From Motilibacter rhizosphaerae (lineage in GTDB: Bacteria > Actinomycetota > Actinomycetes > Motilibacterales > Motilibacteraceae), in NCBI RefSeq assembly GCF_004216915.1, contig NZ_SGXD01000002.1:124001-188000 (forward strand): a DNA stretch of 64,000 bases, read 5' to 3'. Positions 1 through 64,000 of this stretch are shown in pieces. A model generated the notes under the pieces. It was not told where the DNA came from. It searched no databases and worked only from the letters and a program-made list of their open reading frames with translations. Within the stretch, counting starts at the first letter, position 1; each line of letters begins with the position of its first letter. The position numbers were made by a program, and so were the translations under genes.

Positions 1-672
1 CCGGCCGATGCCGTCGTGGAACGCGATGACGTCCCCGCGGCGGACGTCGTGCAGGACGTGGTCAGCGACCTGCGACCCGGTGCCAGGACCGTCGCCGGGG
101 CCGCGCGCCACCGACCAGAGCAGCACGTCGTAGCCGAGCTCCGCAGCCAGGTGCAGGGCCGCGCCGTTGATGTCACCGCGCGGCGGCCGCAGGAAGCGCA
201 GCGGCACCTGGGTGACCTGCTCGATGGCGTCCTTGCCCCGCAGCATCTGCTCGCGCGTGGCCTCCAGGTCGGTGAAGGCGAAGTCCTCGTGGGTCCACGT
301 GTGGTTGCCGATCTCGTGGCCCGCCGCGACCGTCTGGCGCAGCAGCTCGGGGTAGCGCAGCGCCGCCCAGCCCATGACGTTGAAGGTCGCCCGCATGCCG
401 GCGTCGGCGAGCGCCTGGAGCACACGCGGAGTGAAGCTCGGGTGCGGCCCGTCGTCGAACGTCAGCGCCACGACGTCCTGCTCGGTCGGGACCGACCAGA
501 TGAGCCGCGCGGTGCCGAGGTGCGCGGTGCTCTCGAACGCCGCCTGGGAGGCCAGGTCGCGCGCGTGGCGCACCGCGGGGTCGTAGCGCTCCCCCTCGTA
601 GCCGCCGACCGCGCCCGCGGCGACGCCCGCCCCGGAGGAGCCGAGGCCGACGAGGAAGTCGCGCCGGTTCAC
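1..672 (-). CDS. Polysaccharide deacetylase, 3' end beyond window
   Basis: This encodes a NodB-type carbohydrate esterase (CE4 family), which removes acetyl groups from cell-wall or other polysaccharides outside the membrane. The reading frame stays open from a GTG at 672 to the window edge (224 codons). The N-terminus NRRDFLVG followed by a small-residue stretch looks like a twin-arginine export signal. The CE4 motifs are visible in order: TFDDGP (about residues 71-76, catalytic and metal Asp), NHTWTH (123-128, metal His pair) and RPPRGD (162-167). The GTG overlaps the TGA of the HIT gene by four bases (GTGA), so translation is probably coupled and thrS, HIT and deacetylase may form one operon. 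The C-terminus is outside the window. Confidence 0.9.
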   Translation of the reverse strand, partial: MNRRDFLVGLGSSGAGVAAGAVGGYEGERYDPAVRHARDLASQAAFESTAHLGTARLIWSVPTEQDVVALTFDDGPHPSFTPRVLQALADAGMRATFNVMGWAALRYPELLRQTVAAGHEIGNHTWTHEDFAFTDLEATREQMLRGKDAIEQVTQVPLRFLRPPRGDINGAALHLAAELGYDVLLWSVARGPGDGPGTGSQVADHVLHDVRRGDVIAFHDGIGR

Positions 673-1190
673 GCGCCCCACGCCTCCGCGAGCAGGGCGC
701 GCGTGTCCGCCAGCAGCTGCGGCAGCACCCGAGTCCGCGCGACCACGGGCATGAAGTTGGTGTCGCCGCCCCAGCGCGGCACCACGTGCTGGTGCAGGTG
801 CGCCGCGATCCCGGCACCGGCGACGGAGCCCTGGTTCATGCCGACGTTGAAGCCGTGGGCGGCGCTGACGGCGCGCACCGTCGTCATGCAGCGCTTGGTG
901 AACGCCGAGAACTCCGCGGTCTCCGCGCCCTCGAGCAGCTCGGTGTAGTCGGCGATGTGGCGGTACGGCACCACCAGCAGGTGCCCCGCGTTGTAGGGGT
1001 AGAGGTTGAGCACCGCGTAGACGTGCTCGCCGCGCGCGACGACCAGGCCGTCCTCGTCGGACTGGCCGGGGATGCGGCAGAACGGGCACGCCTCGTCCTC
1101 GCCCGAGCCGGACGGCTTCCCCTCCCCGCGGATGTACGCCATCCGGTGCGGGGTCCAGAGGCGCTCGAAGGCGTCCGGCTCGAGCGCCAC
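669..1190 (-). CDS. HIT-family nucleotide hydrolase/phosphorylase
   Basis: This 173-residue histidine-triad protein acts on nucleotides such as AMP-linked substrates or Ap4A; the exact substrate cannot be told. The triad lies near the C-terminus in HLHQHVVPRW. An upstream CPFC and a later H may form the zinc site seen in Ap4A-phosphorylase-like members. Translation starts at GTG 1190, two bases after the thrS stop, and the stop overlaps the start of the deacetylase. The thrS-HIT order is common in actinobacteria, which supports a housekeeping role. Confidence 0.9.
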   Translation of the reverse strand: MALEPDAFERLWTPHRMAYIRGEGKPSGSGEDEACPFCRIPGQSDEDGLVVARGEHVYAVLNLYPYNAGHLLVVPYRHIADYTELLEGAETAEFSAFTKRCMTTVRAVSAAHGFNVGMNQGSVAGAGIAAHLHQHVVPRWGGDTNFMPVVARTRVLPQLLADTRALLAEAWGA

Positions 1191-1192
1191 GG

Positions 1193-3154
1193 TCAGCGCC
1201 GCTCGGCGATCGCGGCGACGATCTCGGCGACCGCGTCGTCGACGGGGACGCCGTTGTTCTGCTCGCCGCTGCGGTAGCGGAACGACACGGCACCCTTGGC
1301 CACGTCGTCGTCGCCGGCGATGAGCATGTACGGCACCTTCTGCTTCTGCGCGGTCCGGATCTTCTTCTGCATCCGGTCATCGGACGCGTCGACGTCGACG
1401 CGTACGCCCTGGGACCTGAGCTTCGCGGCCACGTCCTGCAGGTAGCCCACGTGCGCGTCGCTGATCGGGATGCCGACGACCTGCACGGGCGCGAGCCACG
1501 CGGGGAACGCACCCGCGTAGTGCTCGAGCAGCACGGCGAAGAACCGCTCGACGGAGCCGAAGAGCGCGCGGTGGATCATCACCGGGCGCTGCCGGGTGCC
1601 GTCGGCCGCCTGGTACTCCAGGTCGAAGCGCTCGGGCAGGTTGAGGTCGACCTGGATGGTCGACATCTGCCAGGTGCGGCCGATGGCGTCCCTGGCCTGC
1701 ACGGAGATCTTCGGTCCGTAGAACGCGGCGCCGCCCTCGTCGAGGACGAGCTCCAGGCCCTGCTTCTCGGCGGCGACGCGCAGGGCGTCGGTGGCCTCGG
1801 CCCAGACCTCGTCGGTGCCGATGGACTTCTCCGGGTCGCGCGTGGACAGCTCGAGGTAGAAGTCGTCGAGGCCGTAGTCGCGCAGCAGGTCCAGCACGAA
1901 GCTCAGCAGCGAGTCGAGCTCGTCGGGGACCTGCTCGAGGGTGCAGTAGATGTGCGCGTCGTCCTGGGTGAAGCCGCGGGCGCGGGTGAGGCCCTGCACG
2001 ACGCCGGACTTCTCGTAGCGGTAGACCGTGCCGAACTCGAACAGCCGCAGCGGGAGCTCGCGGTAGGACCGGCCCCGGGCGCGGAAGACCAGGTTGTGCA
2101 TGGGGCAGTTCATGGGCTTGAGGTAGTAGCGCTGGCCCTCGTCGAGCTCCATGGGCGGGTACATGCCCTCGGCGTACCAGTCGAGGTGGCCCGAGACCTC
2201 GAACAGCTTGCCCTTGGTCAGGTGCGGGGTGTTGACGAAGGAGTAGCCCGCCTCCTCGTGCCGCCGGCGGGAGTAGTCCTCCATCACCCGGCGGATGATG
2301 CCGCCGCGGGGGTGGAAGACCGCGAGCCCCGAGCCGATCTCGTCGGGGAACGAGAACAGGTCGAGCTCGGCGCCCAGGCGGCGGTGGTCGCGCTTCTCCG
2401 CCTCGACGAGGAAGGCGAGGTGCTCCTTGAGCGCGTCGCGCGACTCCCACGCGGTCCCGTAGATGCGCTGCAGCTGCGGGTTCTTCTCGCTCCCGCGCCA
2501 GTAGGCCGCCGCGGTGCGCTGCAGCGCGAAGGCGGGGATGTGCCGGGTGGTGGGGACGTGCGGGCCGCGGCAGAGGTCCTTCCACGCGGTCGAGCCGTCG
2601 CGCTTGAGGTTGTCGTAGATCGTCAGCTCGCCGCCGCCGACCTCGACGGACTCGCCGCTGTCGCCGCCGCCCTTGAGCCCGATGAGCTCGAGCTTGTACG
2701 GCTCCGAGGCCAGCTCCGCGCGCGCCTCGTCCTCGGTCACCACGCGGCGGCGGAAGGCCTGGCCCTCCTTCTGGATGGCCTGCATGCGCTTCTCCAGTGC
2801 CTGCAGGTCCTCCGGGGTGAACGGCTGCGCCACGTCGAAGTCGTAGTAGAACCCGTTGGCCACGGGCGGGCCGATGCCGAGCTTCGCCTCGGGGTGCGCG
2901 TCCTGCACGGCCTGGGCGAGCACGTGGGCGGCCGAGTGGCGCACCACCATGCGGCCGTCGGGCTCGTCAGCGCGCACCGGCTCGACCACGTCGCCGTCGG
3001 CCAGCTCGTGGGAGAGGTCGCGCAGCACGCCGTTGACCCGGGCCACCACGACCGCGCGGTCCTCGCCGATGACGTCCGCGGCGGTCGTCCCCTCCGCCAC
3101 CTCGCGCTCGGCCCGCTCGGCAGGGGTCGCGACGGTGATGCGGAGGTTCGGCAC
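1193..3154 (-). CDS. thrS: Threonine--tRNA ligase
   Basis: Threonyl-tRNA synthetase charges tRNA-Thr in the cytoplasm. The 653 residues match the usual bacterial length and domain order: TGS domain (about 1-60), editing domain with HSAAHVL (from about residue 73), class II catalytic core with the MNCPMHN motif and zinc ligands, motif 3 around GSVERF, and a C-terminal anticodon-binding domain ending in [10 protein letters not shown]. The start is a GTG at 3154. No T-box-like leader is visible in the roughly 80 bases before it; a terminator hairpin for the upstream tRNA lies there instead. HIT and deacetylase genes follow immediately. Confidence 0.97.
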
Positions 3155-3235
3155 GGCAGGGCCCTTCGGCGTACGGCGTTGTCGGTCGCCCTCAGCCTAG
3201 CGATGCCGCTCGGGGCGCAGGGGGGCTGACGTGCG

Positions 3236-3266
3236 ACGAGGCCCGTCCTTCGCGGACGGGCCTCGT
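3236..3266 (-). terminator. Hairpin terminator after tRNA-Val(CAC)
   Basis: A 13-bp perfect stem (3236-3248 with 3254-3266) closes a five-base loop, 11 bases past the 3' end of tRNA-Val on the same strand and upstream of thrS. There is no long T run, as is usual in GC-rich actinobacteria. It probably ends the tRNA transcript. Confidence 0.75.
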
Positions 3267-3276
3267 GCGCCGGGGG

Positions 3277-3348
3277 TGGGCGATCGCGGTTTCGAACCGC
3301 GGACCTCTTCGGTGTGAACGAAGCGCTCTCCCACTGAGCTAATCGCCC
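3277..3348 (-). tRNA. tRNA-Val (anticodon CAC)
   Basis: A complete 72-nt cloverleaf can be folded by hand: acceptor GGGCGAT/ATCGCCC, D arm GCTC/GAGC, anticodon stem CTTCG/CGAAG with loop TTCACAC (anticodon CAC, reads GUG) and T stem CGCGG/CCGCG. CCA is not encoded. The acceptor and D arm are identical to those of tRNA-Val(GAC) at 5626-5697; the two differ in the anticodon and T arms. Confidence 0.97.
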
Positions 3349-3360
3349 GGCGTGGCGCAC

Positions 3361-3366
3361 ACTCTA
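3361..3366 (-). promoter_or_regulatory. -10 box of tRNA-Val(CAC)
   Basis: TAGAGT on the minus strand ends 12 bases before the tRNA 5' end. The same hexamer precedes the tRNA-Gly cluster at 5398. It includes the TAG stop codon of the PGPGW protein gene. No clear -35 box is visible. Confidence 0.5.
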
Positions 3367-3756
3367 GCGCACGAGCGGGACGGCCTCGGGCACCCAGCCG
3401 GGGGTGCCGAGCAGGCGCAGCACGACGACGGCGACCCCGAGCAGGACCACCAGCCCGACCGCCCCGACCAGCGCGCGGCCGAGCGGGGAGCGCCCCCGCA
3501 CCCAGGCGGCCCACGCGTCGAGGAGGGCGCGCAGGCGCCCGAGCAGCCGCTCGGCCCAGACGAACTCCGTCGAGAGCACGCCGAGCCCGAGGATGACGAC
3601 GAGCCAGCCCGGCCCGGGCAGCGGGACGAGCGCGAGCCCGCCGCCCACGAGCAGCAGGCCGACGAGCGTGACGACCGCGCGCCACGCCGAGCGCTTCCAC
3701 CGGCTCCCCTGCGTGGCCCGGTCGCGCCAGAGGACGTACCGTTGGCGCCGGGACAT
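3364..3756 (-). CDS. PGPGW-motif membrane protein (TIGR02611-like)
   Basis: This small membrane protein of unknown function has one or two hydrophobic segments containing the signature LPGPGWLVVILGLGVLS, then a basic segment and a C-terminal hydrophobic stretch. I place the start at ATG 3756 (MSRRQRYVLW, 130 residues). The frame stays open upstream to 3984, but that 76-residue extension is low-complexity and would overlap the whole space before the divergent SsgA-like gene. Family members occur widely in actinobacteria. The stop codon doubles as part of the tRNA-Val promoter. Confidence 0.75.
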   Translation of the reverse strand: MSRRQRYVLWRDRATQGSRWKRSAWRAVVTLVGLLLVGGGLALVPLPGPGWLVVILGLGVLSTEFVWAERLLGRLRALLDAWAAWVRGRSPLGRALVGAVGLVVLLGVAVVVLRLLGTPGWVPEAVPLVR

Positions 3757-3983
3757 CGACGGGGATGTCGGCGTGGGCAGGACCGCAGGCGCGAGAGCGC
3801 CGGCCTCGGCCCGCTCGGGATCCCCCACGCCGTCCCCCCTCCAGCTCGTCCGGAGCGTCCTGGCCAGCGTATCCGGGGCCGGCAGCGTTTCGCCGTCTCC
3901 GGGGAGGGGCAGCCATTCCTCGTGGCCTGCAGCGGCCAGCCTCCGGGCGACGCAGCAGTCCGCCGTGACAAGGGTGTCAGGCA

Positions 3984-4436
3984 ATGAAGCTGTCGATCCG
4001 GAAGGGCCGGAAGATGGACCGCCGTCCTACCGCTCAGGTGACCTGCGACCTCGAGGTGCGGCTCGTCGTGCCCGGGGAGACCTCGCTCCCCGTCCCCGTG
4101 AGCCTCGCCTACGACTCCTCCGACCCGTACGCCGTCTCCGCCCGGTTCCGCACCGGTGCGCACGGCGTCGACTGGGTGTTCGCCCGCGAGCTGCTCAGCG
4201 CCGGGGTGAACCGCCCGGTCGGGCAGGGCGACGTGCGCGTCTGGCCCGGCGCCGGCCCGGACGACGACGAGGTCGTCTACATCGCGCTCTCCTCCCCCGA
4301 CGGCCGCGCCCTGCTCGAGGCCCCGGCCCGCGAGCTGCGCGACTTCGTCGCCCGCACGGCGCTCGTCGTGCCCCCCGGCGAGGAGAGCCGCCACCTCGAC
4401 ATGGACTCGACGCTCGCGGCGCTGCTCCAGGCCTGA
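3984..4436 (+). CDS. SsgA/SsgB-family sporulation and cell division protein
   Basis: SsgA-like proteins are found only in actinobacteria, chiefly morphologically complex ones, where SsgB helps place FtsZ at sporulation septa and paralogs act in septation and wall remodelling. The 150-residue product has the family pattern: CDLEVRLVVPGE near the N-terminus, a SLAYDSSDPYAV core, DWVFARELL, and a C-terminal half with FVARTALVVPPGEE. A second in-frame ATG at 4014 (MDRRPTAQV) could be the real start. I cannot tell SsgB from other paralogs. The gene diverges from the PGPGW membrane protein. Confidence 0.88.
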   Translation: MKLSIRKGRKMDRRPTAQVTCDLEVRLVVPGETSLPVPVSLAYDSSDPYAVSARFRTGAHGVDWVFARELLSAGVNRPVGQGDVRVWPGAGPDDDEVVYIALSSPDGRALLEAPARELRDFVARTALVVPPGEESRHLDMDSTLAALLQA

Positions 4437-4463
4437 GAGGGCCTGTACCGCCGCGACGGATCG

Positions 4464-5300
4464 CTACGCGTCCGGCTCCTCCGCGACCCGGGCGGCGTAC
4501 GCGGCGGCAGCCGACCGACCCAGCGGCCCCACCGCCACCTCCCTGCCGTCCACCCGGACGGCGGGGAGCACGTCGCGCGTCGACGACGTGATGAGCACCT
4601 CGTCCGCGGTCCGCAGCACGTCGTACGCCAGCACCTCCTCCTCGACGACGCCCAGGTCGAGGAGCACCTCGCGCGTGACGCCGGCGAGGCACCCGCTCGA
4701 CAGCGGCGGGGTGAGCAGCCGGCCACCGACGGCCACGAGGACGTTCGACCCCGTCCCCTCGCACAGTTCGCCCCGGGTGTTCGCCAGCACGGCCTCGCCG
4801 GCCCCCGCGGCGTGCGCGGCCGCGAGCGCGACGGCGTTCTCGGCGTACGACGTGCTCTTGACGCCGGCCAGCGGCGAGCGCTCGTTGCGCACCCACGGGA
4901 CGGTGGCCAGTGCCACGGGGTCCGGGGTCCCACCTCCGGGGGCCAGGGCGAGGAGGAGCGTGGGAGGCCCGTCCCCGCGCTGCGAGCCCAGGGGGCCCGG
5001 CCCCGAGGTCCAGGTGATGCGCAGCCGGTGCGGACCGGTGCTCGGCACGACACCGAGCAGCTCGGCGACGGCGCTGCGGACCACGGCAGCCTCCGGCTCG
5101 GGCAGGCCGAGCGCGGCGGCGGAGCGCGCGAGCCGGGCGAGGTGGCGGGTCAGCGAGACCGGGACGCCACCGCGGACGGCCAGCGTCTCGAAGACACCGT
5201 CGCCCACGGTGAAGCCGTGGTCGAGGACCCCGACGCGGGCCTCCTCCGCCGGCAGCACCACGCCGTCGAGCCACACCACGACCCCGCTGCTGGCGCCCAT
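4464..5300 (-). CDS. Class IV aminotransferase, 4-amino-4-deoxychorismate lyase-like (PabC)
   Basis: This PLP enzyme of the BCAT/PabC fold (278 residues) probably releases pyruvate from aminodeoxychorismate to give p-aminobenzoate for folate; D-amino-acid or branched-chain aminotransferase activity is the alternative. The N-terminus VVVWLDGVVLP, HGFTVGDGVFET, the lysine segment VKSTSYAENAVALA (probable PLP Lys), ELCEGTGSNVLV and EVLITSSTRDVLP fit the family. The start is ATG 5300, eight bases after GGAGG. The frame stays open further upstream but would run through three tRNA genes, so longer starts are rejected. Confidence 0.85.
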   Translation of the reverse strand: MGASSGVVVWLDGVVLPAEEARVGVLDHGFTVGDGVFETLAVRGGVPVSLTRHLARLARSAAALGLPEPEAAVVRSAVAELLGVVPSTGPHRLRITWTSGPGPLGSQRGDGPPTLLLALAPGGGTPDPVALATVPWVRNERSPLAGVKSTSYAENAVALAAAHAAGAGEAVLANTRGELCEGTGSNVLVAVGGRLLTPPLSSGCLAGVTREVLLDLGVVEEEVLAYDVLRTADEVLITSSTRDVLPAVRVDGREVAVGPLGRSAAAAYAARVAEEPDA

Positions 5301-5397
5301 GGTCCCCTCCTCCGAGCCGGTCCCGACAGTAGCGGCGAGGGGCGACCAGCAGGTGGGACACGGGCGACCGAGGTCGCGAGCACTGTCGGCCGTGGGG

Positions 5398-5403
5398 TAG
5401 AGT
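5398..5403 (+). promoter_or_regulatory. -10 box of tRNA Gly-Cys-Val cluster
   Basis: TAGAGT lies 41 bases before tRNA-Gly and matches the -10 box of tRNA-Val(CAC). The -35 region is not convincing. It probably drives all three tRNAs. Confidence 0.4.
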
Positions 5404-5444
5404 TCCACTCGCTTCGCCGCGAGGGGGACCTCGCGACAGGGCAT

Positions 5445-5517
5445 GCGGACGTGGCTCAGTTGGTAGAGCATCACCTTGCCAAGGTGAGGGTCGCGGGTTC
5501 GAATCCCGTCGTCCGCT
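5445..5517 (+). tRNA. tRNA-Gly (anticodon GCC)
   Basis: A 73-nt cloverleaf with acceptor GCGGACG/CGTCCGC, anticodon stem TCACC/GGTGA and loop TTGCCAA (anticodon GCC), and T loop TTCGAAT. No CCA is encoded. It is the first of three tandem tRNAs. Confidence 0.97.
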
Positions 5518-5549
5518 CGGAGAGGTCGGGGAGACCCGGGCCTCGACTC

Positions 5550-5620
5550 GGTGGAGTGGCCGAGAGGCGAGGCAACGGCCTGCAAAGCCGTCTACACGGG
5601 TTCAAATCCCGTCTCCACCT
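5550..5620 (+). tRNA. tRNA-Cys (anticodon GCA)
   Basis: A 71-nt cloverleaf with acceptor GGTGGAG/CTCCACC, anticodon stem ACGGC/GCCGT with loop CTGCAAA (anticodon GCA), and T arm ACGGG/CCCGT. No CCA is encoded. Confidence 0.96.
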
Positions 5621-5625
5621 CGCAC

Positions 5626-5697
5626 GGGCGATTAGCTCAGTGGGAGAGCGCTTCCTTGACACGGAAGAGGTCACTGGTTCAATCCCAGTATCGCCCA
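5626..5697 (+). tRNA. tRNA-Val (anticodon GAC)
   Basis: A 72-nt cloverleaf with acceptor GGGCGAT/ATCGCCC and anticodon stem CTTCC/GGAAG with loop TTGACAC (anticodon GAC). The 5' half is nearly identical to tRNA-Val(CAC) at 3277-3348. It is only five bases after tRNA-Cys, so the tRNAs are co-transcribed. Confidence 0.97.
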
Positions 5698-5703
5698 CGC
5701 CCG

Positions 5704-5739
5704 ACGACAGCCCCCGTCCACCAGGACGGGGGCTGTCGT
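5704..5739 (+). terminator. Strong hairpin terminator after tRNA cluster
   Basis: A perfect 16-bp stem (5704-5719 with 5724-5739) and four-base loop begin seven bases after tRNA-Val(GAC). The hairpin ends the tRNA transcript and abuts the amidohydrolase remnant on the other strand. Confidence 0.85.
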
Positions 5740-6001
5740 GCGTCCGTCCGGCCCCGCCTCCGCGTCCCACTCGTGGACCGTCTCCCCGCCGACGAGGACC
5801 CGCAGCGCAGGCGACCCCAGCTCCAGCGGGTCGCCGGACCACAGGACCACGTCGCCGTCGAGCCCAGGGCGCCGATCCGGTCGCCGACGCCGAGCATGGC
5901 GGCGGTGTTCACCGCGACGGCACGCAGGGCGGTCTCGCCGCAGGCCCTGGCGCACGGCGAGCGCGGCCTGCAGCACCAGCAGGTCGACGGGCACACAGCG
6001 G
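5740..6001 (-). pseudogene. Amidohydrolase C-terminal remnant
   Basis: Two minus-strand frames together spell the C-terminal part of a metal-dependent amidohydrolase (imidazolonepropionase-like). PVDLLVLQAALAVRQGL (about 5994-5940) is followed in a second frame by ETALRAVAVNTAAMLGVG (about 5945-5865), then in the first frame again by DGDVVLWSGDPLELG and ALRVLVGGETVHEWD. At least two frameshifts and loss of the whole N-terminal metal-binding part mean it cannot make an active enzyme. It begins directly after the stop codon of the S9 peptidase. Sequencing error could explain the shifts but not the missing N-terminus. Confidence 0.75.
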
Positions 6002-6003
6002 GA

Positions 6004-7899
6004 TCAGCCCGCGGCCTCCACCGCAAGGTGGGTGGTCAGCCACGCGACGACCTCGCGCACGAAGCGCACCCTGTTGGGCGTCGCGAGGAGCTCGTGCCCC
6101 TCCCCCTCGAACAGCAGGAACCGGTGCGGGACAGCACGTTCGGCCAAGGCCGCGACGACCTGCCTCGCCTCGCCGACCGGGACGTTGGTGTCGCCCGCGC
6201 CGTGCACGACCAGCAGCGGTGCGCGCAGGCGGTCGATGGACGTCATGGGCGACAGCGCGCGCAGGAGGTCGGCATCGCGGTCGGGGTCGCCGTACTTCGA
6301 GACAGCGGCTGCGGCGATGGCGGGCTCGGTGTCGCGGAAGAACGTGAGCAGGTCGCTCATCCCGCAGACGTCGACCCCGGCGGCGAACAGGTCCGGGTGC
6401 GCGACCAGCGCCGCCAGCGTGAGGTAGCCGCCGTACGACCGCCCCATGACGGCGACCCGCCCGGGCTGGGCGGCGCCGGACGCCACGAGGAAGCGCGCCG
6501 CGGACGCGACGTCATCGATCGCCGCCCACCGCCCGTCGAGATCGTCAGCCGTGCTGAAGGTGCGGCCGAACCCGCTGCTGCCACGGACGTTCAGCGCGAA
6601 GACCGCGACGCCGGAGGCCGCGAGCGACTGGAACAGCGAGCTGTAGACCGGGCGCTCCTGCGCCTCGGGGCCGCCGTGCAGGTAGACGACCGCCGCGCCC
6701 CCCTCGCCCGTGGTGGGCGCGTAGAACCAGCCGCTGATCTCGAGCCCGTCGGTGCTCGCGTAGGTCCGCAGCTCCGGCGCCGCCAGCTGCTCCAGCGGGG
6801 CGCGCCCGCTCGAGGCGGCCGGGGAGCCGAAGACGACCGCGCCGTCGCTGGAGAGCGGTTCGGCGACGCCGTAGTCGAGCGTGAGCAGCCACACCCCGCG
6901 CGGGTCGGCGTAGCCCTCGCAGGTCGCGAGGACGCCACCGTCGCGGGCCCCGCCCGCGGGCAGGAGGTCGACCTCGCTCACGACGTCACGCGGAGCGTCG
7001 AGCGGGTGGGCCTGGCCGCTGGCCAGCTCGAGGACGGTGAGGTCCGAGCAGCCGGAGTGCACGTTCCACACCAGCACGGCCTCGGTCGTCCCCGCGTCGA
7101 GGACGGCGAGGTCGAGGTCCGCCGGTCGCTGCGCGACGACGCGGGCGGGCCCGCTCCCCCGCTCCGGCCCCGTCAGGTCGTGGGCGACGAGCGCGGAGTG
7201 CTCCCGGCCCCGGCTGCTCACGGCGTACGCGGTGGTGGCGTCGGCGGACAGGCAGCCCGTGTCGGAGCTGCCGGGGCCGGCGCCGGCATCGAGGACGCGG
7301 CGCTCGCCGCTCGCGGTGTCGAGCAGCTCGAGGTGGCGCGAGGTGCGGCGCCCGCTGCGGACGAGCGCCGCGCGCCCGTCGTCGCTGACGTCGAGCAGCG
7401 CGAGCAGCGGGCCCGTGGCCAGCTCGCTGCGCTTGCCCGTCGCCACCTCGACGAGGAGCAGGGTCGCGGTCCCCTCCTCGTCGACCTCGGTCGCGAGCAG
7501 CCGGCCGTCGGCGGCCCACGGGCCGCGGAGCCCCGGGGACCAGGTCGCGGAGCGGCCGGTCGAGAGCGGGCGCGGCTCCCCCCCGGTCGCCGGCACCGCC
7601 CACAGCTCGGTCCGGGAGGCGTCGAGCACCTGGACGCAGAGCACGAGGTCCTCGCCGTCCGGGCTCCACGTCACCGCGCGGACGGCGGGGAACGGCGCCT
7701 GCACGAGGTGCGGGTAGACCGCCCGCAGCGAGCGCACCCAGACCTGCGGGCGGCCCCCGCGGTCGGAGACGAACGCGACGCACTCCCCGTCGGGCGAGGC
7801 TGCGGGCGACCAGCTCGCGTAGACGTCCTCGGGGACGGTGTCGCGCACCGCCTCGACGACGACGACCTCCCCGCTGGTGCCCGGAGGGGCAGCCCTCAC
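6004..7899 (-). CDS. S9-family prolyl oligopeptidase-like serine peptidase
   Basis: This 631-residue protein has a WD/PD40-type beta-propeller (roughly residues 15-370, with repeats such as ASWSPAASPDGECVAFVSD and AVTWSPDGEDLVL) followed by an alpha/beta-hydrolase domain. The nucleophile is in GRSYGGYL, the Asp in HGAGDTNVP and the His in EGEGHEL. No signal peptide is evident, so it probably acts on short peptides in the cytoplasm. I chose GTG 7899 because it overlaps the TGA of the upstream gene by four bases (GTGA). An open frame upstream reads arginine-rich nonsense. The pseudogene remnant follows its stop. Confidence 0.88.
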   Translation of the reverse strand: MRAAPPGTSGEVVVVEAVRDTVPEDVYASWSPAASPDGECVAFVSDRGGRPQVWVRSLRAVYPHLVQAPFPAVRAVTWSPDGEDLVLCVQVLDASRTELWAVPATGGEPRPLSTGRSATWSPGLRGPWAADGRLLATEVDEEGTATLLLVEVATGKRSELATGPLLALLDVSDDGRAALVRSGRRTSRHLELLDTASGERRVLDAGAGPGSSDTGCLSADATTAYAVSSRGREHSALVAHDLTGPERGSGPARVVAQRPADLDLAVLDAGTTEAVLVWNVHSGCSDLTVLELASGQAHPLDAPRDVVSEVDLLPAGGARDGGVLATCEGYADPRGVWLLTLDYGVAEPLSSDGAVVFGSPAASSGRAPLEQLAAPELRTYASTDGLEISGWFYAPTTGEGGAAVVYLHGGPEAQERPVYSSLFQSLAASGVAVFALNVRGSSGFGRTFSTADDLDGRWAAIDDVASAARFLVASGAAQPGRVAVMGRSYGGYLTLAALVAHPDLFAAGVDVCGMSDLLTFFRDTEPAIAAAAVSKYGDPDRDADLLRALSPMTSIDRLRAPLLVVHGAGDTNVPVGEARQVVAALAERAVPHRFLLFEGEGHELLATPNRVRFVREVVAWLTTHLAVEAAG

Positions 7900-10499
7900 C
7901 CGAGGATCCAGGTGTCCTTGGCCCCGCCGCCGCGGGAGGAGTTGACGATCATGCTGCCCTCGGGCGCGACGCGCGTCAGCGCTGCCGGCGCGACGCGCAC
8001 CTCGTCGCCCTGCAGCACGAAGGCGCGCAGGTCCACGTGGCGGGCGGAGAGGTGCTCGCCGTCGAACGTCGGGTGCGTGGTCAGGGAGACGACCTCCTGG
8101 GCGATCCACCGGTGCGGGGCGGAGAGCAGCTGGCGCCGGGCGGCGTCGACCTCCTCCTCGGAGGCCAGCGGGCCGATGAGCACGCCCTCACCACCGTAGC
8201 CGTCGACCGGCTTGAGGACGAGCTCGTGCAGGCGCGGCAGCACCTCGGCCAGCATCTCGGGCTCGTGGCACAGGTAGGTCGGCACCGAGGCGAGCTCGGG
8301 CTCCTCGCCGAGGTAGTAGCGGATGAACTCGGGGACGTAGGCGTAGACCGCCTTGTCGTCACCGACGCCGTTGCCCGGCGCGTTGCACAGCGCGACCATG
8401 CCGGCGTCGAGGGCGGCGAGCAGCGGCGGGCCGAGCGGGCGCCCGTCTGCGCCGGAGGTGTGGTTGAGCTCCTCCTCGCCGACCCGCATGTAGATCACGT
8501 CGACGGGCTGGCGGGCGCCGTCGCGGACGAGCAGGACGCGGCCGGCCTCGACCTCGAGCTCGCCGCCCTGGACGCAGGGCACGCCCATCTCGGAGGCGAG
8601 CGTGCGGTGGTCGAACCACGCCGACCCGCTGGGGCCCTCGCTGAGCAGCACGATGGACGGCTCACCGCGCACCCCCTCGGGGGCGGCGTCCTGCAGCGTG
8701 CGCAGGAGCATCCGCGGCGCGGCCTCGGCCTCGAGCAGGCCCTCCGGCGGCGCGAGCTCGGGCAGCACGCGCCGGACGAGCCGCCGGTCCTGGACGGCGT
8801 ACGCCAGCCCCGAGGGGACGCGGAGGTTGTCCTCGAGGACGGCCCACTCGCCCGTCCGGCTGTCCTTGACGAGGTCCATGCCGCACAAGTGGGCGCGGAC
8901 GCGCTGGTGCCGGGCGAGCACGCCGGTCGAGCGCAGCCCGGGAGCCCCGTCCACGACGTGCGCGGGGATGATCCCGTCCGCCACGGCGCGGCGCTCGGCG
9001 TAGACGTCGTGGAGGAAGGCGTCGAGCGCGCGCGCCCGCTGCGTCAGCCCCTCCGTGAGGCGCGACCACTCGGCGGCCCGCACGACCCGGGGGACGAGGT
9101 CGACGGGGAACAGCTGGGTGCGCCCCGCCACGGAGAACGTCACCTCGTGGGTGCGCTGCTCCTGGTCGCGCAGGCCCTCGCGCCGCCGCATGCCCTCGGG
9201 CCCGAGGGCGGTCAGCAGCGGGAGGATGCCGGCGTACGGCGGGGTGGGCGCGCCGCCCTCGCCGACCGCCTCGTCGCCGGAGGTCGGGTAGTCGAGCGGG
9301 ATGACGGAGCGGGCGGCGACCTCCGGCGGGAGGTCCTCGACGCCGACGCCGCGCACGGTCTCGTCGAGGAGCAGGTCGACGACGTCGCCGAGCTGCTCTC
9401 GCCGGACGTACGCCGTGCGCTGGCGCTGCGCGCTGCCGCCGTTGACGAGGACGGACTCGAGCAGGTCGGTGACGAGCTCGGTGTCGCCGCTCGCCTCGAG
9501 CTGGGGGCGCAGGCGCTCGAGCATGCCGCGCAGCGCCTGCGCGGCGGGGACGGGACGCGCGGTCACGGGGTCGAGCAGGTCCCCGGTCACGCCCGAGCGG
9601 GCGGCGCGCCACGCGGCGGCGCGCAGCACCGGCGTGGGCGGCAGCATGGCCGGCCGACCGGCGGCGACGGCCTCGATCTCCTGGGCGACGAGCGCGCGGA
9701 ACAGGCCTGCCACCAGCGCGACGTCGTCGACGAGGGGGCACGCGTCGGTGATCCGCAGCTCGAGCGTCGGCAGGTGCGGCGAGGGGCGGACGTCGAAGTA
9801 GATCATCCCGCCGTCGCGGATCACGCCGGTCGCCAGCAGCTGCCCGACGAGCTCGTCGTGGGCTGCCGCTCCCCCGTCGACGTCGTACGGGCCGGCGGAG
9901 GGCCACCGCTGCCACACCAGGGAGCGCGCGCTGGCGTAGCCGCTGTCCGCCCCCGCCCAGAACGGCGAGCTCGCCGTCAGCGCGAGCAGGAGCGGCACGG
10001 ACGGCGCCACCCGCCGGGCGACGGCCACGGCGAGGTCCCGGTCGGGGATGCCCACGTGCACCTGGAGCCCGCAGATCATCTGCTCGCGGACGAGCATGCC
10101 GTAGTCGTCGAGCATCGTGAGGAAGCGCGAGGTGGGCGTGACGCTGCTGGCGACCGGGGGCAGCGGCGCGGTGCCGCTCGCGAGGATGCCGAGCCCGGCG
10201 CGGTTCGCCGTCGCGGCGAGCGTGGCGCGCAGGCCGGCGACGTCCGCACGCAGGCCCTCGAGGCTGGTGTGGACCGAGGAGTTGGTCTCGACGAGGCAGG
10301 CCTGCAGCTCGGCGCTGAAGGAGACGTAGGGCAGCCGGTCGAGCAGCTCGGGGGCGCGGGGCACGGGGCGCCGCGAGCGCAGGTCGACGAGGTGGAACTC
10401 CTCCTCGACCCCGAGGGTCAGCCGCCCGGTGCGCGCGACGCCGGCCGCGTCCGCGACGGCGGCGTCCTCCCCCGCACTGGACTGCAGCAGCTCGCTCAT
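7896..10499 (-). CDS. Fusion: YbdK-type carboxylate-amine ligase / circularly permuted ATP-grasp
   Basis: This 867-residue protein combines two ligase folds. The first part (about residues 20-380) is a GCS2/YbdK-type ATP-dependent carboxylate-amine ligase: LTLGVEEEFHLVD, ETNSSVHTSLE, CGLQVHVGI and the FDVRPSPHLPTLELRI region. The second (about 420-860) resembles the DUF404/DUF407 circularly permuted type-2 ATP-grasp: DLVKDSRTGEWAVLEDNLR, FDHRTLASEMGVP, NAPGNGVGDDKAVYAYVPE, LKPVDGYGGEGVLIG and a C-terminal SSRGGGAKDTW. The pairing suggests two successive amide or peptide-bond reactions on an unknown substrate. The ATG at 10499 follows a GGGAGGGG Shine-Dalgarno. The gene is coupled to the S9 peptidase by a 4-base overlap, hinting that product and peptidase belong together. 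Confidence 0.88.
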   Translation of the reverse strand: MSELLQSSAGEDAAVADAAGVARTGRLTLGVEEEFHLVDLRSRRPVPRAPELLDRLPYVSFSAELQACLVETNSSVHTSLEGLRADVAGLRATLAATANRAGLGILASGTAPLPPVASSVTPTSRFLTMLDDYGMLVREQMICGLQVHVGIPDRDLAVAVARRVAPSVPLLLALTASSPFWAGADSGYASARSLVWQRWPSAGPYDVDGGAAAHDELVGQLLATGVIRDGGMIYFDVRPSPHLPTLELRITDACPLVDDVALVAGLFRALVAQEIEAVAAGRPAMLPPTPVLRAAAWRAARSGVTGDLLDPVTARPVPAAQALRGMLERLRPQLEASGDTELVTDLLESVLVNGGSAQRQRTAYVRREQLGDVVDLLLDETVRGVGVEDLPPEVAARSVIPLDYPTSGDEAVGEGGAPTPPYAGILPLLTALGPEGMRRREGLRDQEQRTHEVTFSVAGRTQLFPVDLVPRVVRAAEWSRLTEGLTQRARALDAFLHDVYAERRAVADGIIPAHVVDGAPGLRSTGVLARHQRVRAHLCGMDLVKDSRTGEWAVLEDNLRVPSGLAYAVQDRRLVRRVLPELAPPEGLLEAEAAPRMLLRTLQDAAPEGVRGEPSIVLLSEGPSGSAWFDHRTLASEMGVPCVQGGELEVEAGRVLLVRDGARQPVDVIYMRVGEEELNHTSGADGRPLGPPLLAALDAGMVALCNAPGNGVGDDKAVYAYVPEFIRYYLGEEPELASVPTYLCHEPEMLAEVLPRLHELVLKPVDGYGGEGVLIGPLASEEEVDAARRQLLSAPHRWIAQEVVSLTTHPTFDGEHLSARHVDLRAFVLQGDEVRVAPAALTRVAPEGSMIVNSSRGGGAKDTWILG

Positions 10500-10622
10500 C
10501 CGTGCCCCTCCCTCGCCGACCCGGTCCCGTTGCGCCGCCCAGCGTCGCCCCGTCGCGTGTCGCCGAGGTTCCAGGAGGATGTCCCCGTGTAACCGGGCCG
10601 CCACGCCACCCGTACGGTCGCA

Positions 10623-10646
10623 CCCTCCGCGCCGCGGCGCGGAGGG
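10623..10646 (-). terminator. Palindromic terminator directly after PPK2 gene
   Basis: A perfect 24-base palindrome (11-bp stem around a central GC) begins on the base after the PPK2 stop codon. It likely terminates the ppk2 transcript and insulates the downstream ligase gene. Confidence 0.65.
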
Positions 10647-11516
10647 CTACTCCGCGGCGAGCAGCCGGGCGCGCTCCGCCGCGACGTCGACGTCGGCTGC
10701 TGGCCAGCCGAGCCCGAAGCGCTCCAGCTGCTCGACCAGCAGGGAGGTCACCGCGAGGTCGCGGTACCACTTGTGGTCGGCCGGGACCACGAACCACGGG
10801 GCCACGTCGGTGCCGCAGCGCTGCAGGACGTCGGCGTACGCCTGCTGCCAGGCCGGCCAGAGGGCGCGGTCGTCGACGTCCTTCGCCTTGTACTTCCAGT
10901 GCTTCGTCGGGTCGTCGAGGCGGGCGAGCAGCCGCTCCTTCGACTCCGCGCGCGAGATGTGGAGGAAGACCTTGACCACCGTCGTGCCGTCCTCGACGAG
11001 CTGGCGCTCCCAGTCGTTGATCCGGTCGTAGCGCGCCTCCCAGACCTCCTGGGGCGCGAGCCCGCGGACGCGCACCGACACGATGTCCTCGTAGTGCGAG
11101 CGGTCGAAGACGCCGATCTGGCCGGCCGCCGGCAGCTCGCGCTCGATGCGCCACAGGAAGTCGTGGGCGAGCTCCTCCTCGGTCGGCGCGCCGAACGCCG
11201 CGATGGTCACGCCCTGCGGGTCGACCTGGCCGAGCACGTGGCGCGACACGCCGCCCTTGCCCGAGGTGTCCATGCCCTGGAGGACGAGCAGGACCCGCCG
11301 CGGGCCCCCGGAGCGCCCCTGGGCGTACAGCCGCTCCTGCAGGTCGGCGAAGCGCGGCGCGAGCCCGGCCTGCACCTCGCGCGCCCGCTTCTTGCCCTCG
11401 TCCGACCCCGGCGTCGAGCCGGGGTCGATGCGGGTGAGGTCCACTGGTGCGCCCGGGTCGAGCCGGAGCAGGTCGGAGAGCTGGTGCGGGGAGGCCGGAC
11501 GGCGGTGCTTGCCCAT
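10647..11516 (-). CDS. ppk2: Polyphosphate kinase 2 family protein
   Basis: PPK2 enzymes transfer phosphate between polyphosphate and nucleoside mono- or diphosphates. The 289-residue single-domain protein has the Walker A GMDTSGKGG, the Walker B-like DRSHYED, a lid with KERLLARLDDPTKHWKY, and a C-terminal APWFVVPADHKWYRDLA typical of the family. The ATG at 11516 (MGKHRRP) gives the usual N-terminus; an upstream in-frame codon at 11534 would add six residues. Subclass (ADP- or AMP-phosphorylating) cannot be settled by eye. Confidence 0.93.
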   Translation of the reverse strand: MGKHRRPASPHQLSDLLRLDPGAPVDLTRIDPGSTPGSDEGKKRAREVQAGLAPRFADLQERLYAQGRSGGPRRVLLVLQGMDTSGKGGVSRHVLGQVDPQGVTIAAFGAPTEEELAHDFLWRIERELPAAGQIGVFDRSHYEDIVSVRVRGLAPQEVWEARYDRINDWERQLVEDGTTVVKVFLHISRAESKERLLARLDDPTKHWKYKAKDVDDRALWPAWQQAYADVLQRCGTDVAPWFVVPADHKWYRDLAVTSLLVEQLERFGLGWPAADVDVAAERARLLAAE

Positions 11517-11596
11517 GGCCGGGGATGATCGCACGCCGGCGTCGCCCGGGCGGGACCGCCCGAGGCGCCCGACGGGGCGTGCGCGAGAGTGGGCGC

Positions 11597-13207
11597 ATGA
11601 GCGACCAGACGCAGACGTCGAGCGAGCAGACCGCCGGTGCCCCGGCCATCGACGTGCCGGTCGTCGTCCTCAGCCACCGCGCGCCCGTGCAGTTCCGGCG
11701 CGAGAAGGGCAAGCGGCTCATCCGGCGGGGTGCGGGCGGTCTCGTCACCGCCCTCGTCGGGCTCGCGGGCCAGCTCGAGGACGCGGTCTGGGTCTGCGCC
11801 GCGACCACCGACGAGGACTCGGCGGTCGCGGCCGAGCACGAGGGCGGCGCAGTCCCGCTCGTCATGACCGCGGAGCCGCGGCCGGCGGACGGCGACGAGC
11901 CCGACGACGCACCCGTGCTCGACGTGCGCCTCGTCGACGTGCCCCCGCAGGAGCACGAGGACTTCTACCAGGTGTTCTCCAACCCGCTGCTCTGGTTCAT
12001 CCAGCACGGGCTGTACGGCCACGCGACGACGCCCGTCATCGGGCGGCGCGAGCGCGAGGCGTACGAGCAGGGCTACGTCCCGGTCAACGAGGCGTTCGCG
12101 GAGGCCGTCGCCGAGGAGGTGCGCGCCCGTGGGGGCCGCGCCCTCGTGCTGCTGCACGACTACCACTTCTACCTCGTCGCGGACCGGGTCCGGCAGGCCT
12201 GCCCGGAGGTCGTGCTCTCGCACTTCATCCACATCCCGTGGCCCGGGCCGGACGCCTGGGTGGTCCTGCCGCAGGACATCCGCGAGCAGATCTTCCACGG
12301 ATTGCTCGGCAACGACGTCGTCGCCTTCCACACCGAGCGCTTCGCCCGCAACTTCCTGCTCTGCGTGCAGGAGCTGCTCGGGCTGCCGATCGACCTGCAG
12401 CAGAAGACCGTGAGCTACCAGGGCCGGACGGTGGCTGCCCGGACCTACCCCATCTCCATCGACGTCGGCGCGCTCGAGGAGATGGCGGCGAGCGAGGACG
12501 TCGCCGAGCGCCGCGAGGAGCTCGAGCGCGACCTGCTCCCGGACGGCGAGCAGCTGCTGCTGCGCGTCGACCGCACTGACCCCTCCAAGAACATCGTGCG
12601 CGGGTTCCTCGCCTTCGAGCTCCTGCTCGAGCAGCACCCGGAGCTCGTCGGCCGGCTGCGCTTCCTCGCCTTCCTGCAACCGAGCCGGCTCGACGTGCCG
12701 GAGTACGCCGACTACCTCGGCCGCATCGGCGCGGTCGTCGCCCGCGTCAACGCGAAGTACGCCCGCACCGGCTACGCGCCGATCGACCTGCGCCTGCAGG
12801 AGGACTTCGCGACGGCGGTGGCGGCGTACACGCTGTGCGACGCGGTGCTCGTCAACTCCATCGCCGACGGGATGAACCTCGTCGCCAAGGAGATGGTCGT
12901 CGTCAACACCCGCGACGCCGTGCTCTGCCTGTCGGAGAGCACGGGAGCGCACGCCGAGCTGGGGCACTTCGCCGTGACGCTGAACCCGTTCGACATCCAG
13001 CAGCAGGCCGACGCGCTCCACGAGGCGCTGACGATGGCGCCGGACCAGCGCCGCCAGCGGCTCGAGGCCGCCGCCGGCGTGGTCCGCGCCAACGACATCG
13101 GCAAGTGGCTCGACGCGCAGATCGCCGACCTGCGCGACCTCACCGGCCTGTGGGCAGGACCGGCGCGCGGCGACGAGCTGCAGCCCGAGGAGGGTGCAGT
13201 CGGCTAG
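11597..13207 (+). CDS. otsA: Alpha,alpha-trehalose-phosphate synthase-like GT20 glycosyltransferase
   Basis: This 536-residue GT-B enzyme of family GT20 would join a UDP- or ADP-sugar with glucose-6-phosphate to give trehalose-6-phosphate. Diagnostic stretches are LSHRAPVQFRR and RRGAGGLVTAL near the N-terminus, HDYHFYLVADRVRQ, HFIHIPWPGPDAW, the donor-site RVDRTDPSKNIVRGF and the C-terminal VNPFDI-type segment LNPFDIQQQADAL. The start is ATG 11597. No OtsB phosphatase lies beside it. The family also includes glucosylglycerol-phosphate synthases, so the acceptor is inferred. The gene complements the TreY/TreZ route encoded 12-18 kb downstream. Confidence 0.88.
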   Translation: MSDQTQTSSEQTAGAPAIDVPVVVLSHRAPVQFRREKGKRLIRRGAGGLVTALVGLAGQLEDAVWVCAATTDEDSAVAAEHEGGAVPLVMTAEPRPADGDEPDDAPVLDVRLVDVPPQEHEDFYQVFSNPLLWFIQHGLYGHATTPVIGRREREAYEQGYVPVNEAFAEAVAEEVRARGGRALVLLHDYHFYLVADRVRQACPEVVLSHFIHIPWPGPDAWVVLPQDIREQIFHGLLGNDVVAFHTERFARNFLLCVQELLGLPIDLQQKTVSYQGRTVAARTYPISIDVGALEEMAASEDVAERREELERDLLPDGEQLLLRVDRTDPSKNIVRGFLAFELLLEQHPELVGRLRFLAFLQPSRLDVPEYADYLGRIGAVVARVNAKYARTGYAPIDLRLQEDFATAVAAYTLCDAVLVNSIADGMNLVAKEMVVVNTRDAVLCLSESTGAHAELGHFAVTLNPFDIQQQADALHEALTMAPDQRRQRLEAAAGVVRANDIGKWLDAQIADLRDLTGLWAGPARGDELQPEEGAVG

Positions 13208-13228
13208 CCGGGCCGGGCCTCGTGCGGC

Positions 13229-13417
13229 CTAGGTGTTGTTGGCGAGGAACAGCCAGCCCGCGTAGAAGAACACCGCGAGCACGAACACCAGCGACACGAG
13301 GACGAACCCCACCCGGCCGAGGGTGTCCCACACGTCCTCGACGCGGCCGTGGTGCGGGGCGTCGTAGGTCTCCTGGAGGACCTGGGGCGTGGGGCGCTCG
13401 GGCGAGGCGTGCGTCAT
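13229..13417 (-). CDS. Small single-span membrane protein
   Basis: This is a 62-residue protein with a hydrophilic N-terminal half and one C-terminal transmembrane helix (about residues 36-58, VGFVLVSLVFVLAVFFYAGW). ATG 13417 starts with MTHASPERPT. It lies downstream of the YihY gene on the same strand with a 65-base gap and ends opposite the end of otsA. Function unknown; coding is supported by the abrupt change from hydrophilic to hydrophobic residues in one frame. Confidence 0.65.
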   Translation of the reverse strand: MTHASPERPTPQVLQETYDAPHHGRVEDVWDTLGRVGFVLVSLVFVLAVFFYAGWLFLANNT

Positions 13418-13482
13418 GGCGCCATTCTGCCCGCCCCGGCGCCTGCTGATGTGCAGGGGGCGGCCCGGGGTCCAGCTCGGGC

Positions 13483-14517
13483 TCAGCGCGGGGCGGCGGG
13501 AGCGCCCGGCTCGTCCGGGAGCGGCGTGAGCGGGTTCTCGTGCGGGGGCGGCGTGGGCGCTGCTGGTGCGGCGGCGGCCCGCTGCGCGCGGGCGCGGGCG
13601 CGGCGGCGCCGCTCGGCACCGATCCGGAGCTCGTCGTCCAGGGCCGCGTTGAAGGCGGCGCCGATGAGCACGCTGATCGCGAGGAAGTAGAGCCAGACCA
13701 GCACGAGGATGGGGGCGGACAGCGGGCCGTAGATCGAGGTCGAGCTGCCCCCGACGCTGGCGGCGATCACCGTGCGCAGCACCCAGCTCAGCACCAGCCA
13801 CAGCGCCACGGCCAGCACCGCGCCCGGCAGGTCGCGCCGCCACCGTCCGCGGATGGGCACCGCGAAGTGGTAGAGCGTCGCGAGGAACAGCACGCACAGC
13901 AGCAGCACCGTCGGCCAGTACGCCGCCTGCACCCACCCGCCGTACCCCTTCGGCAGGGCGTCGGCGACGAGGCTCGGTCCGGCGACGACGAGCGGCAGGG
14001 CCACGCTGCCCGTGAGCAGCGCGAGCACGTAGAGCGTCACGCTCAGCGCGCGCGTGCGGATGATGCCGCGGTGGCCACCGAGGCCGTACATGATCGTCAC
14101 GGTGTCGATGTAGACGTTGAGCGCGCGGGAGCCGGACCACAGGGCGAGCACGAAGCCGATCGAGACGATGTCGATGCGGCCGCGCTTGCTGACGTCGTTG
14201 AAGGTGTCCTGCACGACGCTGTCCACGCTGGTGTTGGCGAGCGCGGTGTGCAGCGAGTCGAGGATCGAGGTGCGCACCTCCTCGACGACGTCGTCGCCGA
14301 GCAGGGGGCGCACGACGAAGCCGAGCGAGCCGACGAGCCCGAGCAGCAGCGGGGGCAGCGAGAGCAGCGCGAAGAAGCCGACCTCGGCCGCGAGGCCGGT
14401 GACGCGGTAGCGGAAGCAGGCCCCGACCGTGTGGCGCAGGACGTTCCAGCCGACCACCGGGAGCGCCCGGCGGTGCTCGCTGGCGGCCGGCCGCGCTGCT
14501 CCGACGGCTCCCGACAC
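13483..14517 (-). CDS. YihY/BrkB-family inner membrane protein
   Basis: This 344-residue polytopic protein of the YihY/virulence factor BrkB family has about six transmembrane segments. Typical sequences are AAEVGFFALLSLPPLLLGLVG, the WSGSRALNVYIDTV motif, LYHFAVP and SIYGPLSAPILVLVWLYF. The C-terminal 50 residues are Arg/Ala/Pro-rich and cytoplasmic. The family is often mislabelled RNase BN; its role is unknown. I use GTG 14517, preceded by a TACCGT -10-like box. A very long open frame continues upstream through the sulfite reductase but has no family resemblance there. Confidence 0.85.
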   Translation of the reverse strand: MSGAVGAARPAASEHRRALPVVGWNVLRHTVGACFRYRVTGLAAEVGFFALLSLPPLLLGLVGSLGFVVRPLLGDDVVEEVRTSILDSLHTALANTSVDSVVQDTFNDVSKRGRIDIVSIGFVLALWSGSRALNVYIDTVTIMYGLGGHRGIIRTRALSVTLYVLALLTGSVALPLVVAGPSLVADALPKGYGGWVQAAYWPTVLLLCVLFLATLYHFAVPIRGRWRRDLPGAVLAVALWLVLSWVLRTVIAASVGGSSTSIYGPLSAPILVLVWLYFLAISVLIGAAFNAALDDELRIGAERRRRARARAQRAAAAPAAPTPPPHENPLTPLPDEPGAPAAPR

Positions 14518-14640
14518 ACCCGTACGGTACCCAGCGCGGGGCCCGCCGCCCCGGTGCGCGCGCCGTGGCGACCGCCTGGACAACCGTCTCAGATGGTGGT
14601 CGAACTTGCCCTGCTCCGCTTGACAGGGGACCATCGCAGC

Positions 14641-14748
14641 ATGACCCGACTCGTGCCAGCGACCACGGAGCCCGTCTCCGTGCAGCTCGTGGCACGGCTC
14701 CACGTGGACCACGGCCACGTGTCGAGCGCGGTCTGTCGCTGCTGCTGA
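14641..14748 (+). CDS. Cysteine-ending leader peptide of sulfur operon
   Basis: This 35-codon ORF starts at ATG 14641 and ends CRCC-stop. It carries LVARLHVDHGHVSSAVCR, close to the LHVDLGRV-type pattern of the putative leader peptides found before sulfur-assimilation genes in actinobacteria. Three of the last four codons are Cys, so a ribosome short of charged tRNA-Cys would stall at the end. Such stalling is known to control downstream sulfur genes in mycobacteria. It sits 108 bases before the sulfite reductase, with a hairpin between them. Confidence 0.8.
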   Translation: MTRLVPATTEPVSVQLVARLHVDHGHVSSAVCRCC

Positions 14749-14767
14749 GGGCGGCGCACCCCCTCTC

Positions 14768-14805
14768 CCGTCCCCGGGCTCCTGCCTGCCCGGGCTCCGG
14801 GACGG
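14768..14805 (+). promoter_or_regulatory. Hairpin between leader peptide and sulfite reductase
   Basis: The outer stem CCGTCCC/GGGACGG (14768-14774 with 14799-14805) encloses an inner stem CCCGGGC/GCCCGGG (14773-14779 with 14788-14794). The stems share two bases and are alternatives at the base. Its position 20 bases after the leader stop fits an attenuator or ribosome-access switch responding to stalling at the Cys codons. Which alternative structure hides the reductase start cannot be decided by eye. Confidence 0.5.
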
Positions 14806-14856
14806 CGCACGCCTCGAGACCACACCAGCCGTACGACCATGTGAGGACCGGAGCGC

Positions 14857-16515
14857 GTGCCCCCAGCTAGGCGCAAGAAGGGCGAGGGCCAGTGGGCCCT
14901 CGGCTACTTCACCCCCTTGAACCCGAACGAGCAGGTCAAGAAGGACGACGACGGGCTCAACGTCCGCCAGCGGGTCCTCGACCTCTACGCCCGCCACGGC
15001 TTCGACGCCATCGACGGGCAGGACCTGCGTGGCCGCCTGCGGTGGTGGGGGCTCTACACGCAGCGCCGCGAGGGCATCCCCGGCGGGCAGACCGCCACGC
15101 TCGAGCCGCACGAGCTCGACGCGGAGTTCTTCATGCTGCGGGTGCGCATCGACGGGGGCGCGCTGAGCCTGGAGCAGCTGCGGGCGGTGGCCGACATCTC
15201 GACGACGTACGCGCGGGACACCGCCGACATCACCGACCGGCAGAACGTCCAGTACCACTGGATCCGCATCGAGGACGTGCCCGCGGTCTGGGAGCGGCTC
15301 GAGGGCGTCGGCCTCTCCACTCAAGAGGCGTGCGGCGACACCCCGCGCGTCATCCTCGGCTCGCCCGTCGCGGGCGTGGCGAAGGACGAGATCGTCGACG
15401 GCACCCCCGCGGTGGAGGAGATCAAGCGCCGCTTCATCGGCGACAAGGCCTTCTCCAACCTCCCCCGCAAGTTCAAGACCGCGATCAGCGGCTCGCCGCG
15501 CCAGGACGTCGTCCACGAGATCAACGACGTGTCGTTCGTCGGGGTGCGCCACCCCGAGCTCGGCCCGGGCTTCGACGTCTGGGTCGGCGGCGGCCTCTCG
15601 ACCAACCCGATGCTGGCGCAGCGCCTGGGCGCGTTCGTCACCGTCGACGAGGTGCCCGAGGTGTGGGCCGGGGTGGCGGGGATCTTCCGCGACTACGGCT
15701 ACCGCCGCCTGCGCACGAGGGCGCGGTTGAAGTTCCTCGTCAACGACTGGGGCGCCGAGCGCTTCCGCCAGGTCCTGCAGGACGAGTACCTCCACCGTGC
15801 GCTGCCCGACGGGCCCGCTCCGGAGGCGCCCGCCCCCGACGCGCGCGACCACACCGGCGTGCACGAGCAGGTCGACGGCCGGTTCTACGTCGGCGCCGCC
15901 CCGCGCACCGGGCGCGTCAGCGGGACGGTCCTCAACCGGGTGGCCGACCTCGCCGAGTCGGTCGGCAGCGACCGCGTGCGCCTCACCCCGCAGCAGCACC
16001 TGCTCGTCCTCGACGTCCCGGGCGACCGGGTCGAGGAGGTCAGCGCAGCGCTGGAGGCGCTCGACCTGAAGGTCAGGCCCTCGACCTTCCGACGGGGCAC
16101 CATGGCCTGCACCGGCATCGAGTACTGCAAGCTCGCGATCGTCGAGACCAAGCAGCGCGCCTCCGTCGTCATCGACGAGCTCGAGCGGCGGCTGCCCGCG
16201 TTCGACGCCCCGCTCTCGCTTCACGTCAACGGCTGCCCCAACTCCTGCGCACGCTTCCAGACCGCGGACATCGGGCTCAAGGGCATGCTCATGACCGGCG
16301 AGGACGGCACCCACGTCGACGGCTTCCAGGTCCACCTCGGCGGCGGGTTCGGCGAGGACGCGGGCTTCGGGCGCAAGCTGCGCGGGCTCAAGGTCACCGC
16401 CGACGAGGTCCCGGACTACGTCGAGCGCGTCGCCTCGCGGTTCGTCGAGCAGCGCCAGGGCGAGGAGACCTTCGCCGCCTGGGTCGCCCGTGCGGAAGAG
16501 GGCGACCTCGTATGA
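14857..16515 (+). CDS. sir: Ferredoxin-dependent assimilatory sulfite reductase
   Basis: This siroheme and [4Fe-4S] enzyme (552 residues) reduces sulfite to sulfide. It has the two-fold ferredoxin-like repeat: first half with LRWWGLYTQRREGIPGG and DITDRQNVQYHWI, second with LTPQQHLLVLDV. The cluster and siroheme cysteines are in TMACTGIEYCK and NGCPNSCAR. Nitrite reductase is the main alternative, but the position before cysH and behind a Cys leader peptide argues for sulfite. The start is GTG 14857. The stop overlaps the next start as ATGA. Confidence 0.93.
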   Translation: MPPARRKKGEGQWALGYFTPLNPNEQVKKDDDGLNVRQRVLDLYARHGFDAIDGQDLRGRLRWWGLYTQRREGIPGGQTATLEPHELDAEFFMLRVRIDGGALSLEQLRAVADISTTYARDTADITDRQNVQYHWIRIEDVPAVWERLEGVGLSTQEACGDTPRVILGSPVAGVAKDEIVDGTPAVEEIKRRFIGDKAFSNLPRKFKTAISGSPRQDVVHEINDVSFVGVRHPELGPGFDVWVGGGLSTNPMLAQRLGAFVTVDEVPEVWAGVAGIFRDYGYRRLRTRARLKFLVNDWGAERFRQVLQDEYLHRALPDGPAPEAPAPDARDHTGVHEQVDGRFYVGAAPRTGRVSGTVLNRVADLAESVGSDRVRLTPQQHLLVLDVPGDRVEEVSAALEALDLKVRPSTFRRGTMACTGIEYCKLAIVETKQRASVVIDELERRLPAFDAPLSLHVNGCPNSCARFQTADIGLKGMLMTGEDGTHVDGFQVHLGGGFGEDAGFGRKLRGLKVTADEVPDYVERVASRFVEQRQGEETFAAWVARAEEGDLV

Positions 16516-16571
16516 GCGTTCCCACCCGTGGACCGGGCGCGGCAGCGCGCCTGGAGGAGGGACGCGCATGA
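16512..16571 (+). CDS. Possible 19-residue coupling ORF between sir and cysH
   Basis: An ATG at 16512 overlaps the sir stop, and a TGA at 16569 overlaps the cysH ATG, giving ATGA junctions at both ends. The ORF (MSVPTRGPGAAARLEEGRA) carries a GGAGGAGG-type ribosome site for cysH near its end. It may be a real microprotein or simply a device that keeps ribosomes moving from sir to cysH. No resemblance recognised. Confidence 0.3.
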   Translation: MSVPTRGPGAAARLEEGRA

Positions 16572-17287
16572 CGATCACCACCGGCGGCTCCGCCCGCACG
16601 GCCGAGGAGCTGCAGGCCCTGGCGGCGCGCGCGGCGCACGAGCTCGAGGACGCGCCCGCCGAGGAGGTCCTGCGCTGGGCCGCCGCCACCTTCGGCGAGC
16701 GCTTCGCGGTCACCGGCTCGATGGGGGCCGACACCGTGCTGTCGCACCTCGCGGGGCGCGTCGTGCCCGGCATCACCGTGCTGTTCATCGACACCGGCTA
16801 CCACTTCGCGGAGACCATCGGCACGCGTGACGCGGTCGACGCGGTCTACGACGTCAACGTCCGCACCGTGCTCCCGATCCTGTCGGTCACGCAGCAGGAC
16901 GAGGCGTACGGCCCGCGGCTCTACGAGCGCGACCCCGACCGCTGCTGCGCCATGCGCAAGGTCGACCCGCTCAACGCCGTCCTGGGCGACTACGACGCCT
17001 GGGGCAGCGGCGTACGCCGTGACGAGGGCCCCTCGCGCGCCGGCACGCCGGTCGTCGCGTTCGACGCCAAGCGCGGCAAGATCAAGGTCAGCCCGCTCGC
17101 GCGCTGGACCCAGGACGACGTCGACCGCTACGCCCAGGAGCACGGGACGCTCGTCAACCCGCTGGTGTGGGACGACTACCCCTCGATCGGCTGCGAGCCC
17201 TGCACGCGGCGCGTCGCGCCCGGCGAGGACGCCCGCGCCGGGCGCTGGGCCGGGCTCGCCAAGACCGAGTGCGGCATCCACCTCTAG
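16568..17287 (+). CDS. cysH: Phosphoadenylyl-/adenylyl-sulfate reductase
   Basis: CysH reduces activated sulfate to sulfite. The 239-residue protein has the PP-loop region FAVTGSMGADTVLSHLA, the paired cysteines RCCAMRKV, a second pair CEPCTRR and the C-terminal catalytic ECGIHL. The CC...CxxC set binds a [4Fe-4S] cluster and marks the adenylyl-sulfate (APS) type rather than the cluster-free PAPS type. ATG 16568 follows GGAGGAGG. ATP sulfurylase genes (cysD, cysN), often next to cysH in actinobacteria, are absent from this cluster and must lie elsewhere. Confidence 0.93.
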   Translation: MTITTGGSARTAEELQALAARAAHELEDAPAEEVLRWAAATFGERFAVTGSMGADTVLSHLAGRVVPGITVLFIDTGYHFAETIGTRDAVDAVYDVNVRTVLPILSVTQQDEAYGPRLYERDPDRCCAMRKVDPLNAVLGDYDAWGSGVRRDEGPSRAGTPVVAFDAKRGKIKVSPLARWTQDDVDRYAQEHGTLVNPLVWDDYPSIGCEPCTRRVAPGEDARAGRWAGLAKTECGIHL

Positions 17288-17331
17288 ACCCACCCCTCCC
17301 CGACCCCCTCTCCCTCCAGCAAGGAGTCCCC

Positions 17332-17472
17332 GTGGACGCCCTCCCCGGCGCCCTGAGCAGCCACAGCCGTGACCGCGTCGCCCAGGCGGCGCGCGTCAAC
17401 GCGTGCTCGGCGGGGTCGCGATGTCTGCTGGCGCGTACGACCGCGCCGGCACTCGCGACCCCCCTGCTCTGA
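17332..17472 (+). CDS. 46-residue ORF with two Cys, before ABC transporter
   Basis: GTG 17332 follows a strong AAGGAG by five bases and opens a 46-residue frame ending 22 bases before the binding-protein start. The product is hydrophilic at first (SHSRDRVAQAARVNAC), has two cysteines (CSAGSRC) and a hydrophobic tail. It is too long and Cys-poor for a classic leader, but its place in the operon invites either a second sulfur-sensing leader or a small accessory protein. No family recognised. Confidence 0.45.
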   Translation: MDALPGALSSHSRDRVAQAARVNACSAGSRCLLARTTAPALATPLL

Positions 17473-17494
17473 CACCGACTCCTGGAGGACCCCC

Positions 17495-18610
17495 TTGCTC
17501 CGCACCCGCTTCCGACGGGCGCTCGTCACCGCCGTCGTCGTCCCGCTGCTCCCCGTGCTCGCCGCCTGCGCGAGCGCGGACAAGAAGTCCACGGCCTCCA
17601 CCGGCGGCGCCGCGGCGACCGCCGCGGCCAGCTCCGGTGCCGCCCTCGCCGAGTCGCCGACGCTGAAGCTCGGCTACTTCGCCAACGTCACGCACGCCGC
17701 TGCGGTCGTCGGCGCGAGCAAGGAGCAGCCCTTCTTCCAGAAGGCGCTCGGCTCGACCAAGCTCAGCACGCAGATCTACAACGCCGGCCCCGCTGCGATC
17801 GAGGCGCTGACCGGAGGCACGATCAACGCCGCCTTCCTCGGCCCCAACCCCGCGATCAACGGCTACGTCAAGGCCAAGGGCGGGCTGCTGCGCATCGTCT
17901 CCGGCGCCACCTCGGGCGGCGCCTCGCTCGTCGTCCGCGCCAGCATCACCTCGGCCGCGCAGCTCAAGGGCAAGAAGATCGCCGACCCGCAGCAGGGCGG
18001 CACGCAGGACGTCGCGCTGCGCTACTGGCTTCAGAAGCAGGGCTTCAAGGTCCCCGTGACCGGCAAGGGCGACGTCTCGATCCTCAACCTGGACAACGCC
18101 GCCACGCTGGACCAGTTCAAGCTCGGTCGGATCGACGGCGCGTGGGTACCGGAGCCGTGGGCCTCGCGCCTCGTCGACGCCGGCGCGAAGACCCTCGTGG
18201 ACGAGAAGACCCAGTGGCCGGGCGGGAAGTTCGTCACGACCCACCTCGTGGTCAGCCAGGACTTCCTCAAGAAGTACCCCGGCAGCGTGAAGAAGCTGCT
18301 GCAGGGCGAGCTGGCCGCCGAGGACTGGATCACCGCCAACCCCGACCAGGCGCAGACCGTCGTCAACGACGAGCTCAAGACGCTCACCGGCAAGGCGCTC
18401 AAGCCCGCCATCCTCGCGAGCGCGTTCAAGGGCATCGGCATCACGATGGACCCGCTGGCCTCGACCCTGCAGGAGGCGGCCGACCACGCGGTCTCCGTGG
18501 GGCTGCTGAAGAAGCCCGACCTCAAGGGCATCTACGACCTCTCGCTGCTCAACGAGGTCCTCAAGGAGGCGGGCAAGCCCGCCGTCGACGACGCCGGCCT
18601 CGGCGTCTAG
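17495..18610 (+). CDS. Sulfonate/sulfur-compound ABC transporter substrate-binding lipoprotein
   Basis: This 371-residue periplasmic-binding-type lipoprotein is of the SsuA/TauA/NitT class. The signal peptide ends in a lipobox (VLAAC), followed by a low-complexity Ser/Thr/Ala linker. The mature part has LKLGYFANVTHAAAVVG, IEALTGGTINAAFLGPNPAI and GAWVPEPWASRL, as in aliphatic-sulfonate and related binders. I chose TTG 17495 because GGAGG lies six bases before it and the next residues form a good signal peptide. Substrate is inferred from the cysH/sir context and could be a sulfonate, a sulfate ester or taurine. Confidence 0.87.
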   Translation: MLRTRFRRALVTAVVVPLLPVLAACASADKKSTASTGGAAATAAASSGAALAESPTLKLGYFANVTHAAAVVGASKEQPFFQKALGSTKLSTQIYNAGPAAIEALTGGTINAAFLGPNPAINGYVKAKGGLLRIVSGATSGGASLVVRASITSAAQLKGKKIADPQQGGTQDVALRYWLQKQGFKVPVTGKGDVSILNLDNAATLDQFKLGRIDGAWVPEPWASRLVDAGAKTLVDEKTQWPGGKFVTTHLVVSQDFLKKYPGSVKKLLQGELAAEDWITANPDQAQTVVNDELKTLTGKALKPAILASAFKGIGITMDPLASTLQEAADHAVSVGLLKKPDLKGIYDLSLLNEVLKEAGKPAVDDAGLGV

Positions 18611-18621
18611 GAGGAACGACG

Positions 18622-19437
18622 ATGTCCGCACTCGACGCCCCGGCGCAGGCCGCCGGGCTGCAGCACGGTCCCCTGGTCTCGGTCCACGGGGTCCGCAAGG
18701 CCTTCGGCCGCGGGGCGAGCGCGACCTTCGCGCTCGACCGCGTGAGCCTCGACGTCGCCCCCGGCGAGTTCGTGGCGCTGCTCGGGGCGTCGGGGTGCGG
18801 CAAGTCGACCCTGCTCTCCCTCATCGCCGGGCTCGACGCCCCCACCGCTGGGACCGTCACGGTCAACGGCGGCGCGGCGCTGATGCCGCAGGAGGGCGGG
18901 CTCTTCCCGTGGCTGACCGCCGGGCGCAACATCGAGCTGGCGCTGCGGCTGCGGGGCGTACCCCGTGCCGAGCGGCGCCCGGAGGCCGAGCGCCTGCTCA
19001 GCCTGGTCCGGCTCGACGGCGCCTACGCCAAGCGGCCGCACGAGCTCTCCGGGGGCATGCGCCAGCGCGTGGCGCTCGCCCGCGCCCTCGCCCAGCAGCG
19101 GCCGGTGCTGCTGATGGACGAGCCGTTCTCGGCGCTCGACGCCATCACCCGTGATGCGCTGCACGCCGAGCTGGTCCGGGTGTGGCAGGAGACCGGCGTC
19201 GCCGTCGTCTTCGTCACCCACAACGTCCGCGAGGCCGTACGCCTCGGCCAGCGCGTCGTCCTGCTCTCCTCGCGCCCGGGCCGCGTGCTGCGGGAGTGGC
19301 GGGTCGACCTGCCGCAGCCCCGGCGCATCGAGGACGAGTCCGTCTCGCGCCTGGCCGGCGAGATCACCGAGCACCTGTCCGCCGAGATCCGCCGCCACGC
19401 CGGCGACGAGGCCGAGGAGGCCATCGATGTCCGCTGA
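18622..19437 (+). CDS. ABC transporter ATP-binding protein (SsuB/TauB type)
   Basis: The 271-residue ATPase has Walker A GASGCGKST, Q-loop LMPQEGGLFPWLT, signature LSGGMRQR, Walker B VLLMDEPFSALD and an H-loop FVTHNVREA. ATG 18622 follows GGAGG. It overlaps the permease gene by 11 bases, and the binding protein ends 11 bases upstream, so all three are one transcription unit. Confidence 0.93.
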   Translation: MSALDAPAQAAGLQHGPLVSVHGVRKAFGRGASATFALDRVSLDVAPGEFVALLGASGCGKSTLLSLIAGLDAPTAGTVTVNGGAALMPQEGGLFPWLTAGRNIELALRLRGVPRAERRPEAERLLSLVRLDGAYAKRPHELSGGMRQRVALARALAQQRPVLLMDEPFSALDAITRDALHAELVRVWQETGVAVVFVTHNVREAVRLGQRVVLLSSRPGRVLREWRVDLPQPRRIEDESVSRLAGEITEHLSAEIRRHAGDEAEEAIDVR

Positions 19438-20362
19438 CGAGACCGTGGTCGGGGTGGACGACAGCCGCGTCGCCGCCGCTGCCCTGCTGGGCGAGGCCCG
19501 ACAGTCGTCCGAGAAGAGCCTCGAGGCGGGGCTCGACGCCCTCGCCACCGAGACCGAGGACCGGGCGCCGTGGTGGCGCAGGGCGCTGCGCAGCGCCCTG
19601 CCGCCGGTGGTCGTGCTCGTCGGCCTGTTCGTCGCCTGGGACCTGTGGACGCTCGTCTTCCGGCCCTCCTCCACGATCTTCCCCGGGCCGGCCGACGTCG
19701 GCGCGACCTTCCGCGACCACTGGTCGGACGGCACGATCACCGAGGCGTTCCGCGGGTCCCTCGGCCGAGCGGCGCTGGGCTTCGCGCTCTCGCTGGTCGT
19801 CGGCACCGTCCTCGGCGTGCTCGTCGCGCAGGTCCGCTTCATCCGCGCCGGCTTCGGCCCGCTGCTCTCCGGGCTCCAGGTGCTGCCCTCGGTCGCGTGG
19901 GTCCCGCCGGCGCTGATCTGGTTCGGCGCCAGCCAGAAGGCGATGCTGGCCGTCGTCCTGCTGGGCGCGGTGCCCTCGATCGCCAACGGGCTCGTCGCCG
20001 GCGTGGACCAGGTGCCGCCCCTCTACCTGCGGGTCGGCCGGGTGCTGGGCGCCCGCGGGCTCAAGCAGGTCTGGCACGTCGTGCTCCCCGCCGCGCTGCC
20101 CGGCTACCTCGCCGGTCTCAAGCAGGGCTGGGCGTTCTCCTGGCGCTCGCTCATGGCCGCCGAGCTCATCGTGCGCTCCAGCGACATCCCCCTCGGGCTC
20201 GGGCAGTTCGAGGAGAGCGCACGTGACCTCAACGACCTCCCGTGGGTGTTCCTCGGCATCTTCCTCATCCTCGTGGTGGGCATCGTCGTCGAGCTGGCCT
20301 GCTTCGCGCCGCTCGAGCGCACCGTGCTGCGCCGCCGCGGGCTGCTGCTCGGCAAGGCCTGA
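19427..20362 (+). CDS. ABC transporter permease (SsuC/TauC type)
   Basis: The 311-residue membrane protein has a hydrophilic N-terminal 45-50 residues, then about six transmembrane segments. The permease coupling motif lies in GARGLKQVWHVVLPAALPGY (EAA-like loop), which contacts the ATPase. The ATG at 19427 lies inside the end of the ATPase gene. Three 15-base repeats begin at its stop codon. Confidence 0.92.
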   Translation: MSADETVVGVDDSRVAAAALLGEARQSSEKSLEAGLDALATETEDRAPWWRRALRSALPPVVVLVGLFVAWDLWTLVFRPSSTIFPGPADVGATFRDHWSDGTITEAFRGSLGRAALGFALSLVVGTVLGVLVAQVRFIRAGFGPLLSGLQVLPSVAWVPPALIWFGASQKAMLAVVLLGAVPSIANGLVAGVDQVPPLYLRVGRVLGARGLKQVWHVVLPAALPGYLAGLKQGWAFSWRSLMAAELIVRSSDIPLGLGQFEESARDLNDLPWVFLGIFLILVVGIVVELACFAPLERTVLRRRGLLLGKA

Positions 20363-20407
20363 TCCGGCAGGGGCTGATCCGGCGGGGGCTGATCCGGCAG
20401 GGGCTGA
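20359..20407 (+). repeat. 15-bp tandem repeat (three copies) at permease stop
   Basis: CTGATCCGGCAGGGG is repeated at 20359, 20374 (one base changed) and 20389, with a partial fourth copy. Each unit is five codons, so the first unit supplies the permease TGA stop and every following unit repeats TGA in that frame. It may be recent slippage or a small regulatory array before cobA. Confidence 0.8.
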
Positions 20408-20424
20408 CCTGCGGTGGCGCTCGC

Positions 20425-20430
20425 TAGGGT
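20425..20430 (+). promoter_or_regulatory. -10 box for leaderless siroheme gene
   Basis: TAGGGT ends seven bases before GTG 20438, the spacing expected for a leaderless transcript. This supports the GTG at 20438 over the upstream GTG at 20414. Confidence 0.55.
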
Positions 20431-20437
20431 GGGCGCC

Positions 20438-21661
20438 GTGAGCGAGCCCGTCCCTGCGCAGCCCGGCTACCCGCTGCTGCTGGGCCTCGCCGGGCGTCGC
20501 GCCGTGGTCGTCGGCGGGGGTCCGGTGGCGCTCCGGCGCGTACGCGGCCTGCTCGACGCGCACGCCGACGTCCTGGTCGTCGCGCCCGACGTCATCGGCG
20601 ACCTCCGTACCCTGGCCGAGTCCGGGACGCTGCGCTGGGAGCAGCGCGGGTTCGCGCCGGCCGACCTCGAGGGCGCCTGGCTCGTGCAGACCGCGACCGG
20701 GGACCCCGCCGTCGACGCGGCGGTCGCCGCCGAGGCGGAGGCCCGGCACCTGTGGTGCGTCCGTGCTGACGACGCGAGCGCCTCGAGCGCCTGGACCCCG
20801 GCTGTCGCCCGGCGCGACGACGTAGTGGTGGCGGTGTTCGGGGGGAGGGACCCGCGCCGCGCCCGCGCGCTGCGCGACGGGGTGGCGCTCGGGCTCGACA
20901 CCGGCTCGCTCCCCCTGCGCCGGCGGCGCGCCCCTACCGACGGCGTCGGCTCGGTCGCCCTGGTCGGCGGCGGGCCCGGCGACCCCGGGCTCATCACCAC
21001 GCGCGGCCGGCGCCTGCTCGCCGAGGCCGACGTCGTCGTGACCGACCGGCTGGCGCCGGTGGCGCTGCTCGACGAGCTCGACGACGACGTGCTGGTCATC
21101 GACGTCGGCAAGCAGCCCGGCAACCACCCGGTGCCCCAGCGCGACATCGAGAAGCTGCTCGTCACGCACGCGCTCGCTGGCAAGCGCGTCGTGCGGCTCA
21201 AGGGCGGCGACCCGTTCGTCTTCGGCCGCGGGCCCGAGGAGGTGGCCGCGTGCGCCGCCGCAAGCGTGCCGTGCGAGGTCGTCCCGGGCGTCACGAGCGC
21301 CATTGCCGGCCCCGCCGCCGCCGGCATCCCGGTGACGACCCGCGGGGTGGCGAGGTCCTTCACGGTGTCGACGGGCCACGAGCTGCTCGACGAGGGCGCG
21401 GTCGCCGGGCTGGCCGCCCTGCTCGGCTCGGGCGGCACGCTGGTGATGCTCATGGGGGTGACCTACGTGGGCAAGGCCGCGGAGGCGCTCGTCGCCGCAG
21501 GGGCCGACCCCGGGCTCGGCGTGGCGGTGGTGGAGTCGGCGTACTCCCCCGCGCAGCGCGTCACCCGCACCACCCTGCGCGACGTGGGGTCCGTGGTGCT
21601 CGAGCGCGGTGTGCGCCCGCCTGCCGTCGTCGTCGTGGGGGCCGTGGTGGGCGCGGGCTGA
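20438..21661 (+). CDS. Siroheme synthase-like fusion: precorrin-2 dehydrogenase + uroporphyrinogen-III C-methyltransferase
   Basis: This 407-residue protein makes precorrin-2/sirohydrochlorin on the way to siroheme, the cofactor of the sulfite reductase upstream. The N-terminal 150 residues are a Rossmann dehydrogenase (PLLLGLAGRRAVVVGGGPVA, SirC/Met8-like). The remainder is a SAM-dependent methyltransferase: VALVGGGPGDPGLIT, RLKGGDPFVFGRGPEE, VVPGVTSAIAGPA and a C-terminal PAVVVVGAVV. The order matches E. coli CysG with an abbreviated N-terminal part, so iron insertion may need another enzyme. Independent transcription from the 20425 promoter is likely. Confidence 0.9.
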   Translation: MSEPVPAQPGYPLLLGLAGRRAVVVGGGPVALRRVRGLLDAHADVLVVAPDVIGDLRTLAESGTLRWEQRGFAPADLEGAWLVQTATGDPAVDAAVAAEAEARHLWCVRADDASASSAWTPAVARRDDVVVAVFGGRDPRRARALRDGVALGLDTGSLPLRRRRAPTDGVGSVALVGGGPGDPGLITTRGRRLLAEADVVVTDRLAPVALLDELDDDVLVIDVGKQPGNHPVPQRDIEKLLVTHALAGKRVVRLKGGDPFVFGRGPEEVAACAAASVPCEVVPGVTSAIAGPAAAGIPVTTRGVARSFTVSTGHELLDEGAVAGLAALLGSGGTLVMLMGVTYVGKAAEALVAAGADPGLGVAVVESAYSPAQRVTRTTLRDVGSVVLERGVRPPAVVVVGAVVGAG

Positions 21662-21708
21662 GCGCCGGGCCGCCGAGCCGCCGGACCGCCGGGCCGCCGG
21701 GCCGCCCG

Positions 21709-21876
21709 GGAAGTTGATCAGGCTGCCCGATCGAGTTGGCCAGGAGCCCGTGCGGGCCGGACCCTCGCGCAGACCCGACCGCACCAGGTGGTCGCCGTAC
21801 GGACGGGATCTCGTGCTGGAGGCGACCAGTCCGTGCTGCCGGGGCCGCACATGATCGGGCAGCCTGATCAACTTCC
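21709..21876. repeat. 168-bp element bounded by 24-bp perfect inverted repeats
   Basis: The 24 bases at 21709-21732 are repeated exactly in inverted form at 21853-21876; the arms contain GATCAGGCTGCCCGATC. The 120-base interior has a second, weaker inverted pair (around 21787 and 21822) and no plausible gene. It lies between convergent genes and its right arm supplies the stop codon of the MFS gene. The shape suggests a non-autonomous mobile (MITE-like) or extragenic palindromic element, or a long bidirectional terminator. No target-site duplication is obvious. Confidence 0.7.
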
Positions 21877-22920
21877 ACCCCGGCGGCGCAGCAGCGCGGG
21901 CAGCGCGAGGGCCACGACCGCCAGCAGCGCGGCGACCGCGGCCAGCCCGTGCACCGCCCACGCGGCGTACACCCCGAACGCCGGGAGCTCGCTCAGCAGC
22001 GCCGCGACGCTCGTCACCGTCGTACGCGCCCGACCGCTCGCCGCCTCCTGCAGCCGCACCTCCGCCAGCACGAGCACGCCGCGGTAGGCCGCGTACGCCG
22101 TCGCGAGCAGCACCAGCGACGCCGGTCGGCCGAGCGCCCCCGCGGCGAGGAGCCCGCAGCAGGCCGCCAGCGCCACCCCCGCCAGCGCCCGCCGGCCGGC
22201 GCCGCGGAGCCGACCAGCAGCACCCGCCACCGCCGCGGCGAGCAGGGGCACACCGGCGAGGGCCAGCGGCACGAGCGAGGTGGGCACGCCCCAGGACGAG
22301 GCGAGCACGGGGAGGTACTCCTCCAGCGCGTCGATCCCCGTCAGCGCGGCGACGGCGACGAGCGGACCGCGTACGCGCACGTCCAGCAGCGCCTCGCGCA
22401 CGCCCGAGCGCAGCAGCTCGCCGAGACCCGGCTCCTCGCCCTCGTCTGCCACCCCACGAGCCGCCTCCGGCAGGCGCAGGGCCAGCAGTCCGGCCGCGAC
22501 GCTCGTGGCGACGCTGGCCCACCCGACCACGGCGTACCCGTGGGGCAGGAGGAGCGTCGCGAGCCCGGCGGCGGGCAGGGCCGCGCCGAGCCGGGCGGCG
22601 GTGACCCGGCCGAGGAGCCCCGCGTACGCGTCGGTCCGGCCACGCTCGCGCAGCAGGTCGTACGCCAGCGTCTCGAGCGAGCCCGAGGAGAGCGCGCCGG
22701 CGAGGCCCCACACCACGAAGCCCGCGGCGAACCCCGTCGGCACCGGCGCCAGCGTCCAGACGGCGAAGGCGGCCCCGCGCCCGAGGGCGCCAGCCGCGAG
22801 CGCTCCCCGCCGCGACCAGCGGTCGGCGACGGCCCCGGCCGGGACCTCGGCGAGCACGCCCGTGAGCGACCACAGGGCGAGCAGCAGCGACAGCCCCGCC
22901 GCGCCCGTCCCGGAGCCCAC
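21868..22920 (-). CDS. MFS transporter, probable 5' frameshift
   Basis: This is a major-facilitator protein with about ten visible transmembrane segments; the substrate is unknown. The intact frame from GTG 22920 gives 350 residues (GAVADRWSRR is the conserved loop between helices 2 and 3). However, the expected first helix is split: codons just upstream in this frame read AWAALDDAVPLYPVYALL without any start codon, while a TTG at 23008 opens LTLNPLLLG in another frame. A single-base indel near 22980-23000 would join them, so the gene may be inactivated or there may be a sequencing error. The 3' end lies in the inverted-repeat element. Confidence 0.7.
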   Translation of the reverse strand: MGSGTGAAGLSLLLALWSLTGVLAEVPAGAVADRWSRRGALAAGALGRGAAFAVWTLAPVPTGFAAGFVVWGLAGALSSGSLETLAYDLLRERGRTDAYAGLLGRVTAARLGAALPAAGLATLLLPHGYAVVGWASVATSVAAGLLALRLPEAARGVADEGEEPGLGELLRSGVREALLDVRVRGPLVAVAALTGIDALEEYLPVLASSWGVPTSLVPLALAGVPLLAAAVAGAAGRLRGAGRRALAGVALAACCGLLAAGALGRPASLVLLATAYAAYRGVLVLAEVRLQEAASGRARTTVTSVAALLSELPAFGVYAAWAVHGLAAVAALLAVVALALPALLRRRGGS

Positions 22921-23172
22921 GACGAGCAGGGCGTAGACCGGGTAGAGCGGGACGGCGTCGTCGAGCGCCGCCCACGCGACGACCGAGCAGGAGGGGGTTC
23001 AGCGTCAACCGGGCATGCTCCGGAGCGTAGCCCTCCCCCGTGCGGCAGTGCGAGCAAGATCACCAACGGGGGGCCCGCACGCATGGATCAGCGGGGACCA
23101 GGGCAGGGTGGAGACCACCGGCGTGCACGCGCGCCGGCACTGCGATGCGCGACGACGAGTTGAGGGAGTGCT

Positions 23173-25284
<2,112 letters not shown>

Positions 25285-25295
25285 GAGGTCCCCGC

Positions 25296-27695
25296 ATGCC
25301 CTCGCGCCCCGTCCCCACGGGCACGTACCGCCTGCAGCTGCGTCCGGAGTGGGGGTTCGCCGACCTCGCCGCCCAGGCCGACTACCTGGCGTCGCTCGGC
25401 GTCTCCCACGCGTACCTCTCGCCGATCCTGCAGGCGGTGTCGGGCAGCGCCCACGGCTACGACGTCGTGGACCACAGCCAGCTCAACGAGGAGCTCGGCG
25501 GGGCCGCCGCCTTCGCGCAGCTGCGCGAGGCGCTCGGCCGCGCCGGGCTGGGCGCGGTGGCCGACGTCGTGCCGAACCACATGGCGGTCCCGACCCCCGA
25601 GACCGCCAACGCCGCGCTCTGGTCGGTGCTGCGCGACGGCCCGAGCTCGCCCTACGCCCGCTGGTTCGACGTCGACTGGTCGGTCGAGTCGCACGCGCTG
25701 CTCATGCCGATCCTCGGCTCGCGCATCGGCGAGGTGCTCGACGGCCACGAGCTGGCGCTCGACCGCAGCGGCGCTGAGCCGGTGCTGCGCTACTACGACC
25801 ACGTCTTCCCCGTGCGCCCCGGCACGGAGGACCTGCCGCTCCCCCAGCTCGTCGACCGGCAGTGGTACCGCCTCGCGTTCTGGCGCGTGGCGGACGAGGA
25901 GCTCAACTACCGCAGGTTCTTCGACGTCGACACGCTCGCCGGCATCCGCGTCGAGGACGAGCAGGTCTTCGCCGAGACGCACGCCGTCCTGCTGGCGCTG
26001 GTCCGCGAGGGCGGCCTGGACGGGCTGCGCATCGACCACCCGGACGGCCTCGCCGACCCGGGCGAGTACCTCCGGCGGCTGCGCGACGCGACCGACGGCG
26101 CGTGGGTGGTCATCGAGAAGATCCTCGAGGGCAAGGAGCAGCTCCCCCACGACTGGCCGACGGCCGGTACCACGGGCTACGACGCGCTGCTGCGCGTCGG
26201 GGGCGTGCTCGTCGACCCGGCCGGCAAGGACCCGCTGCTGCGCCTGCAGTCCTCCCTGACCGGCCTGCCCGAGGACTTCGAGCAGGTGGTGGAGGAGTCC
26301 AAGCGCTACGTCGTGGAGCACGCGCTCTACGCCGAGGTGGCCCGCCTGGTCGAGGTCGCCGCGGCGGTCTGCGCCGAGGACGTCCACCTGCGCGACCACA
26401 CCCGCCGCGGGCTGCGCGAGGCGATCGTCGAGCTGCTCGTGGCCTTCCCGGTCTACCGCGCCTACGTCGTGCCCGGCGAGGAGCCGCCCGCCGCGTCGGT
26501 CGAGCTCGTCGACGAGGCCGTCGGAGTCGCCCGGGCCCACCTCCCCGAGGAGGGGCACGCGACCCTCGAGCTCGTCCGCGAGCTCGTGCTCGGCCGGCTC
26601 GGTCGCGGCCCGCGCCGCGACGAGTTCGTCGTGCGCTTCCAGCAGACCTGCGGGCCGGTGATGGCGAAGGGCGTGGAGGACACGGCCTTCTACCGCTGGC
26701 ACGCGCTGGTCTCCCTCAACGAGGTCGGCGGCGACCCCGCCCGCGTCGGGGTCTCCCCGGCCGAGTGGCACGAGTGGTGCGGGCGGCTCACGGCGGACTG
26801 GCCGCGCTCGATGACGACGCTGTCCACCCACGACACCAAGCGCTCCGAGGACGTGCGCGCCCGCCTGGCCGTCCTCTCCGAGCTGCCCGGCGACTGGGCG
26901 GGCGAGGTCGCGCAGTGGCGGGCCCTCGCCGCCAAGCACCGCAGCGACGCGGGCTGGCCCGACGCCGCCACCGAGTACCTCATCTGGCAGACGCTCGTCG
27001 GGGCGTGGCCGCTGCCGGCGGACCGGCTCACGGCGTACCTCGAGAAGGCGACGCGCGAGGCCAAGGTGCACACCACCTGGACCGAGCCGCAGGAGGACTA
27101 CGACACCGGCGTCCGGGAGTTCGCCGAGAAGGTGCTGCAGGACAGCGAGATCACCGCAGCGGTGTCGGCGTTCGTCGAGCGCGTCCACCCGCACTTCCGC
27201 AGCAACGTGCTGGCGCAGAAGCTGCTCCAGCTCACGATGCCGGGCGTGCCCGACGTCTACCAGGGGACCGAGGTCGTCGACCTCTCGCTCGTCGACCCCG
27301 ACAACCGTCGCCCCGTGGACTACGCGCTGCGGCGCGAGCTGCTCGCCGCGGTCGACGGCGGGGAGCGGCCGACGACGCTGGACGGCGAGAAGCTGCTGGT
27401 CACGTCGCGGGCGATGCGACTGCGGCGCGAGCTGCCCGAGGCCTTCGCCGGCGCGTACGAGCCGCTGGAGACCGGCGACGAGCACGCGCTGGCCTTCCTC
27501 CGCGGGGGCCGGGTCGCCGTCGTCGCGACGCGGCTACCGGCGGGCCTGGCGCGCACCGGCTTCGGCGAGGCGGCCGTCAGCCTGCCGGACGGCACGTGGA
27601 CCGACGTGCTGACCGGCAAGCAGTTCGACGGCGGCGCGGTCGCGCTCGCAGAGCTGCTCGACCAGCTCCCGGTCGCCCTGCTGCGCAAGGGCTGA
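25296..27695 (+). CDS. treY: Malto-oligosyltrehalose synthase
   Basis: TreY converts the reducing end of malto-oligosaccharides into a trehalosyl unit by intramolecular transglycosylation. The 799-residue GH13 protein starts PTGTYRLQLRPEWGFADL and has AYLSPILQAVSGSAHGYDV, DVVPNHMAV, the nucleophile in GLRIDHPDGLADP, the acid in VIEKILEGKEQLP and FYRWHALVSLNEVGGDP, all typical. ATG 25296 follows a short GAGAGG site. TreZ, the partner that releases trehalose, lies 2 kb downstream past three unrelated genes. Confidence 0.96.
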   Translation: MPSRPVPTGTYRLQLRPEWGFADLAAQADYLASLGVSHAYLSPILQAVSGSAHGYDVVDHSQLNEELGGAAAFAQLREALGRAGLGAVADVVPNHMAVPTPETANAALWSVLRDGPSSPYARWFDVDWSVESHALLMPILGSRIGEVLDGHELALDRSGAEPVLRYYDHVFPVRPGTEDLPLPQLVDRQWYRLAFWRVADEELNYRRFFDVDTLAGIRVEDEQVFAETHAVLLALVREGGLDGLRIDHPDGLADPGEYLRRLRDATDGAWVVIEKILEGKEQLPHDWPTAGTTGYDALLRVGGVLVDPAGKDPLLRLQSSLTGLPEDFEQVVEESKRYVVEHALYAEVARLVEVAAAVCAEDVHLRDHTRRGLREAIVELLVAFPVYRAYVVPGEEPPAASVELVDEAVGVARAHLPEEGHATLELVRELVLGRLGRGPRRDEFVVRFQQTCGPVMAKGVEDTAFYRWHALVSLNEVGGDPARVGVSPAEWHEWCGRLTADWPRSMTTLSTHDTKRSEDVRARLAVLSELPGDWAGEVAQWRALAAKHRSDAGWPDAATEYLIWQTLVGAWPLPADRLTAYLEKATREAKVHTTWTEPQEDYDTGVREFAEKVLQDSEITAAVSAFVERVHPHFRSNVLAQKLLQLTMPGVPDVYQGTEVVDLSLVDPDNRRPVDYALRRELLAAVDGGERPTTLDGEKLLVTSRAMRLRRELPEAFAGAYEPLETGDEHALAFLRGGRVAVVATRLPAGLARTGFGEAAVSLPDGTWTDVLTGKQFDGGAVALAELLDQLPVALLRKG

Positions 27696-27760
27696 GCGGA
27701 ACTCTGCACCCCCTCCGCGTCGTCACCTGGAGACAGCCCGTCGACAGGTGGAGGAGCACG

Positions 27761-28756
27761 GTGGAGGTCTCGGCGGTGGGCTGGGTCCTGACGCTCGGTG
27801 TCGTGGGGGTGCTGCTGGCGGTCGACCTCGCGGTCGGTGTCCTGCGCCCCCACGCCGTGGGGTTCCGCGAGGCGTCCGCGTGGTCGGTGTTCTACGTCGC
27901 CGTGGCCCTGGCCTACGGCGTCGTCGTCGGGCTCGTCGCCGGCTGGGACTTCGGCGGGCAGTACCTCACCGGCTACGTCGTCGAGAAGAGCCTCTCGGTC
28001 GACAACCTGTTCGTCTTCGTCGTGATCCTCGGGTCCTTCGGCGTGCCCCGCGAGCACCAGCAGAAGGTCCTCACCTTCGGCATCGTCGCGGCGCTGGTGC
28101 TGCGCGGTGTCCTCATCGCCGCGGGCGCGGCCCTGCTGTCGGCGTTCTCCCTGCTGTTCCTGGTCTTCGGTCTCGTCCTGCTGTGGACCGCGGTGCAACT
28201 CGCGCGCCACGGGACGCAGGAGCCCGACGTCGAGGGCAGCGCGGCCGTGCGGCTCGCGCGGCGCGTGCTGCCCCTGAGCGAGGGCTTCGACGGCGGCCGG
28301 CTGACGACCCGGCGGGCGGGCCGCCGGGTCGCAACGCCGCTCGCCCTCGTGCTCGTCGCCGTCGGGGCCACCGACGTGCTGTTCGCGCTCGACTCGGTCC
28401 CCGCGGTCTTCGGCGTGACGCAGGAGGCGCTGCTGGTCTTCGCGGCGAACGCCTTCGCCCTGCTCGGCCTGCGGGCGCTGTACTTCCTCGTCAGCGGTCT
28501 GCTCGAGCGGCTCGTGCACCTCGCCACCGGCCTCGCGGTCGTGCTCGGCCTCATCGGGGTGAAGCTGGTGCTGCACTGGGCGCACGGCGTCTGGCCCGGC
28601 GTGCCGACGATCCCGACGCCGCTGTCCCTCGCCGTCATCCTGGGCGTGCTGGCGGTGACGACCGCCACGAGCCTGCGCGCCACGCGGGTCAGGGACGACG
28701 CCGCAGCGCTCCCAGCAGCAGACGCACGATGTGGTTCCAGAAGTGCAGCGCCGTGA
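27761..28756 (+). CDS. TerC/Alx-family integral membrane protein
   Basis: This 331-residue protein has about eight transmembrane helices and the TerC signatures VEKSLSVDNLFVFVVI and VGATDVLFALDSVPAVFGVT, whose acidic residues lie in the membrane. TerC/Alx proteins are linked to metal (manganese or calcium) homeostasis and tellurite resistance. GTG 27761 is preceded by GGAGGAG. The last about 22 codons (DDAAALPAADARCGS) are low in resemblance and overlap the end of the converging membrane-protein gene by 68 bases, so the C-terminus looks like an extension past a lost stop. Confidence 0.9.
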   Translation: MEVSAVGWVLTLGVVGVLLAVDLAVGVLRPHAVGFREASAWSVFYVAVALAYGVVVGLVAGWDFGGQYLTGYVVEKSLSVDNLFVFVVILGSFGVPREHQQKVLTFGIVAALVLRGVLIAAGAALLSAFSLLFLVFGLVLLWTAVQLARHGTQEPDVEGSAAVRLARRVLPLSEGFDGGRLTTRRAGRRVATPLALVLVAVGATDVLFALDSVPAVFGVTQEALLVFAANAFALLGLRALYFLVSGLLERLVHLATGLAVVLGLIGVKLVLHWAHGVWPGVPTIPTPLSLAVILGVLAVTTATSLRATRVRDDAAALPAADARCGSRSAAP

Positions 28757-29174
28757 CGTACGCGCCGAGCACCGCGATGACGCCGAGGCCGAGGTCGACG
28801 CTGACCCGGCCCTGCCGCTGCCAGTAGACGTCGGAGAGGTTGAGCAGCAGGGCGTACTCGTCGATGACGAGCGCGCAGCCCACGCCGTACGCCGCGCCGA
28901 GCCACGGGTTGTAGCGCGGGGTGTCGACGATGAGCGACACGAGCCCCACGGCCATGAGGATCCCGATCCCCCACACGTAGTGGTGCAGGTGGGAGCCGCC
29001 GACGGACACGTCGCCGAACGGTCCCCACCCGCGGTGGATCGCGTAGGTGAGCGCGCGCAGCAGCCCGAAGGTCCCCGCGAAGGCCAGCCACGCCATGAGC
29101 AGCGAGCGGCGCGTCTGGTCGACGTCCTGCTCGTACGCCGCGGAGATCTCGCGCGGCAGGGAGCCCGACGTCAT
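28689..29174 (-). CDS. Conserved integral membrane protein, function unknown
   Basis: This 161-residue protein has about four transmembrane helices. Notable conserved-looking segments are GGSHLHHYVWGIGIL (clustered His) and VDTPRYNPWLGAAYG, followed by VIDEYALLLNLSDVYW. The His/Asp/Glu residues next to helices could bind metal or lipid headgroups, but I do not recognise a named family. The start ATG overlaps the stop of the phosphodiesterase gene (ATGA), so the two are coupled. Its 3' end overlaps terC tail-to-tail. Confidence 0.75.
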   Translation of the reverse strand: MTSGSLPREISAAYEQDVDQTRRSLLMAWLAFAGTFGLLRALTYAIHRGWGPFGDVSVGGSHLHHYVWGIGILMAVGLVSLIVDTPRYNPWLGAAYGVGCALVIDEYALLLNLSDVYWQRQGRVSVDLGLGVIAVLGAYVTALHFWNHIVRLLLGALRRRP

Positions 29175-29674
29175 GCCCTGCTCGCCAGCTCGTGCAGCTC
29201 GACGTCGCGGACCTCTCCGCTAGCGAGCGTCACCGTGGCGAAGGTGAACGTCGGCATCCGCCGCCTGTCGGTGGGCGACCCAGGGTTGAGCAGTCGCAGC
29301 CCGCGAGGAGTGACGGTGTCCCACGGGATGTGGCTGTGGCCGAAGACGAGCAGGTCGGTGTCGGGGAACGCCGCGTCCATCCGCTGCTCGCGCCCCTGCG
29401 CCGCACCGGTCTCGTGCACGACCGCGACGCGGACGCCCTCGAGCTCCGCGCGCGCGACCTCGGGCAGCACGGCGCGCAGCTCCGGGCCGTCGTTGTTGCC
29501 GTGGACCGCGAGCAGGGCGCGGGCGCGCCCGGCGAGCGCGTCGTAGGCGGCGTACGACGTCCAGTCCCCCGCGTGCACGACGAGGTCGGCGCGGTCGACC
29601 TCCTGCCAGACGCGGGCGGGCAGGTCCTTCGCGCGCCGCGGCAGGTGGGTGTCGGAGACGAGCAGCAGTCGCAC
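29171..29674 (-). CDS. YfcE/MJ0936-type metallophosphoesterase
   Basis: The calcineurin-like phosphoesterase (167 residues) probably hydrolyses phosphodiesters with two metal ions. All short-form motifs are present: VSDTHLPRR, HAGDWTSY, VHGNNDGP, VHETGAA and GHSHIPWDT, then LLNPGSPTDRRRM as in YfcE-like enzymes. GTG 29674 begins VRLLLVSDTH, the expected N-terminus; the longer open frame upstream reads into the treZ promoter region and is rejected. It is divergent from treZ and coupled to the downstream membrane protein. Confidence 0.88.
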   Translation of the reverse strand: MRLLLVSDTHLPRRAKDLPARVWQEVDRADLVVHAGDWTSYAAYDALAGRARALLAVHGNNDGPELRAVLPEVARAELEGVRVAVVHETGAAQGREQRMDAAFPDTDLLVFGHSHIPWDTVTPRGLRLLNPGSPTDRRRMPTFTFATVTLASGEVRDVELHELASRA

Positions 29675-29729
29675 ACGCCACCGGTTCCCGCATGCATGGT
29701 TCCGCACGCCCGGTGGGAGGCTGGCGAGC

Positions 29730-31472
29730 ATGACGACGTTCCGGGTCTGGGCCCCCAACGCCAGCACGCTCGAGGTCGAAGCCGAGGGGCGGCGCACGCC
29801 GCTCGAGCAGGAGGGCGGCGGCTGGTGGGCGGTCGACCTGCCCGGGGCGGGGCACGGCACCGACTACGCGTACGTCGTGAACGGCGGCGACCCCACTCCC
29901 GACCCGCGCTCCCGCTGGCAGCCGCAGGGCGTGCACGGCCCGAGCCGCGTCTACGAGGAGGACCACGCCTGGGGCGACGCGGCCTGGACGGGGCGCCAGC
30001 TCGCCGGTTCCGTCGTCTACGAGCTGCACATCGGCACGTTCACCGCCGAGGGGACCTTCGACGCGGCGATCGGGAAGCTCGACGCGCTCGTGGAGCTCGG
30101 CGTCGACCTGGTGGAGGTCATGCCGGTCGCGGCGTTCCCCGGCACCAACGGCTGGGGCTACGACGGCGTCCACCTCTACGCCGTGCACGACGAGTACGGC
30201 GGCCCCGCGGGGTTCAAGCGCTTCGTCGACGCCGCGCACCAGAAGGGGCTGGGCGTCGTCCTCGACGTCGTCTACAACCACCTCGGGCCCAGCGGGAACT
30301 ACCTCGGGGTCTACGGCCCGTACTTCACCGGGACGCACTCCACGCCGTGGGGCGACGCGGTCAACCTCGACGACCACGGGTCCGACGAGGTGCGCCGCTG
30401 GGTCATCGACAACGCCGTGCAGTGGCTCGACGAGTTCCACGTCGACGGCCTGCGCCTCGACGCCGTGCACGCCCTCGTCGACGAGCGGGCGACCCACCTG
30501 CTGGCCGAGCTCGCCGCCGAGGTCGACCGCCTCTCGACGGCGCTGCGTCGGCCCCTCTCGCTCATCGCCGAGAGCGACCGCAACGACGCGTCCTTCGTGA
30601 CGCCCCGCGAGGCCGGCGGCTACGGCCTGACCGCGCAGTGGGACGACGACGTGCACCACGCGCTGCACGCCCTGCTGAGCGGCGAGTCGCAGGGCTACTA
30701 CGCCGACTTCGCCGAGGACCCGGTCGAGGCGCTGTCGGACGTGCTCACGGGGGCGTTCTTCCACGCGGGCACGTGGTCCTCGTTCCGTGGCCGGCGCCAC
30801 GGCAAGCCGGTCGACCGGGAGCTCTGCCCGGCGTACCGCTTCGTCGCCTACACCCAGACCCACGACCAGGTCGGCAACCGCGCGACCGGCGACCGCCTCG
30901 CGGCCACGCTCAGCACGGGCCGGCTGAAGATCGGCGCGGCGCTCGTCCTCACCTCGCCCTTCACCCCGATGCTCTTCATGGGCGAGGAGTACGCCGCGAG
31001 CACGCCCTGGCAGTACTTCACCGACCACCAGGAGCCCGAGCTCGCGGAGGCGGTGCGGCAGGGGCGGCGCAAGGAGTTCGCCGGGCACGGCTGGGCCGAG
31101 GAGGACGTCCCGGACCCGCAGGACCCCGCGACCCGCGACCGCTCGGTGCTCGACTGGGCGGAGCGCGAGCGCGACGAGCGCGGACTGCTGCAGTGGTACA
31201 CCGACCTGATCGCCCTGCGCCGCAGCACCCCTGAGCTGACCGACCCCCGGCTCGACCACGTGGGCGTCATCGTCGAGCTCGTCGAGGGCGGCGGTCTGGT
31301 CGTCGTCGAGCGCGGCGACGTCCGCGTCGTGGTGAACCTCGCGCAGGAGCCGCGCCGGCACGTGCTCGAGGGTCCGGCGGAGGTGCTGCTGGCGAGCGGG
31401 GACGGCATCGCACTGGACGGCGAGCACATCGCCCTGCCCGCGGAGTCGGTCGCGGTCGTCGCGCTGGTCTGA
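29730..31472 (+). CDS. treZ: Malto-oligosyltrehalose trehalohydrolase
   Basis: TreZ cleaves free trehalose from the product of TreY. The 580-residue GH13 enzyme starts MTTFRVWAPNASTLEVE (N-terminal CBM48-like domain) and continues with YELHIGTFTAEGTFDAA, VMPVAAFPGTNGWGYDGV, the nucleophile in VDGLRLDAVHAL, the acid in LIAESDRND and the third acid in THDQVGNRATGDR. ATG 29730 is the first start after the divergent gene. With glgX and treY it completes glycogen-to-trehalose conversion. Confidence 0.95.
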   Translation: MTTFRVWAPNASTLEVEAEGRRTPLEQEGGGWWAVDLPGAGHGTDYAYVVNGGDPTPDPRSRWQPQGVHGPSRVYEEDHAWGDAAWTGRQLAGSVVYELHIGTFTAEGTFDAAIGKLDALVELGVDLVEVMPVAAFPGTNGWGYDGVHLYAVHDEYGGPAGFKRFVDAAHQKGLGVVLDVVYNHLGPSGNYLGVYGPYFTGTHSTPWGDAVNLDDHGSDEVRRWVIDNAVQWLDEFHVDGLRLDAVHALVDERATHLLAELAAEVDRLSTALRRPLSLIAESDRNDASFVTPREAGGYGLTAQWDDDVHHALHALLSGESQGYYADFAEDPVEALSDVLTGAFFHAGTWSSFRGRRHGKPVDRELCPAYRFVAYTQTHDQVGNRATGDRLAATLSTGRLKIGAALVLTSPFTPMLFMGEEYAASTPWQYFTDHQEPELAEAVRQGRRKEFAGHGWAEEDVPDPQDPATRDRSVLDWAERERDERGLLQWYTDLIALRRSTPELTDPRLDHVGVIVELVEGGGLVVVERGDVRVVVNLAQEPRRHVLEGPAEVLLASGDGIALDGEHIALPAESVAVVALV

Positions 31473-31504
31473 CCCCCCAGGCGCTTCCCCTCACCCCTTC
31501 CCCC

Positions 31505-31543
31505 TGATCATGCACATCCTGGGCCTCAGGACGTGCATGATCA
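31505..31543. terminator. Bidirectional hairpin between treZ and CDF gene
   Basis: A 17-bp stem with one mismatch (31505-31521 with 31527-31543) carries TGATCATGCAC arms. It lies between two convergent stop codons, so it can end both transcripts. The AT-containing palindrome stands out from its surroundings and may be one copy of a family of extragenic palindromes. Confidence 0.7.
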
Positions 31544-31576
31544 CGGCCAAGGCGTGCGGATCTGCCTGGTCACCCG

Positions 31577-32602
31577 CTAGACCTCGGCGCGCAGCTGGTC
31601 GATGTACGCGCGGGTCCGCGCCGCCGTCTCGCCCTGCCCACGGGTCGGGTCGAGGAAGACCTGCGTCACCTCGGGCCAGCGCTCGCGCAGCTGGGTCTCC
31701 ACCGCGGTGCTGAGGTCCTCGATCCGCCCTGCCGGCAGGCTGTCCTCGAGGTCCACGCGCGCGGCGAGCAGCACCTCGTCGGGGCCGAGGTGCATGGTGA
31801 GCAGCTCGATGACCCGCTCGATCCCGGGCACCTCCGCGATCGCGTCGTAGCAGCCGACGACGAGCTCGGCGCGGGCCGTCTCCCCGATGAGCAGGTTCGC
31901 GTTCTCCCAGCCGAGGACCGCGGCGACCACCGCCAGCACGAGCCCGATGAGCACGGCGGCGAGCCCGTCCCACCAGGAGTGCCCGGTCAGCTGGTGCAGC
32001 GCGAGGCCTGTGGCGGCGAGGCCGAGGCCGAGCACGGCGGCGCTGTCCTCCGCGACGACGGTCTTCACCGTGGGGTCGCTGGAGAGCTGGAGCTCGCGCC
32101 GGAAGGTACGCCCGTGCGCCTGCGCCTCTCCCCGCACCTGGCGCACCGCCTTGACGAGCGAGGTGCCCTCGGCGAGGACGGAGACCGCGAGCACGACGTA
32201 CGCGACGAGGTAGCCGCCCGACTCACCCTCCCCGCCGAGGATCGAGCGGATCCCGTCGACGATCGAGAACAGCGAGCCCGCCACGAAGATCCCGAGCGCG
32301 GCCAGCAGCGACCAGAAGAAGCGCGTCTTGCCGTAGCCGAAGGGGTGGTGGGCGTCCGCGGGGCGCCGCGACGCCCGCAGGCTGCGCAGGAGGAACACCT
32401 CGTTCATGGTGTCCGCCACCGAGTGCGCGGCCTCGGCGAACATCGCCGACGAACCGCTGACCAGCCCGCCCACGAGCTTCGCCACGGCGATCGCCAGGTT
32501 GGCCGCGAGCGCCGTCAGCACCGTCGCCGTGCTCTCCCCACCCCCGGACGGCTCGGCGGGGGCGGGCGGCGACTGCTGCGCGGGCGGCTGGGAGGTCTCC
32601 AC
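31577..32602 (-). CDS. Cation diffusion facilitator (CDF) family transporter
   Basis: The 341-residue metal/proton antiporter probably exports Zn2+, Fe2+ or Mn2+. Six transmembrane helices are seen, with the metal-binding HSVADTMNE in helix 2 and a second HQLTGHSWWDG site in helix 5, plus HHPFGYGKTRFFWS. The C-terminal about 90 residues form the cytoplasmic domain (LHLGPDEVLLAARVDLED). The start is GTG 32602. Paired with terC and PPK2 in the neighbourhood, it may add to metal homeostasis, but no direct link is visible. Confidence 0.92.
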   Translation of the reverse strand: METSQPPAQQSPPAPAEPSGGGESTATVLTALAANLAIAVAKLVGGLVSGSSAMFAEAAHSVADTMNEVFLLRSLRASRRPADAHHPFGYGKTRFFWSLLAALGIFVAGSLFSIVDGIRSILGGEGESGGYLVAYVVLAVSVLAEGTSLVKAVRQVRGEAQAHGRTFRRELQLSSDPTVKTVVAEDSAAVLGLGLAATGLALHQLTGHSWWDGLAAVLIGLVLAVVAAVLGWENANLLIGETARAELVVGCYDAIAEVPGIERVIELLTMHLGPDEVLLAARVDLEDSLPAGRIEDLSTAVETQLRERWPEVTQVFLDPTRGQGETAARTRAYIDQLRAEV

Positions 32603-32658
32603 CTGGCAGGACTACCCGTGGACCGGCCGCCCGATCCGCTCGCCGGTGGAGGAGTCCG

Positions 32659-33669
32659 TCACGCCGTGGCGAGGGCGGTGAGGCGCGACAGCGTCCGCAG
32701 GTACTTCTTGCGGTAGCCGCCGGCCAGCAGCGCCGGCGGGAAGAGCTGGTCGAGCGGGATCCCGCTGGCGCGTACGGGAATGTCCCTGTCGTAGAGCCTG
32801 TCGGACAGCACGACGAGGCGCAGCGCCGCGCTCTGGTCCTCGACGGGCGCGACCCCGCGCAGGTGCACGGTGCGGACACCGTCGAGCAGGGCGCCGTAGC
32901 GGCTGGGGTGCACGCGCGAGAGGTGCGCGAGCAGGTCGGGGAACTCGTCGAGCGTGGCGCCGGGCGTCGCCGCGGCCGAGGCCGCGACCTGCTCGTCCGT
33001 CAGCGGAGGCGGAGCCGTCGGCACACCGCGGTGCCGGTAGTCCTCGCCGTCGATGCGCACCGAGTCGAAGCGGGCCGCCAGCCCCTGGATCTCGCGCATG
33101 AAGTCCTGGGCGGCGAACCGCCCCTCCCCCAGCGCCTCGGGCAGCGTGTTGCTCGTCGCGGCCAGCTGCACGCCCGCCTCGGCGAGCCGGGCGAGCAGCG
33201 TCGAGACGAGCACGGTGTCGCCAGGGTCGTCGAGCTCGAACTCGTCGATGCAGACGAGGGTGCTGCCCTGCAGGGCCTCGACGGTGCCGGAGAAGCCCAG
33301 CGCTCCCACGAGGTTCGTGTACTCCACGAAGGTGCCGAAGACCTTCGGCCCGGGAGCCGCGTGCCACAGCGAGGCGAGCAGGTGGGTCTTGCCGACGCCG
33401 AAGCCGCCGTCGAGGTAGACCCCGCGCGCGGCCGCCGCCTCCTTGCCGCGGCGGAAGAGCCCGCGCTTCGCGCCAGGCCGTCCCACGCGGCCGGCGAACG
33501 CCTCGAGGGCATGGAGGGCGGCTGTCTGGGAGGGCTGCGCAGGGTCCGGCCGGTAGGTCGCGAAGCTGACCCCGGTGAAGTGCGGCGGCGGCACCAGCTC
33601 GGCGACGAGCCGGTCGGGAGCGACCTGCGGCTGCCGGTCGGCGAGGCGGGGCAGGTCGGCAGCAGGCAC
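32659..33669 (-). CDS. zapE: Cell division protein ZapE (AFG1-type ATPase)
   Basis: ZapE is a cytoplasmic ATPase that associates with the division ring in proteobacteria; AFG1 homologs handle proteins at mitochondrial membranes. The 336-residue protein has Walker A GGFGVGKTHLLASLWH, Walker B LVCIDEFELDDPGD, and the conserved ATSNTLPEALGEGRFAAQDF and LPDLYDRDIPV-like segment SDRLYDRDIPVRASG. GTG 33669 lies eight bases after a TAGACT -10 box, suggesting a leaderless transcript; an in-frame GTG at 33696 is the alternative. Confidence 0.9.
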   Translation of the reverse strand: MPAADLPRLADRQPQVAPDRLVAELVPPPHFTGVSFATYRPDPAQPSQTAALHALEAFAGRVGRPGAKRGLFRRGKEAAAARGVYLDGGFGVGKTHLLASLWHAAPGPKVFGTFVEYTNLVGALGFSGTVEALQGSTLVCIDEFELDDPGDTVLVSTLLARLAEAGVQLAATSNTLPEALGEGRFAAQDFMREIQGLAARFDSVRIDGEDYRHRGVPTAPPPLTDEQVAASAAATPGATLDEFPDLLAHLSRVHPSRYGALLDGVRTVHLRGVAPVEDQSAALRLVVLSDRLYDRDIPVRASGIPLDQLFPPALLAGGYRKKYLRTLSRLTALATA

Positions 33670-33697
33670 GGGCAGCGAGTCTACGGGGGGTGGCACG

Positions 33698-34438
33698 ATG
33701 GCGCCCGTGCGCCAGATCTTCCCCACGCCGCTCGACGACCTCGACGACGACGCGCTGTTCGCGGCGTACGCCCATCCCGAGGAACGCCTGTGGGTGCGCG
33801 CCAACATGGTCTCCTCGCTCGACGGCGCCGCCTCGTTGGAGGGGCGCAGCGGCGGGCTCTCCTCCCCCGCCGACAAGCGCGTCTTCCGCGTGCTGCGCGC
33901 CCTCGCCGACGTCGTGCTCGTCGGCGCCTCGACCGTCCGCGCCGAGGGGTACGCCGCGGTGCTCCCCAAGGAGACCGCCCCCGAGCGCCGGGCCGCGGCC
34001 GGCCAGCCGCCGACCGCAGCGATCGCCGTGGTGACCCGCTCGCTCGACCTGGACCTGGGGTCGCGGCTCTTCTCGGGACCGCGGCGCTCGCTCGTCGTGA
34101 CGTGCGCGGCCGCCGGCGAGGAGCGGCTGGCGGCGGCGGCCGAGGTGGCCGACGTCGTCGTCGCCGGGGACGACGGCGTCGACCTGCGCCGCGCCGTGGA
34201 CGCGCTCGCGGAGCGGGGGCTGCGCCGCGTGCTGTGCGAGGGCGGCCCGGGCGTGCTGGCCCAGGCCGTCGCGGCCGGCGTCGTCGACGAGCTCTGCCTC
34301 ACGCTCAGCCCGCAGCTCGCGGCCGGCAGCGCCAGCCGCATCCTCGCCGGACCCGCGCTGGACCCGGCCGTGCGGTTCCGGCTCGCGAGCGTCCTGCAGG
34401 AGCAGGACGAGCTGCTGCTGCGCTACTCCTGCTCCTGA
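33698..34438 (+). CDS. Pyrimidine reductase family protein (RibD C-terminal-like)
   Basis: This 246-residue protein of the RibD reductase/dihydrofolate reductase-like fold probably reduces an aminopyrimidine-type substrate with NADPH. Typical features are VRANMVSSLDGAAS at the N-terminus, DVVLVGASTVRAEGY, and CEGGPGVLAQAVAAGVVDE for nucleotide binding. No deaminase domain is attached and no other riboflavin genes are near. ATG 33698 is divergent from zapE with 28 bases between starts; the 3' end overlaps the RHH gene by 16 bases. Confidence 0.88.
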   Translation: MAPVRQIFPTPLDDLDDDALFAAYAHPEERLWVRANMVSSLDGAASLEGRSGGLSSPADKRVFRVLRALADVVLVGASTVRAEGYAAVLPKETAPERRAAAGQPPTAAIAVVTRSLDLDLGSRLFSGPRRSLVVTCAAAGEERLAAAAEVADVVVAGDDGVDLRRAVDALAERGLRRVLCEGGPGVLAQAVAAGVVDELCLTLSPQLAAGSASRILAGPALDPAVRFRLASVLQEQDELLLRYSCS

Positions 34439-34635
34439 GCCTCCTTGCGCGGGCGCCCCGGCCCGCGCTGCTCGCGCGCCGCCGCCGGCAGCCGGCCGGC
34501 CTCGGACAGGGCGCGCCGCAGCAGGAACTCGATCTGCCCGTTGGTGCTCCGCAGGTCCGCCGCGGCCCAGCGCGCGAGGGCGTCGTGCACCGCCGGGTCG
34601 AGCCGCAGCAGGACCTGCTTGCGCTCGGAGGGCAT
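34423..34635 (-). CDS. Ribbon-helix-helix (Arc/CopG-like) DNA-binding protein
   Basis: This 70-residue protein has the RHH pattern: a strand KQVLLRLDPAVHDALARWA, then a second helix around RSTNGQIEFLLRRAL. The C-terminus is basic and includes GPGRPRK, an AT-hook-like tail. It often gets the label HicB-family antitoxin, but no toxin is present. It sits 10 bases after the SPFH gene and is probably its autoregulator; a perfect palindrome lies in the SPFH promoter region. Confidence 0.85.
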   Translation of the reverse strand: MPSERKQVLLRLDPAVHDALARWAAADLRSTNGQIEFLLRRALSEAGRLPAAAREQRGPGRPRKEAQEQE

Positions 34636-34645
34636 CAGCCGGTCG

Positions 34646-35572
34646 TCACGCGTACAGCGAGCCGGTGTTGACGACCGGCGTCGCGTCTCGGTCGCCGCAG
34701 AGCACGACGAGCAGGTTGCTCACCATGGCCGCCTTGCGCTCCTCGTCGAGCTCGACGACCTGCTCGGCGGCGAGCTTGTCCAGCGCCATCTGCACCATGC
34801 CGACCGCGCCCTCGACGATCCGCTGACGGGCCGCGACGACGGCCCCGGCCTGCTGGCGGCGCAGCATCGCGGAGGCGATCTCCGGCGCGTACGCCAGGTG
34901 GGTGATGCGCGACTCCACCACGTGCACGCCGGCCGAGGCCACGCGCGCCTGGATCTCGGCCGAGAGCCGCTCGGTGATCTCGTCGGCGTTGTCACGCAGC
35001 GACAGGCGCTGCGGGTCCGAGGAGTCGTACGGGTAGCCGTTGGCGATGTGCCGCACCGCGCTGTCGGTCTGGATCGAGACGAAGCGCACGAAGTCGTCGA
35101 CCTCGAACAGCGCCTGCGCGGTGTCCTCGACCTGCCACACGACGACGACGGCCATCTCGATCGGCGTGCCCTCGACGTCGTTCACCTTCGCCACGTCGCT
35201 CTGCAGGTTGCGGATCCTCGTGGAGACGCGGCTGCGCTTGGTGAGCGGGTTGACCCAGCGCAGGCCCTGCGTGCGGATCGTGCCGCTGTAGTGGCCGAAC
35301 AGCTGGACCACGCGCGCCTGCCCGGGCGAGACCTGGACGAGGCCGCCGAGGGTGACCAGGCCGACGGCCGCCACCAGGAGCCCGACCACGACCGAGGTGC
35401 CCGAGACCGCCGACGAGTCGGCCTGGCCCCCGGCGACGGCCAGCACCACCCCAGCGACCAGCGCGGCGAGCGCGGCCAGCAGCAGCGGCACCCCCGGCAG
35501 GTGGTGGGCGGGACGCTCGACGACCCGCGGCGCCGGCATGGCGACCTCGGGTGCGCTCTGCTCGAGGGACAT
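34646..35572 (-). CDS. SPFH/Band-7 (prohibitin-like, slipin) membrane protein
   Basis: This 308-residue protein has two N-terminal transmembrane segments (about residues 25-45 and 55-80) and an SPFH domain that begins LVQVSPGQARVVQLFGHY. It runs through RTQGLRWVNPLTKRSRVSTR and a coiled region rich in Ala/Gln/Arg (ASAMLRRQQAGAVVAARQR). SPFH proteins form rings that organise membrane domains or protect against membrane stress. ATG 35572 follows GGAGGAGG. It forms a two-gene operon with the RHH protein, a pairing found in many actinobacteria. Confidence 0.9.
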   Translation of the reverse strand: MSLEQSAPEVAMPAPRVVERPAHHLPGVPLLLAALAALVAGVVLAVAGGQADSSAVSGTSVVVGLLVAAVGLVTLGGLVQVSPGQARVVQLFGHYSGTIRTQGLRWVNPLTKRSRVSTRIRNLQSDVAKVNDVEGTPIEMAVVVVWQVEDTAQALFEVDDFVRFVSIQTDSAVRHIANGYPYDSSDPQRLSLRDNADEITERLSAEIQARVASAGVHVVESRITHLAYAPEIASAMLRRQQAGAVVAARQRIVEGAVGMVQMALDKLAAEQVVELDEERKAAMVSNLLVVLCGDRDATPVVNTGSLYA

Positions 35573-35605
35573 CGGGGGACCTCCTCCGCGGGCGACCGTC
35601 GCCCA

Positions 35606-35622
35606 GCTATCAAAGTGATAGC
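35606..35622 (-). promoter_or_regulatory. 17-bp perfect palindrome, likely RHH operator of SPFH operon
   Basis: On the minus strand the sequence is GCTATCACTTTGATAGC: 7-base arms GCTATCA/TGATAGC around three bases, 34 bases before the SPFH start. It is AT-rich for this genome and is the right size for a ribbon-helix-helix tetramer. The RHH gene at the end of the operon is the obvious ligand. Confidence 0.65.
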
Positions 35623-35689
35623 ACTTTTCTGGACGGAGGACCAGCGCGGCGCGCTGGCCCGTACGCCGGCGGCCGGTAGCGTGCCGGTC

Positions 35690-36391
35690 GTGGAGCAGTC
35701 GAGCGCGGCGCGCCTCGAGGCCGAGCTGCGGCCGGCCTGGGCACGGGTGACCGCCGGCGAGAGCCGCATCGCCTCCACGCTCGCCGTCGCCGTCGCCATC
35801 GGCCTGCAGACCGCGGTGCCCGAACGGCTCACGCTCTCGCGCAGCTGGGTGCTGCCGGCCATCGAGGCCGTCCTCCTCGTCGCCCTCGTGGTCGCCAACC
35901 CGGTCCGCATCACCCGGTCCTCGCCGCGGCTGCGGGTCCTCAGCCTCTCCCTCGTGGCGGTCGCCGCCCTGGCGAACACCTGGTCCGCGGCCGCGCTCGT
36001 CCACCAGATCGTCACGGGCCACCACGCGACCGAGCGGGCGACCCCGCTGCTCGTCACCGGCGCCTCGATCTGGCTGACGAACGTGCTGGTGTTCGCCCTG
36101 TGGTTCTGGGAGCTCGACCGCGGCGGGCCCGCCGACCGGGCGGCGGGGCTGCGGCACGACCGGCCCGACTTCGCCTTCACGCAGATGACGTCGCCGGACC
36201 TCGCGCCCCCGGACTGGGAGCCCGGGTTCGTCGACTACCTGTTCCTCGGGTTCACCAACGCCACGGCGTTCAGCCCGACGGACACGCTGCCCCTGTCGCC
36301 GCGGGCGAAGGCGCTCATGGTCCTGCAGTCGGTGGTCGCGCTGACCACGGCGGCGCTCGTCATCGCGCGGGCGGTCAACATCCTGCAGTGA
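35690..36391 (+). CDS. DUF1345-like integral membrane protein
   Basis: This 233-residue protein has four to five transmembrane helices and a conserved-looking C-terminal block, DYLFLGFTNATAFSPTDTLP, followed by a last helix. That block resembles DUF1345 proteins; function is unknown. GTG 35690 is seven bases after TAGCGT, fitting a leaderless transcript. It is divergent from the SPFH operon. Confidence 0.75.
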   Translation: MEQSSAARLEAELRPAWARVTAGESRIASTLAVAVAIGLQTAVPERLTLSRSWVLPAIEAVLLVALVVANPVRITRSSPRLRVLSLSLVAVAALANTWSAAALVHQIVTGHHATERATPLLVTGASIWLTNVLVFALWFWELDRGGPADRAAGLRHDRPDFAFTQMTSPDLAPPDWEPGFVDYLFLGFTNATAFSPTDTLPLSPRAKALMVLQSVVALTTAALVIARAVNILQ

Positions 36392-36438
36392 GCCGCCGCA
36401 CCGCCGCGGCTGTCGGCCCCCCGTGCCAGGATGCGGGC

Positions 36439-37533
36439 GTGGACCTGCCCGTCATGCCGCCCGTCGCGCCAATGCTGGCGAAGGCCGTCAAGGACGTCCC
36501 CGAGGGGGCCTACGTCTACGAGCCGAAGTGGGACGGCTTCCGCTGCGTGGTGTTCCGCGACGGCGACGAGGTCGAGCTGGGCTCGCGCAACGAGCGGCCG
36601 CTGACGCGCTACTTCCCCGAGGTCGTCGAGGCGGTCAGGGCGAACCTCCCCGCGCGCTGCGTCGTCGACGGCGAGGTCATCGTGCCCGCGGGCAGCGGGC
36701 AGCGCCTCGACTTCGAGGCGCTGCTGCAGCGGATCCACCCGGCCGTCTCGCGCGTCACGAAGCTGTCCCAGGAGACCCCCGCGGCCTTCGTGGCCTTCGA
36801 CCTGCTGGCGCTCGGCGACGAGGACCTCACCGGCCGCCCCTTCGAGGAGCGGCGGGCCCTGCTCGTCGAGGCGCTCGGCGGCGTGCAGGCGCCGGTGTTC
36901 GTCACGTCGGTGACCGAGGACCCGGCGCAGGCGCGGCAGTGGTTCGCGCAGTTCGAGGGCGCCGGGCTCGACGGCGTGGTGGCCAAGCCCAAGGGCGGGG
37001 CCTACCAGCAGGACGTGCGGGCGATGCTCAAGATCAAGCACGAGCGGACCGCCGACTGCGTCGTCGCCGGGTTCCGCTGGCACAAGTCCGGGCCCGTGGT
37101 GGGCTCGCTGCTGCTGGGGCTCTTCAACGGCGAGGGGCAGCTCCAGCACGTGGGCGTCAGCGCGTCGTTCACGATGGCCCGGCGCCAGGAGCTCGTCGCC
37201 GAGCTCGAGCCGCTGCGCGAGGGTGCGCTCGAGGGGCACCCGTGGCAGCAGTGGGCCGAGGCCGAGGCGCACGAGAAGGACCGGTTGCCCGGCGCCCAGT
37301 CGCGCTGGAACGCCGGCAAGGACCTCTCGTGGGTGCCGCTGCGCCCGGAGCGCGTCGTCGAGGTGAAGTACGACGCCATGGAGGGCAGCCGCTTCCGGCA
37401 CACCGCGCACGTCCTGCGCTGGCGGCCCGACCGCGAGCCGTCGAGCTGCACCTACGACCAGCTCGAGGTCCCGGTGAGCTACGACCTGGCCGACGTTCTG
37501 TCCGGGGCCAGCGGGGAAGGGAGTGGATCATGA
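36439..37533 (+). CDS. ATP-dependent DNA ligase (LigC-like)
   Basis: This 364-residue ligase has the adenylation domain with the catalytic Lys in YEPKWDGFRCVVFR, DGEVIVP, FVAFDLLALG, LDGVVAKPKGGAY and KIKHERTADCVVAG, then an OB-fold domain with KDLSWVPLRPERVVEVKYD. It lacks the polymerase and nuclease domains of full LigD, which fits the LigC class used in short-gap repair or non-homologous end joining. GTG 36439 is preferred over a longer frame. A LigD-type polymerase gene lies 2.4 kb downstream. Confidence 0.9.
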   Translation: MDLPVMPPVAPMLAKAVKDVPEGAYVYEPKWDGFRCVVFRDGDEVELGSRNERPLTRYFPEVVEAVRANLPARCVVDGEVIVPAGSGQRLDFEALLQRIHPAVSRVTKLSQETPAAFVAFDLLALGDEDLTGRPFEERRALLVEALGGVQAPVFVTSVTEDPAQARQWFAQFEGAGLDGVVAKPKGGAYQQDVRAMLKIKHERTADCVVAGFRWHKSGPVVGSLLLGLFNGEGQLQHVGVSASFTMARRQELVAELEPLREGALEGHPWQQWAEAEAHEKDRLPGAQSRWNAGKDLSWVPLRPERVVEVKYDAMEGSRFRHTAHVLRWRPDREPSSCTYDQLEVPVSYDLADVLSGASGEGSGS

Positions 37534-37970
37534 CCTCGATCCTCGTGCTCACCGAAGAAGCCCTCACCGCGCACGACGTCGAGCGGATCGCGACGCTGCA
37601 CGGCACCGACCAGGTGAGCGTCCACCTGCTCGTCGCGCCCGAGGACCGGCGCGACCTCGTCGACGCGCTGGACGACGTGGCGCTCGGGCGGCTGCCGGGG
37701 CGCGGGCGGCCCGACGGCGTACGCGGCGAGCAGGCCGTCGAGCAGAGCCGCGACGCGCTCGCCGCCCGGGGGCTCGCCGTGACGGCGCAGCTGAGCGGGG
37801 GCGACCCGGTCGCCGAGGCCGCCGGCGCGGCGACCGACGAGATCTGGGTGGTGACGCCGCCGCACCTGGTGGAGGAGGCGCTGCACCGGGACTGGGCCTC
37901 GAAGCTGCGCGAGCGCACCGGACGCCCGGTGCTCCACTTCGTGTCCGGGACCGACCGGGTGGTGTCCTGA
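37530..37970 (+). CDS. Hypothetical alpha/beta protein, universal-stress-like
   Basis: This 146-residue soluble protein is coupled to the ligase gene by an ATGA overlap. It alternates predicted strands and helices: TSILVLTEEALTAHDVER, VSVHLLVAPEDRRD, GLAVTAQLSGGDPVAEA and DEIWVVTPPHLVEEAL, ending with RTGRPVLHFVSG. The layout resembles universal stress protein folds without a clear ATP-binding GxxGS motif. Function unknown; the coupling may reflect a repair-stress role. Confidence 0.75.
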   Translation: MTSILVLTEEALTAHDVERIATLHGTDQVSVHLLVAPEDRRDLVDALDDVALGRLPGRGRPDGVRGEQAVEQSRDALAARGLAVTAQLSGGDPVAEAAGAATDEIWVVTPPHLVEEALHRDWASKLRERTGRPVLHFVSGTDRVVS

Positions 37971-37998
37971 CCCGCGCTCAGCCAGGCGGTGGGGACGA

Positions 37999-38033
37999 CT
38001 GAGGGGGACCGCTCGGTGAGCGGTCCCCCTCAG
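37999..38033. terminator. Bidirectional hairpin terminator
   Basis: A perfect 15-bp stem (37999-38013 with 38019-38033) and five-base loop lie 28 bases after the USP-like gene and 20 bases after the stop of the small minus-strand ORF at 38054. It serves both sides. Confidence 0.85.
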
Positions 38034-38053
38034 GTGCTGCGTGTGCGAGCCGG

Positions 38054-38137
38054 CTAGAGCCGGACCCGCTTCGGGTTGGCGAGGCTGGTCTCCTGCTCGC
38101 ACACCCGGACGTCGGACTCGTCGTGGCGCGTACCCAT
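38054..38137 (-). CDS. 27-residue hidden small protein
   Basis: ATG 38137 follows GGGGAG by five bases and opens MGTRHDESDVRVCEQETS, then LANPKRVRL and a TAG stop. The peptide is charged, with one Cys and a basic tail. It has its own TAGGGT -10-like box at 38195-38200, a 5' leader of about 50 bases and a terminator 20 bases after the stop, so it looks like a complete independent transcription unit. No family recognised. Confidence 0.5.
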   Translation of the reverse strand: MGTRHDESDVRVCEQETSLANPKRVRL

Positions 38138-38194
38138 GCGATCTCCCCCTGCCTGACCGATGTCCCCGTTGTCATCGGCATCAACGACCCGGTC

Positions 38195-38200
38195 ACCCTA
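38195..38200 (-). promoter_or_regulatory. -10 box for 27-residue ORF
   Basis: TAGGGT on the minus strand, 58 bases before ATG 38137. The -35 region (TCAAGC at 17 bases) is weak. A short CCGATG/CATCGG inverted repeat lies in the leader. The rest of 38138-38275 shows no gene. Confidence 0.35.
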
Positions 38201-38275
38201 TTCATGCCCAGACCAGGGCTTGAGCCCACGAGAGCCGCGTCACACTCCCGGGTCAGCAGGACCACCCGTCCGGGC

Positions 38276-39133
38276 TCAGGACCCCGTAGCAGCGTGCAGG
38301 GCGTCGCGCACGCTGCGTGGCTCCCGCCCGAGCAGCCGGCCGAGGAGGGGGTCGGTCCCCGCGAAGTACCCCTGCTCGGCCGCCTGGAAGATGCCCAGGG
38401 TGAAGCGGGCCCGCCCCTCGGGCAGCCCCGCCGCGACCGCCTCTGCCACCCACTGCTCGGGGTCGACCAGCTCCACGGCGACCGGCTTCCCGGCGACCTC
38501 GCCGGCGATCTCGGCGACCTGGGCGAACGTCGGCGCCGCTGCCGCCGTCAGGGTGGCGGGACCGTCGTACGCCCCGGCGGAGAGCAGCACCGCGGCCGCA
38601 CCCTCGGCCTCGTCCTCCCGCGCGGTCCAGGACACCGGACCGTCGCCGGGGATGCGGATCCGGCCGGTCTGCCTCCACGGCCCGAGCAGGAACGCCAGGC
38701 TGTGCGCGTAGAACCCGTTCCGCAGCGAGGTCCACGGGAGGCCGGAGCCGGCGAGGAGCTCCTCCGTGGCGGCATGCGTGCGGGCGGCCGGGAACGGGGA
38801 CGCGGCCGACGCCCCCTGGTGGCTCGTGTAGAGCACCCGCCCGACGCCGGCCTGCGCGGCCGCCTCGATGGCACCGCGGTGCTGGGCGACCGGGTCGCCG
38901 GTCGGGTCGTTGGAGGAGACGAGCACGAGCTGCTCGGCGCCGGCGAAGGCGGCGCGCAGCGACTCCGGCCGGGCGTAGTCGCCGCGGCGGACCTCCACCC
39001 CGCGGTCCGTGAACCGCGCGGCGCGCGCGGGGTCGCGGGCCACCACGGCGAGGGCGCCGGGCTCGACGTGCTGGAGCAGGTGGTCGACGGTGGCGCCGCC
39101 CAGCGCCCCGGTCGCTCCGGTGATGACGATCAT
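38276..39133 (-). CDS. NmrA-like NAD(P)-binding oxidoreductase
   Basis: This 285-residue atypical short-chain dehydrogenase has the Rossmann start MIVITGATGALGGATVDHLL, VRRGDYARPESLRAAFAG, LVLVSSNDPTGD and the LYTSHQGA segment. It lacks the YxxxK pair at the usual place, as in NmrA/quinone oxidoreductase (QOR2)-like proteins that act as redox sensors or reductases. ATG 39133 has a GGAG site. It is divergently paired with a TetR regulator, which likely controls it. Confidence 0.88.
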   Translation of the reverse strand: MIVITGATGALGGATVDHLLQHVEPGALAVVARDPARAARFTDRGVEVRRGDYARPESLRAAFAGAEQLVLVSSNDPTGDPVAQHRGAIEAAAQAGVGRVLYTSHQGASAASPFPAARTHAATEELLAGSGLPWTSLRNGFYAHSLAFLLGPWRQTGRIRIPGDGPVSWTAREDEAEGAAAVLLSAGAYDGPATLTAAAAPTFAQVAEIAGEVAGKPVAVELVDPEQWVAEAVAAGLPEGRARFTLGIFQAAEQGYFAGTDPLLGRLLGREPRSVRDALHAATGS

Positions 39134-39217
39134 GCGGGTCTCCGTTGCTATCGGTGGAAACAGCAAGACGCTAACAGCGGTAGCACAGTGGTAGCAAGAC
39201 GGCGGTAGCGTTGGTAC
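39134..39217. promoter_or_regulatory. Divergent NmrA/TetR promoter and operator region
   Basis: TAGCGT boxes occur for both genes: minus strand 39173-39168 for the NmrA-like gene and plus strand 39206-39211, six bases before the TetR GTG (leaderless). Between them are repeated GGTAGC units and an imperfect palindrome GCTAACAGCGGTAGC (39171-39185), a plausible TetR operator covering both -10 boxes. Confidence 0.5.
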
Positions 39218-39934
39218 GTGACCGAGGCCCCCACCCGCCGCACCGACACCCGCACCCGGATCGTCGAGGCCGCCGCGCGCCTGCTGCAGGAGGGCGGTCC
39301 CGCGGCCGTCACGACGCGGGCGACGGCGGAAGCAGCCGGCGTCCAGGCGCCGGCCATCTACCGCCTGTTCGGCGACAAGGAGGGCCTGCTCGAGGCCGTG
39401 GCCGAGCACGTCCTCGCGACGTACGTGTCGAGCAAGGCGCAGGTCGTGCGCGCCGCGGCGGCGCAGGACGTCGACCCCCTCGAGGACCTGCGCGCGGGGT
39501 GGCAGAGCCAGCTCGACTTCGAGCTCGCGAACCCCGCGCTCTCCCGGCTCATCCGCGACCCTGCGCGCGCCCTGCGCTCTCCCGCCCTGCAGTCCGGCAT
39601 GCGCGTGCTCGAGGCGCGCGTGCACCGGCTCGCGGTCGCCGGCCTGCTCGCCGTGCACGAGCGGCAGGCCGTCGACGTCATCGCGGCGGCCGGCAGCGGC
39701 ACGGTCTCCGTGCTCCTGGCCACCCCGCCCGAGGAGCGGGACCTCACGCTGGCCGACCGGATGCTCGATGCCGCCCTCAGCCAGATCCTCGTCAGCGGCC
39801 CGGTCCGCGGAGCGGCGGGGGTCCGTCCCGCCGCCGTGGCGCTGCGGGCGTCGGCCGCCGGGCTCACGGCGCTCAGCGAGCCGGAGCGCGCGCTGCTCGT
39901 CGAGTGGCTCGACCGGATCGTCGCCGCCGGCTGA
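39218..39934 (+). CDS. TetR/AcrR-family transcriptional regulator
   Basis: The 238-residue repressor has an N-terminal helix-turn-helix: TRTRIVEAAARLLQEGG, TTRATAEAAGVQAPAIYRLF and GDKEGLLEAVAEHV. The C-terminal ligand domain is Ala/Leu-rich. GTG 39218 is six bases after TAGCGT. It probably represses the divergent NmrA-like gene and itself; the inducer is unknown. Confidence 0.92.
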   Translation: MTEAPTRRTDTRTRIVEAAARLLQEGGPAAVTTRATAEAAGVQAPAIYRLFGDKEGLLEAVAEHVLATYVSSKAQVVRAAAAQDVDPLEDLRAGWQSQLDFELANPALSRLIRDPARALRSPALQSGMRVLEARVHRLAVAGLLAVHERQAVDVIAAAGSGTVSVLLATPPEERDLTLADRMLDAALSQILVSGPVRGAAGVRPAAVALRASAAGLTALSEPERALLVEWLDRIVAAG

Positions 39935-39958
39935 GCGGCACCCGACGTCGTGGGGAGC

Positions 39959-40969
39959 TCAGTCGTGCTTGGCCCGCGACGGCTGCACGCGCTTGGGCTC
40001 CCCCGGCATCTTCGGGAAGTTCGGCGGGTACGGTGCGTCCTCCAGCCCGCGGTCCGCGGCGTCGCGCTCGGCCCACTCGAGCAGCGGGGCGATGTCGACC
40101 GCGACCTCGTCGATGCCCGCGTGGACGTCGCCGAGCTCCGCGAAGCGCGGAGGCATCGTGACGAGCGTGAAGTCCGAGGGCACGGCGCTCTCCAGCTCCT
40201 CCCACGTCACGGGCGCCGAGACGTGGCCCTGGGGAGCGCGGACGGAGTACGCCGAGCGGATCGTCCGGTCGCGGGCGTTCTGGTTGTAGTCCAGGAAGAT
40301 CTGCTCGCCCCGCTCCTCCTTCCACCACTTGGTGGTGACGAGCTCGGGCGCGCGGCGCTCGGCCTCGCGGGCGAAGGCGAGGGCAGCACGGCGTACGTCG
40401 GTGAAGCCGTGGTCGGGCTGGATCCGCACGTAGACGTGGATCCCGCGGTTGCCGCTGGTCTTCGGCCACCCGCGCCACCCGAGCTCGTCGAGCAGCGGCT
40501 TCACGACCTCGAGGGCGACGCGCCGCGCGTCCTCGAAGTCGGTGCCGGGCTGGGGGTCGAGGTCGATGCGCAGCTCGTCCGGGCGCTCGGTGTCGGCCCG
40601 CCGGCTGTGCCAGGGGTGGAACTCGACCGTCGACATCTGCACGCACCAGACGACGTCGGCGAGGTGCGTGACGCAGAGCTCGTCGGCGTGCCGGCCGCTG
40701 GGGAAGGCCACCCGCACGGTCTGCAGCCAGTCGGGGTGCGACGGCGGCACCCGCTTCTGGTAGACCCGCTCGCCGTCGGCGCCGTCGGGGAAGCGCTGCA
40801 GCATGCAGGGACGCTCGTACAGCGCGCGGACGATGCCGTCGCCGACCGAGAGGTAGTACTGCACGAGGTCGAGCTTGGTGTGCCCGCCGTCGCGGAAGTA
40901 GACGCGGTCGGGGTTCGTGACCTTGACGACGCGGTCCTCGACCTCGACCTCGACGAACGGCGATGCCAT
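39959..40969 (-). CDS. LigD-type polymerase domain protein (NHEJ primase-polymerase)
   Basis: This 336-residue stand-alone LigD polymerase domain (archaeo-eukaryotic primase fold) fills gaps during end joining. Motifs are VEVEVEDRVVKVTNPDRVYF, the active-site Asp pair in ELRIDLDPQPGTDF, KTSGNRGIHVYVRI with the conserved SGNRGxHVYV, and FLDYNQNARDRTIRSAYSVR. ATG 40969. It converges on the TetR gene. With the DNA ligase at 36439 it makes a split LigD-like pair; Ku is not in the window. Confidence 0.93.
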   Translation of the reverse strand: MASPFVEVEVEDRVVKVTNPDRVYFRDGGHTKLDLVQYYLSVGDGIVRALYERPCMLQRFPDGADGERVYQKRVPPSHPDWLQTVRVAFPSGRHADELCVTHLADVVWCVQMSTVEFHPWHSRRADTERPDELRIDLDPQPGTDFEDARRVALEVVKPLLDELGWRGWPKTSGNRGIHVYVRIQPDHGFTDVRRAALAFAREAERRAPELVTTKWWKEERGEQIFLDYNQNARDRTIRSAYSVRAPQGHVSAPVTWEELESAVPSDFTLVTMPPRFAELGDVHAGIDEVAVDIAPLLEWAERDAADRGLEDAPYPPNFPKMPGEPKRVQPSRAKHD

Positions 40970-40990
40970 GGGCCGACGCTACCGTCCCCG

Positions 40991-42673
40991 CTAGGGGAGG
41001 ACCTCCTCGCTGGGCGTGCGCATCGGGATGATGTCGCGCCACGCCCGCCGGGGCACCGCGCTGCCGGAGTAGACGACGGCGTCGCGGCCGGACTCCTTCG
41101 CGGCGTACAGGCTCGCGTCCGCCTCGCGCAGCAGCGACGCGACCGACGACCCCGCGCGCGCCTGCGCCACCCCGATGCTCACCGTCTGCACCCGGTCGTC
41201 GAGCAGAGCGGACCAGGGGTGCTCCGCGACCACGAGGCGGATCCGCTCGCACAGCTCCACCGCGGCCGCCGCGTCGAGGCCCGGCAGGACCAGCGCGAAC
41301 TCCTCGCCGCCGAGGCGCGCGACGAACGGGCGCGGTGTCCCCCGCGCCGCGCTCGACACCACCCGCTCCAGCACGCGCGACACCGTCACGAGCACCTTGT
41401 CGCCGGTCTCGTGGGAGAAGTCGTCGTTGACGCTCTTGAAGTGGTCGAGGTCGAGCAGCCCCATGCTGAGCCCGGGCTCCCCCAGGGCCAGCAGGACGTT
41501 GACCTGGTCGTCGAAGTAGCGCCGGTTGAACAGGCCCGTCAGCGGGTCGCGCATCGCCTGCTCGCGGAACCGCTGCGCCGCCTCGCGCGCCTCGGTCGTC
41601 TCGAAGATCGCCTGCGAGGTGCGCGCCGCGACCTCCCGCTCGCGCGAGCGCAGCGCCTCCGACTCCGCGTGGAAGACCACGTGGAGCTGGTACGCCCGCT
41701 CGAAGTCCCCGACCTCGGCCGCGGCTGCGGCCGCCTCCTCGAGCGCGCCGACGTAGACGGCGGCGATGCCGCGCCGTGACGACTCCGCGAGGCATCCCTG
41801 CAGAGCGAGGTCCGCGCCGACGTAGTCGCCGAGCAGCCGGCGGGCCTTCGCGAGCGTCAGCATGAGCGCGTGCTCCGACTGCAGGTCGATCTCCTCGAAG
41901 CGGCCCGTGGCGAGGAAGTCCATCGCCTGCTCGGCCACCTCGACGGCCTCGGCGTAGCGGCCCTGGGCCACGCGGATGCTCGCGACCGTCTCCCGGGCTG
42001 CGGCCGTGAGCCCGACCCCGTGGGTCTCCGCGACGGTGAGCAGCCGGGTGACCAGCTGGTCCGCCCGGCGCAGGTCGCCCGCCTCGTACTCGGTGTAGGC
42101 GTGGTTGTTGAGCACGTGGACGAGCTCGGCCATCTCCCCCAGCCGCTGCAGGTCCCGCTCGGCGGCCTCGTAGCGCTCCCGCGCCGAGTCGTACGAGCCG
42201 GCGGTGGCGAGCGCGTCGGCCAGCATCGTGACGAACCGCTGCCGGACGACCTCCGGCTCCTCCTCGTCGAGGGCCTCCATCGCGGAGATCGCGTGCTCGA
42301 GCCCGCTGGGGGCGTCGCCGAGGTTCTGGAAGACCGAGGAGAGCAGCCGGTGCGTACGGGCCCGCAGCCCGCCGTGCTGCCGGCGCAGCGCCCACTCGTG
42401 GACGTCCCACACGAGCCGGACGCTGTCGCTGGTGTCGCCGAGCCGGTCGAGCATGTCGGCCTCGACCAGCAGCGCCCGCCGCTCCGCGACGTCGTCCTGC
42501 GCGACGGAGGCGCGCTCGCGCAGCGCGCGGGCAGCCGCCAGCGTCCCGCGCACGTCGAAGCCGCGGACCCGCTCCAGCGCCGCCAGCTCCTCAGCGAGGG
42601 AGGCAGGCGGACGGGCGCCCGTGTCGATGACGCCACCTCCTCCGCGCGGCCACTGCTCGACCGCTGCCTCCAC
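40991..42673 (-). CDS. TPR-repeat diguanylate cyclase (GGDEF)
   Basis: This 560-residue soluble protein has an N-terminal array of TPR-like helical repeats (about 30-340, for example LLGDYVGADLALQGCL) and a C-terminal GGDEF domain (about 370-530). The latter has DPLTGLFNRRYFDDQ, LDLDHFKSVNDDF and the active-site RLGGEEFALVLPG, so it should make cyclic di-GMP. The RxxD inhibitory site normally just before GGEEF is absent. No transmembrane segment is present. GTG 42673 is the likely start; VIDTGARPP (15 codons in) is another. The TPR array probably senses a protein partner. Confidence 0.9.
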   Translation of the reverse strand: MEAAVEQWPRGGGGVIDTGARPPASLAEELAALERVRGFDVRGTLAAARALRERASVAQDDVAERRALLVEADMLDRLGDTSDSVRLVWDVHEWALRRQHGGLRARTHRLLSSVFQNLGDAPSGLEHAISAMEALDEEEPEVVRQRFVTMLADALATAGSYDSARERYEAAERDLQRLGEMAELVHVLNNHAYTEYEAGDLRRADQLVTRLLTVAETHGVGLTAAARETVASIRVAQGRYAEAVEVAEQAMDFLATGRFEEIDLQSEHALMLTLAKARRLLGDYVGADLALQGCLAESSRRGIAAVYVGALEEAAAAAAEVGDFERAYQLHVVFHAESEALRSREREVAARTSQAIFETTEAREAAQRFREQAMRDPLTGLFNRRYFDDQVNVLLALGEPGLSMGLLDLDHFKSVNDDFSHETGDKVLVTVSRVLERVVSSAARGTPRPFVARLGGEEFALVLPGLDAAAAVELCERIRLVVAEHPWSALLDDRVQTVSIGVAQARAGSSVASLLREADASLYAAKESGRDAVVYSGSAVPRRAWRDIIPMRTPSEEVLP

Positions 42674-42701
42674 CTCTGCCCCGGATCGCCCTGGCTGACT
42701 C

Positions 42702-42721
42702 CCTCCCTCGTGCGAGGGAGG
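42702..42721. other. 9-bp hairpin upstream of GGDEF gene
   Basis: CCTCCCTCG-TG-CGAGGGAGG lies between the phosphofructokinase stop and the GGDEF start on the minus strand. It could terminate the phosphofructokinase transcript, though it is 50 bases past its stop, or shape the leader of the cyclase mRNA. Confidence 0.4.
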
Positions 42722-42769
42722 TGCGCCGCGGCCCGGGGCCGACGACCACGGGCCGGGCAGCAGCCGCGC

Positions 42770-44002
42770 CTAGTGGGCGGCCGTGGCGCCGACCGGCTGG
42801 CCGATCGCGCCCATGAGCTCGACGAACCACGGGGTCGTGGTGTCGAACGCCTTGCCGCCCTTGATGCGCTCGAACTCGATCGCCCGGAGCACGCCGCCGC
42901 GCTCCTCGTCGTGCCCGACGACGCCGCCGTCGCCCTTGAGCGCGGCCTCGACGGCGAGGTCGGTGCAGCTCTTGATCAGGCGCAGGTCCTCGGCGTTGGC
43001 GGCGGCGGACCGGCTGAAGTAGCCGGACTTCTGCACCATCGTCTTCTCCGCGCCGACCTTGCCGGCCATCTGCTTCGCGAACCACGCGCCCGGGTTGATC
43101 TTGTCGATCTGGACGTGGCCGAAGGGGTCGCGGACGACCTCCGCGCCGCTGGCCTCGAGCTCGGCGACGATCGTGGCGACGCCGGCGCCCTCGCTGACGA
43201 ACAGGTTGACCCCGCCGTGCTGGTCCATGAGGCCCTTGAGCCGCTCGGCCTCGGCGTCGATGTCGAACTCGAGCTCCGGCAGGTAGATGCCGTGCACGTC
43301 GAGGCGGCGCGCGTCGAGCCCGAGCGCGGGCGCGAACCGGCCCGCGAGCTCCTCGGCCACCAGCTGGTCGCGGTACGCCTTGGCCGTCGCCGCCGTCAGC
43401 CACCCGCAGTGCCGGCCCATGACCTCGTGGACGATGAGCATCCGCGGGTTGGAGGTCGTCTCGTTGAGGATGTTGCGGGCGAACAGCGCACCCTGCTCCG
43501 CCGCCGTCCAGGCCCCGAGGCTCTGCCGGATCGGGATGACGTCGTTGTCGATCGTCTTGGGCAGCCCGACGACGGTGAGCGCGTAGTCGTGCTTCGCGAG
43601 GTACGCCGCGAGGTCCGCCGCCGTCGTGTTGGTGTCGTCGCCGCCGATCGTGTGGAGGACGTCCACGCCGTCGGTCACCAGCTGGTCCGCCGCGATCTTC
43701 AGCGGGTCGTCGCCCTCCTTGACGAGGCCGCGCTCGACGAGGTTCTTCACGTTGGTGAGCTTGACCCGGCTGTTGCCGATCGGGCTGCCCCCGAAGCGGT
43801 GCAGGTTGCCCGCCTGGGCGCGCCCCTCGGGCGTGACGAGGGTGCCGCGGCCCTCGAGCAGGCCGGCGTAGCCGTCCGGGTAGAGCAGGATCTCGACCTC
43901 GGGCGCGATCTCGGTGTAGCGCTCGATGAGGCCGCCGACCGCCGAGGAGAGGCAGGGGGCGAGGCCGCCGGCGGTGAGCAGCGCGACGCGGCGTACGGGC
44001 AT
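42770..44002 (-). CDS. pfp: Pyrophosphate-type 6-phosphofructokinase
   Basis: The 410-residue phosphofructokinase interconverts fructose-6-phosphate and fructose-1,6-bisphosphate. The site that decides the phosphoryl donor reads GGDDTNTTAA (GGDD instead of GGDG) and PKTIDNDV, the residues that select pyrophosphate over ATP. Other family sequences are VALLTAGGLAPCLSSAV and HEVMGRHCGWLTAATA. ATG 44002. Use of PPi makes the step reversible and saves ATP. It stands alone, divergent from msrB. Confidence 0.92.
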   Translation of the reverse strand: MPVRRVALLTAGGLAPCLSSAVGGLIERYTEIAPEVEILLYPDGYAGLLEGRGTLVTPEGRAQAGNLHRFGGSPIGNSRVKLTNVKNLVERGLVKEGDDPLKIAADQLVTDGVDVLHTIGGDDTNTTAADLAAYLAKHDYALTVVGLPKTIDNDVIPIRQSLGAWTAAEQGALFARNILNETTSNPRMLIVHEVMGRHCGWLTAATAKAYRDQLVAEELAGRFAPALGLDARRLDVHGIYLPELEFDIDAEAERLKGLMDQHGGVNLFVSEGAGVATIVAELEASGAEVVRDPFGHVQIDKINPGAWFAKQMAGKVGAEKTMVQKSGYFSRSAAANAEDLRLIKSCTDLAVEAALKGDGGVVGHDEERGGVLRAIEFERIKGGKAFDTTTPWFVELMGAIGQPVGATAAH

Positions 44003-44115
44003 TTGGGTCCTCCGGGAGCTGGGCGCACGGGCAGGCTCGAGCAGCGGCGGTGCTGGCCCGACGGCCGGGGAGTCTACCGACGGCGGCCGGCCCGGCGGCG
44101 ACGTACGGTCGCAGC

Positions 44116-44523
44116 ATGAGCTACCGAGTGCAGAAGTCCGACGCGGAGTGGCGCGAGCAGCTCTCCCCGCAGGAGTACGCCGTGCTGCGCCAGGCCGCCA
44201 CCGAGCGCCCGTTCACCGGGGAGTACGTCGACGAGAAGAGGGTCGGCGTCTACTCCTGCCGCGCCTGCGGGGCGGAGCTCTTCCGCTCCGAGACGAAGTT
44301 CGAGTCGCACTGCGGGTGGCCGTCGTTCTACGACGCGAGCTCCAGCGACGCGGTCGAGCTCATCAGCGACCGCTCGCTCGGGATGGTGCGGACCGAGGTG
44401 CGCTGCGCGGCCTGCGGCTCGCACCTGGGCCACGTGTTCGAGGGCGAGGGCTATCCGACGCCGACGGACCAGCGCTACTGCATCAACTCCGTGTCCGTGC
44501 GGCTGGAGCCCGCGGAGGGGTAG
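44116..44523 (+). CDS. msrB: Peptide-methionine (R)-S-oxide reductase
   Basis: MsrB repairs oxidised methionine in proteins. The 135-residue protein has the zinc CxxC pairs (YSCRACGAELF and RCAACGSHLGHVF), HCGWPSFYDA and the catalytic Cys in RYCINSVS. ATG 44116 is six bases after TACGGT, so the mRNA is probably leaderless. The next gene begins 10 bases downstream. Confidence 0.95.
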   Translation: MSYRVQKSDAEWREQLSPQEYAVLRQAATERPFTGEYVDEKRVGVYSCRACGAELFRSETKFESHCGWPSFYDASSSDAVELISDRSLGMVRTEVRCAACGSHLGHVFEGEGYPTPTDQRYCINSVSVRLEPAEG

Positions 44524-44533
44524 GACTGCGGGC

Positions 44534-45010
44534 ATGACCGCCCACGCCGTCGTCCGCCAGGTGCTGCCCGTGCCCGCCGCGGAGGTCTTCGACCTCGTGC
44601 ACGACTACCCGCGGCGGCTGACGTGGGACACCCTGCTGCGCTCCGCGCACACCGTCGGCGACGTCCCGCCGGCGAAGGGCGTGGAGGCGGTCTGCAGCGC
44701 GCGCTGGAGCCTGGGCGGGCTCAGCTTCCGCACCCGCTACGTCACGTTCGACCGGCCGCACCTCGCCGCCGTCGTCCTGGTGAACAAGCCCCCGGTCTTC
44801 GCGACCTGGGCGGCGTCGATGCGGCACACCGACCTCGAGGGCGGCACCAGCGAGGTCGCGTACACGCTGACGTTCACCTGCCGACCGCGCTGGGCCGCGC
44901 GCGCCGTCGAGCCGGTCGCGCTCGCCGCGTTCCGCTGGGAGACGCAGCGGCGCCTGCGGGCGCTGGCCGCCCACTTCGCGCAGGAGCACCAGGCCGGTCT
45001 GCCCGGCTAG
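44534..45010 (+). CDS. SRPBCC (START-like) family protein
   Basis: This 158-residue protein of the polyketide cyclase/SRPBCC fold binds a hydrophobic ligand in a helix-grip pocket. The N-terminal VVRQVLPVPAAEVFDLVHDY and PRRLTWDTLLRSAHT are typical, with a long C-terminal helix. It follows msrB closely and may be co-transcribed. The ligand is unknown. Its TAG stop is part of a CTAG shared with the convergent gene. Confidence 0.85.
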   Translation: MTAHAVVRQVLPVPAAEVFDLVHDYPRRLTWDTLLRSAHTVGDVPPAKGVEAVCSARWSLGGLSFRTRYVTFDRPHLAAVVLVNKPPVFATWAASMRHTDLEGGTSEVAYTLTFTCRPRWAARAVEPVALAAFRWETQRRLRALAAHFAQEHQAGLPG

Positions 45011-45573
45011 GCCGGAGCGCGCAGGGCGAGCCGGAGGCCGGCGGCGGCGAGGACGAGCAGGAGGGCTCCCGTCGCGTACGCCGCCCAGCCGAGCTGCATG
45101 CCGCTCCCGCCGTGCCCGAGGACCACGGGCAGGTCCCCGGTGAGGTCGGCCAGGCGCTCGGCCAGCCGTCCGCGCCAGCCCGGTGACGGGTCGAGCCGGA
45201 CGGCGCACACGATGGCGAGGCCGACCTCCGGGTTCGACGCGTCGCAGGCACCCGGGTCGGGGGGCACCACTCCGCGCGTGACCGCGAGCAGCTGCACCGC
45301 GTACGCCGCGCAGCCCACCAGAGCCGCGCCCGCCGCCAGTGCCGCGACGGCCCGGCGGCGCAGGCTCGCCGCAGCCGCCAGCAGGACGACGGCGACGCCT
45401 GCGGCGACCAGCGAGGCGCCCCACGTGCGGGAGACGTACCGCACGGGGACCGTGAGGTGCGTCCGCGGTGCCGCGAGCCATGGTCCGCGCGCGAGCACGC
45501 GCAGCAGGACGATGACGGCCAGGGCCAGGACGACGAGGACCAGCACGCGGGTGAGGGATCGCGCGCGGGCCAC
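45007..45573 (-). CDS. Hypothetical membrane protein with four spans
   Basis: This 188-residue protein has hydrophobic stretches at about residues 9-28, 50-67, 75-95 and 160-182. Between spans 3 and 4 is an external-looking loop with two Cys (DPGACDASNPEVGLAIVC) that could pair. Function unknown. Its stop codon overlaps that of the SRPBCC gene in the palindrome CTAG. Confidence 0.65.
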   Translation of the reverse strand: MARARSLTRVLVLVVLALAVIVLLRVLARGPWLAAPRTHLTVPVRYVSRTWGASLVAAGVAVVLLAAAASLRRRAVAALAAGAALVGCAAYAVQLLAVTRGVVPPDPGACDASNPEVGLAIVCAVRLDPSPGWRGRLAERLADLTGDLPVVLGHGGSGMQLGWAAYATGALLLVLAAAGLRLALRAPA

Positions 45574-45604
45574 CCGCCGAGTCTGCCGCAGCCGGGGCCG
45601 GCGA

Positions 45605-45772
45605 CTACCCCCGCTCCTCCTCGCGGCGCTCCTGCTCCGGCGTGGCCGGGCCGCCCGCGAGCGTCGTCGGGGCCGTCTCGTCGTCGGCGACCTCGGCGGT
45701 GACGGGCGCTGCGTTGGCCCCGGGCAGGCCGCCGGTCTCGCCGGCGGAGGTCGCGTGCGTGCTCTCGCTCAT
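45605..45772 (-). CDS. 55-residue acidic small protein
   Basis: MSESTHATSAGETGGLPGAN begins a 55-residue hydrophilic, Ala/Thr/Glu-rich protein ending EQERREEERG. Probably disordered. ATG 45772. A GTGT-N15-GGGTAG promoter ends 10 bases upstream, the same type as before the PRC-barrel operon, pointing to a stress sigma factor. No family recognised. Confidence 0.6.
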   Translation of the reverse strand: MSESTHATSAGETGGLPGANAAPVTAEVADDETAPTTLAGGPATPEQERREEERG

Positions 45773-45782
45773 GCCCTCCGCG

Positions 45783-45807
45783 CTACCCGCTCCTCCGGGC
45801 GCGACAC
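45783..45807 (-). promoter_or_regulatory. Stress-sigma-like promoter (GTGT-N15-GGGTAG)
   Basis: On the minus strand GTGT (45807-45804) and GGGTAG (45788-45783) are separated by 15 bases. This resembles the GTTT-N13-16-GGGTA(A/T) consensus of actinobacterial SigB/SigF-like factors. It drives the 55-residue protein gene. Confidence 0.5.
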
Positions 45808-45890
45808 CGCCGACGCACGACGAGGAGCGACCCGCCGCCGTGGCCACGAGATCTGCTCCGCGTCGCGGCGGGTCGCACCACGCGGCGGCC

Positions 45891-45915
45891 GGTTCGCGGG
45901 CGGAACCCCGGGTAG
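45891..45915 (+). promoter_or_regulatory. Stress-sigma-like promoter (GGTTC-N14-GGGTAG)
   Basis: GGTTC (45891-45895), 14 bases, then GGGTAG (45910-45915), with ATG 31 bases after the -10 and GAGGAGG between. It is divergent from the minus-strand promoter at 45783. Confidence 0.55.
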
Positions 45916-45946
45916 GCGGACCAGCACGACCACGAGGAGGTACGCC

Positions 45947-46180
45947 ATGACCGTTCCGGACGAGCGACCTGCGGGCACCGACGCGGATGCCGACGAGGTC
46001 GTGGTACCGGCCGTCCCCGGCCCCGCCTCCGGGGCGGGCGGAGGCAACCCGGCACCGTTCGCGTTCGAGGGCGACGCCCTCGAGCAGCGCGACCACCCGG
46101 AGCGCGAGGCGCACGCGAGCGGCGAGCGCGAGCCGGGCGCCAGCGACGGGCCCGAGGGCGGCTTCGCCGCCCCCGTGTAG
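45947..46180 (+). CDS. 77-residue acidic protein with SGEREPG...GGF.APV C-terminal tag
   Basis: ATG 45947 follows GAGGAGG by six bases. The product is hydrophilic, rich in Asp/Glu/Pro/Gly and ends ASGEREPGASDGPEGGFAAP-V. Apart from two substitutions, the last 20 residues recur at the end of the 46269 gene. Probably disordered, with a recognition tag. A stress-type promoter precedes it. No known family. Confidence 0.65.
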   Translation: MTVPDERPAGTDADADEVVVPAVPGPASGAGGGNPAPFAFEGDALEQRDHPEREAHASGEREPGASDGPEGGFAAPV

Positions 46181-46217
46181 CAGCGCGGGCGGCTTCGTCG
46201 CCCCCGTGCAGCAGCGC
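46156..46217 (+). repeat. 31-bp tandem duplication spanning a stop codon
   Basis: Bases 46156-46186 (the last codons of the 77-residue protein, its TAG stop and six more bases) are repeated at 46187-46217 with two changes. In the second copy TAG has become CAG. The same segment also appears once at the end of the next gene (46470-46498). Confidence 0.85.
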
Positions 46218-46268
46218 GCCCGCACGGAGCAGCGCAGCCCGCCCACCCACGACCCAGGAGGAGACCGC

Positions 46269-46496
46269 ATGAGCATCCCCACCGGCCCCGGCAGCAGCGC
46301 GGACGACGACGCGGGCATCGTGCCCGTGCTCCCGGCTCCCACCTCGACCCCGGCCATGGCCACCAACCCCGGCTTCCTCGCTGCAGACGCCGAGGGGGCC
46401 GACGGCGCCGGTCCCGAGGACGAGGCGCAGGCGAGCGGAGAGCGCGAGCCCGGCGGCAGCGACGGGCCCGAAGGCGGCTTCACCGCCCCCGTGTAG
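46269..46496 (+). CDS. 75-residue acidic paralog with the same C-terminal tag
   Basis: ATG 46269 follows AGGAGGAG. MSIPTGPGSSADDDAGIVPV opens a disordered, acidic protein that ends ASGEREPGGSDGPEGGFTAP-V, matching the upstream gene at the C-terminus while the rest differs. It is probably co-transcribed with it. The conserved tail suggests a shared binding partner. Confidence 0.65.
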   Translation: MSIPTGPGSSADDDAGIVPVLPAPTSTPAMATNPGFLAADAEGADGAGPEDEAQASGEREPGGSDGPEGGFTAPV

Positions 46497-46528
46497 CAGG
46501 GCACCGCGCGCTGCAGCCGGCCCTCCCG

Positions 46529-47020
46529 TCAGAACCGCACGCTGCGGGCGACGGCGAGCAGCCTCCGGTCCCCGGCGGCGGACGCGTACCCCTGGACCAG
46601 GACGACCTCCCGCCGACCGAGCACGAGGTAGTAGCGGAGCCCGTTGTCCCCGTCGTCGACGCGGTACGCCGTGCCCGCCGGCACGTGCACGCGCCGCACC
46701 ACCGGGCGCTCGATGCCGAACTCCTCCTCGAAGTGCGCCAGCGGGCGGGAGGTCCAGCGCACCTCCTGGACGTCGATCGCCGAGCGGCCGTGGACGCTGG
46801 CCTCGTCGCCCGTCGGCGACAGGATCGTGTAGGCCCCCCGGCGCGGCAGCACCATGTCGGTGCCGCCGGTGCGGGCGACGTGCCAGCCGGCGGGGCGGGA
46901 GATGACGGCGTCGCCGACGCGTGCCCGCGCGGAGGACGCGGAGGCGGGGGCGGCGAGCGCCGGGATGACGGCGGAGCAGACGGCGGCGGTGGTGACGGCG
47001 GCGGTGCGCAGGTTCCTCAT
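46529..47020 (-). CDS. Secreted protein, candidate sigma-factor target
   Basis: This 163-residue protein has a cleavable signal peptide (MRNLRTAAVTTAAVCSAVIP... ASA). The mature part (from about residue 30, RARVGDAVISRPAGWHV) has a mixed beta/alpha pattern, with conserved-looking GTAYRVDDGDNGLRYYLVL. Function unknown. It is divergent from the SigE-family sigma gene and has the same promoter layout on the opposite strand. Confidence 0.75.
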   Translation of the reverse strand: MRNLRTAAVTTAAVCSAVIPALAAPASASSARARVGDAVISRPAGWHVARTGGTDMVLPRRGAYTILSPTGDEASVHGRSAIDVQEVRWTSRPLAHFEEEFGIERPVVRRVHVPAGTAYRVDDGDNGLRYYLVLGRREVVLVQGYASAAGDRRLLAVARSVRF

Positions 47021-47028
47021 GCCCCTCG

Positions 47029-47055
47029 TACGCGGTGGCGCGGCGCGGAGGTTGC
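47029..47055 (-). promoter_or_regulatory. ECF-type promoter of secreted protein gene
   Basis: Minus strand GCAACC (47055-47050), 15 bases, CGCGTA (47034-47029), then eight bases to ATG 47020. Matches the divergent promoter of the sigma gene element for element. Confidence 0.6.
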
Positions 47056-47081
47056 CTGCCGCCGGAGGACGACACGACGAC

Positions 47082-47108
47082 GCAACCCCGAGGAGGACGC
47101 AGCGCGTA
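47082..47108 (+). promoter_or_regulatory. ECF-type promoter of sigma gene
   Basis: GCAACC (47082-47087), 15 bases, CGCGTA (47103-47108), then eight bases to GTG 47117. This predicts a leaderless sigma transcript and autoregulation. GAGGAGG at 47090-47096 would instead serve ATG 47108, with a long gap. Confidence 0.55.
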
Positions 47109-47116
47109 TGGAGGGC

Positions 47117-47635
47117 GTGGAGCACGTGGAGCGCGGGTCCGCGCCGCCGTTCGCCGAGTTCGTCGGCGCGCGCTCGGCCGCGCTCCTGCGCAGTGCCTGG
47201 TTGCTCACCGGCGACGAGCAGCGCAGCGAGGACCTCCTGCAGACCGCGCTGGCGAAGGTCTGGACCCGGTGGGACTCGCTGGGCGCAGACCCGGAGCCCT
47301 ACGTCCGCCGCGTGATGTACACGACCTTCGTCTCCTGGTGGCGCCGCAAGTGGCGCGACGAGGTCCCGTCGGACGTGGTGCCGGAGGTTCCCGTCGCGGG
47401 CGACGCGGCGGACGCCGCCACGACGCGCGAGGTCGTGCGCGAGGCCCTCCGCCAGCTGCCGCGGCGGCAGCGGGCGGTCGTCGTGCTGCGCTTCTTCGAG
47501 GACCTCAGCGAGCTGCAGACCGCCGAGCTGCTCGGGATCTCCCCGGGGACCGTCAAGAGCACCACGTCGCGTGCGCTCACCAAGCTGCGCGACGTGCCGG
47601 CGCTCGCCGACCTCGTCGAGGTGACCGCCGCATGA
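47117..47635 (+). CDS. SigE-family RNA polymerase sigma factor (ECF-like)
   Basis: This small sigma-70 factor (172 residues from GTG 47117; 175 if ATG 47108 is used) has region 2 (PFAEFVGARSAALLRSAWLL, then LLQTALAKVWTRWDSLG) and region 4 (LPRRQRAVVVLRFFEDLSE, LLGISPGTVKSTTSRALTKL). It recruits polymerase to a small regulon. The GTG is chosen because the promoter spacing equals that of the divergent secreted-protein gene. No classical zinc anti-sigma follows; the coupled downstream gene encodes a single-span membrane protein. Confidence 0.92.
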   Translation: MEHVERGSAPPFAEFVGARSAALLRSAWLLTGDEQRSEDLLQTALAKVWTRWDSLGADPEPYVRRVMYTTFVSWWRRKWRDEVPSDVVPEVPVAGDAADAATTREVVREALRQLPRRQRAVVVLRFFEDLSELQTAELLGISPGTVKSTTSRALTKLRDVPALADLVEVTAA

Positions 47636-48492
47636 GCCCCCGAGACCTGCGCGACCTGCTCCACGACGTCGACCCGCCGGTGCCCGTGAACCCGCAGCGG
47701 GCGCAGCAGGCGGAGCGCCGCGCGCGGCTGCGGCGCACGCGCCAGCGGGCCGGCGCCGCGGCAGCACTGGCGGCGGTGGTGGTCGCCGTGCCGCTCGGGC
47801 TGCGCTCCGCCCTGCCCGGGGGCCGGACCGTGCCCGCGCCCGCCGCCACGGCGCCGGCGACGCCGACTCCCACCCCCTCGGCGGCCCCCACCCCCTCGGC
47901 GGCACCGACGGCCGGCACGCGGGTCAACCCCTTCACCGATGCCCGGGTCAGCGCCCGCGGCGCCCAGCTGACGCGCGCGGTGGCGCTGCGCACCGCGGAC
48001 CTGCCTGGCTGGCAGGTGTCGGCGACCGGCGGCGGCCCGGGCAGCGCCGACGACTCCACGCAGGGGGTCCCCGTCGGCGCGGTCTCGCACGGGCTGCGCG
48101 GGGCCGAGCGGGCGTACGCGGCGCAGGCCTCCCGCGCCGGAGCGTCCCTCGTCGAGCTGGTGACCCGCCTGCCGACGACGGCCGCGGCGGCCACGGCGTA
48201 CGCGACGAGCAGCAGGCGCGACCGCGGCCAGCCGGGGGCGCGTGCGGTCAGCGGGCTGGGGACGACTCAGCGCCCCGAGCAGGTCGTCGCGCTGCCCGCC
48301 GATGAGGCCGGAGTCCGGCACTGGGTGGGCTGGGCCCAGGTGGGGCGCTCGGTGGTCTACCTGGAGCTGCAGGACCCGGCGGCGAGCGCCGGCGTGGACA
48401 GGTGGTTCGCCCGCCTGCTCCACCGCGCGGCTGAGCGCGCCGGCGGGCTGCCGGCGAGCGGGAGCGTCCCGGAGTTCCCCGGAGCCGGCTAG
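47632..48492 (+). CDS. Sigma-linked single-span membrane protein
   Basis: Coupled to the sigma gene by ATGA, this 286-residue protein has a cytoplasmic N-terminus of about 45 residues ([20 protein letters not shown] and an Arg-rich segment), one transmembrane helix (about 46-62), a Pro/Thr/Ala/Ser linker with repeated [13 protein letters not shown], and an extracytoplasmic domain. The topology fits an anti-sigma or signal-sensing partner, although no zinc anti-sigma motif is seen. Its TAG stop shares a CTAG with hemQ. Confidence 0.8.
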
Positions 48493-49205
48493 GGCAGGGT
48501 CGTCACGAGGTCGCCGACGGGCAGGCGGCGCCCGGTGTAGAAGGGCACCTCCTCGCGCACGTGGCGGCGGGCCGTCGACCCGCGCAGGTGGCGCATGAGG
48601 TCGACGATGCGGTGCAGCTCGTCGGCCTCGAACGCGAGGATCCACTCGTAGTCGCCGAGCGAGAACGACGCCACGGTGTTCGCCCGCACGTCGGGGTAGT
48701 CGCGCGCCATCTGCCCGTGCTCGGCGAGCATGGCGCGGCGCTCGGCGTCGGGCAGGAGGTACCACTCGTAGGACCGGACGAACGGGTAGACCGAGACGTA
48801 GGCGCGCGCCTCCTCCTCGGCCAGGAACGCCGGGACGTGGCTCTTGTTGAACTCCGCCGGGCGGTGCAGCGCCATCTGGGACCAGACGGGCACGAGCGAG
48901 CGGCCGAGGCGCGTGTGGCGCAGCCCGGCGTAGAACCGCTGGAGCGCGTCGCTCGTCGGCGCGTGCGACCAGACGAGGAGGTCGGCGTCGGCGCGCAGGC
49001 CCGCCACGTCGTACGTCCCCCGGACCACGACGTCGTCCTTCTCGGCCGCCGCGGCGAAGAGCTCCTCGACCTCCAGGGCGAGCGCGTGCCGGTGCCCGGC
49101 GTCGCCGATCGTGCCCTCGACGCGGAAGACGGACCACATCGTGTAGCGGATGACCCCGTTGAGGTCGCGGGCCTTCGGCTTCGGGCTGGAGGTCGTCTCG
49201 CTCAT
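48489..49205 (-). CDS. hemQ: Coproheme decarboxylase HemQ
   Basis: HemQ, of the chlorite dismutase fold, oxidatively decarboxylates coproheme to heme b, the last step of the coproporphyrin-dependent pathway of Gram-positives. The 238-residue protein has [28 protein letters not shown] with the probable proximal His, and [16 protein letters not shown] with the catalytic Tyr. ATG 49205. It follows hemY on the same strand, and hemE is 4 kb away. Confidence 0.94.
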
Positions 49206-49220
49206 GCGCCCATTGTCCCC

Positions 49221-50630
49221 TCAGTGCCCGCCCTCGGCCGCTGCAGGCGGGCGCAGCACGCCGTGAGCCGCCTCACGGCCCGAGGCGATGACGGCCGGGA
49301 TCCCCACCCCGTCGTACGCCGCGCCGCAGACCGCGAGCCCGGGCACCTTCGCGACGTCCGCCCGGATCCGGGCGACCCGCTCGACGTGGCCGACGGCGTA
49401 CTGCGGCAGCGCCTGGCGCCAGCGCGTGACGCGCACGGCCCGGGGCTCGCCGCCCACGCGGACGACGTCGCGCAGGTCGTCCCGCACGGCCGCCACGAGC
49501 GCGTCGTCGTCGAGGTCGAGCACGTCGTCCTCGCGGTAGCGGCCGACGGACGCGCGGAGCACGAGCGCGCCGGGGGCGACGTCGGCGTACCAGCCCCACT
49601 TGCGCGAGCTCAGCGTCACGGCCTTGACGACGCGGCGCTCGACCGCGGGCACGAGGACCCCGCTGCCGTGCGGCGCCCACGAGCCGTCGCGCGCGTCCAG
49701 CACGAGCGTGACGAGGCCGACCCCGGCGTACGCGATGCCGGAGAGCTCGGTCGCCGCCACCGGCGCGTGGGGGTACAGCAGGGCGGCGGCCTGAGGGGCG
49801 GGGAGCGCGACGACGACGGCGTCGCACATCAGCGCGTGGGACTCGCGCGCCGGGCCGAACACGACCCGCCACCCCCGGTCGGCGCGCACGACCAGGCGGA
49901 CCTCGGCCCCGGTGCGTACGGACACGCCGCGCCGCACGAGCTCGGCGGCGGTGGCGAGCGGGAGCCGCCCCACTCCGCCGACGGGGGCCTGGAAGACGGG
50001 GCCGCGGCGCAGGGAGCCGGTGGCCTGCGAGCGCTTCCCTACTGCGCGGACGGTACGCCCCGGAGCCAGCTGCGCCGCGAGCGCGGGCATCGTCGAGCGG
50101 AGGCTGAGCTCGTCGACCTGCCCGGCGTAGACCCCGCCGAGCAGCGGCTCGACGAGCCGGTCGGCGACGCCGGGGCCGAGCGAGCGGCGCACCCAGTCGC
50201 CCACCGGCTCGTCCTGGTCGGGGACGGCCGGGGCGTGCAGCAGGCCGGCCAGCGCCTGGACCCGCTCCGCGGGCGAGAGCACGCCGGCGCCGAGCACCGA
50301 GCGGACCCGGGTGGGGACGCCGAGCAGCGTGCCGGAGGGCAGGTGGTGGACCCGGCCGCGGCTCCAGATGCCGGCGCTCGTCGTCGCGGGGGCCACGAGC
50401 TGGTCGCCCAGCCCGACCTGGCGGGCGAGGTCGACGGCCTCGGTCCGCCGCGCGAGCAACGACTCGGCGCCCTCGTCGACGGGGATCCCGCCCACGTCGG
50501 AGACGCGCACCATCCCGCCGACCCGGTCGGCCGCCTCCAGCAGCGTCACCTTCGGCCGCTCCCCGGAGCGGGTGAGCTCCAGCGCCGCCGCCAGGCCGGC
50601 CATGCCTCCTCCGACCACCACTACGTGCAT
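49221..50630 (-). CDS. hemY: Coproporphyrinogen/protoporphyrinogen oxidase (HemY type)
   Basis: The 469-residue FAD-dependent oxidase has the dinucleotide-binding N-terminus HVVVVGGGMAGLAAALEL, EAADRVGGMVRVSDVGG and a C-terminal FAD-binding segment KVPGLAVCGAAYDGVGIP. In pathways with HemQ the substrate is coproporphyrinogen III. ATG 50630. hemY is 15 bases upstream of hemQ, so they are one operon; the order oxidase-decarboxylase matches the pathway apart from iron insertion. Confidence 0.94.
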   Translation of the reverse strand: MHVVVVGGGMAGLAAALELTRSGERPKVTLLEAADRVGGMVRVSDVGGIPVDEGAESLLARRTEAVDLARQVGLGDQLVAPATTSAGIWSRGRVHHLPSGTLLGVPTRVRSVLGAGVLSPAERVQALAGLLHAPAVPDQDEPVGDWVRRSLGPGVADRLVEPLLGGVYAGQVDELSLRSTMPALAAQLAPGRTVRAVGKRSQATGSLRRGPVFQAPVGGVGRLPLATAAELVRRGVSVRTGAEVRLVVRADRGWRVVFGPARESHALMCDAVVVALPAPQAAALLYPHAPVAATELSGIAYAGVGLVTLVLDARDGSWAPHGSGVLVPAVERRVVKAVTLSSRKWGWYADVAPGALVLRASVGRYREDDVLDLDDDALVAAVRDDLRDVVRVGGEPRAVRVTRWRQALPQYAVGHVERVARIRADVAKVPGLAVCGAAYDGVGIPAVIASGREAAHGVLRPPAAAEGGH

Positions 50631-50765
50631 GGGGCCACCTTCTCAGATCCGCGGTCCCGCCCGTCCGCACGACCGTGACCGGACCGCAACCCGGGAGCCG
50701 GGAACCTGTCGGGCACCGGGTCCGTCCGAGCTGCGACCGGGAGGACGAGGCAGCCGGAGGGCGAG

Positions 50766-51800
50766 ATGGAGCGACAGGACCGTACGGGAGCGCACAGGGG
50801 ACGCTCCCGCAGGATGTGGGGTGCAGGCGGGGCGCTGCTGGCCGTGCTCGTGCTGGCCGGGTGCACGGGGGACGCGAAGTCGGACTCCGCCGCCTCGTCC
50901 ACCTCGGCCGGCTCGTCCGGAGGCGGCTCGGCCACCCGGCAGATGGAGGGGACGGCTGCCGCTCCGGCCGCACCGGTCCCGGCGGCCGGGGCCTCGGCCG
51001 CCGCCAGCTCGGCGGCCGAGGCTTCCTCCGGCGGCGGCCGGGCCCGTACGCCGCTGCACGCGCAGGCCCTCATCGTCACCGTGACCCGGACGGTGCAGGT
51101 CCACGACGCGGTCGCCTCCGCGCGCAAGGCCGCGGCTGACGCCGTCGCGCTCGGCGGCCGGCTCGACGGGGAGCAGAGCGGCTCCGAGCCGCAGCCGCTG
51201 CCGGCGAGCTCGGCGAGCTCCCCGCCAGCGACGCCGACCCTGCCGAGCCGCGTCCTCACGACCGACACCGTCACGCTGCGCGTCCCGACCGGTCAGGTGG
51301 ACGTCCTCGTCCGGAAGGTCGAGGCGCAGGGGAAGGTGCTCGCGGTCGGACGCACCGTCCAGGACGTCACGCAGCAGTCGGAGGACGTCGCAGCGCGGCT
51401 GGCGAACGCACGGGCCAGCGTCGTGCGCGTGCGCGGCTTCTACTCCCGCGCGACGAACGTGACGCAGCTGGTAGCGCTCGAGCGCGAGCTCTCGTCCCGC
51501 CTGGCGGACCTGGAGTCGCTAGAGCGGCAGAGCGCCGCGCTGGGGGCGCAGACCTCGCTCGCCACCGTGACGGCAACGTTCACCTCGACGCCACCGCCTG
51601 CTGCGAAGAGTCCTGCCCGCAAGGGGTTCGTCGCCGGTCTCGGCGCCGGGTGGGACGGGTTCACCGCCTCGACCGAGGTCGTGCTGACCGCCCTCGGTGC
51701 CGCGCTGCCGTTCGCGGTCCCGCTGCTCGTGCTCGCCCTGCTCGTCTGGTGGGCCCGCCGGCTGGTGCTGCGCCGCCGCTCGGCACCGTCCCTGCCCTAG
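50766..51800 (+). CDS. DUF4349 lipoprotein with C-terminal membrane span
   Basis: The 344-residue exported protein has an Arg-rich start, a signal peptide with lipobox (LAVLVLAGC), a Ser/Ala/Gly-rich linker, a DUF4349 domain (about 100-290, with TDTVTLRVPTGQVDVLVRKV and a coiled coil around ALERELSSRLADLESLERQ) and a final transmembrane helix. Both ends are thus membrane-anchored. Function unknown; the coiled coil may dimerise. ATG 50766 follows GGGCGAG weakly. Confidence 0.85.
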   Translation: MERQDRTGAHRGRSRRMWGAGGALLAVLVLAGCTGDAKSDSAASSTSAGSSGGGSATRQMEGTAAAPAAPVPAAGASAAASSAAEASSGGGRARTPLHAQALIVTVTRTVQVHDAVASARKAAADAVALGGRLDGEQSGSEPQPLPASSASSPPATPTLPSRVLTTDTVTLRVPTGQVDVLVRKVEAQGKVLAVGRTVQDVTQQSEDVAARLANARASVVRVRGFYSRATNVTQLVALERELSSRLADLESLERQSAALGAQTSLATVTATFTSTPPPAAKSPARKGFVAGLGAGWDGFTASTEVVLTALGAALPFAVPLLVLALLVWWARRLVLRRRSAPSLP

Positions 51801-51813
51801 CTAGCCTGCGGGG

Positions 51814-52461
51814 GTGGACGAGGACCGCCCCCGCGTGCTGGCCCGCGCCCAGGGCGTGAGCGGCGAGCTCGTGCTGCGCGAGCACGAGGGACGGCGCGAG
51901 GTCATCGCCGGCGGGGTGTTCCTCATGGACACGAGCGACGGACGCTCGGAGCGGCTGCTCGTCAGCGGCGCCGTACGCCCCGGCGGGCACGTCCTCGTCG
52001 GGGGCCTGGGCGTCGGCTCCAGCCTGCAGGAGGCGCTCGACGCGGGCGCGGCGCACGTCACCCTGGTGGAGCTCGAGCCCGCGCTCGTCGGGTGGCACCG
52101 CGAGGGGCTGCTCGGAGCCGCGAGCGCGGCGGCGCTCACCGACCCGCGCGTGGAGCTGGTCGTGGCCGACGTCATCGACGTGCTCGGCGAGCGTCCCGGC
52201 GCGTACGACGCGGTGTGCCTGGACACCGACAACGGGCCGGACTGGCTGGTGCGGCAGGAGAACGGTGCGCTCTACGGCGACGCCGGCCTCGCCACCGCGC
52301 TCGCCGCGCTGCGCCCGGGCGGCGTGCTCGCTCTGTGGAGCGCCGGCCCGTCGCCGGAGTTCGAGCGGCGGCTGCGCGGACTCGCAGGTGGGGTGCGCCG
52401 CGAGGAGGTGCCGGTACGCCGCGGCGAGCCCGACGTCGTCTGGTTCGCCACGGCGCCCTAG
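51814..52461 (+). CDS. Spermidine synthase-like methyltransferase-fold protein
   Basis: The 215-residue protein has a class I SAM/decarboxy-SAM binding fold: HVLVGGLGVGSSLQEALDAG, VTLVELEPALVGW, DVIDVLGERPGAYDAVCLD. It resembles the polyamine aminopropyltransferase superfamily but is short and lacks the N-terminal tetramerisation domain. GTG 51814 is six bases after TAGCCT (51802-51807), a leaderless arrangement. Confidence 0.8.
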   Translation: MDEDRPRVLARAQGVSGELVLREHEGRREVIAGGVFLMDTSDGRSERLLVSGAVRPGGHVLVGGLGVGSSLQEALDAGAAHVTLVELEPALVGWHREGLLGAASAAALTDPRVELVVADVIDVLGERPGAYDAVCLDTDNGPDWLVRQENGALYGDAGLATALAALRPGGVLALWSAGPSPEFERRLRGLAGGVRREEVPVRRGEPDVVWFATAP

Positions 52462-52471
52462 GCCGGCAGGC

Positions 52472-52750
52472 TCACGCCTCGGACTGGTCGATGCCGGGCA
52501 CGTCCCGCGTCGGCAGCGTCACGTGCTCCCCGGCGTCGGTGACGTAGAACTTCTCGCCGGTCGTCGCCCCGTCGTTGCTCCGCTCGTCGAGCGAGGCGGT
52601 GCCCGCGGCGCTGTGCGTGCTGCCGTTGCCGAACCTGCTGCCGCCGTCGCCGGTGCCGTGCGTCACCATGCCCTCGGCCGTGGCCGCGGGCTCGACGTGG
52701 GGGTCGTCCTCCCCGGTGTGGGCCGTCGCCGGACCGCTGACCTCGCTCAT
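52472..52750 (-). CDS. 92-residue hydrophilic protein of PRC-barrel operon
   Basis: Last gene of a three-gene operon, coupled by ATGA. MSEVSGPATAHTGEDDPHVE begins an acidic, Gly/Thr/Ser-rich, probably disordered protein; the C-terminal TGEKFYVTDAGEHVTLP looks more ordered. No family recognised. Confidence 0.65.
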   Translation of the reverse strand: MSEVSGPATAHTGEDDPHVEPAATAEGMVTHGTGDGGSRFGNGSTHSAAGTASLDERSNDGATTGEKFYVTDAGEHVTLPTRDVPGIDQSEA

Positions 52751-53076
52751 GCGTCCTCCGCCCGCTCGCCCGCCGCGCGGCCCTCGCGCGTACGGCGCAC
52801 CTCCATGTCCACGGCGTGGCCCTCGGCCTCGGCGCGGACCCTGCGCTGCTCGTCGGTGAGCTGCTCGCCGCTGAGCTCGATGTCGGTGATCTGCTGGATC
52901 TCGTCGCGCACCTGCGCGCCGTGCCAGGCCTCGCTCGGGGTGACGGCGTCGTCCGCCGGCAGGTGCCCCTCGCGGGCCGGCTCGCCGGCCACGCCCTCGA
53001 CGCCACCGCTACCGTCCCAGTCGCGGACGGCCTGGCCGGCGAGCGGCCCGCGCTCGTCCTGCGTCTGCTCGCTCAA
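52747..53076 (-). CDS. 109-residue acidic protein of PRC-barrel operon
   Basis: Middle gene, with ATGA overlaps at both ends. MSEQTQDERGPLAGQAV leads into an acidic protein; the C-terminal half (DEIQQITDIELSGEQLTDEQ, then RRVRAEAEGHAVDMEVRR) is probably helical. Unknown function. Confidence 0.65.
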   Translation of the reverse strand: MSEQTQDERGPLAGQAVRDWDGSGGVEGVAGEPAREGHLPADDAVTPSEAWHGAQVRDEIQQITDIELSGEQLTDEQRRVRAEAEGHAVDMEVRRTREGRAAGERAEDA

Positions 53077-53417
53077 CTCGCACTCCCCTGCTGGTAGGGC
53101 AGCCCGTGCGGCAGCCCGTAGTGGTCGTAGAGCAGCGCGGCATCGGCCGGCTCCAGCTGGCCGCCCTCCGCGTCGTACTCGGGGGCGCTGCGCACGAGCT
53201 CCTCGCCGAACGCGACCCGCAGCACGCCCGCCGTGACCTCGGCGCCCTCGACCGGTACGAAGCGGACCGCGTCCCCGAGGTCGACCGCCACGAAGGACGG
53301 GTGCTGGGTGTTGTCGCTGCGGTAGACCTCCGTGACGGACCCGATCCGGGTCCCCGCGCTGTCGAGGACGTCCGCGTCCACCATCAGCGCCTCGTCGGCG
53401 GGGCCGAGCTCGCTCAC
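53073..53417 (-). CDS. PRC-barrel domain protein
   Basis: This 114-residue protein has a PRC-barrel core: DVLDSAGTRIGSVTEVYRSD, PSFVAVDLGDAVRFVPVEGA and VLRVAFGEELVRSAPE. PRC-barrels occur in RimM and in stress or surface-related small proteins of actinobacteria. GTG 53417 follows CGGAGG. First gene of the operon, behind a GTGT-N15-GGGTAG promoter, so a general-stress role is likely. Confidence 0.85.
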   Translation of the reverse strand: MSELGPADEALMVDADVLDSAGTRIGSVTEVYRSDNTQHPSFVAVDLGDAVRFVPVEGAEVTAGVLRVAFGEELVRSAPEYDAEGGQLEPADAALLYDHYGLPHGLPYQQGSAS

Positions 53418-53466
53418 CGTGCCTCCGGCTGCTCCGGTCGTGCCGGACCGTCCGGCACCAGGGCCC

Positions 53467-53491
53467 CTACCCGGGCTCGGCACCGCGACAC
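53467..53491 (-). promoter_or_regulatory. Stress-sigma-like promoter of PRC-barrel operon
   Basis: Minus strand GTGT (53491-53488), 15 bases, GGGTAG (53472-53467). Identical boxes and spacing to those at 45783-45807. The leader is about 45 bases. Confidence 0.5.
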
Positions 53492-53500
53492 GCACCGTGA

Positions 53501-54589
53501 TCAGCCGGCGGTGGTCCCCGTGCGCTCGTGCACGAGCTCGACGACGCGGCGGAGCACGTCCGGGTCGCTCGCGGGCAGGACGCCGTGGCCGAGGTTGAAC
53601 ACGTGCCCCGGGAGGTCGCGCGCCTCGTCGAGGACGCGCAGGACCTCGCGCTCGACCACAGGCCACGGGGCCAGCAGGACGGCGGGGTCCAGGTTGCCCT
53701 GGAGCGGCTTGCCAGCTGCGCGGCGCGCCGCCTCGTCGAGCGGCACCCGGAAGTCCACGCCCACGACCTCGGCGCCGGTGGCGGCCATCGAGCCGAGCAG
53801 CTCACCCGTGCCGACCCCGAAGGTGATGCGCGGGACGCGCCCCTCCAGCGCGCCCAGCACCTGCGCGCTCCACGGCGCCACGTGCTCCTCGTAGAGCCGG
53901 CGCGGCAGCACGCCCGCCCACGAGTCGAACAGCTGCACCGCGCTCGCGCCCGCGTCGACCTGCACCCGGAGGAACGCCGCGCTGATGGCCGCGAGCCGCG
54001 ACATGAGCCCCGCCCAGAGCTCCGGCTCGCCGAGCATCAGCGCCTTCGTCCGCGCGTGCTCCTTCGACGGCCCGCCCTCGACGAGGTACGTCGCCAGCGT
54101 GAACGGCGCGCCGGCGAACCCGATGAGCGGCGTGCTGCCGAGCTCGCCGACCAGCGAGCGCACGGCCTCCGTGACGTACGCGACGTCGCCCGGCTCGAGG
54201 GGCCGGAGCCGCTGCAGGTCGGCGGCCGTGCGGACGGGGTCGGCGATGACCGGGCCGACGCCGGGCTTGATGTCGAGGTCGACGCCGACGGCCTTGAGCG
54301 GGACCACGATGTCGCTGTAGAAGATCGCCGCGTCCACGCCGTAGCGGCGCACGGGCTGCAGGGTGATCTCCGTGACGAGGTCGGGGCGGGCGCAGGACTC
54401 GAGCATGGGCACCCCCTCGCGCACGGCGAGGTACTCCGGCAGCGAGCGCCCGGCCTGCCGCATGAACCAGACGGGGGTGCGCTCGGGGCGCCCTCCGCCG
54501 GCCGCCACGAGCAGCGGGGAGTCCTGGAGGTGCTCCTGCACCGCGGTCCAGCGGACGGGGGCGGCGGTGCGGACGGTCACGCGGAGCAT
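53501..54589 (-). CDS. hemE: Uroporphyrinogen decarboxylase
   Basis: HemE converts uroporphyrinogen III to coproporphyrinogen III. The 362 residues include [16 protein letters not shown] with the conserved Arg residues, [18 protein letters not shown] with the catalytic Asp, [17 protein letters not shown] and [16 protein letters not shown] 54589 (MLRVTVRT); upstream codons run into the TetR operator. Divergent from the TetR gene. Confidence 0.96.
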
Positions 54590-54625
54590 GCTCCCAGACC
54601 CGCTCCCCCGCGGCGAACCGGATTC

Positions 54626-54668
54626 GTGAACGCTCGTTCTTGACTGCGCGTTCACCAACGCGTACGGT
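54626..54668 (+). promoter_or_regulatory. TetR promoter and operator
   Basis: A -35 TTGACT (54640-54645), 17-base spacer and -10 TACGGT (54663-54668) form the best sigma-A promoter in the window, seven bases before ATG 54676. GAACGCTCGTTC (54628-54639) is a perfect TetR-type palindrome, and GTGAACGC/GCGTTCAC arms (54626-54633, 54648-54655) bracket the -35. Binding would block the tetR promoter and perhaps hemE. Confidence 0.7.
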
Positions 54669-54675
54669 CCTCATC

Positions 54676-55116
54676 ATGGGGCGACCGAGGGGCTTCGACG
54701 AGGCCGACGTGCTGGCGGCCGCCGCGGCGGCCTTCGGCCGGCGCGGCTACGAGGCCACGTCCGTCGACGACCTCGTCACCGCGACCGGCCTGCACAGGGG
54801 CAGCCTCTACAAGGCGTTCGCGAGCAAGCGGGGGCTCTTCCTCGCCGTGCTCGCGCGGCACGTGGAGGAGGTCCTCCCCGCTGCGCTCGAGCGCGCCCGC
54901 GACGGTGCGGACCTGGTGGGCGGCGACGTCCTCGACCTCGTGCTCGTGGCCGCCCTCGAGGCAGCGCCCCACGACCCCTCGGCCGCCGCACTGGTGCGCA
55001 CGGCCTGCGACCTGCTCGCCGACCGCGGCCTCGCGGCGGCACCACCCGCCGGCGTGCCCCCCGTCGCGACCGCCCTGCTGGGCGCGCGGCTGGCGGCGCG
55101 CTGGCCCACCCCCTGA
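54676..55116 (+). CDS. TetR/AcrR-family regulator
   Basis: This short (146-residue) TetR protein has an N-terminal MGRPRGFDEADVLAAAAAAF, DDLVTATGLHRGSLYKAF and SKRGLFLAVLARHV. The ligand domain is truncated relative to the usual 190-220 residues. ATG 54676 gives a leaderless start. Likely autoregulated through the palindrome upstream. The next gene starts 11 bases after the stop. Confidence 0.9.
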   Translation: MGRPRGFDEADVLAAAAAAFGRRGYEATSVDDLVTATGLHRGSLYKAFASKRGLFLAVLARHVEEVLPAALERARDGADLVGGDVLDLVLVAALEAAPHDPSAAALVRTACDLLADRGLAAAPPAGVPPVATALLGARLAARWPTP

Positions 55117-55127
55117 AGGAGCACCCC

Positions 55128-55484
55128 GTGGCCATCCTCGAGATCGAGGGCGACGAGCTCGTCGTCACCCTGCAGGGCGCCGACCGCCTGCTCGCCCTCA
55201 AGCGGCGGATCGCCGTCCCGCTGCGCTGCGTGCGCGGGGCGACCGCCGACCCGGGCATGGCCCGGGAGCCCAAGGGCTGGCGGGGCCCCGGCGCGCACGT
55301 GCCCGGCGTCGTCGTCGCGGGCACCTTCCACCCCGACGGCGAGAAGGTGTTCTGGGACGTGCGCGACACCACCCGCGCGGTCGTCGTCGAGCTGCAGGAC
55401 CACGAGTACGCCCGCCTGGTCGTCGAGGTCGACGACCCGGCCGCGGTCGTGCGGTCGGTGGAGCAGGCGCTCGACGCCCGCTGA
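55128..55484 (+). CDS. Conserved hypothetical, TetR-linked
   Basis: GTG 55128 follows AAGGAG. The 118-residue soluble protein has a beta-rich pattern: MAILEIEGDELVVTLQGADR, RIAVPLRCVRGATADPG, PGVVVAGTFHPDGEKVFWD, AVVVELQDHEYARLVVEVDD. It looks like a PH-like barrel, with no catalytic residues evident. Probably the target of the adjacent TetR. Confidence 0.8.
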   Translation: MAILEIEGDELVVTLQGADRLLALKRRIAVPLRCVRGATADPGMAREPKGWRGPGAHVPGVVVAGTFHPDGEKVFWDVRDTTRAVVVELQDHEYARLVVEVDDPAAVVRSVEQALDAR

Positions 55485-55583
55485 GCGGCGACACGCCGGG
55501 CGCAGCGGTGCGTGACTCCGTCGGTGGCGCGTGCGACGGTGGACGCGTTCGAACACCTGCACGAGACGGACAGGAGACCGCTG

Positions 55584-55817
55584 ATGCCCGCGACGCTCGT
55601 CCTGCTCTGGTGCGGCGACTGCGCCAGCACGCAGGGGTTCGAGGCACCGCCGTGCGGTGCGGACCACGCCTGGTGCGCCGGGGCGGAGTGCCGGGAGCTC
55701 GTCTGCACGGGCTGCGGCGCCGCCGTGCTCGTGCTGGCGCCGGTCGACCTGCCGGCGGGCGCGCTGCCCGCTGCCGCGGAGGGGAGCGCCGCGTGGGCGC
55801 TGCCCCGCTCCGCCTGA
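55584..55817 (+). CDS. Small Cys-rich zinc-ribbon-like protein
   Basis: The 77-residue protein has CGDC, two isolated Cys, then C...C..C (WCAGAEC, VCTGCGAAVLVL), enough for one or two zinc sites. I choose ATG 55584 because AGGAG precedes it; an in-frame GTG at 55512 would add 24 residues. Function unknown. Confidence 0.6.
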   Translation: MPATLVLLWCGDCASTQGFEAPPCGADHAWCAGAECRELVCTGCGAAVLVLAPVDLPAGALPAAAEGSAAWALPRSA

Positions 55818-55917
55818 CCGCGTGCCCTCCCGCGGGCCGGAGCTGCCCGGCCGGTCGGGCCGCGCGCTCGGCCTCGTCGACCCGCCCGTCCTCCCCGCGA
55901 CCCGCGCGCCCCAGCCC

Positions 55918-56484
55918 GTGAGCACCGCTCCCCCGGCGGACCGCTGGACCGCGATGGCGTCGGGGCTGCGCGCGCTGCGCGTGCGTCCCGAGCTCGAGGT
56001 CGAGGAGGCGCCGGCCCCCGCCCGCCTGGCCCCGCACGCCGCCGCCGTCGTCGCCGACCTGCTCGTCGACGAGGAGGAGCTCGCCACCGCGCGGCTCGTC
56101 CTCCTCCACGACCCGGCCGGGCACGAGGCCTGGCAGGGCGACACCCGCCTGGTGGGCTTCGTCCGCGCCGAGCTCGAGGCCGAGATGGCCGCCGACCCGC
56201 TGCTCTGCCCGGTCGCGTGGGGCTGGCTGCTCGAGGCGCTCGAGGAGCAGGGCGCCGAGCACGTCGAGGCGAGCGGCACCGTCACCCGCATCGCGAGCGA
56301 GGGCTTCGGGGGCATGGCCGAGCGGGCCAGCGCCCAGGTCGAGGTCCGCGCGTCCTGGACCCCGGTCCTGCAGGACCCCGCGGGGTTGGCGGCGCACGCC
56401 GCGGCCTTCGGTCACCTGCTCTGCCACGCCGCCGGCCTGCCGCCCCTCCCCCCGGGCGTCGCCGTGCTCGGCCCGCAGCGCTAG
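55918..56484 (+). CDS. DUF3000 family protein
   Basis: This 188-residue actinobacterial protein of unknown function has family-like segments: APPADRWTAMASGLRALRVR, HAAAVVADLLVDEEELATAR, GHEAWQGDTRLVGFVRAELE and VEVRASWTPVLQD. GTG 55918 gives the usual length; open codons upstream are low-complexity. DUF3000 genes commonly lie near hemE and RNase D, as here. Confidence 0.8.
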   Translation: MSTAPPADRWTAMASGLRALRVRPELEVEEAPAPARLAPHAAAVVADLLVDEEELATARLVLLHDPAGHEAWQGDTRLVGFVRAELEAEMAADPLLCPVAWGWLLEALEEQGAEHVEASGTVTRIASEGFGGMAERASAQVEVRASWTPVLQDPAGLAAHAAAFGHLLCHAAGLPPLPPGVAVLGPQR

Positions 56485-56617
56485 GACCTCCCCTCCTTCG
56501 CGACGGCACCACCGCCGGTGCAACGCCGCCGCCTGGGCCTCTGCTCGCCGTCACGCGGGCGTCTCACGCGCGTCTCCCCTGGTCGTCACCCTCCCGTGCA
56601 CCCGTTCGCCCGTCCGA

Positions 56618-56647
56618 CGGAACCTGTGCGGCCCCGCAGGGGTTCCG
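56618..56647. promoter_or_regulatory. 14-bp-arm imperfect palindrome in 250-bp gap
   Basis: CGGAACC...TGCGG and CCGCA...GGTTCCG (56618-56631 with 56634-56647, two mismatches) lie 87 bases before the response regulator start. It may be an operator or a DUF3000 terminator. The rest of 56485-56733 has no plausible gene. Confidence 0.4.
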
Positions 56648-56733
56648 CTCAGGCACTCCGCGCCTCCGACGATCAGGACGGCACGCCAGGCAGGACGCCG
56701 GGCGAGCAGGACGACAGTTCACGGAGGAACACG

Positions 56734-57366
56734 GTGACGACCCTCGTCGACCGCGCGCACGGCGGTCTTCCCGCCCAGCGGAGCGCCCGATTCACGGCCC
56801 TGGTGGCCGTCCCCAACGCCTTCGCCCGTGAGACCCTCGCCCGCACGCTGCGGCTCGCCGGGGCGCGCGACGTGCTGGAGGCCGCGAGCGCGGCCGAGGC
56901 CCGCATCCGCGCCCGCTCCGGCACCAGCCGCGAGGTCGCGGTCGTGGCGGGCGCCCTGCCCGACGGCTCGGGCGCCACGCTGGTCGCCGAGCTGCGGGCG
57001 CTGGGCTGGCCCCACGCGCTGCTGCTCTCGAGCACCGACGACCCGTACGCCGTGCGCGCCGCCCTCGCGGCCGGCGCCCGGGGCTACCTGGTCGTCGGGC
57101 CGGACCAGCCCGCGGCGAGCAGCCCGGTGCCCAGCGGCCCGGCCGGCCGCTACTCCCCCCGCGGCCTGGCAGCGACCCTGTCCGCCCGCGAGATCGAGGT
57201 GCTCGCCCTCGTCGCCGACGGGCAGAGCAACAAGGAGGTCGGCGAGGCCCTCGGGCTCTCGGCGCTGACCGTCAAGAGCCACCTGGCCCGCATCGCCCGC
57301 AAGCTCGGCACGGGCGACCGCGCCGAGATGGTGATGGTCGCGCTGCGCGCGGGAGTCATCGAGTAG
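56734..57366 (+). CDS. Orphan NarL/LuxR-type response regulator with atypical receiver
   Basis: The 210-residue DNA-binding protein has a degenerate receiver (about 20-125) and a LuxR-type HTH (about 140-205: LSAREIEVLALVADGQSNKE and ALGLSALTVKSHLARIARKL). The phospho-acceptor site reads EVAVVAGALPDGSG, with Ala/Gly where Asp is expected, so classical phosphorylation is unlikely. No kinase is nearby. GTG 56734 follows GGAGG. It probably acts constitutively or binds a ligand. Confidence 0.88.
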   Translation: MTTLVDRAHGGLPAQRSARFTALVAVPNAFARETLARTLRLAGARDVLEAASAAEARIRARSGTSREVAVVAGALPDGSGATLVAELRALGWPHALLLSSTDDPYAVRAALAAGARGYLVVGPDQPAASSPVPSGPAGRYSPRGLAATLSAREIEVLALVADGQSNKEVGEALGLSALTVKSHLARIARKLGTGDRAEMVMVALRAGVIE

Positions 57367-57440
57367 CGCACGAGCTCCCGGACCCGCCGTGTAGGGCGGC
57401 GGTCCCGGGTCCGGGCGGGGGGACTGGACACCCCCTCGCC

Positions 57441-57497
57441 CCCGCACGACGAGGGCCTCCTCCCCCACCGGGGACGGGGCCCTCGTCGTCGTGCGGG
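57441..57497 (+). terminator. Hairpin terminator after response regulator
   Basis: Arms 57441-57457 and 57478-57497 pair over about 17 bases with a three-base bulge (GTC repeat). It lies between the regulator stop and the RNase D promoter. No gene in 57367-57566. Confidence 0.6.
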
Positions 57498-57566
57498 CGC
57501 CCGCGGCGGGGACGTCGTGGCGCGGCGCGGCGGCTCCGTGCGCGCACGCCGCATAGGGTGCGTGCC

Positions 57567-58832
57567 ATGCAGGAGGAGGAGGCGGCGCCGGAGGCTCCCG
57601 ACGTCCTCCCCGACGTGCCCGTCCTCGAGCCGCGCGAGGGCGTCCCCCAGCCCGTCGAGACCCGCGAGGCGCTGCTCGCGGCCGCCGCCCGCCTCGGGGC
57701 GGGCACGGGCCCCGTGGCGATCGACGCCGAGCGGGCCTCGGGCTACCGCTACTCGGCGCGCGCGTACCTCGTCCAGCTGCGCCGGGCCGGATCCGGCACC
57801 GTCCTCGTCGACCCGGTCCCCCTCGGCGGGCTCCACCCGCTCGACGACGTGCTCCACGACGCGGAGTGGGTGCTCCACGCCGCGAGCCAGGACCTCCCTT
57901 GCTTGGCGGGCGAGGGGATGCGCCCCGTCCGGCTGTTCGACACCGAGCTCGCCGGCCGCCTGCTCGGCCTGCCGCGGGTGGGGCTCGCCGCGATGGTCGA
58001 GGAGCTGCTCGGCTGGCGGCTGGAGAAGGGCTACTCCGCCGCGGACTGGTCCACCCGCCCGCTGCCCGAGCCCTGGCTGCGCTACGCCGCGCTCGACGTC
58101 GAGGTCCTGCTCGAGCTGCGCGACGCGCTCGAGGAGCGGCTGCGGGCGGCCGGCAAGTGGGAGTGGGCGCAGGAGGAGTTCGACGCGCTGACCCGCTTCG
58201 CCCCCGCGCCGCCGCCGGCCGAGCCGTGGCGGCGCACCTCGGGGCTGCACCGGCTGCGCCGGCCCCGCCAGCTCGCCGTGCTCCGCGAACTGTGGACGAG
58301 CCGCGACGAGCTCGCCCGTGAGCGCGACAGCGCCCCGGGCCGGCTGCTCCCCGACGCCGCGCTCGTCGAGCTGGCCCTGGCCTCGCCGCACACGCTCGAC
58401 GACCTGCTCGCCGTGCCCGCCTTCAAGGCCCGGCCCTCCCAGCGCCGCCGGGCCCGCCGGTGGCTCGACGCCGTGCACCGCGGCCAGCAGGTGCCGGACT
58501 CCGAGCTGCCGGCACCGGCGAGCGCCCCTGAGGGACCGCCGCCCGCGCGCTTCTGGAGCGAGCGCGAGCCGCTCGCCGCCGCCCGCTTGGCCACCGCACG
58601 GGCTGCGCTCGGCGCGCTCGCCGAGCGGCTCGAGCTGCCGGTCGAGAACCTCGTGCAGCCCGAGGCCGTGCGCCGGCTGTGCTGGTCCCCGCCCGATCCC
58701 GTCGACGAGGAGGCGGTGCGCGCGCAGCTGCTCGCGTCCTCCGCGCGTCCGTGGCAGGTCGAGCTCGCCGCGCCCCTGCTCGTCGCGGCGCTCACCTCCC
58801 CTCCACGGGCGGGGGCCCCGACCGCGTCGTAG
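57567..58832 (+). CDS. rnd: Ribonuclease D (HRDC domain)
   Basis: RNase D trims RNA 3' ends. The 421-residue DEDD exonuclease has VAIDAERASGYRYSARAYLV (D and E), WVLHAASQDLPCLA with the second Asp, and YAALDVEVLLELRDAL with the last Asp and Tyr. HRDC domains follow (about 230-300 and later). ATG 57567 is seven bases after TAGGGT (57554-57559). The TAG stop is part of the next promoter. Confidence 0.92.
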   Translation: MQEEEAAPEAPDVLPDVPVLEPREGVPQPVETREALLAAAARLGAGTGPVAIDAERASGYRYSARAYLVQLRRAGSGTVLVDPVPLGGLHPLDDVLHDAEWVLHAASQDLPCLAGEGMRPVRLFDTELAGRLLGLPRVGLAAMVEELLGWRLEKGYSAADWSTRPLPEPWLRYAALDVEVLLELRDALEERLRAAGKWEWAQEEFDALTRFAPAPPPAEPWRRTSGLHRLRRPRQLAVLRELWTSRDELARERDSAPGRLLPDAALVELALASPHTLDDLLAVPAFKARPSQRRRARRWLDAVHRGQQVPDSELPAPASAPEGPPPARFWSEREPLAAARLATARAALGALAERLELPVENLVQPEAVRRLCWSPPDPVDEEAVRAQLLASSARPWQVELAAPLLVAALTSPPRAGAPTAS

Positions 58833-58841
58833 CGTGCCGCC

Positions 58842-59609
58842 ATGAGCGAGGAGCTGACCGCCCGCCGGGTGTCCTTCCCCGGCGCGGGCGGCGACCGGAT
58901 CGAGGCGTACGCCGCGCGGCCCACCGCCGCCGGGAGCCGGGGCGGCGTCGTGGTGGTCCACCACCTGCCGGGCTGGGACCGCGCGACGAAGGAGATCACC
59001 CGGCGCTTCGCGGAGCTGGGCTACGACGCGGTCTGCCCGAACCTCTACGCGCGCCAGGCGCCGGGAGCCGACCCCGACGACGCGGCGGCCGCCGTGCGCG
59101 CCCAGGGCGGGATCAGGGACGAGCAGCTCGTGGGAGACGTCGCCGGCGCCGCGCTGTGGCTGCGCGGGCTGCCGAGCTCCAACGGCCGGGTCGGCGTCAT
59201 CGGCTACTGCTCCGGCGGTCGGCACGCCGTGCTCGCGGCCACCGCGGTCGACCTGGACGCGGCCGTCGACTGCTACGGGGCGTTCGTCGTGGAGCCACCA
59301 CCCGAGGGCCACGTGCTGCGGGTGGGGCCGCTGGTCGACCGGCTCCCCGCGCTGCGGGCACCGCTGCTGGGCCTGTTCGGTGCCGAGGACCCGCACCCGT
59401 CGCCGGCCCACGTCGCCGAGCTCGACGAGCTGCTCACCTCGCTCGGCAAGCCGCACGAGTTCCACAGCTACGACGGCGCCGGGCACGCCTTCTTCGCGGT
59501 CGACCGGCCGGGCTACCGGGTCGCCGCGGCGACCGACGGCTGGGAGCGGGTCCGCACCTTCTTCGCCGCGCACCTCAGCGCGGCGGCGGCCACCACGACG
59601 GAGGGCTGA
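58842..59609 (+). CDS. Dienelactone hydrolase family protein
   Basis: The 255-residue alpha/beta hydrolase has the nucleophile Cys in GVIGYCSGGRHAVL, the Asp in GLFGAEDPHPS and the His in YDGAGHAFFA, as in dienelactone hydrolases. The real substrate is unknown. ATG 58842 is six bases after TAGCGT (58830-58835), whose first three bases are the rnd stop codon. Confidence 0.9.
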   Translation: MSEELTARRVSFPGAGGDRIEAYAARPTAAGSRGGVVVVHHLPGWDRATKEITRRFAELGYDAVCPNLYARQAPGADPDDAAAAVRAQGGIRDEQLVGDVAGAALWLRGLPSSNGRVGVIGYCSGGRHAVLAATAVDLDAAVDCYGAFVVEPPPEGHVLRVGPLVDRLPALRAPLLGLFGAEDPHPSPAHVAELDELLTSLGKPHEFHSYDGAGHAFFAVDRPGYRVAAATDGWERVRTFFAAHLSAAAATTTEG

Positions 59610-59614
59610 TCCCC

Positions 59615-59884
59615 GTGTGCACCTACACCACCGAGCAGGTCGCCATCAGCGGCAGTGGCAAGGGGGCTGCCGGCTGGTTCGCGCTCCAGCAGGCGACGGT
59701 CTACTACGACCACCCCGTCCACGCGATGGCGGGCCACACGCTGAACATCGACTTCGCCGACCCCTCGCGCGGTCCCGCCGCCCGGGTCGCGGTCGAGCTC
59801 ACGGCGGACTCGGCGGAGGCGCTCGTCGCCGCCATCCGGGCCGCGCTGGCCGCGGTCCCGCCGGGCGTCCGCGAAGCGGGCTAG
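59615..59884 (+). CDS. DUF6295 family protein
   Basis: The 89-residue protein starts at GTG 59615 (VCTYTTEQVAISGSGKGAAG) and contains ATVYYDHPVHAMAGHTLNID, close to DUF6295. Function unknown. GGAGGG is nine bases upstream and the gap to the hydrolase is five bases, so they are co-transcribed. Confidence 0.85.
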   Translation: MCTYTTEQVAISGSGKGAAGWFALQQATVYYDHPVHAMAGHTLNIDFADPSRGPAARVAVELTADSAEALVAAIRAALAAVPPGVREAG

Positions 59885-59905
59885 CGGCGCTGACCTGCGG
59901 ACGCT

Positions 59906-59965
59906 TGCCCCATGGGGCAGGTGCCTGCGCGAACGGTCCGGCGAGGACGAGACTGCGCGGACCGT
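59906..59965. other. Two inverted repeats after DUF6295
   Basis: TGCCCCATGGGGCA (59906-59919) is a perfect 14-base palindrome. ACGGTCCG/CGGACCGT arms (59933-59940 with 59958-59965) follow. The first could terminate, the second could be an operator for the secreted protein gene. Confidence 0.4.
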
Positions 59966-60000
59966 CGTCCGACGGCACCCCGAGCCGAGGGAGCCCTCCC

Positions 60001-61089
60001 GTGCCGCTTCCCCGCAGACTGCTCGCCGCGGCGAGCCTGCTCTGCCTCCCCGCCGCAGCCCTCGCCGTCCCGGCACAGGCTGCGACCTCCACCAGCTACA
60101 CCGTCGTCGCCGGCGGCCTCGAGGGGCCGCGCGAGCTCTCCTTCTCGGGCACCACGGCGTACGTCGCGACCTCCGACGACGGCCAGGTGCGCGCGTGGTC
60201 GGGTGGGACGTGGACGACGCTGCAGTCGCGCCTCGGCGGGACGCAGGGCGTCGCGATGGTCAACGGCGACCTGCTGGCCGCCGTCGGCGCCAACCAGCCC
60301 GACGACAGCTCGGCCAAGCAGCCCCCGCGCGGGCTGAGCGCGACCGTGGTGAAGGCGACCACCGGGGGGCGCACCGTGGTCGCCGACCCGCAGCGGTTCG
60401 AGCTCGCGCACAACCCCGACGGCCAGACGCAGTTCGGCAAGGGCGGCGTCCCGCTGGACGCGCTGTCCAACCCGTACTACCTCATCCCCGACGCCCACGG
60501 CTACGCCCTGCTCGCCGACGCGGGGGCCAACGACATCCTGCGGCTCAACAGCCGGCACGCGGTCTCGCTGTTCGCGACGCTGCCGCTCATCACCGCGGGG
60601 GCCTGCAAGGGCGCCAAGAACAACGACCCGAAGCACGTGGGCTGCGACCCGGTGCCCACGGGGCTGACGTACGGACCGGACGGTGCGCTCTACGTCTCGG
60701 CGCTCGGCGGCGAGGTCGAGGGCGCGGTCTTCAAGCTCGACGCCATGACGGGGGCGCTGCTGCAGACCTGGACCGGGTTCGGCGAGGGTCTCACCGGCGT
60801 CGCGGTCGGCCCCGACGGCACGATCTACGCGAGCGAGCTGCTGCACGGCGCGCCGCAGGGCGACGGGCCGCCCCCGAAGGGCTTCGACCCCTCGACGGTC
60901 GGCCGGATCGTCCGCGTCGCGGCCGACGGCACCAAGACGTACGCCGCGGTGCCCATGCCCGCCGGGCTCGCCTGGCACGACGGCCAGCTCTGGAGCACGG
61001 CGTGGAGCGTCGCCGGCCTGCTCGGCGTCAAGAGCGCCGGGCAGCTGGTGACCGTCCCGACGAGCGCGTTCGTCTCCCCCGCGAGCTGA
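60001..61089 (+). CDS. Secreted ScyD/ScyE-family beta-propeller protein
   Basis: The 362-residue exported protein has a signal peptide (VPLPRRLLAAASLLCLPAAA to AQA) and a six-bladed-propeller-like body (TSYTVVAGGLEGPRELSF, LDALSNPYYLIPDAHGYALL, PVPTGLTYGPDGALYVSALG, GLTGVAVGPDGTIYASELL). The name comes from cyanobacterial scytonemin genes; here the role is unknown. GTG 60001. Confidence 0.85.
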   Translation: MPLPRRLLAAASLLCLPAAALAVPAQAATSTSYTVVAGGLEGPRELSFSGTTAYVATSDDGQVRAWSGGTWTTLQSRLGGTQGVAMVNGDLLAAVGANQPDDSSAKQPPRGLSATVVKATTGGRTVVADPQRFELAHNPDGQTQFGKGGVPLDALSNPYYLIPDAHGYALLADAGANDILRLNSRHAVSLFATLPLITAGACKGAKNNDPKHVGCDPVPTGLTYGPDGALYVSALGGEVEGAVFKLDAMTGALLQTWTGFGEGLTGVAVGPDGTIYASELLHGAPQGDGPPPKGFDPSTVGRIVRVAADGTKTYAAVPMPAGLAWHDGQLWSTAWSVAGLLGVKSAGQLVTVPTSAFVSPAS

Positions 61090-61094
61090 CCGCC

Positions 61095-61150
61095 CGCCGC
61101 CCGGCCGTCACCCTGCGCCACGTATCGCGCGGGGGGACGGCCGGGCGGCG
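61095..61150 (+). terminator. 15-bp-stem terminator with 26-base loop
   Basis: 61095-61109 pairs perfectly with 61136-61150, starting five bases after the ScyD-like stop. The long loop is unusual but position fits termination. Confidence 0.65.
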
Positions 61151-61207
61151 CGCGCGTTCACCCGTACGGCCCTGCACGCAGCGCGACGAGCGACCTAGCG
61201 TCGGGGG

Positions 61208-62047
61208 GTGGACAGCGGGGAGGGCGACGGCACCGACGTCCGGCGGGCGGTCCTCGCCCTGGCCGTGGTGGACGACCTCGACCTCGCCCCCGGGACGCGC
61301 GGGGTCCGGCTCCCCTCGGGCGTCGAGGTCCCCTGGCCCCACCTGCGCGCCGCCCTCGACGGCGCCGCTCCGGGCAGCGCCGAGGCGCGGCGCCGGCTCC
61401 GGCTCGAGCTGCAGGTCTGGGAGCTGCTGGCCGAGCCCGGGCGCCTGCGGCTGCTCGGACGGCCCTCGGGCCCGACCGTCGTCGGCACCCCCGTGCTCGG
61501 CGGCGCCGTGACCCTCGTGCTCGGGGTGCGCGCGGGCTCCCTGCTCGACCCCTGCGTCCTCGCGGTCCCGCCGCGCGTGCGCACGGTCGCCGGGCTGAGC
61601 CCGAGCGCGCGCGACCGCGCCCGGGAGCGGCTCGAGCACCTCGGCTCGCTCGCGTCCGGCCGGCTGCGCCGGGTCCCGCGGGTCGTCGAGGCCCTCGGCG
61701 AGGCCGACCCGCTGACCCTGCTCTGCTCGGCGACGTTCCGCTCTGCGCTCGCCGCCGGCTGCCCCACCGGGCTGCGCGCTCTCGCCCTGCCCGACCTGCG
61801 CCGCGCCTGGGTCGACCCCCGCCCCGAGGACGTGGAGTTCGCGCCGGCCGTCCGCGAGCTGACCGACCCGGAGTGGCGGGGGTTCGACCGCCTCCTGCTC
61901 GTCACCCCCGACGAGGTGGCGCTGGCGCGGGCCACGCCGCCCGAGCTCGTCATCGACCTGCGTGACGAGCCCGCGGACGTCAGGACAGCGCCGAGGGCTC
62001 CGTGGGCGCGGCGAGCCGGGCGACGGCCTCGACGACCTGCCGGCTGA
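61208..62047 (+). CDS. Hypothetical protein overlapping dxs
   Basis: GTG 61208 is six bases after TAGCGT (61196-61201), a leaderless start. The 279-residue soluble protein is Arg/Leu-rich ([57 protein letters not shown]). The last 22 codons are low-complexity and overlap dxs by 68 bases. No family recognised. Confidence 0.65.
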
Positions 62048-63878
62048 TCTCCTGGGCGGTCAGTCCGATCTCGGCCTTGACCTCCGCGGGGCGCGCGTGG
62101 TCCAGGAACGCCGCGGGCACGCCGAAGTCCCGCAGCGGCGTACGGACGCCCGCGTCGCGCAGCGCCTGGGCGACCGCGCCACCGACCCCGCCGGTCCGGA
62201 TGCCGTCCTCGACGGTGACGACGAGGTCGTGCCGGGCCGCGAGCGGGACGAGCGCCGGGTCGACCGGCTTCACCCAGCGGGGGTCGACCACGGTCACGCC
62301 GATGCCCTGCGCGGTGAGCCGGTCGGCGAGCTCGAGGGCGAGCTCGGCCATGGCGCCGACGCTGACGACGAGGACGTCCTCCTCGCCCTCCCGGCGGAGC
62401 ACGTCGCCGCCGCCCGCGCGGCCGACGGCGGGGATCACGGCGGGCACGCGGCCCTTGGGGAAGCGCACCACCGTCGGGGCGTCGGAGACCGCGACCGCCT
62501 CGCGGAGCTCCGCGCGCAGCGTCTCCGCGTCGCGGGGGGCCGCGATCCGCAGCGTCGGGACGACCTGGAGGAACGCGAGGTCCCACATGCCGTTGTGGCT
62601 GGCGCCGTCGTCGCCGGTGATGCCCGCGCGGTCGAGGACGAAGGTGACGCCGCAGCGGTGCAGCGCGACGTCGAGCAGCACCTGGTCGAACGCGCGGTTG
62701 AGGAACGTCGCGTAGACCGCGACGACGGGGTGCAGCCCGGCCGTCGCCATGCCGGCGGCGCTCGTCACCGCGTGCTGCTCGGCGATCCCGACGTCGAAGA
62801 CCCGGTCGGGGAACGCCTTGCCGAAGCGGTCGAGCCCGACGGGGATGCACATGGCCGCGGTGATGCCCACGACGTCGTCGCGCGCCGCGCCGATCGCGAC
62901 CATCTCGTCGGCGAACACGCTGGTCCAGCTCGTGCCGCTGGCGGCGAGCGGCTCGCCCGTCTCGGGGTCGATGACGCCCACGGCGTGGAAGAGGTCGGCC
63001 TCGTCGCGCTCCGCCGGCTCGTAGCCGTGGCCCTTGCGGGTGATCGCGTGCACGATGACGGGGCCGCCGTACGACTTCGCCTGGCGCAGCGCGTGCTCGA
63101 GCGCGGGGAGGTCGTGGCCGTCGACCGGACCGACGTACTTCAGCCCGAGGTCCTCGAAGAGCCCCTGCGGGGCCACGATGTCCTTGATCCCCTTCTTCAT
63201 CCCGTGCAGGGTCTCGAAGATAGGCGGACCGACGACCGGGGTGCGGTGCAGCACGCCCTTGCCCCAGTCGAGGAAGCGCTCGTAGCCGCTGGTCGTGCGC
63301 AGCGTGGCGAGGTGGCGGGCCATCCCGCCGATGGTCGGGGCGTAGGAGCGCTCGTTGTCGTTGACGACGATGACGACCGGACGGTCACCGGTGGCGATGT
63401 TGTTCATCGCCTCCCACGCCATGCCGCCGGTGAGCGCGCCGTCGCCGATGACCGCGACCACGTGGCGGTCGGTGCGGCCCTGCAGCTGGAACGCCTTCGC
63501 GAGGCCGTCGGCGTAGGACAGCGAGGTGGAGGCGTGGCTGTTCTCGATGACGTCGTGCGGGCTCTCGGCGCGGCTGGGGTAGCCCGACAGGCCGCCCTTC
63601 TGGCGCAGCCGCTCGAACCCGGCGCGGCGGCCGGTGAGCAGCTTGTGGACGTACGACTGGTGCCCGGTGTCGAAGAGGAGCACGTCCTCCGGGGACTCGA
63701 AGACCCGGTGCAGCGCCACGGTCAGCTCGACGACACCGAGGTTGGGGCCGAGGTGGCCGCCGGTCCGGGCGACCGACGAGACGAGGAACCGGCGGATCTC
63801 CGCGCACAGGGACTCGAGCTGGGAGGGGTCGAGGCGCCGGAGGTCGGCGGGCTCCGAGATGCTCTCGAGCAACCCCAC
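61980..63878 (-). CDS. dxs: 1-deoxy-D-xylulose-5-phosphate synthase
   Basis: Dxs condenses pyruvate and glyceraldehyde-3-phosphate in the first step of the MEP isoprenoid pathway. The 632-residue protein has the TPP motif [47 protein letters not shown] with the catalytic Glu, and [18 protein letters not shown] 63878 gives the usual N-terminus [16 protein letters not shown]; an ATG at 63935 is the alternative. Confidence 0.96.
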
Positions 63879-63933
63879 GCGGCGCACGCCCCCTCGTCCC
63901 GCCGCGCCCCGGACGGGGCTGCGGTCTCCCCGC

Positions 63934-63939
63934 ATCGTA
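63934..63939 (-). promoter_or_regulatory. Possible dxs -10 box
   Basis: TACGAT on the minus strand, 56 bases before the dxs GTG. No riboswitch-like fold seen in the remaining upstream sequence to the window end. Confidence 0.35.
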
Positions 63940-64000
63940 CGCAGCGGAGGGGCCGCGGGCACGCCGACGGGGCGAGCGCCACCCAGGTGCGCCGCGCCCT

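What the first reader, a model, noticed from the sequence alone, without database searches (positions are those of the whole stretch)
47029..47119. Mirror-image sigma promoters set a leaderless sigma start and a direct target
Both strands carry GCAACC-N15-CGCGTA followed by exactly eight bases and then a start codon: GTG 47117 for the SigE-family sigma gene, ATG 47020 for the secreted protein. Two unrelated genes sharing all three spacings by chance is unlikely. It implies the factor reads its own promoter and that of the divergent secreted protein, and that the sigma protein starts at GTG 47117.
Basis: partly seen in the sequence, partly recalled or inferred. Interest (0 to 1): 0.62.

Follow-up and report, generated by a model that had tools for sequence, protein, structure and literature searches.

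The report
Self-reading leaderless sigma-factor promoter pair
A bacterial sigma factor gene and its back-to-back neighbour, a secreted protein gene, carry the same promoter at exactly the distance that would put the start of each RNA on the start codon, so the factor probably switches on both itself and its neighbour without any untranslated leader.

Summary
Confirmed and strengthened. GCAACC-N15-CGCGTA, then exactly 8 bases, then a start codon, stands on both strands. In the 4.3 Mb genome the exact motif occurs three times: these two, and once more, again 8 bases before the ATG of a protein with a signal-peptide-like start. None of 11 one-mismatch sites has a start codon there. Of 57 SigE-family (TIGR02983) sigma genes in the five held genomes of this bacterial family, 17 have AACC 31-34 nt before an in-frame start, 11 of them at exactly 33. 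In mapped corynebacterial ECF promoters the first A of GGAAC is at -33, so RNA should start on the start codon: GTG 47117 for sigma, ATG 47020 for the secreted protein. A competing in-frame ATG, 47108, overlaps the -10 element, so a transcript from this promoter cannot contain it. Autoregulation and control of the neighbour are well supported but inferred: no transcript is mapped, and the secreted protein has no homologue in 392 other genomes, so conservation of that target could not be tested. ECF autoregulation and leaderless genes are both known; this is a new instance combining them.

The parts
47082..47108 (+). Promoter of the sigma/P0003 operon: -35 GCAACC 47082-47087, -10 CGTA 47105-47108 (spacer 17 between GCAACC and CGTA)
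   Evidence: exact match, 3 in the genome; same promoter type before sigma relatives
47029..47055 (-). Same promoter on the other strand, facing the secreted protein gene: -35 GCAACC 47055-47050, -10 CGTA 47032-47029
   Evidence: exact match; AACC-to-start distance 33
47117..47635 (+). SigE-family ECF sigma factor, proposed leaderless start GTG 47117 (172 aa)
   Evidence: TIGR02983, 187.8 bits against cut-off 141.55 (with the longer ATG 47108 version); start inferred from promoter geometry
47108..47110 (+). Competing in-frame ATG that overlaps the -10 element; usable only from a transcript starting further upstream
47632..48492 (+). P0003, co-directional partner overlapping the sigma stop (ATGA); one likely membrane helix; probable anti-sigma factor
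   Evidence: N-terminal part resembles the gene beside a SigE-family sigma in G003; anti-sigma role inferred
46529..47020 (-). P0002, predicted secreted protein of 163 aa, proposed leaderless start ATG 47020; no known family
   Evidence: signal peptide read by eye

Best explanation
The 96 bases between the two start codons hold two copies of one ECF-type promoter, back to back. The SigE-family sigma factor, once free of its membrane partner P0003, directs RNA polymerase to GCAACC (-35) and CGTA (-10) on both strands. Transcription starts on the first base of the start codon in each case, so both mRNAs are leaderless: sigma begins at GTG 47117, the secreted protein at ATG 47020. The result is positive feedback on the sigma/P0003 operon together with induction of the neighbouring secreted protein; a third exact site suggests a very small regulon with a second secreted protein. 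Shown: the motif, its rarity in the genome, its geometry, its recurrence before homologous sigma genes. Inferred: the transcript starts, which sigma reads the sites, and that P0003 is the anti-sigma factor.
For: 3 exact sites in 4.3 Mb, each exactly 8 bases before a plausible start codon; 0 of 11 one-mismatch sites with a start there. AACC-to-start distance in 57 SigE-family genes of this bacterial family: 11 at 33 nt, 17 at 31-34, against 31 occurrences spread over distances 45-90 (hand count for the last number); 0 at 33 for ACAC, ACCA, CAAC, CACA, CCAA and GGTT. GGAAC has its C at -31 in C. glutamicum ECF promoters (PMC10012870, passages), so the first A is at -33. Of the 11 own SigE-family genes of at least 117 bits only this one has GCAACC-N17-CGTA. 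A second mirrored pair with matching elements stands beside a SigE-family sigma gene in G002 (L158).
Against: No transcript data. An in-frame ATG (47108) with a purine-rich stretch 11 nt before it could be used from an upstream promoter. No homologue of P0002 was found, so its promoter cannot be tested by conservation; the genus relative G001 lacks it. Only 17 of 57 family genes have the leaderless distance, 17 have the motif at other distances and 23 have no AACC in range. The gene at the third site appears to change reading frame after about 38 codons, so it may be broken or misassembled. Matched opposite-strand promoters are rare: 2 of 53 sigma promoters in 108 loci.
Confidence: 0.75

Rival explanations
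1. The promoters are real and leaderless but are read by another SigE-family paralogue, or by several with overlapping specificity: cross-regulation instead of autoregulation.
For: 36 matches to TIGR02983 in the genome, nine over the cut-off; several own paralogues have similar promoters; L014 also has GCAACC and CGTA, at a different spacing.
Against: Among the 11 own genes examined only this one carries GCAACC-N17-CGTA at its own start, and ECF factors are commonly autoregulated (PMC8103513, passages).
Confidence: 0.13
2. The sigma protein starts at ATG 47108, translated with the help of AGGAGG 47091-47096 from a transcript that begins upstream of the motif.
For: ATG is in frame and a purine-rich stretch precedes it; two-promoter ECF genes with different starts exist (sigR, PMC4921905, passages).
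Against: Its A lies in the -10 element, so the predicted transcript cannot hold it; the 11-nt spacing is long; the homologous leaderless-type genes use GTG at the place of GTG 47117 in 15 of 17 cases. The sigma-70 consensus scan of 46900-47300 found no promoter, but expects none by chance either and covers no other promoter type.
Confidence: 0.1
3. The two inverted copies are halves of an operator bound by a dimeric regulator, not promoters.
For: They form an interrupted inverted repeat.
Against: Single copies occur before many sigma relatives and at the third site, always pointing at the gene; the spacing matches ECF promoters.
Confidence: 0.02
4. Chance resemblance in a GC-rich stretch.
For: The hexamers were chosen after seeing both sites.
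Against: 2 of 20,000 shuffles for equal spacings; genome-wide and family-wide recurrence.
Confidence: 0.01

Closest known systems
Autoregulated ECF sigma operons (general pattern: AAC at -35, CGT at -10, co-transcribed anti-sigma factor; PMC8103513, passages)
   Same: promoter elements, sigma gene followed by an overlapping membrane-protein gene, predicted positive feedback
   Different: promoter fused to the start codon, and a matched copy driving the divergent gene; anti-sigma role untested
sigJ of Streptomyces coelicolor, listed as a documented leaderless gene likely read by a sigma factor other than sigma-70 (PMC3160421, passages and reference title)
   Same: an ECF sigma gene with a leaderless transcript from an alternative sigma factor
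   Different: its reference describes control by another sigma factor (sigma H), not by itself
sigE of M. tuberculosis and sigR of S. coelicolor (PMC4921905, passages)
   Same: sigEp1 makes a leaderless mRNA; sigR has two promoters that give proteins with different starts, one promoter self-read
   Different: there the self-read promoter is the upstream one; here the self-read promoter is predicted to be the leaderless one
Leaderless genes of Actinobacteria in general (PMC3160421, abstract and passages; PMC3898074, passages)
   Same: start of RNA on the start codon, about a fifth of genes
   Different: those were found through housekeeping-type TANNNT signals (PMC3160421); here the promoter is ECF-type

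Membership tests
SigE-family ECF sigma factor (TIGR02983) | score over the curated cut-off of the family model | tested here: met
   187.8 bits against 141.55
SigE-family ECF sigma factor (TIGR02983) | sigma regions 2 and 4 present | tested here: met
   Sigma70_r2 27.0 bits (cut-off 24) and Sigma70_r4_2 64.6 bits (cut-off 25.7)
Autoregulated ECF sigma operon | AAC/CGT promoter directly upstream of the sigma gene | tested here: met
Autoregulated ECF sigma operon | the sigma factor itself drives that promoter | not testable with these tools
   needs a deletion strain or in vitro transcription
Autoregulated ECF sigma operon | co-transcribed anti-sigma factor | tested here: inconclusive
   P0003 overlaps the sigma stop and its N-terminal part resembles one gene beside a SigE-family sigma in G003 (1 of 4 genomes), but it matches no anti-sigma family
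Leaderless gene | promoter placed so that +1 coincides with the start codon | tested here: met
   first A of AACC 33 nt before GTG 47117 and ATG 47020, against -33 in C. glutamicum
Leaderless gene | transcript 5' end within 5 nt of the start codon (definition used in PMC3898074) | not testable with these tools
   no RNA data held

The most novel reading that the evidence does not exclude
In this bacterial family many SigE-family sigma genes, and the one or two genes each controls, have promoter and start codon fused, so that every transcript of such a mini-regulon is leaderless: each sigma runs a private, leader-free circuit (sigma, membrane partner, secreted proteins) whose output depends on leaderless translation and would be favoured when the cell translates leaderless mRNAs.
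Probability: 0.35. Interest if true: 0.6.

Novelty: new member of a known kind. Interest (0 to 1): 0.42.

Why it matters
It fixes a start codon that automatic annotation could misplace, gives an uncharacterised sigma factor a proposed promoter and a testable regulon of three transcripts, and offers a simple rule (first A of AACC 33 nt before the start codon) for recognising leaderless, probably self-activated sigma genes in these actinobacteria. The five genomes of the family hold 57 such sigma genes of at least 117 bits.

Tried and rejected
AACC-N16/17-CGTC genome-wide: 280 sites against 69 for the reversed control; the excess looks like codon rhythm (AAC and GTC in frame), only the first places are listed, and I read none of those loci. 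One search printed upstream regions without turning minus-strand loci, so its rows for those loci are wrong; replace it. Single-sequence AlphaFold models of P0002 and P0003 have mean pLDDT 39.3 and 41.9, too poor for a fold search; none was made. The Pfam REV hit of P0003 (18.5 bits, cut-off 22) is below the cut-off and was rejected. Opposite-strand motifs of any AACC-N16/17-CGT(A/C/G) or GCAT type beside all 76 sigma genes held for the five genomes: 4 genes, about what I would expect by chance from a rough estimate of my own, so no general claim about divergent targets is made.

Rows left out or judged: a further site, L095, has a GTG 32 nt after the first A opening a 124-codon frame that I did not identify; it is not counted among the four. 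In the 57-gene count, L013 (33 nt) and L157 (32 nt) have such a distance only at a start more than 60 nt upstream of the conserved domain and are not counted among the 17. For the tree I used 33 of the 34 genes with a motif in range; L013 was dropped because its motif looked like coding sequence. The wider comparison used 51 loci; I left out L034 (the query itself), L047, L049 and L052 (same bacterial family) and L089-L093 (distant matches).

Full report
OBSERVATION. The sequence reads as described. On the plus strand GCAACC occupies 47082-47087, CGCGTA 47103-47108, eight bases follow, and GTG is at 47117-47119. On the minus strand GCAACC occupies 47055-47050, CGCGTA 47034-47029, eight bases follow, and ATG is at 47020-47018. 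Within the window only these two are exact; allowing two mismatches gives 9 hits where shuffles give 8.97. Shuffling the 96 bases between the start codons gave two non-overlapping opposite-strand copies of any shared 6-N(13-19)-6 pattern in 29 of 20,000 cases, and with equal end distances in 2 of 20,000.

GENOME. The window lies in a genome of 4,315,149 bases (G000). The exact motif occurs three times in it, the reversed control once. The third site (L003; C2:329912-329938, minus strand) is followed by eight bases, GGAGGGGC, and an ATG that opens MKRSLPLSLAALAVAALAPAAPASAA, which looks like a signal peptide (by eye). So all three exact sites have a plausible start codon after exactly eight bases, two of them before probable secreted proteins. 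The frame of the third gene appears to change after about 38 codons, by mutation or assembly error. Of the 11 one-mismatch sites none has a start codon at that place. The looser AACC-N16/17-CGTA has 21 sites (reversed control 9). All 21 were read: four have a recognisable gene whose start codon lies 33 nt after the first A, namely the two here, the third exact site, and a second SigE-family sigma gene (L007/L114), where the spacer is one shorter and the tail one longer. A fifth, L095, has a GTG at 32 nt with an unidentified 124-codon frame.

SIGMA GENE AND PARTNER. The sigma protein scores 187.8 bits against TIGR02983 (cut-off 141.55) and has regions 2 and 4. Its stop codon overlaps the start of P0003 (ATGA, 47632-47635), a protein with a short N-terminus, one likely membrane helix and a Pro/Thr/Ala-rich stretch (by eye). 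No family matches P0003 above cut-off. Its N-terminal part resembles the gene just downstream of a SigE-family sigma in G003 (41% over residues 5-99, E 9.9e-5; 1 of 4 genomes), and 7 of the 10 other own paralogues examined have a frame that looks like such a membrane partner overlapping or next to their stop (by eye; L006, L007 and L009 do not). It is the likely anti-sigma factor; that is inference.

FAMILY EVIDENCE. The genome has 36 matches to TIGR02983, nine over the cut-off. I examined every gene of at least 117 bits in the five held genomes of this bacterial family: 57 genes, 11, 9, 17, 4 and 16 in G000 to G004. AACC lies 20-90 nt before an in-frame start near the conserved domain 69 times; ACAC, ACCA, CACA, CCAA and GGTT do so 15, 22, 5, 8 and 12 times (CAAC, 65, overlaps AACC and is no independent control). 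The distance peaks at 33 nt with 11; 31-34 nt together hold 17 genes; distances 45-90 hold 31 occurrences, about 0.7 each (hand count). None of the other words occurs at 33. The 19 weaker-scoring sigma genes held (16 of G000, 3 of G003) have AACC twice, never at 31-34. By type, 17 of 57 look leaderless (15 with GTG, 2 with ATG), 17 have the motif at other distances, and 23 have none in range. Some pairs are close relatives (L120/L121, 85%), so these are not 17 independent events. In a tree of 33 of the 34 genes with a motif the label needs 6 changes where shuffled labels need 11.3 on average; the sigma of this window falls in a fork of 10 rows, 9 of them leaderless-type (support 84/81, not among the strong ones). 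In 51 sigma genes from other actinobacterial families 43 have AACC within 110 nt of a start and 7 have it at 31-34: the promoter type is shared, the leaderless distance is less common there. That sample is biased towards close matches and holds many Actinomadura.

WHY 33 MEANS LEADERLESS. In C. glutamicum the consensus GGAAC of mapped ECF promoters has its C at -31 (PMC10012870, passages), so the first A is at -33. If the same holds here, +1 is the first base of the start codon. This is geometry, not a mapped end.

START CODON. The in-frame ATG at 47108 competes. Its A is the last base of the -10 element, so a transcript from this promoter cannot contain it; it would need a promoter further upstream. 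AGGAGG at 47091-47096 stands 11 nt before it, which is long for a ribosome-binding site (general knowledge). I favour GTG 47117.

DIVERGENT TARGET. The secreted protein P0002 has no family and no homologue in 97 relatives or in 392 other genomes drawn from the class (the sets overlap, and only the best candidates of each genome were scored), so conservation of its promoter could not be tested. A second mirrored pair was seen: L158 (G002) has GCAACC-N16-CGTC before a SigE-family sigma gene and the same on the other strand facing a 222-codon gene with a membrane or signal segment, both further from their starts. Overall 2 of 53 sigma promoters in 108 loci have a matched opposite copy and the two control regions have none: uncommon, and the numbers are small.

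SPECIFICITY. The own-promoter variants of the paralogues differ in the two bases before AACC, in the last base of CGTN and in the spacer. Among the 11 own genes examined GCAACC-N17-CGTA precedes only this sigma gene, which makes this sigma the best candidate reader of all three sites. It is not proof.

LITERATURE. In print are ECF autoregulation through AAC/CGT promoters (PMC8103513, passages), leaderless genes at about a fifth of actinobacterial genes (PMC3160421, abstract and passages), a documented leaderless ECF sigma gene, sigJ (same passages), and a leaderless M. tuberculosis sigE transcript (PMC4921905, passages). In S. coelicolor leaderless transcripts are over-represented among those not dependent on the main sigma factor HrdB (PMC7947799, passages), which fits. 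On the other side, the same paper finds leaderless transcripts under-represented among genes responding to cell-wall antibiotics. Seven searches of the held library listed no title or abstract opening that reports a self-read leaderless promoter in this sigma family; the main ECF classification paper is not held, so this absence is weak.

VERDICT. It combines two known things, ECF autoregulation and leaderless transcripts, with a small predicted regulon that can be tested directly.

Noticed in passing
L003 1501-1527 and upstream; G000 C2:329912-329938, minus strand: Third exact promoter copy, before a gene with a signal-peptide-like start whose frame appears to change after about 38 codons; on the other side lies a gene that looks like a luciferase-like oxidoreductase (by eye).
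   Followed up: partly
L158 (genome G002): Second mirrored pair of matching ECF promoters (GCAACC-N16-CGTC) between a SigE-family sigma gene and a divergent membrane or secreted protein gene.
   Followed up: partly
L131, L133, L150: Three leaderless-type sigma genes of this bacterial family have GCAT where the others have CGTN, perhaps a different -10 specificity.
   Followed up: no
L014 (G000 C1:889061-889519): A sigma paralogue with GCAACC and CGTA at an odd spacing (N19 from AACC, then 6) that still has AACC exactly 33 nt before its ATG.
   Followed up: no
window 45947-46180 and 46269-46496, plus strand: Two tandem small frames of 77 and 75 codons share the C-terminal motif SGEREPGxSDGPEGGFxAPV; possibly duplicated precursor peptides.
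   Followed up: no
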